Positions 1 through 38,878 of a stretch of DNA of 38,878 bases are shown here, in pieces (the first letter of the stretch is position 1; the number at the start of each line of letters is the position of its first letter). The stretch is from Rhizobium sp. Q54. Lineage in GTDB: Bacteria; Pseudomonadota; Alphaproteobacteria; Rhizobiales; Xanthobacteraceae. The stretch lies in NCBI GenBank assembly GCA_945861895.1, contig CAMAWF010000024.1, positions 1 through 38,878 on the forward strand. Direction: 5' to 3'. A program made the translations under genes and the position numbers. The notes under the pieces are model-generated. The model was not told the origin of the DNA and did no database searches. It saw nothing but the letters and a program-made list of their open reading frames with translations.

Positions 1-164
1 GCGACATCGAGGGCTTTGTCGCCAACCTTCAAACTAGCTGCGCGGATGAGTTCTGGAATGCACCCTGAAGTCACTTCTCCAAGGTGGCGATGGTAGGAGA
101 TGGCCACGGCTTCATTACCCCAGCCCGCATGCTCGAAGTCCCGAAATGCATTGGATGTGGCCAT
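1..164 (-). CDS. SAM-dependent class I methyltransferase, N-terminal part (runs off the window)
   Basis: This open frame reads leftward from an ATG at 164-162 without a stop to the window edge, giving 54 codons. A GGGAGGA ribosome site lies about 7 nt upstream of the ATG, which makes the start convincing. The visible protein has the layout typical of small class I methyltransferases: a tryptophan-containing opening (HAGWGNEAV), a helix with YHRHLGEVT, then IPELI and finally VGDKALDV, which is the usual lead-in to the SAM-binding motif I (LDVACGxG). The catalytic and substrate-binding parts are outside the window, so the substrate cannot be judged. The gene is transcribed in the same direction as the tRNA-Leu on the far side of the inserted element, and before the insertion it lay roughly 370 bp downstream of that tRNA. 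Confidence 0.75.
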   Translation of the reverse strand, partial: MATSNAFRDFEHAGWGNEAVAISYHRHLGEVTSGCIPELIRAASLKVGDKALDV

Positions 165-527
165 AGAATAGTCCTCCCGTTGCGCTCCCATTCAGTCGGC
201 AGGAAGGCGAGTGAAACAGAGAATAGCACGATTGGAGAGGCTGTTTAGACTCGATCGCCGCGGGACGTTTGGTGCCGGCAGTGAACTCACGTCAGGAATG
301 GTTCAAGCACAGCGCCGACCTCAAGCCAGTGAACGATGCCGTACTTGGCGGTGGCCGTTTTGCAAGCGAGAAGCCAAGATGAATTTAGGCTTCGAAGTCC
401 GCTAAGGGTCATTCGCGTCGGTTTCGTAGTGCACGCGACAGGCCCGCTCTTTCAACAAGAGCGACATCGTCGTCAACGATCGCGGCCCGGCATCCGAGTC
501 GACAGCGATGACGAAATGGGCTATGGG
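165..527. other. intergenic region, no supported gene
   Basis: About 360 bp between the divergent methyltransferase start and the left target duplication of the inserted element. Two short plus-strand frames cross it, but neither has a ribosome site or a recognisable motif, and both have the arginine-rich composition of chance frames. Apart from the methyltransferase promoter that must lie near 165-230, nothing could be assigned. No copy of the tRNA-Leu 3' end was found here, so there is no sign of an integrase-type attachment site. Confidence 0.5.
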
Positions 528-535
528 AATATTTT
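528..535. repeat. left target-site duplication AATATTTT
   Basis: The eight bases AATATTTT immediately precede the left terminal inverted repeat and recur in the same orientation at 3696-3703, directly after the right one. An 8-bp duplication is the size expected of IS1595-family transposition. Confidence 0.85.
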
Positions 536-562
536 CGCATTTGTATACTTGACAAATGTGAG
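536..562 (+). repeat. left terminal inverted repeat of the IS1595-family element
   Basis: Reads CGCATTT, then TATACTTGACAAA, then GT.AG, and pairs with the reverse complement of 3669-3695; only positions 543, 557 and 560 differ. It contains the TTGACA box of the cargo promoter. Confidence 0.85.
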
Positions 563-576
563 TATAGTCCTAGGAT
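549..576 (+). promoter_or_regulatory. sigma-70-type promoter built into the left inverted repeat, driving the cargo
   Basis: TTGACA at 549-554 lies inside the terminal repeat and is followed after 16 nt by TAGGAT at 571-576. Transcription would begin near 583 and run into the ATPase gene at 657 with a leader of about 75 nt. The mirror-image box in the right repeat serves the transposase, so both ends of the element promote inward. Confidence 0.6.
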
Positions 577-656
577 GATCCGGCCCTCTCAAGGCTGGCT
601 CCCCGGAAATCACAAATGGCAGGTCTGCGAATGCGCTCCAATGAAAGGAGCGCGCC

Positions 657-1799
657 ATGGACGCGAATAAATTAATCAATTGTGGTACTGAATCCGCTGT
701 GGCCCATGAGGGCTATCGGTCGACTGGATACAAGATGATTAGCGACATAGAAATTCGAAACTACAAATGTTTCGAGCACCTAAAGATCGAGAACTGTCGC
801 CGGATTAATATAATTGTCGGTGATAATGGGGCTGGAAAAACTGCTTTATTAGAGGCCGTATTTTTCGCATTGGCAGGCAACGCACAGATTGGGCTTCGCA
901 ATCGTCAGTATCGCGGTTTCGATGGGGCATTCTCCGGTTCTGCTCGCGCGATAGAAGATGCCATGTGGGGCGATCTTTTCCACAATTTTAATACGAACAA
1001 ACCCATTTCGGTAATTCTTTCCGGTAAAGGCCCCGAAGCAAGATCACTTTTTATTTCGAAAGGTCAAGCCAATACTCTTATTTCGCTCGAAAATATAGAC
1101 GCAAAGAGTGCTCGCTCTAACTTTCGCTTCATTTGGAAAGATCATGCCGGAAACGAATTTGATGGTTCTCCATCATTTGCTGCCGGTGCTGCGATTTCGT
1201 TCCCCGCCGAACGCGAACATCTGCCTGATTTCTTTTATTTTTCGAGCACGTCAATTGGAGGCGCTACAGAAAATGCAGGTCGTTTCTCAGAATTAAGCAA
1301 AGCACGTCGTCAACGGCAATTCGTAGAATTGTTTGTGAAAGAATATCCTTGGATAGAAGATTTATCCATTGAAGTGGTTGCCGGACAGCCTGTTATTCAT
1401 GCCACTTTGCACGACATGCAAGAAAAGATTCCGCTAAACAATATTTCCAGCGGCATCAACCGGCTTTTAAGTATTCTATTGGTAATGGCCTCTCATCCTC
1501 GTTCTGTCGTGTTTGTCGATGAGATCGAGAATGGTCTTTATCACAAACATCAGCAATCATTTTGGCGCTGGTTATTGTCCTTCGCAAGCACCAGTGACAG
1601 CCAATTATTTCTAAGCACTCATAGTAACGAGTGGATGAGCGCACTTATCGCTGTCTCTGACGGGGATGTGCTTCAGAACATCGCGCTTTGGCGACTTGAG
1701 AGAAATGAAAAAGGTCAGCCTGAGCTATTTCAGTTTAGTGGCGATGATCTAAAGGCCGGCATTGAATATGGAGCAGAGCTTCGTGGCGGTTCAGAATAG
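657..1799 (+). CDS. ABC/OLD-type AAA ATPase, cargo gene of the IS1595 element (putative defence ATPase)
   Basis: A 380-residue P-loop ATPase of the SMC/ABC-like group (AAA_15/AAA_21 type) used by OLD-family and PARIS-type defence systems. Walker A is GDNGAGKT at residues 55-62, preceded by the typical IEIRNYKCFEHL strand. An ABC-signature-like ISSGINRLL lies near 263-271, Walker B is VVFVDEIENG at 284-293 with D288/E289, and an H-loop STH is at 320-322. There is no fused nuclease; the following gene supplies a TOPRIM-like domain and overlaps the end of this one. The ATG at 657 is preceded by AAAGGAG with 6 nt spacing; an internal ATG at 735 (residue 27) starts just before the conserved fold but has a poor ribosome site, so a short N-terminal extension is possible. 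The gene is AT-rich compared with the chromosome. The ATPase fold is certain; the defence role is inferred. Confidence 0.85.
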   Translation: MDANKLINCGTESAVAHEGYRSTGYKMISDIEIRNYKCFEHLKIENCRRINIIVGDNGAGKTALLEAVFFALAGNAQIGLRNRQYRGFDGAFSGSARAIEDAMWGDLFHNFNTNKPISVILSGKGPEARSLFISKGQANTLISLENIDAKSARSNFRFIWKDHAGNEFDGSPSFAAGAAISFPAEREHLPDFFYFSSTSIGGATENAGRFSELSKARRQRQFVELFVKEYPWIEDLSIEVVAGQPVIHATLHDMQEKIPLNNISSGINRLLSILLVMASHPRSVVFVDEIENGLYHKHQQSFWRWLLSFASTSDSQLFLSTHSNEWMSALIAVSDGDVLQNIALWRLERNEKGQPELFQFSGDDLKAGIEYGAELRGGSE

Positions 1800-2457
1800 T
1801 GATTCACCCAAGTTCCCCCGGCTTCTAATTTGTGAGGGACCGGAAGATCGATTCTTTTTTCACAGGTTAATTCAAGAGAGAAAACTGCCTAGATTCCACA
1901 TCTGGGACACTGGCGCTCGGGTTGGTCATGGGGGAAATACAAAATTTGCTCAAGCTCTCCGTGCATTCAGAGCATCCCGACCTAAAACATACGCATCACT
2001 AAAAGACATTGTAATTGCCGCAGACAACGACGAATCGCCTCAAGTCAATTTCAAAAATGTGTGTCGTCAAATAGAAAACGTCTTTGGAGACGGTACCGCG
2101 CCGACATCAGCACAACAGAGCACCACCAGGATAAAGCCAGCTATAAGTATTTTGATGATCCCCTGGACGGGCCAGAATGGCCATTTAGAAAAGCTATGCA
2201 ATGATTCAGCAAACGATTCCGACAAGAAAATTGGGGGTCACGTCACCGCCTTTATGGGATTACTAGCGGCTAGCAATTGGAAAAATGAATCACGATTTGG
2301 AAAAGCATGGCTAAGAGCTAATCTTGCCGCGAGATGCGAAAGAGACCCTTTCGTTCCATTGGGAGTAGTTTTTGAAGATGATCGCAATAAAGACCTCATC
2401 CCCGTAGACCATAAGTCTTTCGATCCAGTAGCGAATTTTCTTTCTAGCTTTGAGTAA
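1768..2457 (+). CDS. TOPRIM-like (DUF3226/DUF4435-like) protein, partner of the cargo ATPase
   Basis: A 229-residue protein with the outline of a TOPRIM domain. A strand ending LLICEGPEDR carries the conserved glutamate (E23), a later strand IVIAADNDES carries the D-x-D pair (D86, D88), and a downstream IPWTGQNGHLEKL resembles the proline/GxLE segment of DUF3226-type proteins. Such domains bind a metal ion and in OLD nucleases cut nucleic acid. The start overlaps the ATPase gene by 32 nt; a TTG at 1762 would add two residues and is closer to the AAAGG at 1751-1755, so the exact start is open. Overlapping ATPase plus stand-alone TOPRIM protein is the arrangement of split OLD systems such as PARIS (AriA/AriB). 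Whether this protein is an active nuclease cannot be told from sequence. The family assignment is from memory of motifs. Confidence 0.72.
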   Translation: MEQSFVAVQNSDSPKFPRLLICEGPEDRFFFHRLIQERKLPRFHIWDTGARVGHGGNTKFAQALRAFRASRPKTYASLKDIVIAADNDESPQVNFKNVCRQIENVFGDGTAPTSAQQSTTRIKPAISILMIPWTGQNGHLEKLCNDSANDSDKKIGGHVTAFMGLLAASNWKNESRFGKAWLRANLAARCERDPFVPLGVVFEDDRNKDLIPVDHKSFDPVANFLSSFE

Positions 2458-2499
2458 TCAGCTAGATGATGCTAAGGCGTAAGCTCTTGAGGGTTAACC

Positions 2500-2667
2500 A
2501 TGGCAAGATCACCATCATTTGCAGACACAAAGCGTTTAATGGCGGCCTTGATTCGGAGACCACCCAAGTCGCACGAAGATATGAAACTAGGAAAAGCAAA
2601 AAGCGCGCCCGCTAAGAACCTCGCAAAATCCGGGCGCGCCGCTCCCGCCAAGCAAAAAACCGTTTAG
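2500..2667 (+). CDS. small basic protein with PPKSHEDMKLGK motif, hypothetical
   Basis: A 55-codon ORF between the cargo operon and the convergent transposase. A GAGGG ribosome-like site lies about 6 nt before the ATG. The product begins with an amphipathic stretch (FADTKRLMAALIRRPPKSH), continues with HEDMKLGK and ends in a lysine/alanine-rich tail. Small proteins with a PPKxHxDMKLGK-type core are, as I recall, common and uncharacterised in Rhizobiales and often sit near transposases; I could not verify this. Function is unknown. Its composition suggests nucleic-acid contact, which is a guess. It may be part of the element's own equipment rather than of the cargo. Confidence 0.55.
   Translation: MARSPSFADTKRLMAALIRRPPKSHEDMKLGKAKSAPAKNLAKSGRAAPAKQKTV
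2598..2639 (-). terminator. possible rho-independent terminator of the transposase gene
   Basis: A perfect 9-bp inverted repeat, GCGCGCCCG (2603-2611) with CGGGCGCGC (2631-2639), encloses a 19-nt loop. On the minus strand it is followed by TTTTTGCTTTTC. It lies about 50 nt beyond the transposase stop codon but inside the small plus-strand ORF. The loop is long for a terminator, so the call is tentative. Confidence 0.4.
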
Positions 2668-2690
2668 CAAATTGTTTTCTCGTTCTGATC

Positions 2691-3632
2691 TTAACGAGTT
2701 GTCCGGTACGTCAGACGCTTGCCTTCGATACCCTTCATTGCAAGCGCCGTCCGTTCTCCATCGGTAATGCCGAGGCCGGATCGATTGTTGTGGCGAAACT
2801 CAAATTCCGTGAGATAGCGCTGTAGGTGCTGCTCACTGCAAAAGCGGTAAGTGCCCTTCATCGAGCGCTTGAAATTGCCGAAGAAATTCTCAACGGCGTT
2901 AGTGGTCTGGCCGTCCTTGCCGACGTAGTGGCCGCCTTGGTTCCAACCGTGCTGGACCGTTTTGTGTGCTGCAAACTCGCCGCCAACATTCACATAGAGT
3001 CTTGATTCGTCAGTGTGTAGTTCTGACGTTCGGTGTGCGTTGGTAACAAGAATGTTGCGGACGGTTTCTGCGGTCGCCGTCTTGACGTGGAAGGCGCGGG
3101 CACGGCCCTTGGGTTCAACAAGGGCGACAACCCCAGCCTTGTGCCGGTGGCCCTTGCGATAGCCCTTCGAGCGCTTGGACGAATTGCCATAATACGTTTC
3201 GTCCGCCTGAATGCTCTGGCCTTCGCCGCCCATAGGACCGGCATTCGTGTCGCTCATGGCTTCACGCAAGCGATGCATCATGAACCAAGCCGTCTTGTAG
3301 GTGATGCCAAGGCTCCGGTGAATTTCGTGAGCGGATACGCCGTTTTTGCCTGAATTGAACAGATGTGCTGCCATCCACCATTTCGTGAGGGGAACCTTTG
3401 ACCGCTCGAATACGGTGCCGACCGTGACTGTGAACTGGCCCTTGCATTCATTGCAGTAGTGCAGGCCGGGACGATGCGTGTGCTTCTTGCCTTCGATCTT
3501 GGCGATCTTCTCTTGGTCGGAGTTGCCGCAATGGGGGCAGATCGGGCCATCGGGCCATCGCACCGCCTCTAGGGCTTTGCGGGCCTTATCTTCGTCCTGA
3601 AAGATGGTGTTTTGAAACAATGCCTTAGCCAT
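2691..3632 (-). CDS. IS1595-family (ISXO2-like) DDE transposase
   Basis: A complete 313-residue transposase that cuts and joins DNA at the element's inverted repeats. An N-terminal zinc ribbon (CPHC at 32-35, CNEC at 60-63) and a helix-turn-helix-like segment (SAHEIHRSLGITYKTAW) precede the ISXO2-like catalytic domain. The acidic triad is readable as D144 in QADETYYGN, D208 in HTDESRLY and E248 in NAVENFFGNFKR. Length and order match IS1595-family enzymes. The ATG at 3632 has GAGGG 7 nt upstream, and its promoter lies in the right inverted repeat. The gene is co-oriented with tRNA-Leu just outside, so read-through from the tRNA promoter could also express it. No frameshift or stop interrupts the frame. 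Confidence 0.93.
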   Translation of the reverse strand: MAKALFQNTIFQDEDKARKALEAVRWPDGPICPHCGNSDQEKIAKIEGKKHTHRPGLHYCNECKGQFTVTVGTVFERSKVPLTKWWMAAHLFNSGKNGVSAHEIHRSLGITYKTAWFMMHRLREAMSDTNAGPMGGEGQSIQADETYYGNSSKRSKGYRKGHRHKAGVVALVEPKGRARAFHVKTATAETVRNILVTNAHRTSELHTDESRLYVNVGGEFAAHKTVQHGWNQGGHYVGKDGQTTNAVENFFGNFKRSMKGTYRFCSEQHLQRYLTEFEFRHNNRSGLGITDGERTALAMKGIEGKRLTYRTTR

Positions 3633-3653
3633 GGGATATCCCTCTATGGCTGT

Positions 3654-3682
3654 AATCTAGGCCCTCAGCTTACTTTTGTCAA
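3654..3682 (-). promoter_or_regulatory. promoter in the right inverted repeat, driving the transposase
   Basis: On the minus strand TTGACA (3682-3677) lies in the terminal repeat and TAGATT (3659-3654) follows after 17 nt. The expected start near 3647 leaves a leader of about 15 nt before the transposase ATG, just room for its GAGGG site. Confidence 0.6.
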
Positions 3683-3695
3683 GTATATAAATGCG
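3669..3695 (-). repeat. right terminal inverted repeat of the IS1595-family element
   Basis: Reverse complement of 536-562 with three mismatches; the outer tip is CGCATTT read inward from 3695. Confidence 0.85.
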
Positions 3696-3703
3696 AATAT
3701 TTT
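3696..3703. repeat. right target-site duplication AATATTTT
   Basis: Same eight bases and same orientation as 528-535. Because AATATT is itself palindromic, the inverted repeats at first seem to extend outward through it; the direct-repeat reading gives a clean 8-bp duplication. Confidence 0.85.
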
Positions 3704-3706
3704 CCT

Positions 3707-3791
3707 TGGTGCCCCTGGCCGGACTCGAACCAGCACGTATTTCTACACCTGATTTTGAGTCAGGCGCGTCTACCAATTCCGCCACAGGGGC
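3707..3791 (-). tRNA. tRNA-Leu (anticodon CAA)
   Basis: An 85-nt class II tRNA including an encoded CCA end. The acceptor stem pairs GCCCCTG with CAGGGGC, the D-arm contains AATTGGTAGACGC, and the anticodon stem CCTGA/TCAGG holds the loop CTCAAAA, giving anticodon CAA for UUG codons. The variable arm precedes the T-arm, whose loop reads GGTTCGAGTCC. The discriminator base is A at 3710 and CCA lies at 3709-3707. The IS1595 target duplication begins 3 bp beyond the CCA, so the original transcription terminator has been separated from the tRNA. Confidence 0.97.
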
Positions 3792-3858
3792 TTGACCCGC
3801 GCGGATCATAGTGGCGCATTGCTTAGGGTCAACGCCATGCCGTGTCAAAGATAAGACC

Positions 3859-4392
3859 ATGACCGTAAAATTCGGGAATTTCAGCCGCGCAGAACCCGCC
3901 ATCGCGGCGGCGGCGGCCATTGTGGCGGCCGGTGTGCTGGCGATCCTGGGCGCGTGGGGCTTTCAATATCTGCTTGGCTTTCAGCCCTGTCCGCTCTGTC
4001 TGGAACAGCGCTACGCCTATTACGTTTCGATTCCGCTCGCGGCCTTGCTTTTGCTCGCGCTCAATTATGGCGGATCGCGCAAGACCATCCTTGCCGGCTT
4101 TGCCGTGATCGCCGCCGCGATGGCGTGGAACGCCGGGCTCGGCGTCTACCATTCCGGCGTGGAGTGGAAATTATGGGCTGGCCCCACCGATTGTTCCGGA
4201 CCGCTCAATGATCTCGGTTCCGCCGGCGGATTGATGAAGCAGTTGCAGAGCATCCGCGTGGTGCGTTGCGACGAGGCGGCCTGGCGTTTTCTCGGTCTTT
4301 CGCTGGCCGGCTATAATGTTTTGATTTCGCTCGCGCTCGCAGGCGCCGCGCTTTTGGGCCTGCGCGCGACGCTCTCCCGCCCGGCGGACTGA
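3859..4392 (+). CDS. dsbB: disulfide bond formation protein DsbB family
   Basis: A 177-residue inner-membrane protein with four predicted hydrophobic segments that reoxidises the periplasmic thiol oxidase DsbA and passes electrons to quinone. The first periplasmic loop carries CPLC (C44, C47) after GFQP, and the second carries the other cysteine pair, in PTDC and VVRCDE. A GTG at 3811 would extend the frame by 16 residues with no membrane or motif logic; the ATG at 3859 gives a normal DsbB N-terminus, although its ribosome site is weak. The stop codon is 1 nt from the next gene's ATG, so the two are probably cotranscribed. Confidence 0.9.
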   Translation: MTVKFGNFSRAEPAIAAAAAIVAAGVLAILGAWGFQYLLGFQPCPLCLEQRYAYYVSIPLAALLLLALNYGGSRKTILAGFAVIAAAMAWNAGLGVYHSGVEWKLWAGPTDCSGPLNDLGSAGGLMKQLQSIRVVRCDEAAWRFLGLSLAGYNVLISLALAGAALLGLRATLSRPAD

Positions 4393-4393
4393 G

Positions 4394-5656
4394 ATGAGCC
4401 GGGCCGGCTACAGGGAAGTCCTGATTATCGGCGCCGGCATCGGCGGGCTGACGCTCGGTCTGATGCTGCATCGCGCCGGCATCCCATGCCGCATTTATGA
4501 GGCGGCGGCGGAGCTCAAGGCGGTCGGCGTCGGCATCAACCTTTTGCCGCATGCCTCGCGCGAAATGGTCGAGCTTGGGCTGGAACCGGCGCTCGCCAAG
4601 GTCGCGGTCACCACGCGCGAATATTGCTTCTTCAACCGCTTCGGCCAGTTCATCTACGCCGAGCCGGCCGGGCGCTTCGCCGGTTACGACTATCCGCAAT
4701 TTTCCATCCACCGCGGCGACCTGCAAATGGTGCTGCTCGATGCCTTCATCGCGCGCGCCGGGGCAGAGCGCCTCATCACCGGCTGGCGCTGCACGCGCGT
4801 TACGCAGGATGACGCGAGCGCGACCGCGCATTTCGAGGATGCCGCAGGCAAGCAGCTTCCCGCGCAGCGCGGCGCGGTGGCCGTGAGCTGCGAGGGCATT
4901 CACACAACGCTGCGCAAGCAACTTTATCCGGACGAAGGCCCGCCGCTTTATTCCGGCATCAACATGTGGCGCGGCGTCACCCGCTGCAAACCGTTTCTCA
5001 CCGGCGCCAGCATGGTGCGCATCGGCTGGCACCATCCGGCGAAAGTTTTGATCTATCCGATCCGCGACAATATCGACGCGCAGGGGCGGCAGCTGGTCAA
5101 TTGGGTGGTCGACATCGAAACCCCCACTTACAAAAAACGCGACTGGAACCGGCAAGGGAAGCTGGAGGATTTCATCGGCGTGCTCGCCGACTGGCGCTTC
5201 GACTGGCTCGACGTGCCGGAGTTCATCCGCAGCGCCGACATGGTGCTGGAATATCCGATGGTCGATCAGGACCCGCTCACGCGCTGGAGCTTCGGCCGCC
5301 TCACGCTGCTGGGTGATGCCGCGCATCCGATGTATCCGCGCGGCGCCAACGGCGCGGCGCAGGCGATCCTGGATTCCCGCGCTTTGTCCGATGCGCTCAA
5401 GAGCGAATCCGATCCGGTTGCCGCGCTGAAAGCCTATGAGGCCAAGCGCCTGCCGGCGACGACGGAGGTGGTGCTGGCCAACCGCAAGGCGCCGCCCGAC
5501 GCCATTCTGCACGAGGTCTACCGGCGCACCGGCGACAAGCCGTTCAAGCACATCGATGACGTCATCAGCCACGCCGAGCTGGTGGCGCTGTCGGAGAGCT
5601 ACAAGCGCGTTGCCGGCTACGACAAGGAAAAATTGAGTTCGCGCGGGCGTGCGTGA
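4394..5656 (+). CDS. FAD-dependent monooxygenase (PhzS/UbiH-like, FAD_binding_3)
   Basis: A 420-residue flavoprotein hydroxylase. The N-terminal dinucleotide-binding motif is GAGIGGLTLGLMLHRAG, followed by YEAAAEL. The middle FAD/NAD contact segment appears as VSCEGIHTTLRKQL, and the second FAD motif reads LTLLGDAAHPMYPRGANGAA. The pattern matches class A flavin monooxygenases that use NAD(P)H and oxygen to hydroxylate an aromatic or similar ring. The closest named relatives I recognise are PhzS-like proteins, but no phenazine genes are nearby, so the substrate is unknown. It starts 1 nt after dsbB, and a 54-residue basic protein follows 55 nt later. Confidence 0.85.
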   Translation: MSRAGYREVLIIGAGIGGLTLGLMLHRAGIPCRIYEAAAELKAVGVGINLLPHASREMVELGLEPALAKVAVTTREYCFFNRFGQFIYAEPAGRFAGYDYPQFSIHRGDLQMVLLDAFIARAGAERLITGWRCTRVTQDDASATAHFEDAAGKQLPAQRGAVAVSCEGIHTTLRKQLYPDEGPPLYSGINMWRGVTRCKPFLTGASMVRIGWHHPAKVLIYPIRDNIDAQGRQLVNWVVDIETPTYKKRDWNRQGKLEDFIGVLADWRFDWLDVPEFIRSADMVLEYPMVDQDPLTRWSFGRLTLLGDAAHPMYPRGANGAAQAILDSRALSDALKSESDPVAALKAYEAKRLPATTEVVLANRKAPPDAILHEVYRRTGDKPFKHIDDVISHAELVALSESYKRVAGYDKEKLSSRGRA

Positions 5657-5711
5657 GCCGCCGCGAACTGCTATGATGTAACGATTCAACCATCAAACCC
5701 GGGAGGGCGGT

Positions 5712-5876
5712 ATGGCGAAGAGTCAGGATCGCGGCAATAAAGAGAAGAAGAAGCCGAAGGCCGAGGGTAAGCGGAAGGGCGGCCTGCCGCCGCATCTGCA
5801 GCACCAGCTCGCGCAGGGTCAGGGCAGTCTCAACCTCAATCCCGGCGGCAAGCCAGGGCAAGGTTTTAAGCGTTAA
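5712..5876 (+). CDS. small basic hypothetical protein (54 aa)
   Basis: A short frame with a strong GGGAGGG ribosome site just upstream of its ATG. The product is rich in lysine and glycine (KEKKKPKAEGKRKGG), contains LPPHLQHQLAQGQG and ends in GGKPGQGFKR. No domain is recognisable and it has no membrane segment. The start context and biased composition favour a real gene. It follows the flavin monooxygenase in the same direction and is followed by a palindromic repeat. Confidence 0.6.
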   Translation: MAKSQDRGNKEKKKPKAEGKRKGGLPPHLQHQLAQGQGSLNLNPGGKPGQGFKR

Positions 5877-5883
5877 GTGGAAT

Positions 5884-5973
5884 CGTCATGCCCGCGCTTG
5901 TCGCGGGCATCCACGTCTTCAAAGCCGAGCAGGACCAAAGACGTGGATGGCCGGGACGAGCCCGGCCATGACG
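5884..5973. repeat. dispersed rhizobial palindromic repeat (CGTCATG type)
   Basis: A long inverted repeat opening CGTCATGCC and closing GGCCATGACG. It holds two nested hairpins (GCCCGCG/CGCGGGC and GGCCGGG/CCCGGCC) and the inner pair ATCCACGTCTT / AAGACGTGGAT. This is the familiar REP-like intergenic palindrome of Bradyrhizobium relatives; a second version lies at 8221-8310. It occupies most of the 299-bp gap after the small basic ORF, and nothing else was seen in that gap. Confidence 0.75.
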
Positions 5974-6175
5974 GCGGAGAATGTCTACTTTGCCCGGATG
6001 TTACTTAGGGGCTTAAAACGCCAACGACCACGAAACGAGGGGCGCGGGTACATCCGCCGTCGCCTGCTGTTGCGTGGCCGTCTCGGCAACGAAGCCTTGT
6101 GGGCTCGACGCTGCCGTTGCTCCCTATATGGGCGGTGAATGTGGCGAGCACAAGGCCGCCACTGGTTCTCAGGTT

Positions 6176-6733
6176 TCAGGGCTCCAGCTCGGTGTCCCAA
6201 TAGAGATAATCCAGCCAGCTTTCGTGCAGGAAGTTCGGCGGGAACAGCCGGCCGTTACGATGCAGGTGATGCACCGTCGGCTGGAACGGCATCTGCGAAG
6301 GCCACATCCGCGCTTCGTCCGGCGTCAGGCTGCCCTTGCGCAGATTGCAGATCGAGCAGGCGGCGACCACATTGCCCCAGGTGGTATGCCCGCCGCGCGA
6401 GCGCGGCAGCAGATGATCGAAGGTAAGATCCTCGCCCGAGCCGCAGAACTGGCAGGAAAACTTGTCGCGCAGGAACACGTTGAACCGCGTGAAGGCGGGG
6501 TGCGTCGAGGGCTTCACGTAGCTTTTCAGCGAGACGACGCTGGGCAGCTTCATCTCCAGGCTGGGCGAATGCACGGCCTTGTCGTATTGCGCGACGATGT
6601 TCACGCGCTCGAGAAACACCGCCTTGATCGCGTCCTGCCACGACCACAGCGACAGCGGGTAATAGCTCAACGGCCGGAAATCGGCGTTGAGCACCAGCGC
6701 GGGAAACCCATTCGATGCGACGTGTACGTTCAA
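6176..6733 (-). CDS. HNH endonuclease family protein
   Basis: A 185-residue protein of a widely conserved bacterial HNH family. The N-terminal part (PALVLNADFRPLSYYPLSLW) precedes the nuclease fold. Zinc-binding CQFCG, then LTFDHLLPRSRGGHTTWGN and CSICNLRKG together give the His-Asn-His core with a CxxC...CxxC pair. The C-terminal LHESWLDYLYWDTELEP is typical of the family. I place the start at TTG 6733, which has GGGGAG 6 nt upstream; an ATG at 6781 would add 16 residues but has no ribosome site. The role is unknown; genomic context gives no hint of restriction or mobile-element function. It is transcribed alone. Confidence 0.85.
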   Translation of the reverse strand: MNVHVASNGFPALVLNADFRPLSYYPLSLWSWQDAIKAVFLERVNIVAQYDKAVHSPSLEMKLPSVVSLKSYVKPSTHPAFTRFNVFLRDKFSCQFCGSGEDLTFDHLLPRSRGGHTTWGNVVAACSICNLRKGSLTPDEARMWPSQMPFQPTVHHLHRNGRLFPPNFLHESWLDYLYWDTELEP

Positions 6734-6835
6734 GCCAAACTCCCCGACGTTCTCAGCCGGTCGAACAAGCCATTGCCGCATATACTACAGGCAGCGCGAC
6801 AGGATTGTGAAGCTGGGTGCGGGAGTTACCAGCTA

Positions 6836-7516
6836 TTACCGGGGGCGGACGGACTTCAGCGACTTCACCAGGAACTCGCCGCCGTGGCGCAGCCCCTCCT
6901 GGTCGATGCCGTGGCCGATGCCCGAGGACAAGTGCCACTCCGCCGGCACGTCCAGCGCCGCCAGCGCCTGTCCGGCATGGAACAATGCCTCGGCCGGGAT
7001 CAGTTCGTCGCGGTCGCCGTGGATCAGCAGCACCGGCGGTCTGGAGCGGATTTCGCCGGCGAATTTTTCCGCATCGGCCTCGGGCGGCGTCACCAGCATG
7101 CCGGAAGAGCCGACGATGGCCGCGGGCGCCGCGGCGCGGCGCAATCCGACGTGCAGCGCCATCATCGTCCCTTGCGAAAAGCCGACCAGCGCCAGGGCCG
7201 ACGCCGGAAGCTTGCGCCGGGTCAATTCGGCGTCGAGGAAACCGTTGAGCATCGGCGCTGCCGCGTTGACGCCGGTCCAGCGCTCATTGGGATCGCGAAA
7301 CGTCAGAGGAAACCACTCGCGGCCCGTCGGCGCCTGGCCGCAAGGGTGTGGCGCGTGCGGCGACACGAATGCGGCGTTCGGCAATTGCGCCTGCCAGGCG
7401 CGGCCGATCTCGATGAGATCGTTGCCATCGGCGCCGTAGCCGTGCAGGAATACGATCAGCTGTTGCGCTGCGCCCGCGCGCGGCTCGATCCGCGGACCGT
7501 CGAGTTCAGCGGCCAC
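6836..7516 (-). CDS. alpha/beta-hydrolase, carboxylesterase/phospholipase family
   Basis: A 226-residue serine hydrolase of the Abhydrolase_2 type. The nucleophile elbow is GFSQG with S114, the acid is D170 in HGDRDELIP and the base is H202 in GIGHGID. An oxyanion segment FLHGYGADGND lies near residue 23. There is no signal peptide, so it is probably cytosolic and acts on short-chain esters. Its start lies inside the end of the upstream glycosylase gene (11-nt overlap), so the two form an operon, a pairing I take to be incidental rather than functional. Confidence 0.88.
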   Translation of the reverse strand: MAAELDGPRIEPRAGAAQQLIVFLHGYGADGNDLIEIGRAWQAQLPNAAFVSPHAPHPCGQAPTGREWFPLTFRDPNERWTGVNAAAPMLNGFLDAELTRRKLPASALALVGFSQGTMMALHVGLRRAAAPAAIVGSSGMLVTPPEADAEKFAGEIRSRPPVLLIHGDRDELIPAEALFHAGQALAALDVPAEWHLSSGIGHGIDQEGLRHGGEFLVKSLKSVRPR

Positions 7517-8210
7517 TGCGGGCTCCCTTTGATTTTTTCGGCTTCACGGAATTCGTCTTGGCTGGAACGGGCGCGCCCTCGCGGCGCTTGACGGCGTGAT
7601 AGTAAGCCCAGAGCAGATGCGCCGCCACCCCGCGCCACGGCCGCCAGACTTCGGCGAGCGCGGCCATCTTCTTGGCGTCGGGGCGCTTGCGCAGCCCGAA
7701 CGCGATACGCGCGGATTCCTGGAGCGCCAGATCGCCCGCCGGCCATGCGTCGGCGTTGCCGAGGCAGAACAGAAGATAAATGTCGGCGGTCCACGGCCCG
7801 ATGCCGTGCAGCGCGGTCAGCGCCGCGTGCGCCTGGTCCGCTTCCATCGCGTGGACGGCATCGAGATCGATGACGCCCTTGGCGATCGCCGTGCCGATCG
7901 CCTTGATCGACTTGATCTTGGGCCGCGACAGGCCGAGCCGCGCGAGCCGTTCCGCACGCGCGCGCCGCACCGCGTCGTGGTGGAACGGATCGAACGCGGC
8001 AAACAGCCGGTTGCGGATGGCCGCGGCGCTCGCGGTCGAGAGCTGCTGCCCGCACACGATGGCGCACAACCCGGCAAAGCCTGCCTCGCGCCGCCGCAGC
8101 GCCGGCCGCCCGGCCTTGGCGAGCACCGCGCCAAGCCGCGGATCGGCCTTGACCAGCTTGGCCAGCGCGGCATCGAGATCGGCTTCGGTGTGGAGGAAGT
8201 GGGTGGACAT
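7506..8210 (-). CDS. DNA-3-methyladenine glycosylase II-like (HhH-GPD family)
   Basis: A 234-residue base-excision repair glycosylase. The helix-hairpin-helix reads LHGIGPWTADIYLL (residues 134-147), and the catalytic aspartate is D160 in WPAGDLAL, at the correct spacing. There is no iron-sulfur cysteine cluster, so it belongs to the AlkA/MAG-like rather than the Nth group. It lacks the N-terminal AlkA_N domain of the E. coli enzyme and ends in a basic tail. Expected role: removal of alkylated purines from DNA. It overlaps the downstream esterase gene. Confidence 0.88.
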   Translation of the reverse strand: MSTHFLHTEADLDAALAKLVKADPRLGAVLAKAGRPALRRREAGFAGLCAIVCGQQLSTASAAAIRNRLFAAFDPFHHDAVRRARAERLARLGLSRPKIKSIKAIGTAIAKGVIDLDAVHAMEADQAHAALTALHGIGPWTADIYLLFCLGNADAWPAGDLALQESARIAFGLRKRPDAKKMAALAEVWRPWRGVAAHLLWAYYHAVKRREGAPVPAKTNSVKPKKSKGARSGR

Positions 8211-8220
8211 TCTGCTTTTT

Positions 8221-8310
8221 CGTCATTGCCGGGCTTGACCCGGCAATCCATCCGCATGGAAAGCTTGAATGCATTGGAGATGGACCCCCGGGTCAAGCCC
8301 GGGGGTGACA
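8221..8310. repeat. dispersed rhizobial palindromic repeat, second version
   Basis: Opens CGTCATTGCCGGG and closes GCCCGGGGGTGAC, with hairpins TTGCCGGG/CCCGGCAA and CCCCCGGG/CCCGGGGG. It fills the space between the divergent glycosylase and gluQ, so its right arm supplies the GGGGGTGA in front of gluQ and may act as that gene's ribosome site. Confidence 0.7.
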
Positions 8311-8314
8311 AGAA

Positions 8315-9169
8315 ATGAATGTTTTCCGCTTCGCGCCAAGCCCGAACGGCTATCTGCATCTCGGCCATGCGCTCTCCGCGCTGCTCAACGCCGATATGGC
8401 GCGAGGGCTAAGCGGGCGGCTGCTGTTGCGCATCGAGGATATCGACGCGGCCCGCTGCCGGCCGGAATTCGAGGCGGCGATCTATGAAGACCTGGCCTGG
8501 CTCGGCATCGCCTGGGAGCAGCCGGTGCGCCGGCAGTCGGCGCATTTGGCCGACTACCGCGCGGCACTGGCCAAACTTGAAGCGCTTGGTCTGGTTTATC
8601 CGAGCTTCGAAAGCCGCACAGAGATGGCACAACTCGTGGCGCAGCGTGACGCAAATTACCCTTGGCCGCGCGATCCCGACGGCGTGCCGCATTATCCCGG
8701 CGCGGGCAAATCGATTTCCGCCGCCGAGCGCACGCGGCGCATGGCAGCGGAGCCCTATGCGCTGCGCCTCGACTTGGATGCCGCGCTCGTGCGCGTCGGC
8801 GCACTCACCTGGAGCGAAGACGGCACAACGATCCCCGCCGATCCTGCCGCCTGGGGTGATGTGGTGCTGGCGCGCAAGGAAACGCCGACCAGCTATCATC
8901 TGTCGGTCGTGGTCGATGATGCGCTGCAAGGCATCACCCATGTGGTGCGCGGACGCGACCTTTATCCCGCAACCAGCGTTCACCGGCTGTTGCAAACGCT
9001 GCTTGGGCTTCCCGCGCTGGTCTACCGTCACCACCGGCTGCTCCTCGATACGCAAGGCAACAAGCTTGCGAAGTCCACGCGCTCCACCGGTTTGCGGGAA
9101 CTTCGCGCGCAGGGAGTGACGCCGGCCGAAATCCGTCATCAGGTGGGATTGGATACCGGGCTCGATTGA
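8315..9169 (+). CDS. gluQ: glutamyl-Q tRNA(Asp) synthetase
   Basis: A 284-residue truncated glutamyl-tRNA synthetase without an anticodon-binding domain. It attaches glutamate to the queuosine base at the wobble position of tRNA-Asp. The opening RFAPSPNGYLHLGHA carries the class I HIGH equivalent (HLGH, 15-18), followed by LRIEDID, and the KMSKS equivalent appears as NKLAKSTRS. The zinc-binding cysteines of the E. coli enzyme are absent in the YPSFESR region. There are no neighbours in the same operon; the kinase gene follows after 39 nt in the same direction. Confidence 0.92.
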   Translation: MNVFRFAPSPNGYLHLGHALSALLNADMARGLSGRLLLRIEDIDAARCRPEFEAAIYEDLAWLGIAWEQPVRRQSAHLADYRAALAKLEALGLVYPSFESRTEMAQLVAQRDANYPWPRDPDGVPHYPGAGKSISAAERTRRMAAEPYALRLDLDAALVRVGALTWSEDGTTIPADPAAWGDVVLARKETPTSYHLSVVVDDALQGITHVVRGRDLYPATSVHRLLQTLLGLPALVYRHHRLLLDTQGNKLAKSTRSTGLRELRAQGVTPAEIRHQVGLDTGLD

Positions 9170-9208
9170 ATTTTAGTTCCGTGTCATCCTGCGGGCGGGG
9201 CAGGGGAT

Positions 9209-10405
9209 ATGGCGAAACGCAAAGCCAGCAAGACCAGACGCCCGCGTGCGCGCCGGCGGGTGAAATCCGGCGGCTCAAAAGACACCCGCGCGATCGAGGC
9301 GTCGCTCGCAGGGCTGGCGCACGACATCCGCACCCCGCTCACCGGCATCCTGGCGCTCGCCGAATTGCTCTCGACGTCGGACCTCGCCGAGCGTGAACGG
9401 CAATGGGCCAACGCCATCAAAGGGGGAGCCGAGCATCTTGCCTCGCTCACCACGCTGATCGTCGATGCCGCCAAGGCGGACGCCACCGGGCTCACGTTGC
9501 GGCGCGAGACGTTCCCGCCGCGCTGGCTGGCGGAAGCGGTGGGGCGTGCGCTCGCCGCGCGCGCCGAGACCCGCGGGATCAAGGCCGAGATCGCGATCGC
9601 GCGCGATCTTCCCGCCATGGTCGCCGGCGATCCGCTGCGCCTGCGCACGGCGCTGGAAAACCTCGCCGACAACGCCGTGAAATTCACCGAAAAAGGCGGC
9701 GTTGCCTTCGCCGCGAGCGCCGAGCCGGCCGCGCGCGGGCGCGTGCGGCTTGTCTTCACCGTCACCGACAGCGGGATTGGACTTTCCAAGCCGGAGATCG
9801 CGCGGCTGTTTCGCCCGTTCGCGCAGGCGAGCGAGGCGGTGGCCCGCCGCTACGGCGGCGCCGGCCTCGGTCTCGTTTTCGTGCGGCGCATCGCCAAGGC
9901 GATGGGCGGCGATCTCAAGGTGAGCGGCGCGCCCGGCAAGGGCTCGACATTCCGCATGACCGTGCTGGTGGAACGCGCCGATGTGCGGCCCCCTATGGCC
10001 GGCAAACGCGAAAGTGGCGCGCGCGCGCCGAGCGGTCGCGGCCTCACGATTTTGTGCGCGGAGGACAACCCTTACGGCCGCGTGGTGATGAATACGATTC
10101 TCACCGAACTTGGCCACAAGGTCGATTTCGTCGAGACCGGCGAGGCGGCGGTGAAAGCCGTCTCGCGCGGCATTTACGATGTCGTGCTGATGGATGTGAC
10201 GCTCGCGGGTCTCGATGGACTTGAGGCGACGCGCTGCATCCGCGTGCTGCCGGGGCTCGCGGGCCGTATCCCGATCATCGGCATTTCCGGGCGCACGGAA
10301 GCCGGCAACGACGCGGCCGCCCGCGCCGCCGGGATGAATGATTACTTCACCAAGCCGATCAGCCCCGGCAAATTGGCGGAGGCGTTGGCGGCGGTGAGTT
10401 CCTAG
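9209..10405 (+). CDS. soluble hybrid histidine kinase/response regulator
   Basis: A 398-residue signalling protein without a membrane segment or recognisable input domain. After a very basic N-terminus (first 24 residues) comes the dimerisation/phosphoacceptor motif LAHDIRTPLTGI with H38. The ATPase domain follows, with an N-box (ENLADNAVKF), G1 (DSGIGLS) and G2 (GGAGLGLVF). A receiver domain starts near residue 275 (ILCAEDNPYGR) with phosphoacceptor D329 in LMDVTL and a conserved lysine in YFTKPI. No cognate output gene lies next to it, so the target is unknown. A GGGGAT ribosome-like site precedes the ATG. Confidence 0.9.
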   Translation: MAKRKASKTRRPRARRRVKSGGSKDTRAIEASLAGLAHDIRTPLTGILALAELLSTSDLAERERQWANAIKGGAEHLASLTTLIVDAAKADATGLTLRRETFPPRWLAEAVGRALAARAETRGIKAEIAIARDLPAMVAGDPLRLRTALENLADNAVKFTEKGGVAFAASAEPAARGRVRLVFTVTDSGIGLSKPEIARLFRPFAQASEAVARRYGGAGLGLVFVRRIAKAMGGDLKVSGAPGKGSTFRMTVLVERADVRPPMAGKRESGARAPSGRGLTILCAEDNPYGRVVMNTILTELGHKVDFVETGEAAVKAVSRGIYDVVLMDVTLAGLDGLEATRCIRVLPGLAGRIPIIGISGRTEAGNDAAARAAGMNDYFTKPISPGKLAEALAAVSS

Positions 10406-10409
10406 CACC

Positions 10410-10952
10410 TCAGTCGGTGTTGAACTCTTCCTTGACCTTGACCAGGCGGCCGCCCTTGACGCGGTAGGTCTGCGTGCAAAGCCGCCACCGCTTGGGGTTC
10501 GGCAGTTTGCAATATGCGGACAGCGCCGTGATGGAGAGCGTGCGCTTCGCGACCGACCAATCGCGGGCATCCTGGGTTAATGCGTGGGCCCATCGATTCT
10601 TGGCCGTCGATATCCAGACCCACAGTTCGGAGCCGCCCGAACCGGTCCACGGTGCGCGCCCCCCGGCCCCGGCGCACACGATCGCGCTGGTTTCAAGCAC
10701 ATAGTCGTCAACGCCATCGGGAGAAAGATCGACGATCTGGAAAACGGGCAACTTCCATTTCGGCGTGCCGTTCTCGTCCTGGCAGTGCTTCTCGATCGCC
10801 TTCACCCCGGCGAGGACCGGCGGTGGCAGGGCCTCATATTTATCGGCCGCCGAGACGGGAGCGGCGGCAAGCATGATCGCGGCGGTAACGGCGGCGAAAA
10901 AGCGGATGCGCATCATGCGTGCAAAACTGGTCGAAATTCCCGGCGCTGTCAC
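10410..10952 (-). CDS. exported hypothetical protein coupled to ecm
   Basis: A protein of up to 180 residues with an N-terminal export signal (MRIRFFAAVTAAIMLAAAPVSA, cleavage expected after VSA-A) and a mature part with four cysteines, no known motif and a WVWIS/RRTLSI-like beta-rich pattern. The GTG at 10952 overlaps the ecm stop codon in GTGA, an arrangement that favours translational coupling. Alternative ATGs at 10916 and 10913 give a more compact signal peptide but have no ribosome site. Its conserved linkage to ecm could not be tested. Function is unknown; it probably acts in the periplasm. Confidence 0.65.
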   Translation of the reverse strand: MTAPGISTSFARMMRIRFFAAVTAAIMLAAAPVSAADKYEALPPPVLAGVKAIEKHCQDENGTPKWKLPVFQIVDLSPDGVDDYVLETSAIVCAGAGGRAPWTGSGGSELWVWISTAKNRWAHALTQDARDWSVAKRTLSITALSAYCKLPNPKRWRLCTQTYRVKGGRLVKVKEEFNTD

Positions 10953-12925
10953 GTATTGCCGCCGTTGGCCCGCTCCACGATGCGCACCACGTCCGCCATG
11001 ATGCGGTTCAACTCAAAATCCTTCGGCGTGTAGACCGCGGCAACGCCGGCTGCTTCAAGCATCTGCGCGTCTTCCGGCGGGATGATGCCGCCGACCACCA
11101 CCGGCACATCCAGGCCGGCCTGCTTCATGCGCGCGACCACGTCCTCCACCAGCGGCAGATGGCTGCCGGAGAGCACGGACAGGCCCACCACATGCACCTT
11201 CTGCTTGCAGGCGGCATCGACGATTTCCTCCGGCGTCAGCCGGATGCCTTCGTAGACCACCTGCATGCCGGCATCGCGCGCGCGCACCGCGATCTGCTCG
11301 GCGCCGTTGGAATGGCCGTCGAGGCCGGGCTTGCCGACGAGGAACGTAAGGCGGCGGCCAAGCTTGCGCGAAACGCGGTCGACATCGGCGCGGATGTCGT
11401 CGAGCCCGCCGACATCGTTGCGCATGGCGCGGCCGATGCCGGTCGGCGCACGGTATTCGCCGAAGGCATCCCGCAGCGTCCAGCTCCATTCGCCGGTGGT
11501 GACGCCGGCTTTGGCGCAGGCGATCGAGGCCGGCATGATGTTGACGTTGCCGGCGGCGGCGCGCTTGAGCTGCTTGAGCGCGGCGGCGACGGCATCGTTA
11601 TCGCGCGCAGCGCGCCAGGCATTGAGCCGCTCGATCTGCCCGGCCTCGGCGTCGGCGGACACGGTGAGGATGGCGTCGGCGGCATTGGCGAGCGGCGAGG
11701 GTTCGGTTTCAAGGAATTTATTGACGCCGACGACGGTCTGCTCGCCGCGCTCGATGGCTTCCAGCCGCGCGGTGTTCGACTCCACCAGCTGCTGCTTCAT
11801 GTAGCCGCTCTCGACCGCCGCCACCGCGCCGCCCATCTGCTCGATGCGCGCGAGTTCGCCCCGCGCTTCGCGCTTGAGCGCCTCGACCTTGTTGGCGATC
11901 TCGCTTGAACCGTCGAAAATATCGCCGTAGTCGAGCAGATCGGTTTCATAGGCAAGAATCTGCTGCATGCGCAGCGACCATTGCTGGTCCCACGGCCGCG
12001 GCAGGCCGAGCGCCTCGTTCCAGGCCGGCAGCTGCACCGCGCGCGCCCGCGCGTTCTTCGACAATGTGACGGCCAGCATCTCGATCAAGATACGCGCGAC
12101 GTTGTTCTCCGGCTGCTGCTCGGTCAGCCCGAGCGAATTCACCTGCACGCCATAGCGGAACAGGCGCTGCTTGGGATCGGTAATGCCATAGCGCTCGCGC
12201 GTGATCTCGTCCCACAGGTCGACGAAGGCGCGCATTTTGCAAATCTCGGTGACGAAGCGCAGCCCGGCATTGACGAAAAAAGAAATGCGCCCGACCACCT
12301 CGCCGAATTTCTCTGCCGCCACGTCGCCCGCCTTCACCGTGTCGAGCACTGCAATGGCGGTCGCCAGCGCGAACGCCAGCTCCTGCACCGGCGTCGCGCC
12401 TGCTTCCTGCAAATGGTAGGAGCACACATTGATCGGATTCCATTTCGGCAGCTCGGCGGTGGTGAACAGGATCACGTCCTTGATCAGCCGCATCGACGGC
12501 GCCGGCGGAAACACGTAAGTGCCGCGCGAGAGATATTCCTTGATGATGTCGTTCTGGATGGTGCCTTGCAGGTGGCTGCGCGGCGCGCCCTGCTCGTCGG
12601 CGACCGCGATGTAGAGCGCCATCAGCCACGCCGCGGTGGCGTTGATGGTCATCGATGTGTTCATGGTGGCGAGCGGAATGGAATCGAACAGCGCGCGCAT
12701 GTCGCCGAGATGGCTCACCGGCACGCCGACCTTGCCGACCTCGCCCTTGGCGAGCACGTGATCGCTGTCGTAGCCGGTCTGCGTCGGCAGATCGAAGGCG
12801 ACCGAGAGACCAGTCTGGCCCTTGGCCAGATTCTTGCGGTAGAGCGCGTTGGAATCCGCGGCCGTCGAATGGCCGGCATACGTGCGGAAAATCCAGGGTT
12901 TGTCGCGTTGAGTTTTGTCGCGCAT
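10949..12925 (-). CDS. ecm: ethylmalonyl-CoA mutase (MeaA type)
   Basis: A 658-residue coenzyme-B12 mutase converting (2R)-ethylmalonyl-CoA to (2S)-methylsuccinyl-CoA in the EMC pathway. The N-terminal TIM-barrel part reads RTYAGHSTAADSNALYR, LSVAFDLPTQTGYDSDH and GTIQNDIIKEYLSRGTYVFPP, which match MeaA/Ecm rather than ordinary methylmalonyl-CoA mutase. The C-terminal B12-binding domain has DGHSNG with the cobalt-ligand histidine H538, and the supporting SVLSGSH. It is a single-chain enzyme of the normal Ecm length. I start at ATG 12925 (MRDKTQRDKPW), preceded by GGAG; a frame extending to 13003 is open but reads through the operator-like palindrome. Ccr and Mcd of the same pathway are encoded nearby. 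Confidence 0.93.
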   Translation of the reverse strand: MRDKTQRDKPWIFRTYAGHSTAADSNALYRKNLAKGQTGLSVAFDLPTQTGYDSDHVLAKGEVGKVGVPVSHLGDMRALFDSIPLATMNTSMTINATAAWLMALYIAVADEQGAPRSHLQGTIQNDIIKEYLSRGTYVFPPAPSMRLIKDVILFTTAELPKWNPINVCSYHLQEAGATPVQELAFALATAIAVLDTVKAGDVAAEKFGEVVGRISFFVNAGLRFVTEICKMRAFVDLWDEITRERYGITDPKQRLFRYGVQVNSLGLTEQQPENNVARILIEMLAVTLSKNARARAVQLPAWNEALGLPRPWDQQWSLRMQQILAYETDLLDYGDIFDGSSEIANKVEALKREARGELARIEQMGGAVAAVESGYMKQQLVESNTARLEAIERGEQTVVGVNKFLETEPSPLANAADAILTVSADAEAGQIERLNAWRAARDNDAVAAALKQLKRAAAGNVNIMPASIACAKAGVTTGEWSWTLRDAFGEYRAPTGIGRAMRNDVGGLDDIRADVDRVSRKLGRRLTFLVGKPGLDGHSNGAEQIAVRARDAGMQVVYEGIRLTPEEIVDAACKQKVHVVGLSVLSGSHLPLVEDVVARMKQAGLDVPVVVGGIIPPEDAQMLEAAGVAAVYTPKDFELNRIMADVVRIVERANGGNT

Positions 12926-12958
12926 CGCTCCGCCTGCGGCGCAGTGTGGCCCAGGCGT

Positions 12959-12973
12959 TGTTGCAATGCAACA
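12959..12973. promoter_or_regulatory. palindrome upstream of ecm, candidate EMC-pathway operator
   Basis: A perfect 15-bp palindrome, TGTTGCAATGCAACA, centred on 12966 and ending 33 nt before the ecm start codon. Its TGC-N3-GCA core recurs before ccr and mcd. Confidence 0.55.
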
Positions 12974-12987
12974 TAGAGCGCTTCGAT

Positions 12988-13016
12988 CTTCCCCCTCCCA
13001 CAAGGGGAGAGGGAAG
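12988..13016. repeat. C/G-rich hairpin between glsB-like gene and ecm
   Basis: CTTCCCCCTCC pairs imperfectly with GGGGAGAGGGAAG across a short ACAA loop. It resembles the hairpins at 37684-37801 and may end transcription of the small membrane-protein gene to its right. Confidence 0.4.
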
Positions 13017-13036
13017 TGAGTGCGTCGCGCCGGGCT

Positions 13037-13291
13037 TTACGCCCGCTTCACCAGGCCGATGATCACCAGCAGGATGACCGCGCCGATGGTGGCATTGATG
13101 ATGGAGGCGACGATGCCGCCGCCGATCGCAATGCCGAGCCGCGGCAGCAGGAAACCGCCGACGAACGCGCCGACGATGCCGACGATGATGTTTCCGATCA
13201 GGCCGAACCCGACCCCTTTGACGATCATCCCGGCGAGCCAGCCGGCGATCGCGCCGACCACAATCAGGATAATCAGACTTTCAATTGCCAT
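13037..13291 (-). CDS. GlsB/YeaQ/YmgE family stress-response membrane protein
   Basis: An 84-residue, very hydrophobic protein with three membrane segments. The glycine-rich pattern (GAIAGWLAGMIVKG, then IVGIVGAFVGGFLLP) is that of the transglycosylase-associated/GlsB family. These proteins are induced by envelope or acid stress in several bacteria; their molecular action is not known. The gene is monocistronic by spacing. The 273-bp gap to its right up to the PilZ gene has no supported gene; it contains a perfect 12-bp palindrome, AGGCCTAGGCCT, of unknown meaning near 13540. Confidence 0.88.
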   Translation of the reverse strand: MAIESLIILIVVGAIAGWLAGMIVKGVGFGLIGNIIVGIVGAFVGGFLLPRLGIAIGGGIVASIINATIGAVILLVIIGLVKRA

Positions 13292-13564
13292 GACGACATC
13301 TCCCCCATTTTCCCATTGATCGCGGCGATGCCGGAGGGCACCGGCCCACGGTCTTATTCAACGCGTTCAATGCAACAATAAAACGATGGCTTTGTCGACC
13401 GCCCCGCGGGCGGATCGCCGCCAATTCGCGGCAGTGCGGGCGCGGACGAAAACGAGCGCGCGCCGGATGTTCGATCGCGCCGACAGCGCGACCTCAGTCC
13501 GTCCGGCTTACCGGTATCGCGAGATGTTTATTATCGAGGCCTAGGCCTGGATGACACGGCGAGA

Positions 13565-13954
13565 TTAGGCCGCTTCCGTTTTGTGGTCGGTGTTTTTCTG
13601 CAGACGTTTTACCAATTGCTTAAGCGCGGCAATCTCAGCCTCAAGTCGGTGCACTCGGCTAGCAAGGTCGACATCGCCCATGTTCGCGTCCGCGTCTGTC
13701 GCGGCCGAGCCATCGAAAACGATGCCGATCTCATCGCCGGTGTGCCACTGCACCTTGGAACGAAAACTCTGTCCCTTGACCGGGATGTGCAAGTCCAACA
13801 TCTCGGTATATGCCGGCGGACCGGAAAATTTTAACCGCGCGCCAGTGTCGGAAATATCGCGCACAAGGCAATCGAAAGCGGAAGGGCTGTTTCCAAAATA
13901 TACGAATCCGCGCAGGAAGCTTTTCTGTCGGAGAGCGTGTCGTTTTTCCGTCAT
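13565..13954 (-). CDS. PilZ domain protein with C-terminal coiled coil
   Basis: A 129-residue protein. The PilZ domain opens with an arginine-containing stretch (EKRHALRQKSFLRG) and carries DISDTGARLKF, the D/NxSxxG-type motif that contacts cyclic di-GMP, so ligand binding is plausible. The barrel ends near VQWHTGDEIGIVF. It is followed by a heptad-like helix (VHRLEAEIAALKQLVKRLQK) that probably oligomerises. I chose the ATG at 13954, because the ten-residue upstream extension to 13984 is unlike the family. There is no obvious partner next to it. Confidence 0.85.
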   Translation of the reverse strand: MTEKRHALRQKSFLRGFVYFGNSPSAFDCLVRDISDTGARLKFSGPPAYTEMLDLHIPVKGQSFRSKVQWHTGDEIGIVFDGSAATDADANMGDVDLASRVHRLEAEIAALKQLVKRLQKNTDHKTEAA

Positions 13955-14108
13955 CGGTCGCTCGCAAAATATCTGTAACGACATTCGATCAAGAATGTTC
14001 GGCCAATAGCTAGCACACTGGCTTAAATAATCGGAAAAACGATGCCTAAATTCAAAGTTAAAAGCCGCTAACCAACTTCAGCCCGCGCGGCTGATGCAGC
14101 CCTTGCAA

Positions 14109-15302
14109 CTACTGCAAACCCCTTGGAGCCCCCGGCCTCGCCGGCAACAACACACGCTGCGCCACCAGTCCGGCGACGATCAACGTGGCGGCAAGCCCGA
14201 CATGCGTCTTCACATAGGGATAACTGAGCAGCAGCGCGCCGGCTGCCGATAGGCCAAAAATTTCGCTCGTCAGAAATCCGCGCGCGAGGCCGATGCGGAT
14301 GAGGAATGCCACCGGCACCGCGAGCAGCACGAGATCGTAGATGTAGAGATAAGGCGTCGCCAGCAGCGCGCCCACGGCGAGCGCCGCTGCCTTGATCTCG
14401 AACGGCGCGCGGCTGCGCCACAGCCGGCACAGCACACCTGCGAGCGCGAGCGCCATCGCGGCTTGCATGCTCCAGGCAAAAGCTTCGCTGCCGCCATGCG
14501 CGCGCACGAAGCCGAACAGGCTTTGCAGCCGATACAAATCGGCGCGGCCTTCGCCGAGCACGGCCTGACTGGTCGTCGATAGGCCGCCGAAAAATGCTTC
14601 CCAGGTTGCGGCGCCGAAGGCGAGCCACGACAGCGTGGCCATGGCAATGGCGACTGCGGCGGCGACGCCGATCGCGCGCCAGCATTTGCCGGCGATGAGT
14701 ACGACCGGAAACAGCAATCCGAAATGCGGCTTGTAGGTGAGCAGGCCGAGAAAAATTCCGGCCCATGTCGGATGCCGCTCGATCGTCGCGAGCGTGCCGC
14801 CTATCAATGCCGCGGTGAGGAAGCCGTTCTGCCCGGCGGTGGCGTTCCATAACGTTGCGGGAAATCCGAGTGCGAGCAGATAGCCCGCGCGGCATCCCAT
14901 GATGGCACGGATCGCTGCGGCGTAAGCGGGCAGTGTCGCGATCAGCCAGACCAGCGAAGCTGCGGCATATGGCATCGACGCGAGCATCGCCGCCGCGAAC
15001 AAGAATGTCGGCGGATAATGCCAGCCGTAATAATTCTCGAACGCGTGGCCGATCGCGCGCACTTCCATCGCTTTGTGAACGCTCCAGTCGTAGGCCGCCG
15101 CCGCGTTGCCGTCGAGCGCGAGTTGTCCGGCCGCCCAGACGTTGACGAAATCGTTGGCGATCGGGCGGCCTTGCAAATCGAACAGCCAGTGGCCTTGCGC
15201 ATAGGCGCCCGCGAGTACGACGGCATAGCCAAGCGCCAGCATCAAGCCGATCAGCCCAACGAGCCGCGCAGCTTGCGAACCGCTGACGGCTGGCAAATTC
15301 AT
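14109..15302 (-). CDS. GT87/DUF2029-type membrane glycosyltransferase, copy 2
   Basis: A 397-residue polytopic membrane protein with about ten hydrophobic segments. The first periplasmic loop has NDFVNVWAAGQLALDG and YYGWHYPPTFL, the acidic/aromatic signature of DUF2029 (GT87) enzymes, which transfer sugars from polyprenyl-phosphate donors. It is clearly a tandem duplicate of the upstream gene: the two share long stretches such as DFVNVWAAG, GWHYPP and LTYKPH. Its ATG overlaps the upstream stop by 4 nt. Acceptor and sugar are unknown. Confidence 0.85.
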   Translation of the reverse strand: MNLPAVSGSQAARLVGLIGLMLALGYAVVLAGAYAQGHWLFDLQGRPIANDFVNVWAAGQLALDGNAAAAYDWSVHKAMEVRAIGHAFENYYGWHYPPTFLFAAAMLASMPYAAASLVWLIATLPAYAAAIRAIMGCRAGYLLALGFPATLWNATAGQNGFLTAALIGGTLATIERHPTWAGIFLGLLTYKPHFGLLFPVVLIAGKCWRAIGVAAAVAIAMATLSWLAFGAATWEAFFGGLSTTSQAVLGEGRADLYRLQSLFGFVRAHGGSEAFAWSMQAAMALALAGVLCRLWRSRAPFEIKAAALAVGALLATPYLYIYDLVLLAVPVAFLIRIGLARGFLTSEIFGLSAAGALLLSYPYVKTHVGLAATLIVAGLVAQRVLLPARPGAPRGLQ

Positions 15303-16504
15303 TTTCCGCTTGCTGCGATGGCGCGGCGTGCGATCAAACCCGCCACCACCAGTACGGCGGCCAAACCGACCGGCGCTTTCACGAACGGGAAAATGAGAAT
15401 GAGCAGGCAGGCAATTCCGATGCCGGTCATCTCATGCGTGAGGAATCCGTTTGCACGTCCGGCGCGCCACAGGAAGGCGAGCGGCACCGCCAGCACGACG
15501 AGGTCGTAGGTATAGAGATACGGCGTCGCCAGCATGGCGCCGGCGCCGAGCGCGGCGGCTTTGATGTCGTAGGCGGCATTGCCGCGCCACAAAATGGAAA
15601 TGGCCAGTGCCGCGGCCAGAGCAACGGCGATCTGCGCCGACCAGGCCAGATGCTCGGGGCCGCCCAGGGTGCGAACAAGGCCGAACATCGTTTGCAATTT
15701 GCTCCAGTCGGCCCAGCCGTCGGACAGGAACGCCTGCGAGGTGTGGCCAATGGAATAAAAGAACGCTTCCCACGTCGCCGCGCCAAACGTGAGCCATGAG
15801 CCGACCGCTAACGCGCCTGCAACGAGGCTTGCAACGATAAACACGCGCCAATGGCCGCTCACCGCCAGCACAATGGGAAACAGCAGGCCGAGATGCGGCT
15901 TGTAGGTCAGAGCCCCAAGAAAAATTCCCGCGACGATGGGGCGCTTTTCGATCGACAGCAGCGCGCCGCCGAGCAGCCCTGCGGTCAGGAATCCGTTTTG
16001 CCCAACCACGAAATTCGACAGCACCGCCGGAAACGCCGCCGCCAGCAGATAGCCGCTGCGATCCCCGACGATGCCGCGCACGGCCGCGAGATAGACCGGG
16101 AACGTGAGAAACACCCAAAAGGCGTAGGCAATTGCATAAGGCATCAACGCCAGCAGCGCGGCGGCAAACAGGAACGGCGGCGGATAGTGCCAGCCGAAAT
16201 AGCCGTCGAACGCGCGCCCGACCGCGATCTCTTCCATCGCTTTGTGAAGGTGCCAATCGTAGACCGCGGCGGGATTGCCTTCGAGCGCGAGCCGGCCGGC
16301 GGCCCAGACATTGACGAAGTCGGACGCAATGCCGGTCCCGTCGGGCGCAACCAGCCAGACGCCTTGCAGATACGACGTGACGAGATAGACCGCGTGCGCG
16401 ACCACCAGCGCGAAACAAATCAGCTCGGCCGGCCGCGCGAGCGGAGCGCCAGGGGCGCCGGTGCGCGACCCAAGCTGGCGCGGCGAAATTTCGTAAAGGG
16501 CCAT
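15299..16504 (-). CDS. GT87/DUF2029-type membrane glycosyltransferase, copy 1
   Basis: A 401-residue multi-pass protein with the same plan as the following gene: SDFVNVWAAGRLALEG near residue 65, then YFGWHYPPPFLFAAALLA, later LTYKPHLGLLFP and TPYLYTYDL. It starts at ATG 16504 and forms a two-gene operon with its duplicate. The divergent ccr gene lies about 150 bp away, so its promoter region is shared with the ccr palindrome at 16599-16617, which could in principle affect both. Role: probably glycosylation of a cell-envelope component. Confidence 0.85.
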   Translation of the reverse strand: MALYEISPRQLGSRTGAPGAPLARPAELICFALVVAHAVYLVTSYLQGVWLVAPDGTGIASDFVNVWAAGRLALEGNPAAVYDWHLHKAMEEIAVGRAFDGYFGWHYPPPFLFAAALLALMPYAIAYAFWVFLTFPVYLAAVRGIVGDRSGYLLAAAFPAVLSNFVVGQNGFLTAGLLGGALLSIEKRPIVAGIFLGALTYKPHLGLLFPIVLAVSGHWRVFIVASLVAGALAVGSWLTFGAATWEAFFYSIGHTSQAFLSDGWADWSKLQTMFGLVRTLGGPEHLAWSAQIAVALAAALAISILWRGNAAYDIKAAALGAGAMLATPYLYTYDLVVLAVPLAFLWRAGRANGFLTHEMTGIGIACLLILIFPFVKAPVGLAAVLVVAGLIARRAIAASGK

Positions 16505-16598
16505 GCTGCCGATCCGGGATTTGCGCCAACCTAGGCGTCCCGGCCTTGCGGAACCCTTAAACCGGGGCTTTGCCGGCTTCAGCGCACCGCCGAAAGGC

Positions 16599-16617
16599 TA
16601 TATTGCACCGCAATATA
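16599..16617. promoter_or_regulatory. palindrome upstream of ccr, candidate EMC-pathway operator
   Basis: TATATTGCACCGCAATATA: two perfect 8-bp arms around ACC, ending 40 nt before the ccr ATG. The TTGC-N3-GCAA core matches the ecm site and, more loosely, the mcd site. It is the longest palindrome of the three. Confidence 0.6.
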
Positions 16618-16657
16618 AGATGCGGCAGACTGCCCGCAGCGCGTGGGAGGATGCGAT

Positions 16658-17935
16658 ATGGCGGCTGTCGCAAAAGTGAAAAGCGTTGCGGCGCTCAAGA
16701 ACCTCTATGCCGTCGGCGAGATTCCGCCGCTCGGGCATGTGCCGGAAAAGATGCACGCCTGGACCATCCGCAAGGAGCGCCACGGGCCGCCGGAACAATC
16801 CTTCCAGCTCGAAGTCGTGCCGACCTGGCAGATCGCTGACGACGAAGTGCTGGTTCTCGTGATGGCCGGCGGCGTCAATTACAACGGCGTCTGGGCCGGG
16901 CTCGGCCAGCCTTTATCGCCACTCGACGTGCACAAGAATCCGTTCCACATCGCGGGCTCGGACGCTTCGGGCATCGTCTGGGCGATCGGCGCAAAAGTGA
17001 AGCGCTGGAATGTCGGCGACGAGGTCATCGTTCATTGCAATCAGGACGACGGCGACGACGAGGACTGCAATGGCGGCGATCCGCTGCTCTCGCCCTCGCA
17101 GCGCATCTGGGGTTACGAGACGCCAGACGGTTCGTTCGCGCAATTCTGCCGCGTGCAGTCGCGGCAATTGATGCAGAAGCCGTTGCATCTGACCTGGGAA
17201 GAGTCGGCCTGCTACACGCTCACGCTGGCGACCGCCTATCGCATGTTGTTCGGCCATCCGCCGCACACGCTCAAGCCCGGCGACAATGTGCTGGTGTGGG
17301 GCGCCTCCGGCGGCCTCGGCGTGTTCGGCTTGCAGCTGGTGGCGGCCTCCGGCGCCAATGCCATCGCGGTTGTTTCCGACACGTCGAAGGCGGAATATGT
17401 TTTGAACTTGGGCGCCAAGGGCGTCATCAACCGCAAAGAGTATAATTGCTGGGGTCAGATGCCGGCGGTGAACACCGCCGCGTATAACGATTGGACCAAG
17501 GAGGCCCGCCGCTTCGGCAAGGCGATCTGGGACATCACGGGAAAACGTGACGTCGATATCGTGTTTGAGCATCCAGGCGAGCAGACCTTCCCGGTCTCAT
17601 GTCTGGTGGTCAAGCGCGGCGGCATGGTGGTGTTCTGCGCCGGCACCACCGGCTTCAACCTCACTTTCGACGCGCGCTACGTCTGGATGCGGCAGAAGCG
17701 CATCCAGGGTTCGCATTTCGCGCATTTGAAGCAGGCGAGCGCGGCCAACCGTTTCGTGCTCGAACGCCGCATCGATCCGTGCATGAGCGAGGTGTTCGCC
17801 TGGGAGAATATCCCGAAGGCGCATACCAAGATGTGGAAGAACCAGCACCCGCCCGGCAACATGGCCGTGCTGGTCAATGCGCCGGCGACCGGCCTGCGGA
17901 GCTTCGACGACGTGATCGAAAGCGCCGCCGGTTAG
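16658..17935 (+). CDS. ccr: crotonyl-CoA carboxylase/reductase
   Basis: A 425-residue NADPH-dependent enzyme of the MDR superfamily that reductively carboxylates crotonyl-CoA to (2S)-ethylmalonyl-CoA, the key step of the EMC pathway. The N-terminal YAVGEIPPLGHVPEKMHAW, the catalytic-domain VNYNGVWAG, the acidic loop NQDDGDDEDCNGGD and the nucleotide-binding GASGGLGVFG all fit Ccr. GSHFA contains H353, which corresponds to the histidine implicated in CO2 binding in the Streptomyces/Kitasatospora enzyme as I recall it. The ATG at 16658 has GGGAGG 7 nt upstream; the GTG at 16643 is rejected because it overlaps that site. The 3' end overlaps the convergent BrkB-type gene by 62 nt. Confidence 0.95.
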   Translation: MAAVAKVKSVAALKNLYAVGEIPPLGHVPEKMHAWTIRKERHGPPEQSFQLEVVPTWQIADDEVLVLVMAGGVNYNGVWAGLGQPLSPLDVHKNPFHIAGSDASGIVWAIGAKVKRWNVGDEVIVHCNQDDGDDEDCNGGDPLLSPSQRIWGYETPDGSFAQFCRVQSRQLMQKPLHLTWEESACYTLTLATAYRMLFGHPPHTLKPGDNVLVWGASGGLGVFGLQLVAASGANAIAVVSDTSKAEYVLNLGAKGVINRKEYNCWGQMPAVNTAAYNDWTKEARRFGKAIWDITGKRDVDIVFEHPGEQTFPVSCLVVKRGGMVVFCAGTTGFNLTFDARYVWMRQKRIQGSHFAHLKQASAANRFVLERRIDPCMSEVFAWENIPKAHTKMWKNQHPPGNMAVLVNAPATGLRSFDDVIESAAG

Positions 17936-18788
17936 CCCGCTCGTCACGCTTTTTGCGCGCCTTGACGATGGCCGCATTGAGTTCGCCGCCATAGATGAAG
18001 ATCGACGCGCAGACGTATAGGAACACCAGCGAAATCATCGCCGAGGCGAGCCCGGCATACATGATCGAATAGGCGAAGGCGAATTCGGCGAGGTAACGGC
18101 CGAACAGCGTACCGCCCACCAGCCAAAGCAGCAGCGTGGCGATAATTCCCGGCGCGATGTCCTTGAATGTGCGCCGGCCGGCCGGCAGCCACAGATGCAA
18201 GATCAACAGCGCGATCACCAGCACGAAGGCGGCGACGGAAAACCGCGCGAACGTGATCAGTTCGCGGAACGGTTCGATGGCGGGCGCGTATTTCAGCAGC
18301 TTCGCCCAGATCAGCGGCGCCAGCACCACCAGGAACGCGAATGCCAACAGCGCCGCCGCGCCGACCAGCACGTAACCAATCGATTCCAGCCGCATCAGCC
18401 AGTCCGAGCGCCGTTCGGTCACGCCATAGGCGCGATTGAGACCGATGCGCAGGCTCTCCACGCCGCTGGAGGCAAAGTAGAGCGCGAAGGCCAGGCCGAA
18501 GGTGAGGATGCCGCCGCCATGGGCGCTGGTGAGCACGCCGTGAATGTCGAGCGCCAGCGGACCCGCGACCTCCTGCGGCCAGGCTTCCAGCAAAATGCGT
18601 GCGGCCTCGTCGGCCAACTCCTTGGAGCCGAAGAGCGAACCGGCGAGCGCCGTCACCACGATCAAAAACGGAAACATCGCCATCAGCGTGGAGAGCGCAA
18701 TGTGGCTCGCGATCGCCCAGCCGTCGTCGGCAAGGAAATCCCGGAACGCGGCGATGGCGATGCGAAACGACAGGCGAAGAGTCCGCAA
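17874..18788 (-). CDS. YihY/BrkB family inner-membrane protein
   Basis: A 304-residue protein with six hydrophobic segments, starting RLSFRIAIAAFRDFLADDGWAIASHIALS, which is the usual family opening. It also has FGLAFALYFASSGVESLRIGLNRAYG and, near the end, FIYGGELNAAIVKA. The molecular function of the family is unsettled; the old name ribonuclease BN is wrong. The C-terminal tail after residue 284 is an arginine-rich run encoded opposite the last 62 nt of ccr, so it probably arose by read-through past an earlier stop and may not be conserved. Confidence 0.88.
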   Translation of the reverse strand: MRTLRLSFRIAIAAFRDFLADDGWAIASHIALSTLMAMFPFLIVVTALAGSLFGSKELADEAARILLEAWPQEVAGPLALDIHGVLTSAHGGGILTFGLAFALYFASSGVESLRIGLNRAYGVTERRSDWLMRLESIGYVLVGAAALLAFAFLVVLAPLIWAKLLKYAPAIEPFRELITFARFSVAAFVLVIALLILHLWLPAGRRTFKDIAPGIIATLLLWLVGGTLFGRYLAEFAFAYSIMYAGLASAMISLVFLYVCASIFIYGGELNAAIVKARKKRDERANRRRFRSRRRSSAGRSPAH

Positions 18789-18869
18789 GCGAGCGCTCCC
18801 CGTATCGGCACAGGCCTCTCAGATCGTCGATTGCCGGGCGCTTTGCAAGGGGAGAGAAGAGGGAAGACG

Positions 18870-20864
18870 TCAGGCCGCCTGCACTTCGGTGAGGAACCGG
18901 CGCACTTCGGCTTCCAGGTCTTCGGCATCGACCGCGAGCGCGTCGGCGAGCTCCTTGACGTCGGCCGCGGTAGTACGCGCGTCGGCGCTGGCGCCGGCGA
19001 CGCGGCTCATCGCCTCGGCCCCGGTTTGCGCTTCGTGGGAGGCGCGATTGACGCCTTCGGCAATTGCCGCCACCGCCGAGTTTTGCTGCTCTACCGTCGC
19101 CGCCACCATGTTGGCGATTGCCGACATTTCCACGATGATGGCGTTGACCTGCTCGATCGCCTGTGCGGCATCTGCGGTGGCCGACTGGATGGCACCGATC
19201 TGTCCGGCGATCTCTTCCGTGGCCTTGCCGGTCTGGCCGGCGAGCGATTTTACTTCTGCGGCGACGACGGCAAAGCCTCTGCCGGCTTCGCCCGCGCGCG
19301 CCGCCTCAATCGTGGCGTTGAGCGCGAGCAGGTTGGTCTGGCCCGCGATGGCCTGAATAAGGCCGATGACTTCGCCGATGCGGGTGGCGGCGCTGCCAAG
19401 CTCCGACATTGTATTCACGGTGCGCTTCGCTTCGGAGACGGCGCGGCCGGCGACATCGGTCGATTTCGAGGCTTGCGCGGCGATTTCCGAAATCGAGGCC
19501 GCGAGTTCCTCGACCGAACTTGCCGCAGCGGTGACGTTGCCCGATGCTGCGCTCACGCGTTGCTCGGCGGTGCGCGCCTCGGCGGAAACCGTATCCGCCG
19601 CGCCGTTGAGCTCGGTCGAAGCGGTTTCCAGCCGCAATGCCGCGCCCCGCAGTTTGCCCAAGGCGTCATCCACCGACCGCTCGAAGCGCGCGATGGTGGT
19701 GGCGATAACTTCGCCGCGCAGTTCGCGGGTGCGCCCGGCCTCGGTCTGGGTTGCCGCCAGTTTTTCGCGCTCGATCATGCTGTCGCGGAATACAATCACC
19801 GTGCGCGCCATGGCGCCGATCTCGTCGCGCGCATGGGTGGCCGGAATTCGCGCCGAGGTGTCGCCGCCGGCCAGCCGCTTCATCACCTCGGCAAGCCCGT
19901 TGAGCGGCCGGGTGATGCTGCGGCCGATGATCCAGCTAAAGCCGAGCCCCAAAGCTACCATCGCAAGTCCGACGGCGAAGATGATTGAACGGGTGTGCGT
20001 CTGCGATTTCGTCAGCGCGATAGAGGCGGCTTCGGCGGATTCGCGTGCGGTGGCGATGATCTTGTCGGCCTGCGGCAGTATTCGCACGCTATCGAGCTCG
20101 ATTATGGCACGCAACGGATGCGCCCGGTCGGAACTCTCGATCCATTTTGCGAACGTGTCGGCGTAAGTCTTCACCTCCAAATAGAGCTTGTCTTTCATCT
20201 CGGACGTGCCGTCGACGCTGTCAAATATCTTCAGAAATTCCTTATAGGCCGAAATAAACTGTTGCCGCGTCAATTCGCGCGCCATCAAACGATACTCCGT
20301 TTCGTAAAGGCGCATGCTCAACAGAACCATCAAAAGTTTGCGCGAGTCGGCCTCGGCCAGCCAGGTCATGTTCGCATTGATGTTGCGCTCGACCGCATAA
20401 CCGGCATTGCGTAATTGGTTTCGCAGGCCCTCTTCCTCCCGGAAGCCAAGTATCTTTTGTTCATTGATGAGACTCGAAAAATTATTTTTCAGGTTCAACA
20501 CTTCGCGCCGCATCCACGCGCCGCTCTCGCTTTGCGATCCATCGATCGATTGTTCGATCGTATCCAGATTCATCACCGCGTGGGACTGTCCGTCTTCGAA
20601 GGCCTTGATCAATTCGGTGGATGGTGATGCGGCAAAATCCTTGGCGCTCATGCGCATGTTCGCCAAGGCGGTCTTGAAATCCCGGCTGGCGTCGGCGAGC
20701 GCGGCCGAGCGTTTCACGGTCTGAAACGCCTCGGCGACCTCAACCTCGCTCGAGGTATAGGTCAGGCCGTCGGCGATAAATCCGGCGACCGGGATCATCG
20801 CCAGAATGATAATGCGGGTGCGGACCGAGACCGATGCGATGAGGCGTGCGATGGACAGCGGCAT
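18870..20864 (-). CDS. methyl-accepting chemotaxis protein
   Basis: A 664-residue transmembrane chemoreceptor. TM1 spans about residues 16-34 and TM2 about 293-314. Between them is an all-helical periplasmic domain of roughly 255 residues, HBM-like in size. A HAMP domain follows (314-366), then the cytoplasmic signalling coiled coil with the conserved tip near 500-545 ([35 protein letters not shown]), which contacts CheA/CheW. No CheR/CheB-docking pentapeptide is present at the C-terminus, which ends EVQAA. No che genes are nearby, so it is an orphan receptor; the ligand is unknown. Confidence 0.93.
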
Positions 20865-21045
20865 GATTCCCGTCTGCGTGGCACTAGGAAGGGCCGGGCA
20901 GGGCCCACCGGCCGTCTGCTGGCGGCATCCGTCTCAGGGAAGCGCGAAATGGTTAATATTGTTGGAATTTTACCGATGACGCGGTGCCGCAAAAGAGTCA
21001 TTCGGCAAGCTCAATTCCCGTGCCCGCCGCTGTGGCATTGCTTTT

Positions 21046-21056
21046 GTGCACTGCAC
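21046..21056. promoter_or_regulatory. palindrome upstream of mcd, candidate EMC-pathway operator
   Basis: GTGCACTGCAC, perfect 5-bp arms around C21051, ending 46 nt before the mcd start. It shares the TGC-N3-GCA core with the ecm and ccr sites but is the weakest of the three, because its arms stop at the fifth base. Confidence 0.45.
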
Positions 21057-21102
21057 GCGTAGTCTGATAATTTCCCGACCGTTGAACAGGATTTCCCCAC
21101 GA

Positions 21103-22779
21103 ATGCCGACCGCCGCTTCCCGCCCTCAAGCCGGCCGCGAACTCGTCGAACTGGCGCAGGAGGCGAGCACGGCGCTCGATGCTCTGCTTGCCGATGCGAC
21201 CCGCAAGGTGCGCGAACGGGTGGTGATCGAAGGACACACCGTGAGCCGCCTGCTCGACCGCGAACAACGTGCGCTGCACGGCCTCTCCTGGCTGGCAACT
21301 TACGTCGAGGCGGTGCGCCAGCTTGCCGCCTATGCCGGGCGGATGCTTCGCGACGAGATGCTGAGCGAGACCGAGGAGCATGTGGTCCGCATCGGTCTTG
21401 GCGAATATCTCGCGCAGGTCGTCGGCGGTATTCCGATGAGTCAGGGCGAGATGGTGCGGCCGGCGGATTTCGGGTTGTCCGCCGCGCAGGTCGCGGCGCG
21501 GCTTCCGCCGGCAGTCGATGTGCTGATCGCTTCCGGCAACACCGCCGAGCGGCGGGCGCGCCTGAGCGAATTGATGCGCGCGGATCAGCGCGCCACCATC
21601 GGCATGTGCGGGCTCGACGACACGCTCGAATCGATCCGGGAGGAAATGCGAAAATTTTCCGACAGCGAGGTCATTCAGCATGCGCAAGGCTGGCATCGCA
21701 GCAACAGCTATATCCCGCTCGAAATCATCGCGCAGATGTCGGAACTCGGCGTGTTCGGCCTCACGATCCCGGAAGAATACGGCGGCATGGGGCTCGGCAA
21801 AGAATCGATGTGCGTGGTTTCCGAGGAGCTCTCGCGTGGCTATATCGGCGTCGGTTCGCTCGGCACCCGCTCGGAGATCGCCGCGGAGCTGATCCTGGGC
21901 AGCGGCACCATCGAGCAGAAAAATAAATGGCTGCCGAAGATCGCCGCGGGCGAAGTGCTCCCCACCGCGGTGTTCACCGAGCCCAATACCGGCTCTGATT
22001 TGGCTTCGATCAAGACACGCGCGGTGCGCGAGGGCGGCGTCTACAGGGTCTATGGCAACAAGACCTGGATCACCCATCCGGTGCGCGCCGACTTGATGAC
22101 GCTTTTGGTGCGCACCAATCCGAAGGAAAGCGGCCACCGCGGGCTTTCGATGCTGCTGGCGGAAAAGCCGCGCGGCAGCGATGAAAATCCGTTTCCGGTG
22201 TCTGGCATGACAGGCACCGAAATTGAAGTGCTCGGCTATCGCGGCATGAAGGAATACGAGATCGCATTCGACGGCTTCGAGGTGAAGGTTGAGAATCTGC
22301 TTGGCGGCGTCGAGGGGCTTGGATTCAAGCAGTTGATGGCGACGTTCGAGTCGGCGCGCATCCAGACCGCGGCGCGCGCCATCGGTGTCGCCCAGGCGGC
22401 GATGGAACAGGCGCTCGGCTACGCCCAGAGCCGCGTGCAATTCGGCGAGCCGATCGTCAATTTCCCGCGCGTCGCCGACAAGATCGTGATGATGGCGGTG
22501 GAGATCATGATCGCGCGCCAGCTGACTTACCACGCCGCGCGGGAGAAGGATTCCGGCCGCCGCTGCGACCTCGAGGCCGGCATGGCGAAGCTGCTGGCGG
22601 CGCGCGTGGCCTGGGCCGCCGCCGACAATGCCGTGCAAATCCACGGCGGCAACGGCTTTGCGTTGGAATTCCCGGTCTCGCGCATTCTCTGCGACGCCCG
22701 TATCCTCAATATTTTCGAGGGCGCAGCCGAGATCCAGGCGCAGGTGATCGCGCGGCGACTGCTAGGCGGCAGCAACTGA
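21103..22779 (+). CDS. mcd: (2S)-methylsuccinyl-CoA dehydrogenase
   Basis: A 558-residue acyl-CoA dehydrogenase whose length and N-terminal extension of about 150 residues set it apart from ordinary members and match Mcd of the EMC pathway, which oxidises (2S)-methylsuccinyl-CoA to mesaconyl-CoA and passes electrons to ETF. The dehydrogenase core begins near residue 175 (RKFSDSEVIQHAQGWHRSNSYIP) and contains TIPEEYGGMGLG, TEPNTGSDLASIKT, ARAIGVAQAAMEQALGYAQSR and HGGNGFALEFPVSR, with IFEGAAEIQAQVIARRL closing the flavin site. I use the ATG at 21103 (AGGA about 12 nt upstream); the frame is open back to a GTG at 21046, but that codon lies inside the candidate operator. Confidence 0.92.
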   Translation: MPTAASRPQAGRELVELAQEASTALDALLADATRKVRERVVIEGHTVSRLLDREQRALHGLSWLATYVEAVRQLAAYAGRMLRDEMLSETEEHVVRIGLGEYLAQVVGGIPMSQGEMVRPADFGLSAAQVAARLPPAVDVLIASGNTAERRARLSELMRADQRATIGMCGLDDTLESIREEMRKFSDSEVIQHAQGWHRSNSYIPLEIIAQMSELGVFGLTIPEEYGGMGLGKESMCVVSEELSRGYIGVGSLGTRSEIAAELILGSGTIEQKNKWLPKIAAGEVLPTAVFTEPNTGSDLASIKTRAVREGGVYRVYGNKTWITHPVRADLMTLLVRTNPKESGHRGLSMLLAEKPRGSDENPFPVSGMTGTEIEVLGYRGMKEYEIAFDGFEVKVENLLGGVEGLGFKQLMATFESARIQTAARAIGVAQAAMEQALGYAQSRVQFGEPIVNFPRVADKIVMMAVEIMIARQLTYHAAREKDSGRRCDLEAGMAKLLAARVAWAAADNAVQIHGGNGFALEFPVSRILCDARILNIFEGAAEIQAQVIARRLLGGSN

Positions 22780-22859
22780 ATCGGCCGTCCGGCTTTTGAT
22801 TCAGAACAAATCGCAGAATCCGCACCCGGCTACAATGCTGGCCGGCAGGAGATCTGGAT

Positions 22860-23318
22860 ATGTCCAAAGTTATGTCCAAGCTGAAGATCGATCAGGGCGA
22901 ATGGGTTGTGGTCTGCGACGGCGCCAAGGCGCTGGTGCTGGAAAACATCGGCGATGCCAAGTTCCCCAATCTCAGGATGCGGGAAGTCTTCGAACAGAAG
23001 CATCCGCGCACCCATGAATTGGGCACCGATGCGCCCGGCCGCTCGATGAGTTCGATGGGCCATGGGCGCAGCGCGGTCGAACAGACCGATCTGCACGATC
23101 AGGCCGAGCGCAAGTTTCTGGAGCAACTCGCGGCTCACCTCGACACCGCCATCGCCGCGGGCAAGACCAAGTCTCTCATCGTCGTGGCGCCGCCGCGCGC
23201 GCTGGGCATGATCCGCCCGGCCTATTCCCATGCCGTGCGCGCTGCTTTGCGCGCCGAGGTGGACAAGGATTTCGTGAAACTTCCGGTCCACGAGATCGAG
23301 AAGCATCTCGCCGGTTAA
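22860..23318 (+). CDS. host attachment family protein (baeRF-like)
   Basis: A 152-residue protein of the family named for Agrobacterium attachment to host cells, related in fold to eRF1 domain 2. Visible family features are WVVVCDGAKALVLEN at the start, MSSMGHGRSAVEQTDLHDQAE in the middle and LIVVAPPRALGMIRP near residue 115. There is no signal peptide, so it is cytosolic and the name should be read with caution. AGGAGA lies 7 nt before the ATG at 22860; a second ATG four codons on is possible. It follows mcd by 80 nt in the same direction. Confidence 0.85.
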   Translation: MSKVMSKLKIDQGEWVVVCDGAKALVLENIGDAKFPNLRMREVFEQKHPRTHELGTDAPGRSMSSMGHGRSAVEQTDLHDQAERKFLEQLAAHLDTAIAAGKTKSLIVVAPPRALGMIRPAYSHAVRAALRAEVDKDFVKLPVHEIEKHLAG

Positions 23319-23414
23319 ACCGACTGCGTTCGAGCGCCGCCGCCGATGCTCAATTAGGGCTGGCCCGCCGCGCCTGCGATGCTATGTTCGCCGCGATTCC
23401 AACGAGGCCGGCGA

Positions 23415-24335
23415 ATGAAGCCTTCCCTCGCCCGCCGCATCGGGCGCAGCCACACCAAAATCGCGAACGTCGTGTTCGCTACGGCCATGGCCGTGCTCGC
23501 GATGCGCGGCGCAACGGCGCAGACAGCAAACCCGCCGCCGGCGCCTGCGGCGAATGCGATTGGCGCAGCACCGGTCGCGGTGCCCGGATTCTGGGACCCG
23601 CGGCGGCGCCCGGAGCGCCCGGATTTGTCGCGCATCACCGTCATCCGCTTCCTCACCGAGACCGATTTTCCGCCGTTCAACTATGCCGGGCCGGACGGCA
23701 ATCCGGCCGGCTTCAATATCGATCTCGCCCGCGCGGTCTGCGAGGAGATCAGGGCCACTTGCACCATTCAGATGCGGCGCTTCGATACGCTGCTCACCGC
23801 ATTGGCCGAAAATCGCGGCGATGCGGTGATTGCGTCGATCGCCGCCACGCCCGACATGCGCCGCCGCGTCGACTTCAGCGATCCGTATTACCGCACGCCC
23901 GCGCGCTTCGTCTCCAAGCGCGAAACCGAAATCGACGACGTGCGCCCGGAACGCCTGGAAGGGAAAAAAGTGGCGGTGGTCGCCGGCACCGCGCACGAGG
24001 CCTATCTCAAGGCGCTGTTCACCGAAGTGGAGATCAAGCTCTATCCGACCGCCGATGCGGCGCGTGCGGCCTTGCGCCGCAGCGAGGCGGACCTTTTGTT
24101 CGGCGACGGCGTCGCGCTCGCGTTCTGGCTCAACGGAACCGATTCCGCAGCCTGTTGCGTGTTTCGCGGCGGGCCGTTTCTTGAAAGCAATTATTTTGGC
24201 GAAGGCGTCGGCATCGTCGTCAAGCGCGGCAACGATCTTTTGCGCCAGGCGTTCAACTGGGCGCTGTTCCGCTTGTGGGAAAAGGGCAAGTTCACCGATA
24301 TGTGGTTGCGCTATTTTCCCGTCAGCCCGTTTTGA
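23415..24335 (+). CDS. periplasmic solute-binding protein (SBP_bac_3 family)
   Basis: A 306-residue binding protein of the polar amino acid type. A hydrophobic export signal ([20 protein letters not shown]) ends near residue 37, followed by a proline/alanine linker. The binding fold has [50 protein letters not shown] and [20 protein letters not shown]. No permease or ATPase genes are adjacent, so it serves a distant transporter or acts as a sensor accessory. I start at ATG 23415 (GAGG nearby) rather than 23379, which would add 12 residues in front of the signal. The next gene follows after 8 nt. Confidence 0.88.
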
Positions 24336-24343
24336 GTTTACGC

Positions 24344-25975
24344 ATGACCGCCGCCGCAACCGCCTTGCGAGAAGTCGCCGAAAGCTCGGGCGCCTGGCCG
24401 TTCGAGGAAGCGCGCAAGATCGTCGCGCGGCTGAAGAAAAAGCCCAAGGACGAAGTGATCTTCGAGACCGGCTACGGCCCCTCCGGGTTGCCGCATATCG
24501 GCAACTTCGGCGAGGTCGCGCGCACCACGATGGTGCGGCATGCCTTTCGCGTGCTCACCGACGACAAGGTGAAGACGCGGCTGATCGCGTTCTCCGACGA
24601 CATGGACGGCCTGCGCAAAGTTCCGGACAATGTGCCGAACAAGGAGTTGCTGGAAAAACATCTCGGCATGCCGCTGACCCGCGTGCCCGATCCGTTCGGC
24701 ACGCATCCCAGTTTCGGCGAACACAACAATGCGCGGCTGCGCGCCTTCCTCGACACTTTCGGCTTCGACTACGAATTCATGTCGTCGACCGATTGCTACA
24801 TGTCCGGCCGCTTCGATGCCACGCTGCTCAAGGTGCTGGAGCGCTTCGACCCGGTGATGGCGATCATGCTGCCGAGTTTGCGCGAGGAGCGCGCGCAGAC
24901 CTATTCGCCGTTTTTGCCGATCGATCCGAAAACGGGAATCGTGTTGCAAGTGCCGGTCACCGCGCACGACGCCAAGGCCGGCACCATCAGCTATGAAGAC
25001 CCGCAGACCAAACAACAGGTGACGACGCCGGTCACCGGCGGCCGTGCCAAGCTGCAATGGAAGCCGGATTGGGCGATGCGCTGGGTCGCGCTTGGCGTCG
25101 ATTACGAAATGGCCGGCAAGGACTTGATCGACTCGGTCAAGCTGTCCGGCGAGATTTGCAAGGCGCTCGGCGCGCTGCCGCCGGAAGGCTTCAACTACGA
25201 GCTGTTCCTCGACGAGAACGGGCAGAAGATTTCAAAGTCGAAAGGCAACGGGCTCACCATCGACGAATGGCTGCGCTATGCCAGCCCGGAGAGCCTGTCG
25301 CTGTTCATGTATCGCGAGCCGAAGTCCGCCAAGCGGCTCCATTTCGACGTCATCCCGCGCAACGTCGACGACTACCAGCAATTCCTCGAAGGCTATCGGC
25401 GGCAGGACGACAAGCAGCGGCTGTCGAATCCGGTCTGGCACATCCATGCCGGCAATCCGCCGCAGCCCGACATGCCGATCACCTTCACGATGCTGCTCAC
25501 GCTGGTGTCGTCGTCGAATGCGGAAAACGCCGAGACATTGTGGGGCTTCATCGGCCGCTACCGGCCGGGCGTGACGCCGAAGACCCATCCCAAGCTCGAC
25601 GCGCTGGTCGGCTATGCCATCCATTATTTCCGCGACTTCGTACAGCCGGGCAAGAAATTCCGTCAGCCGAGCGCGGTCGAGCGCGCGGCGCTCAACGACC
25701 TGCGCGATGCGCTCGCGCAATTGCCGGCGGGATCGACCGCGGAGCAAGTTCAGGACGTCGTCTACGAGATCGGCCGGCGCGAACCGTTCCTCGACAAGAC
25801 CGGCAAGATAAAGACCAAGGACGGCAAGCCCGGCGTCGCGCTCGACTGGTTCAACATGCTCTATCAGGTGCTGCTCGGCCAGGAAAAAGGCCCGCGCTTC
25901 GGCTCTTTCGTCGCCGTCTACGGCATCGAGAACACCGTCGGCATGATCGACGGCGCGCTGGCGCGTAGCGCGTGA
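24344..25975 (+). CDS. lysK: lysyl-tRNA synthetase, class I
   Basis: A 543-residue class I LysRS, the archaeal-type enzyme that replaces the usual class II LysRS in many alphaproteobacteria. The HIGH motif is HIGN at 51-54 in [13 protein letters not shown] and the KMSKS motif is KISKS at 295-299. The helical C-terminal anticodon-binding region follows ([20 protein letters not shown]). The ATG at 24344 lies 8 nt after the solute-binding protein gene; a longer frame from 24275 would overlap that gene by 61 nt and is rejected. It charges tRNA-Lys in the cytosol. Confidence 0.95.
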
Positions 25976-26014
25976 TCCCGAAAAGTGGGCACCGGTTTTC
26001 GGATAAGATCACGC
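25974..26014. repeat. dispersed rhizobial repeat (CCGAAAA/TTTTCGG palindrome)
   Basis: Reads GATCCCGAAAAGTGGGCACC then GGTTTTCGGATAAGATCACG. The CCGAAAA (25978-25984) and TTTTCGG (25996-26002) arms form a hairpin, framed by GATC at each end. This is a very common intergenic element in Bradyrhizobium relatives. It begins inside the lysK stop codon and may end transcription between the convergent lysK and carbonic anhydrase genes. Confidence 0.65.
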
Positions 26015-26033
26015 GCAAAGAAAGCGTGAAGTC

Positions 26034-26789
26034 TTACCCCGAACGCAGCACGTAACGGCGGTTGTCCTTCTGCGCCGGCCGCGCGTTCATCGGATAGAGC
26101 TTGGCGAAGCTCGTAACATCCGCCGCCGCTACTTCGATTGGATCGGTCAGCAGCAGCCATTCGACCACCTCCGCGCATGGCGGCGTGGTCAGCGAACCGG
26201 GATAGCGATAATAGCCGCGCCGCGCCGGCAGCAGGCCGTTCGGATTGATGGCGGCGTCGGCTTTCACCGCGGGGCCTTCTTTCGCCGGCATGGTGGCTGC
26301 GATCTTGCCGAAGACGGCGTTCGGTTTGCCGGTTGCCATCAGTACGCCAACCACGGCCAGTCCGCCCGAAGCATGGCGGTGGACGAAATGCGCCTCCATC
26401 GGAAAATTCTTGCCGCCGATGAGATGCTCGCTCGGCCGGTGGAAGTGAACCTGCAGCAGCGTGTAGCGCGCGGTGCCGAAGGTGAGCGCGCTGCCCTCGG
26501 CGAAATTCACCTGGATGGTGTGTCCGTTGTTGACGATGGTGTCGCCGCTTTTGCGCCACGCGAACTTGAGCGCAGGCAATTGCGCCTTCACCGTCGCGCC
26601 GATATCGATGGGCGATTGCTGCGCGCCGATGGAGCAGACCTTGCTGGCGGCATCGATCTCGCCCCATTTGGCCGGGCCGGTAGCGCCCTCATAGCTCCAG
26701 TGCGCAGCGTCGGCTGCAAATCCGTTTGACGCGCAAAGCGGGCAAAGCGCCAAACCGGTCAGCGCTTTCAGAACCTGACGGCGATGCAT
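26034..26789 (-). CDS. alpha-class carbonic anhydrase, Tat-exported
   Basis: A 251-residue periplasmic enzyme interconverting CO2 and bicarbonate. The signal peptide begins HRRQVLKAL, a twin-arginine pattern, and ends around GFAADA. Zinc ligands H115 and H117 are in LQVHFHRPSEH and H134 is in EAHFVH. The opening WSYEGATGPAKWG and QQSPIDI are family hallmarks, and LTTPPC lies near the active-site opening. AGGGA precedes the ATG by about 8 nt. Its product could supply bicarbonate/CO2 balance relevant to Ccr, but there is no direct genetic link. Confidence 0.93.
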   Translation of the reverse strand: MHRRQVLKALTGLALCPLCASNGFAADAAHWSYEGATGPAKWGEIDAASKVCSIGAQQSPIDIGATVKAQLPALKFAWRKSGDTIVNNGHTIQVNFAEGSALTFGTARYTLLQVHFHRPSEHLIGGKNFPMEAHFVHRHASGGLAVVGVLMATGKPNAVFGKIAATMPAKEGPAVKADAAINPNGLLPARRGYYRYPGSLTTPPCAEVVEWLLLTDPIEVAAADVTSFAKLYPMNARPAQKDNRRYVLRSG

Positions 26790-26813
26790 GATATTTCCCT
26801 TTCTGAAAACGAT

Positions 26814-26936
26814 TCAGGACTTAAAGCCGGTCCCGCCGCATCTCTGACATTTTACTTTCTTGTCGCCTTTTTTGAGAAGGCCCTTGCCTTCGCAATTCTT
26901 GCATTTGACTTTCGGCTTGCCTGAATTTTTCTGCAT
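26814..26936 (-). CDS. 40-residue CxxCxGxG zinc-binding mini-protein
   Basis: A short frame not longer than 41 codons. The product has two DnaJ-type zinc half-sites, CKNCEGKG and CQRCGGTG, joined by a lysine-rich linker (LLKKGDKKVK). The spacing would bind one zinc ion with four cysteines. Its ATG follows the stop of the S24 gene in TAAGATG with one base between, which argues for translational coupling. Such stand-alone CxxCxGxG peptides are usually annotated only as hypothetical. A chaperone-like or RNA-binding role is possible but unproven. Confidence 0.75.
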   Translation of the reverse strand: MQKNSGKPKVKCKNCEGKGLLKKGDKKVKCQRCGGTGFKS

Positions 26937-26937
26937 C

Positions 26938-27579
26938 TTACTGGCTCGCCCAGACGATGCGCGCGACCCACAGCACATCCTTCATCGCCAGCGTGCGGTC
27001 GCGGTGATGGGTGTTGAGCGATTGCAGCTCGACGGTCTTGGCGGTCTTGCGTTTGAGTTCCTTGACCATCACCTCGCCGTCCTTGGTCTTGACCACGACG
27101 CGGTCGCCGCGGCGCACCGGTGCCGCCGGCGAAACCAGGATGACGTCGCCGTCGCGATAGGCCGGCTTCATCGAATCGCCGGAAATCTCCAGCGCATAGG
27201 CGTGCTGGTCGTTGACCGCCGGGAAGGCGACCTCGTCCCAGCCCTTGCCGACCGGAAAGCCGCCGTCGTCGAAAAAGCCGCCGGCGCCGGCTTCGGCGAA
27301 GCCGATCAGCGGCACCGCCTGCACCACGGTGCGCGAACTGTCGACGATCAGTTTGACGAAGGCGTCGATGCTTACGCCGGTGGCGGCAAGCGACTTGGCC
27401 ACCGATTCGGTCGAAGGCCAGCGCGCCCGCCCGTCGGGGGTGATGCGCTTGGATTTGTTGAAGGTGGTCGGGTCGAGTCCGGCCTTTTTGGCAAGTCCTG
27501 AGGGCGAAAGGCCGGAACGGGCCGCCAGCCGGTCGATGGCGGTCCAGATCTGGCTATGCGTGAGTTGGGAAGCGGCCAC
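26938..27579 (-). CDS. HTH transcriptional regulator with S24 (LexA/CI-like) peptidase domain
   Basis: A 213-residue repressor-like protein. An N-terminal helix-turn-helix (SGLSPSGLAKKAGLDPTTFN, about residues 22-41) is followed by the S24 domain with S136 in ISGDSMKPAY and K173 in VMVKEL, the Ser-Lys dyad. An Ala-Gly pair in FAEAGAGGFFDD (near 97-98) is where cleavage would occur, so RecA-stimulated self-cleavage is possible. No prophage genes surround it, which favours a chromosomal stress regulator. The start is a GTG at 27579 with GGTGAT about 5 nt upstream. It is cotranscribed with the CxxCxGxG mini-protein and is divergent from pyrD. Confidence 0.88.
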   Translation of the reverse strand: MAASQLTHSQIWTAIDRLAARSGLSPSGLAKKAGLDPTTFNKSKRITPDGRARWPSTESVAKSLAATGVSIDAFVKLIVDSSRTVVQAVPLIGFAEAGAGGFFDDGGFPVGKGWDEVAFPAVNDQHAYALEISGDSMKPAYRDGDVILVSPAAPVRRGDRVVVKTKDGEVMVKELKRKTAKTVELQSLNTHHRDRTLAMKDVLWVARIVWASQ

Positions 27580-27602
27580 GGGCGATCACCGCGCGTTATG
27601 AC

Positions 27603-27627
27603 TATTATCCGGTCAATAGGAATTATA
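27603..27627 (-). promoter_or_regulatory. possible promoter/operator of the S24 regulator gene
   Basis: On the minus strand TATAAT (27627-27622) would give a start about 36 nt before the GTG; no good -35 box is visible. The segment is also an imperfect palindrome (TATTATCC against GGAATTATA), so it may be an autoregulatory site. The signal is weak. Confidence 0.3.
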
Positions 27628-27765
27628 GCCTTGGAGCGCCCCCGTCCAGCACCTTTTTCGCGCAACGGCTTGCTTGAACAGGCCGCCCGGGGCCCGTTAG
27701 GGTCGCTGGCTTTTATGGCCGGAACAGTCCATTCCCGGACACCGATGCCGTTCCCGGAGCCTTGA

Positions 27766-28860
27766 GTGATCGGTCTCTTCGACCGCCTCGCCCGCCCGCT
27801 GCTGCGGACCCTCGAGCCTGAGGATGCGCATGCGCTTGCGATCAAGGCATTGCGCTATGTCCCGCTCGCAAAACCGGCGCCCGACGCACCGCTCCTGGGC
27901 GTCCGCGTTTTCGGGCTGAATTTTCCCAATCCGGTCGGGATCGCCGCCGGCTTCGACAAAAATGCCGAGGCGCCGGACGCGCTGTTGCGGCTTGGCTTTG
28001 GCTTTGTCGAGGTCGGCACGGTGACGCCGCGCGCGCAAGCCGGCAATCCGCGTCCGCGACTGTTCCGTCTCGACGCCGATGCCGGCGTCATCAACCGGCT
28101 CGGCTTCAACAACGAGGGCGAGGCGGCCGTTCTGGCGCGGCTGGCTGCGCGCGCCAATGAGGGCGGCATCGTCGGCGTCAATATCGGCGCCAACCGCGAC
28201 AGCACAGACCGCGCCGCCGACTACGTCCGGCTGATCGAGGCGTTCGCGCTGCCGGCGAGCTATTTCACCGTCAACGTGTCGTCGCCCAACACGCCCGGCC
28301 TGCGCAATCTGCAACAGGCGGGCGCGCTCGACGATCTGCTCGCCCGCGCGGTGGATGCGCGCGAACGCATGAGCAAACGCGCGGGGCCGGTGCCGGTGCT
28401 GCTCAAGATTGCGCCCGATCTCACGCTGAGCGAACTCGACGATGTGGTCGGCATCGCGCGCGCCCGCCGCGTCGACGGCATGATCGTCGGCAACACCACG
28501 GTGTCGCGGCCGGGCTCGCTGCGCGAGCGCGTCAAGGCGCAGGAACAAGGCGGTCTTTCCGGCCGGCCGCTGTTTCGCTTGTCGACTCGGATGCTGGCGG
28601 AAACCTATGTGCGCGCCGAAGGTGCGTTTGCGCTGATCGGCGCCGGCGGGGTGGATTCAGGCGCAACCGCCATCGCCAAGATCAAGGCCGGCGCTGCGCT
28701 GGTGCAGCTTTATAGCGGGCTGATCTATCGTGGCCTCGGGCTGGTGCCGGAAATCAAAACGGATTTGCTGGCGGCGCTTAAGCGCGGAAACCGCAATTCA
28801 CTGACGTCGATGGTCGGCAGCGACGCCGCCGCGATGACGGCGGAGAGCTGGCCGGGGTAG
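27766..28860 (+). CDS. pyrD: dihydroorotate dehydrogenase (quinone), class 2
   Basis: A 364-residue membrane-associated flavoprotein of pyrimidine synthesis that oxidises dihydroorotate to orotate with quinone as acceptor. The class 2 N-terminal helix region (LFDRLARPLLRTLEPEDAHALAI) is present. GIAAGFDKNAEAP binds FMN, GFVEVGTVTPRAQAGNPRPR is characteristic, and the catalytic serine lies in NVSSPNTPGLR (170-180). IGAGGVDSG contacts the FMN phosphate. The start is a GTG at 27766 with GGAG about 7 nt upstream, and directly follows the TGA of an unsupported short frame. Confidence 0.95.
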   Translation: MIGLFDRLARPLLRTLEPEDAHALAIKALRYVPLAKPAPDAPLLGVRVFGLNFPNPVGIAAGFDKNAEAPDALLRLGFGFVEVGTVTPRAQAGNPRPRLFRLDADAGVINRLGFNNEGEAAVLARLAARANEGGIVGVNIGANRDSTDRAADYVRLIEAFALPASYFTVNVSSPNTPGLRNLQQAGALDDLLARAVDARERMSKRAGPVPVLLKIAPDLTLSELDDVVGIARARRVDGMIVGNTTVSRPGSLRERVKAQEQGGLSGRPLFRLSTRMLAETYVRAEGAFALIGAGGVDSGATAIAKIKAGAALVQLYSGLIYRGLGLVPEIKTDLLAALKRGNRNSLTSMVGSDAAAMTAESWPG

Positions 28861-28862
28861 CG

Positions 28863-29138
28863 CTACTTTCCCCGCGGCGCATTCACCAGGCGCAGAATCA
28901 GCCAGATCGGGATCACGATCACCGCGCCAAGCAGGAAATAGCGCCACAACCACCAGAACGCGTCGAAGCCCATCTCCCAGATCGACCGCAACAGCCGTTC
29001 GACGCTGCGTAAAATGTTCCACGGATCGAGCCCGAGCGCGGCGAGGATGACGCCGACCAGGACCGACACCAGGATCAAGCGGCCCAGCACCGCCAGCGGA
29101 GAACCGCCGAACAGGCGGCTCGCGACATTGTTCGCCAT
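28863..29138 (-). CDS. small inner-membrane protein (DUF6460-like)
   Basis: A 91-residue protein with two hydrophobic helices (LAVLGRLILVSVLVGVILAA and WRYFLLGAVIVIPIWLILRL) flanking an amphipathic stretch with WNILRSVERLLRSIWEMG. GAGGAG lies 6 nt before the ATG at 29138, which fixes the start; the frame continues upstream, but only as low-complexity read-through. The stop is 2 nt from the convergent pyrD stop. The family name is from memory; function unknown. Confidence 0.75.
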   Translation of the reverse strand: MANNVASRLFGGSPLAVLGRLILVSVLVGVILAALGLDPWNILRSVERLLRSIWEMGFDAFWWLWRYFLLGAVIVIPIWLILRLVNAPRGK

Positions 29139-29254
29139 TGCAGTCTCCTCAATCGCCAAGCGCAGCTTAACATAAATTGCGCAATATGCCGGATAGATAA
29201 TGCCGCGGGCTCTATGCCCTCGCCGACAAACGCCGCATGCCGGATCGAGCTTTA

Positions 29255-30040
29255 TCAGTCCCGGCGGAACACCACGCTGGCGAACCAGCCGGTGAGCAGC
29301 GCCAGCATCGCGGTGGCGAAGCCGTAGAGTATGCCGTGGTCGCGCGCGGCGTTGGCGACATAGCGCTCGAAGCCGGCCTTGACGATTTCCAGCGCGGAAG
29401 TTGTATTCGCGATCGGTGCGCCATCGGCAAACACTTTCACGTCGATGGCATAATTTCCGGTCGGCACCTCGGCGGGCAGCGGGATAGCCGCGCGGAATAC
29501 CGTCGGTGTGAGCAGCGTGACCGCGGTGGGAATTTCGCCGTAGAGCCTGTCCTGCGTTTGCAACCGCACATAGGCGACGCGGAAGGGATCGTCGCGCACG
29601 GTATCGGCGATATCCGCGCCGATGCGTTGCGTCAGCAGGAAATTGTCGATCCCGATTTGCAGCCGGCGCAACGTTTCCGCATTGGCGATTTCCAGGATCG
29701 GCCGGTTTGTCAGCACGGCCAGATAGGACGGCACGCGCACGAAGACGCGGGAGTCGACATTGACCCAAATTCCAAGCACGCGATCTTTGCGGCGCGTGCG
29801 CAGCGTCTGCCGCGGCCCGGTGACGGTGACGACGATGTCGTAGCCGCCCCGCCGCGGCACCGTCGCGGCATCGCGCTCGACGGTGCCGAACAGCACCAGT
29901 TCCTCGCCGACGAAATTCGAGGTGATCGCCACCCGGTGGTTCGACAGCGAAACCACCAGCCGTTCGGCGGCGGCCGGCGCCGCCGCGGCGAGCCAGGCGA
30001 GCAGTGCGAGTGCCGGCACGATGAAGCGGCGCGCGGTCAT
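29255..30040 (-). CDS. TIGR02186 family exported membrane protein
   Basis: A 261-residue protein with a signal peptide (MTARRFIVPALALLAWLAAA, then PAAAE) and a C-terminal membrane anchor (GILYGFATAMLALLTGWFAS) before FRRD. In between is a periplasmic beta-rich domain with SLSNHRVAITSNFVGEELVLFG. This matches the alphaproteobacterial TIGR02186 family, habitually next to a TauE/SafE permease. Its ATG overlaps the permease stop in a 4-nt ATGA, so the two are coupled. It is probably an accessory subunit of the exporter; the substrate is not known. Confidence 0.88.
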   Translation of the reverse strand: MTARRFIVPALALLAWLAAAAPAAAERLVVSLSNHRVAITSNFVGEELVLFGTVERDAATVPRRGGYDIVVTVTGPRQTLRTRRKDRVLGIWVNVDSRVFVRVPSYLAVLTNRPILEIANAETLRRLQIGIDNFLLTQRIGADIADTVRDDPFRVAYVRLQTQDRLYGEIPTAVTLLTPTVFRAAIPLPAEVPTGNYAIDVKVFADGAPIANTTSALEIVKAGFERYVANAARDHGILYGFATAMLALLTGWFASVVFRRD

Positions 30041-30963
30041 GGCGCGCCCTCCACCAGGCGGATCGAGAACAGGTCGTCGGGCCGCACGCCGAGCGCGAAG
30101 GCGAAGCGCAGGCCGACCGCCAGCACCAGCAGGCCGAGCAGCAGGCGCAGCCATTCGCCGCTCATTTTCTGCCCGGCGCGGGCGCCAAACTGTGCGCCGA
30201 TGACACCGCCGACCATCAGAATGAACGCCAGCACGACATCGACCAGATGGTTGGTCGCGGAATGCATCACCGTCGCCGACGCCATGGTGACGAGTGTGAG
30301 CACCATCGTGGTGCCGATCACGGTCGCGGTCGGCACGCGCAGGAAATAGATCAGCATCGGCACCAGCAGGAAGCCGCCGCCGATGCCCATGATGGCGCCG
30401 ATGAAGCCGATAATGAAGCCGATCACCCAGACCGGAATCGCCGACACATAGACCATCGAGCGCTTGAAGCGCAGCTTGAACGGCAATCCATGCAGCCAGG
30501 TGTGGCTGCCCGGCCGCCGCAGCATCACGGGATTGCCCTGCCGCGCGCGCACGATGGCGCGCAGGCTTTCGTAAATCATCAATCCGCCGACAATGTTGAG
30601 CAAGGTCACATAGGACAGCCCGATCATGAGATCGAGTTGGTCAAGCGCGCGCAGCGTCGTGAACAGCCACACGCCGGCCGCGGTGCCGACGATGCCGCCG
30701 GCCAGCAGCAGATAGGCCAATGCGAGATCGATGGCGCGCTTGCGCCAATAGGAGATCGCGCCGGAAAACGACGACGCCGCGATGTGGCTTGCCACGCTCG
30801 CCACCGCGACCGCGGGCGAGATGCCGATGAAGATGAGCAGCGGCGTCATCAGGAAGCCGCCGCCGATGCCGAACATGCCGGAGATGAAGCCGACCGCAAT
30901 TCCCATCCCCAGAACGAGGAAGATGTTGACGGGCAGCTCGGCGATCGGAAGATAGATTTGCAA
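30037..30963 (-). CDS. TauE/SafE family permease (putative sulfite/organosulfur exporter)
   Basis: A 308-residue protein with about eight membrane segments and the two family repeats: GFISGMFGIGGGFLMTPLLI near the N-terminus and GFIGAIMGIGGGFLLVPML in the second half. The family exports or imports sulfite, taurine-derived or other small anions. The start is uncertain: I prefer the TTG at 30963, giving LQIYLPIAE as opening, which fits the family; another TTG at 30990 would add nine residues. Neither has a strong ribosome site. Together with the downstream TIGR02186 gene it forms a two-gene operon. Confidence 0.87.
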   Translation of the reverse strand: MQIYLPIAELPVNIFLVLGMGIAVGFISGMFGIGGGFLMTPLLIFIGISPAVAVASVASHIAASSFSGAISYWRKRAIDLALAYLLLAGGIVGTAAGVWLFTTLRALDQLDLMIGLSYVTLLNIVGGLMIYESLRAIVRARQGNPVMLRRPGSHTWLHGLPFKLRFKRSMVYVSAIPVWVIGFIIGFIGAIMGIGGGFLLVPMLIYFLRVPTATVIGTTMVLTLVTMASATVMHSATNHLVDVVLAFILMVGGVIGAQFGARAGQKMSGEWLRLLLGLLVLAVGLRFAFALGVRPDDLFSIRLVEGAP

Positions 30964-31139
30964 AAGAAGTGATCCGGCGGTTCGCGACAAATACTCTATT
31001 ACCGTCTGTCGCCGGGCCGCAGGTCACCCTTTGGTGGACGCTGCGTCTGGCGAAATCCGCAAGCAGGTCAAGCCAAGACTCGGATCGATTGTATCGACGA
31101 ACGCGGCCATGGGCACGCTTTGTCGGCGGATTTGGTCAA

Positions 31140-34100
31140 TCATCGGACGCCGGCCCGGTAGGCGCTGCGTCCTTGCTTGCCGGAGGGGGAGGGCGTGCCC
31201 GAGCCGGGCCGGTCCCATCCGCCGGACGGGGCCGGGACATTGACGGCCGTGTCGGGCTGCGGTTCGGCCACCCAGGCTTTTACCGCCGCCTGCCCTGCCT
31301 TGAGCGCGCCGGCATCGAGCCGGGCGGCCACCTCGTCGCGTTTCTTGGCGGATTCCTTGTCGCCCTGCGCGGCGGCGAGCGCGAACCATTTGTAGGACTC
31401 GGTGAAGTTCTTCTCGATGCCGATGCCGCGGGCATAAAGAATGCCCAGGTTGTATTGGCTGTCGGAGACGCCCCGGCTGGCGGCCTTGCGAAACCATTGG
31501 GCGGCCGTGCGGTAATCGGGATTGCCGTCGATGCCCTCGGCGTGGAGCACGGCGAGATTGTGCATGGCCTTGGCGTGGCCGTGCTCGGCGGCGGCGGTGT
31601 AGAGGCGGCGCGCCTCCTTGAGATCCTTCTTTACGCCCTGGCCCTTCTCGTAAAGGCTGGCAAGCCGGAATTGCGCCGGCGTCACCCCCTGGCTTGCTGC
31701 GCGCTCGAACCAGCGCGCCGCTTCTTCGGCGCTTTGCGGCACGCCTTGTCCGTCGGCAAAGCGCACCGCGACCTCGTAGGCGGCGGCGGCATCGCCCGCG
31801 ACCGCCGCGTCGCGCAAGGCCGCGCCGCCGATCGCGATCGGCAGCCGCCCGGCGGCCGGGCCGGTGGGGGCCGCCAGCGGCGGCGGGAATTCCGTCAGGC
31901 CCGGCTTTGCCGCGCCCGGCGTCTTCGGCACCGAACCGGTGATATCGGCTGCCGGCGGTCTGACATAGGGCACGCCATTTGTGAGCGGGAGCATGCTGAT
32001 CGCGGACTCAGGCACCGTCAGAGCCAACGGCGGCGTTGCCTGCGGATTCAAGATGTTCCCCGGCAAGGCTCCATCGGACTGCGCAGTCACGCTCGCGGTC
32101 CTCTCGGTGGCGGGCGTTTTCTTATCCGGCGCATTATTGGCCGCTTTCTGCGCCGGCGCGCCGGGCGTGTCGGCGGTCTCAAGAAATTTGGCGGCGATAT
32201 GCAGCGACCCGATCGTGATGGCGACAACGCTCGAGGCGACGAAAAGCGATTTCATCCGCTTGGCAATTTTCGAGCCGAACGAAGGTTGATTCTCCGCCGC
32301 GGAATCATCCGGATCGGCGCGCGACGGCGCACGCGGGGTGGGGTCTTGCGATGCCGCATGCGCGGCGCGGCGCGCCGCCGCAATGAAGTCCGATTTGCCG
32401 CCTGGGTCGGGAATGACCGGCGGTTTGGCCGTCGCGAGTGCCGCCTCGGAAGCGGCGATGCGGGCGGCGGGCGAACCGGCGTGCACGGCGGCTCTGGCTG
32501 CTCCGGGCTCAAGCGGATGGTCGGGCGGCAGATCCGGGTCGATCGGTTGGCTTTTTCGCGCCGGCATCATTGCCGGCTTGGGCGCATCGATGGGCGCCGG
32601 CTGCGCGACCGGCACTGGAACGGCGATCGGGATGGGCGCTGCCATCGGCGCCGGTCGTTGCGGCGCAGGCCCCGCCGGACGCGGCTGCGGCTCGCCGCGA
32701 ATGTCCTGTTCGATCATGGCGAGGCGATCGACCACATGGCCAAGCGTGCCGTGCACGGCTTCGAGCGAATCCTGCGTGCGGGCGATGTCGTGCTTGAGCG
32801 CATCGACCGTGCCCGGCGGCGCGCCGGCATCGCGGATACCGCCGCTATCCTTGTTGGCGCGAATGTCCTCGATATGCACCAGCAAATCGGCAAGTCCGCG
32901 CTCGATCGCTTCGAGATGCCCGAGGCGCGAGTCGGAAGCGTCGAGTTTCTCCACCAGCTTGACGATGCGGTCTTCCAGATGACCGGCCGCCAGCGCATCG
33001 CCGCGCGTCAGCTGGATCTGCTCGATCTTGGCGGACAGCGAATGCACCAGAGTTTCGAGCTGCGGCGGCACTGAATTGCCGCTCTGGCTGCGCGCGGCAA
33101 GCTCATCGGAAAGCGCCGCGATCCGGTGTTCCAGACTGGCGAGCGCCTCGCCGGCCGCGCCAGAATTCGCGATCTGATCGACCTTTGCGTTGAGCGCGTG
33201 CACGTCGCTCGCCAGCCGCCCGACCGTTTCGTCGGAAGCGATATGGGTGGAGATCCCGCGCAGCGTCGTGATCGCGCTTTCGAGCTGCTGCAGCATCTCC
33301 GGATATTTTTGCGCGACGATGAGATCGATCTTGTGCGCGAGCCCGGCCACCGCATCGTTGAAACCGACAAGATTTTCCGCCGGGGTGAGCGAGCGCAGCG
33401 CATCGCGCACTTCGTTCAAGCCGCGCTCGATGCCGGTCAGCGCGTCGCCGCTGACGCCCGCCTGCTTGCCCTCGGCGATGCGTTTGGTCAGGCTGTGGAC
33501 TTCCTTCTCGATGGCATCGATGGCGCGGCGCGGCATCGCGTCGGTCAGCGACTGGCCGATCTCGCTCAATTCCTCGCGCAGTGCGTTGATTGCTTCCTCG
33601 ACGCCCGGCCGCCGCAGCGTTTCGATCTGCGTCGTGATTTCGCGCAACTGCTGTTCAAGGCCGGACAGGTCCTGCGCCGGCAGTGGCGCTCTCGCCTGCA
33701 TCGGCGGCGCGGCATGCAAGGCCGGCTGCAACGCATGGGCGACGGCGGGGGCGAACCCGCCGTCGAGCGAGCGCTGGCGCGCCGTAATTTCCGACACGGC
33801 GCGGTCGATGTCGGACAGGCCGACGACGGCATGGGCGGCGCCGGGCGGCGCATAACGCGCGACCGCCGCCGGAATCTGCGGCATACCCGGAGCATGCGCT
33901 GCGATGCTGGAGAGATGATCGATGCGGCGGTCGAGACGGCCGATCAGTTCGGCAAGTTGATCGGGGTCGGCGCGCGCTTTGCGCGGCGCATAGGCGGCGG
34001 GACCGCTGCGGCCAAGACGATCGATGCGGCGCGAGAGTTCGTCGAAGCGCTCGTGCACCGAGGACAGGTCGCCGTCGTCGGACGCGTCGGCATAATCGTC

Positions 34101-34262
34101 AGCGTCGGCGCGCGGCTCGACGCCTTCGTGCGCTGCGGAATTGATGATGACGGAATTGAGCCAGTCGCCGAGCGACAGGCCGGAGCGGCGCGCCGCTTCT
34201 CGGGCGCTCTCGCGGGCTTCCGGCCGAATACCTTTCACACTCCACGGGCCGCCAAGTTTCAT
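31140..34262 (-). CDS. PodJ-like polar organelle protein with coiled coils and Sel1 repeats
   Basis: A large protein of 1040 residues. The N-terminus (MKLGGPWSVKGIRPEARESA, then RRSGLSLGDWLNSVI) is the conserved opening of alphaproteobacterial PodJ/localisation-factor proteins. Residues from about 70 to 560 are long heptad-rich helices with repeated ALExxI-like patterns. A proline/alanine-rich linker precedes a single membrane helix near 670-690 (SLFVASSVVAITIGSLHIAA). The periplasmic C-terminal part has four Sel1 repeats (about 805-970), such as AAAYEVAVRFADGQGVPQSA and YNLGILYARGIGIEKNFTES. In Caulobacter, PodJ marks the flagellar pole; equivalence here is inferred. I start at M 34262, not 34322, because the extra 20 residues are arginine/proline-rich read-through. 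Confidence 0.85.
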   Translation of the reverse strand: MKLGGPWSVKGIRPEARESAREAARRSGLSLGDWLNSVIINSAAHEGVEPRADADDYADASDDGDLSSVHERFDELSRRIDRLGRSGPAAYAPRKARADPDQLAELIGRLDRRIDHLSSIAAHAPGMPQIPAAVARYAPPGAAHAVVGLSDIDRAVSEITARQRSLDGGFAPAVAHALQPALHAAPPMQARAPLPAQDLSGLEQQLREITTQIETLRRPGVEEAINALREELSEIGQSLTDAMPRRAIDAIEKEVHSLTKRIAEGKQAGVSGDALTGIERGLNEVRDALRSLTPAENLVGFNDAVAGLAHKIDLIVAQKYPEMLQQLESAITTLRGISTHIASDETVGRLASDVHALNAKVDQIANSGAAGEALASLEHRIAALSDELAARSQSGNSVPPQLETLVHSLSAKIEQIQLTRGDALAAGHLEDRIVKLVEKLDASDSRLGHLEAIERGLADLLVHIEDIRANKDSGGIRDAGAPPGTVDALKHDIARTQDSLEAVHGTLGHVVDRLAMIEQDIRGEPQPRPAGPAPQRPAPMAAPIPIAVPVPVAQPAPIDAPKPAMMPARKSQPIDPDLPPDHPLEPGAARAAVHAGSPAARIAASEAALATAKPPVIPDPGGKSDFIAAARRAAHAASQDPTPRAPSRADPDDSAAENQPSFGSKIAKRMKSLFVASSVVAITIGSLHIAAKFLETADTPGAPAQKAANNAPDKKTPATERTASVTAQSDGALPGNILNPQATPPLALTVPESAISMLPLTNGVPYVRPPAADITGSVPKTPGAAKPGLTEFPPPLAAPTGPAAGRLPIAIGGAALRDAAVAGDAAAAYEVAVRFADGQGVPQSAEEAARWFERAASQGVTPAQFRLASLYEKGQGVKKDLKEARRLYTAAAEHGHAKAMHNLAVLHAEGIDGNPDYRTAAQWFRKAASRGVSDSQYNLGILYARGIGIEKNFTESYKWFALAAAQGDKESAKKRDEVAARLDAGALKAGQAAVKAWVAEPQPDTAVNVPAPSGGWDRPGSGTPSPSGKQGRSAYRAGVR

Positions 34263-34385
34263 TGCTCGCACCCACATTCGACGTGGAGGAGCGTGGGCCG
34301 GTCGGCCCCTGTGGAACGGCACGTATTAAGGCAGCATGGATGCCGGCGCGGTCCGCAGTCCTCTGACCGACTTTTTAACGTTTAG

Positions 34386-34402
34386 GGTAAATATGCGGTT
34401 AA
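34386..34402 (-). promoter_or_regulatory. near-consensus CtrA box facing the podJ-like gene
   Basis: On the minus strand it reads TTAA-N7-TTTACC, one base away from TTAA-N7-TTAACC. It lies about 125 nt before the podJ-like start codon. Confidence 0.4.
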
Positions 34403-34573
34403 GGACCGGGCGAAGTGCCAGATTTTACCGGCATTTTCCGCATCCAGGGCCCGGACGGATACGGCTTTAACCGGCCCGTAAAGCATATGCCGCATCCTCC
34501 CCGGCATACGGCTGTTGCGGCCTCGTTGGGGAAGGGCATGCGCGCTCTTAAATCCGTCGCAACCGTCGATTAG

Positions 34574-34589
34574 TTAACGAGTTATTAAC
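34574..34589 (+). promoter_or_regulatory. exact CtrA-type box TTAA-N7-TTAAC
   Basis: TTAA at 34574-34577, seven bases, then TTAAC at 34585-34589. This is the full consensus for the cell-cycle regulator CtrA in alphaproteobacteria. It ends 42 nt before the acyl-CoA dehydrogenase start and about 310 nt from the podJ-like start, so either gene could be the target. Confidence 0.5.
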
Positions 34590-34631
34590 GGCGCCACTGC
34601 CGGCGCTGCGGCGAAAGCCGAGGAGGGGATG

Positions 34632-36425
34632 ATGCCGACCTACAGAGCCCCCGTGGACGATGCGCTGTTCCTGTTGAACGACGTGTTCCACTTCGACCGC
34701 TACGGCAATCTGCCGGGCTTTGCCGACGCTTCGCCCGACACCGTCGAGGCGATCCTGGGCGAAGCCGCGAAGTTCAGCGAGGAAGTGCTGACCCCGCTCA
34801 ACCGCGTCGGCGACAAGGAAGGCTGCACGCGCCATGCGGACGGCAGCGTCACCACGCCGAAAGGTTTCAAGCAGGCCTACAAGCAGCTCGTCGACGGCGG
34901 CTGGGTCGGCATTTCCGCGCCGGCCGAATATGGCGGCCAGGGCTTGCCCACGACATTGACCGGAATGGTCATGGAATTCATGTGCTCGGCCAACATGGCC
35001 TTCGCCATGTATCCCGGCCTGACCCAAGGCGCGACCGCGGCGCTCGCCGCGCACGGCTCCGACGCGCTGAAAAAAATCTATCTGCCGAAAATGGTGTCGG
35101 GCGAATGGACCGGCACCATGAACCTGACCGAGCCGCATTGCGGCACCGATCTCGGGCTGTTGCGAACCAAAGCGGCGCCGCAACCCGACGGCAGCTACAA
35201 GATCACCGGCACGAAAATTTTTATCTCGGCCGGCGAACACGATCTGGCGGAGAATATCGTGCATCTCGTGCTGGCGCGCATCGAAGGCGCGCCCGAGGGC
35301 ACCAAAGGCATCTCGCTGTTCGTGGTGCCGAAGATTTTTCCGAAGGACGACGGCTCGCTCGGCGAGCGCAATGCGGTGGCCTGCGGCTCGCTCGAAGAGA
35401 AGATGGGCATCCACGGCAACTCCACCTGCGTGATGAATTACGACGGCGCGACGGGCTGGCTGATCGGCGAGGCCAACCGCGGGCTGCACGCGATGTTCAC
35501 GATGATGAACGAGGCGCGGATGGGCGTCGGCATTCAGGGTTTGGCGTTGTCCGAAGTCGCTTATCAAAACGCCGCGGCTTATGCCAAGGAGCGGCTGCAA
35601 GGCCGTTCGCTCTCCGGCGGCAAGTACAAGGACAAGCCGGCCGATCCGATCATCGTGCATCCCGACCTCCGCCGCACGCTGCTCACCATCAAGGCGTTCA
35701 ACGAGGCGGCGCGCGCGCTGGTGACCTGGACCGCGCTGCAAGGCGACGTTGCGCACCGCTCCGGCGACGACAAGCAGCGCCAGGCTGCCGACGACCATAT
35801 GGGTCTGCTCACGCCGGTGATCAAAGGCGTGCTCACCGACGGCGGTTTTGCCAACAGCGTGATGGCGCAGCAGGTGTTCGGCGGCCACGGCTACATCGCC
35901 GAGCACGGCATGGAACAGTTCGTGCGTGACGCGCGCATCGCGCAAATCTACGAAGGCGCCAACGGCATTCAGGCGCTCGATCTCGTTGGGCGCAAGCTCG
36001 GCAAGGACGGCGGCCGCGCCATGATGGCGTTCTTCAACGAGGTCTCCGGCTACATCAAGGAGCGTTCCGGCAGCGAAGCGATGAAGCCTTACGTGACGCC
36101 GCTTTCCGCCGCGCTCGGCCATCTGCAACAGGCCTCGATGTGGTTCATGCAGAACGCGATGGGCAAGCCGGACAATGCCGGCGCCGGCGCCACCGACTAC
36201 ATGCATCTCTTTGGGCTGGTCGCGCTCGGCTACATGTGGTGCCGGATCGCGGAAGCAGCCCAGGCGAAGCTGCCGAAAGCCAACGGCTCGTCACCGCGCT
36301 ACAGCGCCAAGCTCGTCACCGCGCGGTTCTTCATGGAGCGCATGCTGCCGGAGACGGCAACTCACCTCGCGCGCATCCAGGCCGGCGCCGCGAGCACGAT
36401 GGAATCGCCGGACGAGGCGTTCTGA
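34632..36425 (+). CDS. acyl-CoA dehydrogenase, long form with C-terminal extension
   Basis: A 597-residue flavoprotein of the roughly 600-residue acyl-CoA dehydrogenase group that includes DmdC and FadE-like enzymes. It introduces a double bond into an acyl-CoA and passes electrons to ETF. Signature parts are PAEYGGQGLP, NLTEPHCGTDLGLLRT, KIFISAGEHD and, near the flavin, GGHGYIAEHGMEQFVRDARI with QIYEGANGIQALDLVGRK. The last 130 residues form the extra C-terminal domain. AGGAGG at 34621-34626 serves the second of two adjacent ATGs (34632) better than the first (34629). The chain length of the substrate is unknown. A second dehydrogenase and a thiolase follow. Confidence 0.9.
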   Translation: MPTYRAPVDDALFLLNDVFHFDRYGNLPGFADASPDTVEAILGEAAKFSEEVLTPLNRVGDKEGCTRHADGSVTTPKGFKQAYKQLVDGGWVGISAPAEYGGQGLPTTLTGMVMEFMCSANMAFAMYPGLTQGATAALAAHGSDALKKIYLPKMVSGEWTGTMNLTEPHCGTDLGLLRTKAAPQPDGSYKITGTKIFISAGEHDLAENIVHLVLARIEGAPEGTKGISLFVVPKIFPKDDGSLGERNAVACGSLEEKMGIHGNSTCVMNYDGATGWLIGEANRGLHAMFTMMNEARMGVGIQGLALSEVAYQNAAAYAKERLQGRSLSGGKYKDKPADPIIVHPDLRRTLLTIKAFNEAARALVTWTALQGDVAHRSGDDKQRQAADDHMGLLTPVIKGVLTDGGFANSVMAQQVFGGHGYIAEHGMEQFVRDARIAQIYEGANGIQALDLVGRKLGKDGGRAMMAFFNEVSGYIKERSGSEAMKPYVTPLSAALGHLQQASMWFMQNAMGKPDNAGAGATDYMHLFGLVALGYMWCRIAEAAQAKLPKANGSSPRYSAKLVTARFFMERMLPETATHLARIQAGAASTMESPDEAF

Positions 36426-36516
36426 CCCCTTCGGGCGGATGTGAACGCCTCTCGCCCCCTGCGGTGACGGGCCTTATGTTGGGTATCCAGGTGATTCGCT
36501 TCACTAAGGGCTCGAC

Positions 36517-37674
36517 ATGGACGCGTTCAACCTGCCCCGCCCGGTGTGGATGACCGAGGACCTGGTCCTGTTGGAGGAACAGGCGCGGCGTTTCATCGCG
36601 TCCGAATTCACCCCGCATCTCGACCGCTGGCACGAGGCCGGCATCTACGATCGCGCGGTCTGGACCAAAGCCGGCGAAGCGGGGCTGCTGTGCGCTTCGA
36701 TGCCGGAGGAATATGGCGGCTCCGGCGGCAGCTTCGCGCATGAGGCGGTGATCAACCGTGAACTCAGCCTCGGCGGTTTCGACACTTTCGGCGCGCCGCT
36801 GCATTCCGGCATCGTCGCGCCCTATATTTTGCATTACGGCACCGAAGAGCAGAAAAGACGCTGGCTGCCGAAGCTCGCCACCGGCGAACTGGTCGGCGCC
36901 ATCGCCATGACCGAGCCCGGCACCGGCTCCGATTTGCAGGACGTACGCACCAGCGCGAAAAAATCCGGCAACGGCTATGTGCTCAACGGCTCGAAGACTT
37001 TCATCACCAACGGCCAGCACGCCAATCTCGTCATCGTCGTCGCCAAGACCGATCCGAAACAGGGCGCCAAGGGCGTCTCGCTGATGGCGGTGGAGACCGA
37101 CGACGCGCAAGGCTTCCGCCGCGGCCGCAAGCTCAAGAAGCTCGGCTTGGATGCCGCCGACACCTCGGAATTGTTTTTCGATGACGTGCAGCTTCCGGCC
37201 GAAGCGCTGCTGGGGCCGGAAGAAGGCCAGGGATTCGTCCAGTTGATGAAGGAACTGCCGCAGGAGCGGCTGATCGTCGCCGTGCACGCCGTCGCCATGA
37301 TGGAGCGCGCGGTCGCGCTCACCGTCGATTACGTCAAGCAGCGCAAGGCTTTCGGCAAGGCGATCATCGAATTCCAGAACACGCAATTCGAATTGGCGGA
37401 ATGCAAGACCGAGGCGACCATCGCCAAGGTGTTCCTCGACCATTGCATCGAGCGCCATGTCAAAGGCGAACTCGACACCGTCACCGCCTCGATGGCGAAA
37501 TACCGGCTCACCGACACGCAAGGCAATGTGATCGACCGCTGCCTGCAATTGTTCGGCGGCTATGGCTATATGGATGAATATCCGATCTCGCGCATGTACC
37601 GCGATGCGCGCGTGCTGCGCATCTACGCGGGCACCAACGAGATCATGAAGCTGTTGATCGCGCGGAGTTTGTAA
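36517..37674 (+). CDS. acyl-CoA dehydrogenase, short form
   Basis: A 385-residue dehydrogenase of standard length. It shows MPEEYGGSGGSF, AMTEPGTGSDLQDVRT, GSKTFITNGQHANL, RKAFGKAIIEFQNTQFELAE and LFGGYGYMDEYPISRMYRDARV, closing with IYAGTNEIMKLLIARSL. In place of the usual catalytic glutamate in the YEGT/S segment it reads YAGTNE, so the base may come from another position, as in isovaleryl-CoA or long-chain dehydrogenase types. It lies 91 nt after the long dehydrogenase in the same direction and just before a thiolase, consistent with a beta-oxidation operon. Confidence 0.92.
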   Translation: MDAFNLPRPVWMTEDLVLLEEQARRFIASEFTPHLDRWHEAGIYDRAVWTKAGEAGLLCASMPEEYGGSGGSFAHEAVINRELSLGGFDTFGAPLHSGIVAPYILHYGTEEQKRRWLPKLATGELVGAIAMTEPGTGSDLQDVRTSAKKSGNGYVLNGSKTFITNGQHANLVIVVAKTDPKQGAKGVSLMAVETDDAQGFRRGRKLKKLGLDAADTSELFFDDVQLPAEALLGPEEGQGFVQLMKELPQERLIVAVHAVAMMERAVALTVDYVKQRKAFGKAIIEFQNTQFELAECKTEATIAKVFLDHCIERHVKGELDTVTASMAKYRLTDTQGNVIDRCLQLFGGYGYMDEYPISRMYRDARVLRIYAGTNEIMKLLIARSL

Positions 37675-37683
37675 AAAAGTTTT

Positions 37684-37801
37684 ACCTCCCCCTGAAAGGG
37701 GGAGGTCGGCGAGCGAAGCGAGCCGGGTGGGGGTCGCTGGAAAAGTTGATCCCTCCCCGAACCACCTTCGGTGGTCCAACCCTCCCTTTTCAAGGGAGGG
37801 T
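37684..37801. repeat. mosaic of hairpins between dehydrogenase and thiolase genes
   Basis: Successive inverted repeats: CCTCCCCCT/GGGGGAGG with loop GAAA, GCGAGC with its partner around GAAGCG, ACCACC/GGTGGT with loop TTC, and CCTCCCTTTT with AAGGGAGG. This type of intergenic mosaic is common in rhizobial genomes. It may attenuate or stabilise the mRNA between the two genes. Confidence 0.6.
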
Positions 37802-37821
37802 GAAGGAACAGGAGACACGGG

Positions 37822-38878
37822 ATGCCGGAAGCCTTCATCTACGATCACGTGCGCACCCCGCGCGGGCGCGGCAAGGTCGACGGTGCGTTGCATGAAGTCA
37901 CGGCGCTCAATCTCGCGACGCAGGCGCTGAAAGCGATCCGCACCCGCAACAAGCTCGATCCCGCTTTGGTGGACGATGTGGTGATGGGCTGCGTCGATCC
38001 GGTCGGCGAAGCCGGCGGCGACATCGCGCGCGTGGCGGCGCTATGCGCGGACTACGGCAACGGCGTGCCGGGTATTCAGATCAACCGCTTCTGCGCTTCC
38101 GGGCTCGATGCGGTGAATTTCGCGGCGGCCGAGATCATGTCCGGCCAGCACGACATGGCGATCGGCGGCGGCGTCGAATCCATGAGCCGCGTCGGCATCG
38201 GCGCCTCCGGCGGCGCCTGGCCGGTCGATCCCGCCATCGCGATCCGCTCGTATTTCATGCCGCAGGGCATTTCCGCCGATCTCATCGCCACCAAATACGG
38301 CATCACGCGCGACGACGTGGACGCCTATGCGGTGGAAAGCCAGCAGCGCGCGGCGAAAGCCTGGGACGAGGGCCGCTTCAAGCAATCGGTGCTGCCGGTG
38401 AAAGACGTCAACGGCCTGACGATTTTGGCGAAGGACGAGCACATGCGCCCGGCCACCAGCATGCAATCGCTGGCGCAATTACAGCCGGCATTCGTGCAGA
38501 TGGGCGAGCTTGCCGGCTTCGACGCGGTCGCCGTGCAGGCGCATCCGGAGATCGAAGCGGTCAACCACGTGCATCACGCCGGCAATTCATCCGGCATCGT
38601 CGATGGCGCCGCCGCCGTGCTACTCGGCAGCAAGCAAGCCGGCGCGGCGGCCCAGCTGAAACCCCGCGCGCGCATCCGCGCCTTCGCCAATATCGGCTCG
38701 GAGCCGGCAATGATGCTCACCGGGCCGATCGACGTCACCCACAAGGTGCTCAAGCGCGCCGGCATGACGCTCGGCGACATCGACCTGATCGAGGTCAACG
38801 AGGCGTTTGCATCGGTCGTCGTCGCCTGGTCACGTGAGCTGCAACCGGACATGGACAAGGTCAACGTGAACGGTGGCG
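37822..38878 (+). CDS. acetyl-CoA C-acyltransferase (thiolase), C-terminus beyond the window
   Basis: 352 codons are visible without a stop. The protein opens EAFIYDHVRTPRGRGKVDGA, and the nucleophile cysteine is C91 in NRFCASGLDAVNFAA. GGGVESMSR follows, then HHAGNSSGIVDGAAAVLLGS and EVNEAFASVV, which carry active-site segments of thiolases; the last cysteine motif (CxGGG) is outside. AGGAGA lies 6 nt before the ATG. The enzyme would release acetyl-CoA at the end of each beta-oxidation cycle, fitting the two dehydrogenases upstream. Confidence 0.93.
   Translation, partial: MPEAFIYDHVRTPRGRGKVDGALHEVTALNLATQALKAIRTRNKLDPALVDDVVMGCVDPVGEAGGDIARVAALCADYGNGVPGIQINRFCASGLDAVNFAAAEIMSGQHDMAIGGGVESMSRVGIGASGGAWPVDPAIAIRSYFMPQGISADLIATKYGITRDDVDAYAVESQQRAAKAWDEGRFKQSVLPVKDVNGLTILAKDEHMRPATSMQSLAQLQPAFVQMGELAGFDAVAVQAHPEIEAVNHVHHAGNSSGIVDGAAAVLLGSKQAGAAAQLKPRARIRAFANIGSEPAMMLTGPIDVTHKVLKRAGMTLGDIDLIEVNEAFASVVVAWSRELQPDMDKVNVNGG

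Follow-up and report, generated by a model that had tools for sequence, protein, structure and literature searches.

A compact IS1595-family element carrying an overlapping ATPase/TOPRIM gene pair with a possible role in defence

The window analysed here, a 38,878-nucleotide stretch of DNA from Rhizobium sp. Q54, contains a complete 3.2-kb IS1595-family element at 536-3695, with both ends, a target-site duplication, a transposase and an overlapping gene pair. We read it as a complete 'transporter IS' whose variable slot holds an ATPase/TOPRIM system with a presumed defence mechanism, and put the probability of this reading as a whole at about two in three.

Structure of the element and its insertion site

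The inverted ends of the element, 536-562 (plus strand) on the cargo side and 3669-3695 (minus strand) on the transposase side, agree at 24 of 27 positions when counted in the sequence; a repeat search returns a 37-nt inverted repeat with 86% complementarity, a span that includes the duplications. The left duplication, AATATTTT, lies at 528-535 and its exact copy at 3696-3703; duplications in the IS1595 family are 8 bp long. Under the same end-finding rule, an exact 8-bp flanking match was found at 64 of 131 transposase places, while a control in which one flank was shifted by 15 to 90 bases left matches at 0 or 1 of the 131, so that the 8-bp duplications are not a matter of chance. The DDE transposase (2691-3632, minus strand, 313 aa) is intact and matches the Pfam families DDE_Tnp_IS1595 (PF12762, 104 bits) and zinc ribbon (PF12760, 45 bits), as well as the NCBIfam IS1595 model (NF033547) with 180 bits against a cut-off of 75. 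The initial annotation of this DNA, which had proposed an IS1595-family element on the strength of these ends, duplications and transposase, is confirmed.

Two further features had been overlooked. A tRNA-Leu(CAA) gene (3707-3791, minus strand) lies in the chromosomal flank, 3 bp past the right duplication, and a small basic ORF of 55 aa with a PPKPH-type motif (2500-2667, plus strand) lies on the strand opposite to the transposase. This small ORF is conserved in the group of related elements described below, where it occurs in 48-51 of the 61 delimited members (51 by profile, three of these matches, in L017, L173 and L183, being weak) and is oriented against the transposase in all 51 profile matches. 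Its codon-position mismatches over 14 elements (0.21/0.13/0.51) follow the pattern of a coding gene.

The ends, the duplication and the transposase together indicate that the element inserted next to the tRNA-Leu gene, at an AT-rich site whose edges are palindromic. Both cargo genes have a GC content of 45%, compared to 56% for the transposase and 65% for the right flank. We found no further copy of the element in its own genome, and this single-copy state leaves recent movement unproven. An old, inactive remnant that has been fixed by tRNA-Leu within a genomic island would likewise be single-copy, and the left flank (1-528) is unmatched in the other 42 same-genus genomes, as island DNA would be; with both ends, the duplications and all ORFs intact, however, we regard such a remnant as improbable. 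Among 19 other tRNA matches compared by eye, none has window sequence beside the tRNA end, and no empty site was found in these comparisons.

The ATPase/TOPRIM pair

The first cargo gene (657-1799, plus strand, with an alternative start at 735) encodes a predicted OLD/RecF-type ATPase of 380 aa, and the second (1768-2457, plus strand) a DUF3226/TOPRIM protein of 229 aa from its ATG, or 231 aa from a TTG at 1762. The two genes share an overlap of 32 nt; the AT-rich, overlapping pair with OLD-type and TOPRIM-like motifs that had been described earlier is thus borne out. In Pfam, the ATPase matches AAA_15 (87 bits) and AAA_21 (69 bits), and all of six aligned ATPases share the Walker A (GxNxxGK), Walker B (DE) and HS residues. 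The second protein matches DUF3226 with 52.7 bits (cut-off 27), and its E...DxD set is intact, with the acidic residues E23, D86 and D88 invariant among five homologues. An AF2 model of this protein (mean pLDDT 73.5) gave no Foldseek match in the PDB at E<=0.001; the first eight matches, which are retron Eco2, OLD C-terminal and PARIS chains, are weak (E 0.0037-0.062, TM-scores 0.28-0.44), and its sequence matched no solved TOPRIM among the PDB chains.

Within the PADLOC library, the ATPase fits AbiLi (PDLC02336) over the whole profile (1-340 of 340) with 155.9 bits and E=4.7e-46, followed by PDC-M38A with 115.9 bits and 7.1e-34, while the TOPRIM protein matches PDC-M38B weakly (26 bits, 1.6e-6). 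Adjacent A and B proteins mark a PDC-M38 candidate, and the window has them side by side, with the B match weak. The TOPRIM protein matched four PADLOC families up to E=1, and AbiLii was not among them; the library presumably contains an AbiLii model. The pair thus resembles AbiL (AbiLi/AbiLii) in the full-length fit of its ATPase, but differs from AbiL and PDC-M38 in riding a minimal transposon, and from AbiL in a second protein that gave no AbiLii match.

The initial annotation had compared the pair with PARIS, in which ATPase and TOPRIM are encoded separately and for which a class 4 OLD assignment has been proposed (PMC10568477, available part). That part of the comparison stands, since the window pair likewise consists of two separate genes, and PARIS chains occur among the weak fold matches (E 0.029 and 0.46). 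Beyond this the likeness is incomplete: the ATPase scores 85 and 69 bits against AriA models, which is the generic AAA_15/AAA_21 level, and AriB was absent from the matches of the TOPRIM protein in PADLOC up to E=1 and, by sequence, among PDB chains that include PARIS structures (E=10 for the protein, E=1 for a five-sequence profile). Simple PARIS membership is therefore ruled out, the TOPRIM protein being a DUF3226 protein that gave no sequence match to AriB. The best label appears to be an AbiL/PDC-M38-like ATPase-TOPRIM pair on an IS1595 'transporter IS'.

We infer that the pair has a role in defence. The RecF/OLD-like ATPase would detect a phage-made signal and then free or activate the TOPRIM nuclease, which would cleave nucleic acid and lead to growth stop or death of the infected cell; loss of that cell would shield its kin, and may aid persistence of the transposon. 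The pair could instead be an addiction or stabilisation module for the transposon, in which the ATPase restrains a TOPRIM toxin and loss of the element kills, defence being incidental. PDB molecule names label AriA, a distant relative of the ATPase, as an antitoxin, other elements of the group bear an antitoxin-like SocA/Panacea gene or HEPN-like genes, and loss of a single-copy element would count. We nonetheless consider addiction the unlikely function, given that the named families closest to the pair are candidates for abortive infection or phage defence, while noting that both roles may coincide.

Distribution of the pair

The initial annotation had named as support a recurrence of the pair, again enclosed by IS1595 ends, at loci unrelated to this one, and one such case was found. 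A second element with a homologous pair, L238 (3578-6774), lies in a same-genus genome and has its own 8-bp duplication, TAATTAAT. Its transposase is 49% identical to that of the window and its pair 32% and 30% identical, in the same order and orientation; the flanks of the two elements share no match, i.e. the locus is unrelated. At E<=1e-8, the ATPase was found in three of 43 same-genus genomes, namely its own, G609, and G608 as a fragment at a contig edge, and the situation that the initial annotation had named as refuting, a pair fixed at this locus in relatives lacking the transposase, was not seen. Neither peptide patterns in genome contigs nor tblastn in plasmids retrieved the TOPRIM protein, and among 198 same-family genomes it was found at E<=0.001 in its own genome alone.

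Outside transposons, ATPase and TOPRIM-like ORFs are adjacent in all five loci inspected, three of which are among the best ATPase matches (L066, L067 and L068), while two were found through DUF3226 (L221 and L222). The TOPRIM-like ORF of L067 is short, at 132 aa.

A group of cargo-carrying IS1595 elements

All 61 delimited members of the group, the window element included, carry cargo, in elements of 1.9-5.7 kb: beyond the transposase, none has less than 934 bp and each contains an ORF of 100 aa or longer, the cargo usually being one or two genes. A composite with two transposases, L161, is counted as one among the 61; the others have a single transposase. The GC content of the cargo side is below that of the transposase in 61 of 61. 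The end motif applied here did not delimit 67 of the 131 transposase places, many of which lie at contig ends; in others the ends have diverged, L238 being an example. The statement that cargo is always present is thus limited to the 61. Comparison of the members of the group shows a fixed module, formed by the transposase and the opposing small ORF, with the cargo in a slot that extends from this ORF to the opposite end of the element.

The carriage of passenger genes agrees with the transporter IS (tIS) described in the available part of PMC5704250, as the initial annotation had held. MTnSag1/tISSag10 and tISCpe8, the latter with lincomycin resistance as its passenger, combine an IS1595 transposase, inverted ends and a target duplication with a passenger inside. 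The window element shares the IS1595 DDE transposase, the ends, the duplication and the passenger between the ends, but those two are both mobilisable, and it differs from them in its ATPase/TOPRIM passenger, in the small ORF conserved in its group, and in having a slot with contents that vary from member to member. One-ORF IS1595 elements of ~1 kb have also been reported in Xanthomonas and Ralstonia (PMC11092175, available part). Since IS1595 elements with passengers were already known, the pair might have been picked up by chance, on a single occasion, by an ordinary element with no special slot; cargo in 61 of 61 delimited elements, a small ORF in most of them and a homologous pair in a second element make this very improbable.

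Judged by motif, HEPN-like proteins are probably the commonest cargo in the group. R[NHD]xxxH occurs in 28 of 108 cargo ORFs, compared to a mean of 5.2 and a maximum of 11 in 200 shuffles, and the R and H of RxxxxH are invariant in 16 cargo proteins, which were selected partly for the motif. The AF2 model of a HEPN-like cargo protein is mostly helical (pLDDT 80); Foldseek returned no match for it at E<=0.001, the 50 matches listed include no HEPN entry, and Pfam HEPN matches to cargo stay below the cut-off. We also considered whether known defence genes are over-represented in the cargo as a rule of the group, which was not upheld against flanking genes: at E<=1e-10, PADLOC matched 6 of 75 other cargo proteins and 2-3 of 77 flanking control genes, a difference that is not significant (Fisher p 0.16-0.32). 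The 75 proteins are those left after removal of one L161 transposase and one duplicate (L016), with the window pair outside the set, and include at least two antisense ORFs (L035 and L046, minus strand). One of the PADLOC matches to other cargo is 'cll'. In titles and the openings of abstracts, subscription papers lying outside the search, we found no description of HEPN or ATPase/TOPRIM cargo in IS1595 elements.

Cargo turnover

Two elements at a shared site, L042 and L046, have transposases that are 94% identical, while their cargo proteins are 25% identical and share no DNA match. An earlier view that the L046 cargo is unrelated to that of L042 was based on a minus-strand ORF and has been dropped; the plus-strand gene is a distant homologue, at this 25%. 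The modules of L029 and L058 are likewise 94% identical with cargo from different groups, and elsewhere too cargo groups differ between modules that are 87.6-94% identical. As read from these comparisons, cargo turnover appears to outpace transposase change; our guess is homologous exchange, with the conserved module on one side and the inverted end on the other.

The difference between L042 and L046 might also be explained by separate insertions into one palindromic hotspot, with no replacement in place. The group favours AT-rich sites with palindromic edges, one Sphingomonadales intergenic region is a repeated target in both orientations, and the nearest 250 bp of the flanks are 98.8% identical, which is more than the transposase (93.9-94.0%). 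On the other hand, orientation, duplication and base are identical in the two elements, and the divergence of the transposase and its tail (97.1% identical) is about that of the adjacent 1.5-kb flanks (95.5-95.7%) and smaller than that of the longer flanks (85-86%); the differing cargo groups on similar modules elsewhere also speak for replacement. We thus hold separate insertions to be possible but doubtful. When the L046 site was searched for across the class, 0 of 289 had it. In-place exchange leads to a broader idea, which we put forward tentatively: the minimal IS1595 group may be a cassette carrier, in which toxin or defence cassettes of one or two genes replace one another at a fixed position, bounded by the small ORF and the far inverted end, the window pair being one such cassette. 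The fixed module would reach as far as a CATG start codon that it has in common with the cargo gene, and the group would form a platform for gene exchange that differs from integrons and Tn7-type elements.

Implications

Most descriptions of defence genes place them on prophages, plasmids, integrative elements or large transposons. Tn7-like transposons have varied cargo that includes defence systems (PMC8649781, available part), and the window group is similar in combining a transposon with diverse cargo, but its members measure 1.9-5.7 kb, with one transposase (two in L161) and usually one or two cargo genes. Tn3-family elements carry toxin-antitoxin pairs within the transposition module (PMC7157771, available part); toxin-type cargo bound to a transposon module is common to both, while the window element is much smaller, belongs to another transposase family and has interchangeable one- or two-gene cargo.

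Our findings suggest that very small transposons move interchangeable defence-like genes among bacteria. If the smallest autonomous transposons do bear interchangeable nuclease-like cargo, this would be a simple route for the spread of defence genes between chromosomes, and new defence genes could be found by reading the slot of each element in the group. It also raises the question by what means cargo is replaced next to a transposase module that is retained, and what role the conserved small protein may play.

The element and its two-gene cargo

The initial annotation had placed a complete IS1595-family element at 536-3695 of the window, and this is borne out: the element is 3,160 bp long, 24 of 27 positions agree between its two ends, exact AATATTTT duplications flank it at 528-535 and 3696-3703, and the transposase gene (2691-3632, minus strand) is intact. 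On the plus strand lie an ATPase gene (657-1799), the overlapping gene for a TOPRIM/DUF3226 protein (1768-2457, beginning with ATG) and a small basic ORF of 55 aa (2500-2667). The overlapping pair is indeed AT-rich cargo, with a GC content of 45% in each gene compared to 56% in the transposase gene and 65% in the right flank. A tRNA-Leu gene has its 3' end 3 bp beyond the right duplication. The left flank (1-528), which may be island DNA, is absent in the other 42 same-genus genomes; its outermost part, at the contig start (1-147), shares 98% identity with part of this genome's contig C137. The element is single-copy in its own genome, where the sole other match is a related transposase (66% identity over ~370 bp). 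A second IS1595 transposase of this genome, 53% identical, is found at G000:C122:1292-2215 (locus L185); no ends were recognised there with the end motif used.

The ATPase matches AbiLi across the whole PADLOC profile, and also the PADLOC candidate PDC-M38A; the TOPRIM protein matches DUF3226, its match to PDC-M38B being weak. The motifs first read from the DNA hold up: Walker A and the DE and HS residues are unchanged in all six ATPases compared, and the acidic TOPRIM residues in all five homologues compared. The suggested likeness to PARIS stands in part: the split ATPase/TOPRIM gene pair is shared, and PARIS chains occur among weak fold matches, but PARIS has AriB, whereas the window protein has no AriB sequence match in PADLOC or among PDB chains, and matches DUF3226 instead. 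When the TOPRIM protein was modelled with AlphaFold2 (mean pLDDT 73.5), Foldseek returned no match below E 0.001; the first eight matches (E 0.0037-0.062, TM-scores 0.28-0.44) were retron Eco2, OLD C-terminal and PARIS chains, which is suggestive of a TOPRIM fold rather than proof of one.

The pair in a second element and outside transposons

At E<=1e-8 the ATPase was found in 3 of 43 same-genus genomes: the window's own, G608, where a contig edge carries a frameshifted piece of it, and G609. The G609 pair (locus L238) sits within a complete element (3578-6774, 3,197 bp), with ends matching at 21 of 26 positions and its own exact TAATTAAT duplication. Its flanks have no blastn match to the window flanks at E<=1e-5, which makes this one case of the pair between IS1595 ends at an unrelated locus. 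Gene order and orientation of the pair are the same in both elements, with identities of 49% (transposase), 32% (ATPase) and 30% (TOPRIM), and a small basic ORF is seen by eye at the expected place in L238. At the level of sequence, the ends and duplications of these two elements show insertion as a unit.

The L238 element directly adjoins another IS1595 transposase gene (6843-7787), behind which comes a gene encoding an RNDVIH motif; the right end of this neighbouring unit was not found. Across L238:3570-9153, the ATPase/TOPRIM element and a second IS1595 transposase with HEPN-like cargo are immediate neighbours, separated by a single TAATTAAT.

Compared with one another, the window and L238 ATPases score 179 bits; against the homologues from five non-transposon loci, neither scores more than 87 bits. 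In the five such loci opened, the ATPase gene adjoins a TOPRIM-like ORF, of 132 aa in L067 and ~214-266 aa in L066, L068, L221 and L222; L066, L067 and L068 are three of the best ATPase matches, and L221 and L222 were found via DUF3226. Of 289 genomes of the class, 3 have DUF3226 above its cut-off, the window's own included.

A group of cargo-bearing elements

Relatives of the transposase were collected from 61 loci of genome contigs, 3 viral contigs and 60 regions of same-order genomes, with some overlapping records. At 64 of 131 transposase places the ends could be paired and were flanked by an exact 8-bp match, vs 0 or 1 of 131 in each of five displaced controls; merging duplicates gave 61 distinct elements, window included. 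Many of the 67 undelimited places reach contig ends, and others have differing ends, as does L238. The delimited elements measure 1,923-5,678 bp, and in all 61 the DNA beyond the transposase amounts to 934 bp or more; none is bare, in contrast to the ~1-kb, one-ORF IS1595 elements that PMC11092175 describes from Xanthomonas and Ralstonia. Cargo-side GC is below transposase GC in every one.

The small ORF was detected by profile in 51 of the 61 (weakly in L017, L173 and L183), always on the strand opposite to the transposase. Its mismatches by codon position (0.21, 0.13 and 0.51 in 14 members) follow the pattern expected for a translated protein. Among 44 elements whose small-ORF ATG was identified, 33 have CATG at that position, and in 29 an oppositely directed ORF of 100 aa or more begins at the overlapping ATG; unlike this divergent arrangement, the cargo of the window, L011 and L238 is co-directional with the small ORF. 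Several Sphingomonadales elements (L029, L033, L037, L041, L052) have short helix-turn-helix-like ORFs between transposase and small ORF, by eye of the DIAAxLGxNxGRVSE type.

The cargo slot, between small ORF and far inverted end, often holds a protein with an R[NHD]xxxH motif (28 of 61 elements; 28 of 108 ORFs), compared to a mean of 5.2 and a maximum of 11 in 200 runs with shuffled ORFs. The motif is present in 21 of 37 cargo proteins beginning at or near the small ORF, and its R and H are the sole invariant residues besides the start in 16 cargo proteins picked partly for the motif. A predicted model of one such protein is mainly helical (pLDDT 80); it had no significant match in a PDB search, and Pfam HEPN families all scored below cut-offs. 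We infer that these proteins are HEPN-like. Other slots are occupied by a second family, of nine related proteins, and the types seen singly include ClpP-like, NYN/HEC-09, PD-Lambda-2_C, PDC-M04A, SocA/Panacea, trypsin-like and DUF4145 proteins, as well as DUF1828 and, below threshold, DUF1829 proteins (both PDC-M24B). The 4-kb element L203 combines PD-Lambda-2_C-like and PDC-M04A-like genes, and the 5.7-kb composite L161 has two IS1595 transposases in opposite directions with DUF1829/PDC-M24B-type cargo. PADLOC matches at E<=1e-10 were obtained for 6 of 75 cargo ORFs vs 2-3 of 77 flanking control genes (two of the three matched families may be one protein); since Fisher's p is 0.16 or 0.32, this excess does not establish a general defence bias.

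Cargo turnover and target sites

Two elements, L042 and L046, have site, exact base of insertion, orientation and duplication in common. Identity is 94.0% between their transposases and 97.1% over the next 592 bp; the flanks are 98.8% identical over the nearest 250 bp, 95.5-95.7% over 1.5 kb, and 86.4% and 85.1% over 2.6 kb to the left and 4.5 kb to the right. The similarity ends at the small-ORF start and returns at the inner edge of the end repeat: between these points the DNA shares only short chance words, the cargo proteins are 25% identical over 196 aa, and that of L046 is closer to the protein of L005, from Methylocystis of another order, than to that of L042. We prefer to read this as cargo exchanged in place. 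Independent insertion into a hotspot remains the rival, because the group uses AT-rich sites with palindromic edges (duplication GC 22% vs 61% in flanks) and a single intergenic region, bordered by patatin-like and ammonium-transporter (amtB-like) genes that were named by eye from their proteins, contains many of the Sphingomonadales elements. Elsewhere, L029 and L058 have modules (transposase plus small ORF) that are 94% identical, with different cargo groups and different sites, and the modules of L035, L036, L038 and L039 share 87.6-91.2% identity, their cargo falling into at least two groups.

Similar hotspot flanks recur across species and in both orientations (L032, L035-L038, L041, L042, L046, L049, L052, L058). 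In Bradyrhizobium, L018 and L019 have reverse-complementary duplications (CCCTGGAG/CTCCAGGG) and partly similar flanks; they may have used one type of target in opposite orientations.

Proposed action of the pair

Based on known split ATPase/TOPRIM systems, such as those treated in PMC10568477, and on details of PARIS, we suggest that the pair would most likely abort infection by means of a nuclease that responds to a trigger.
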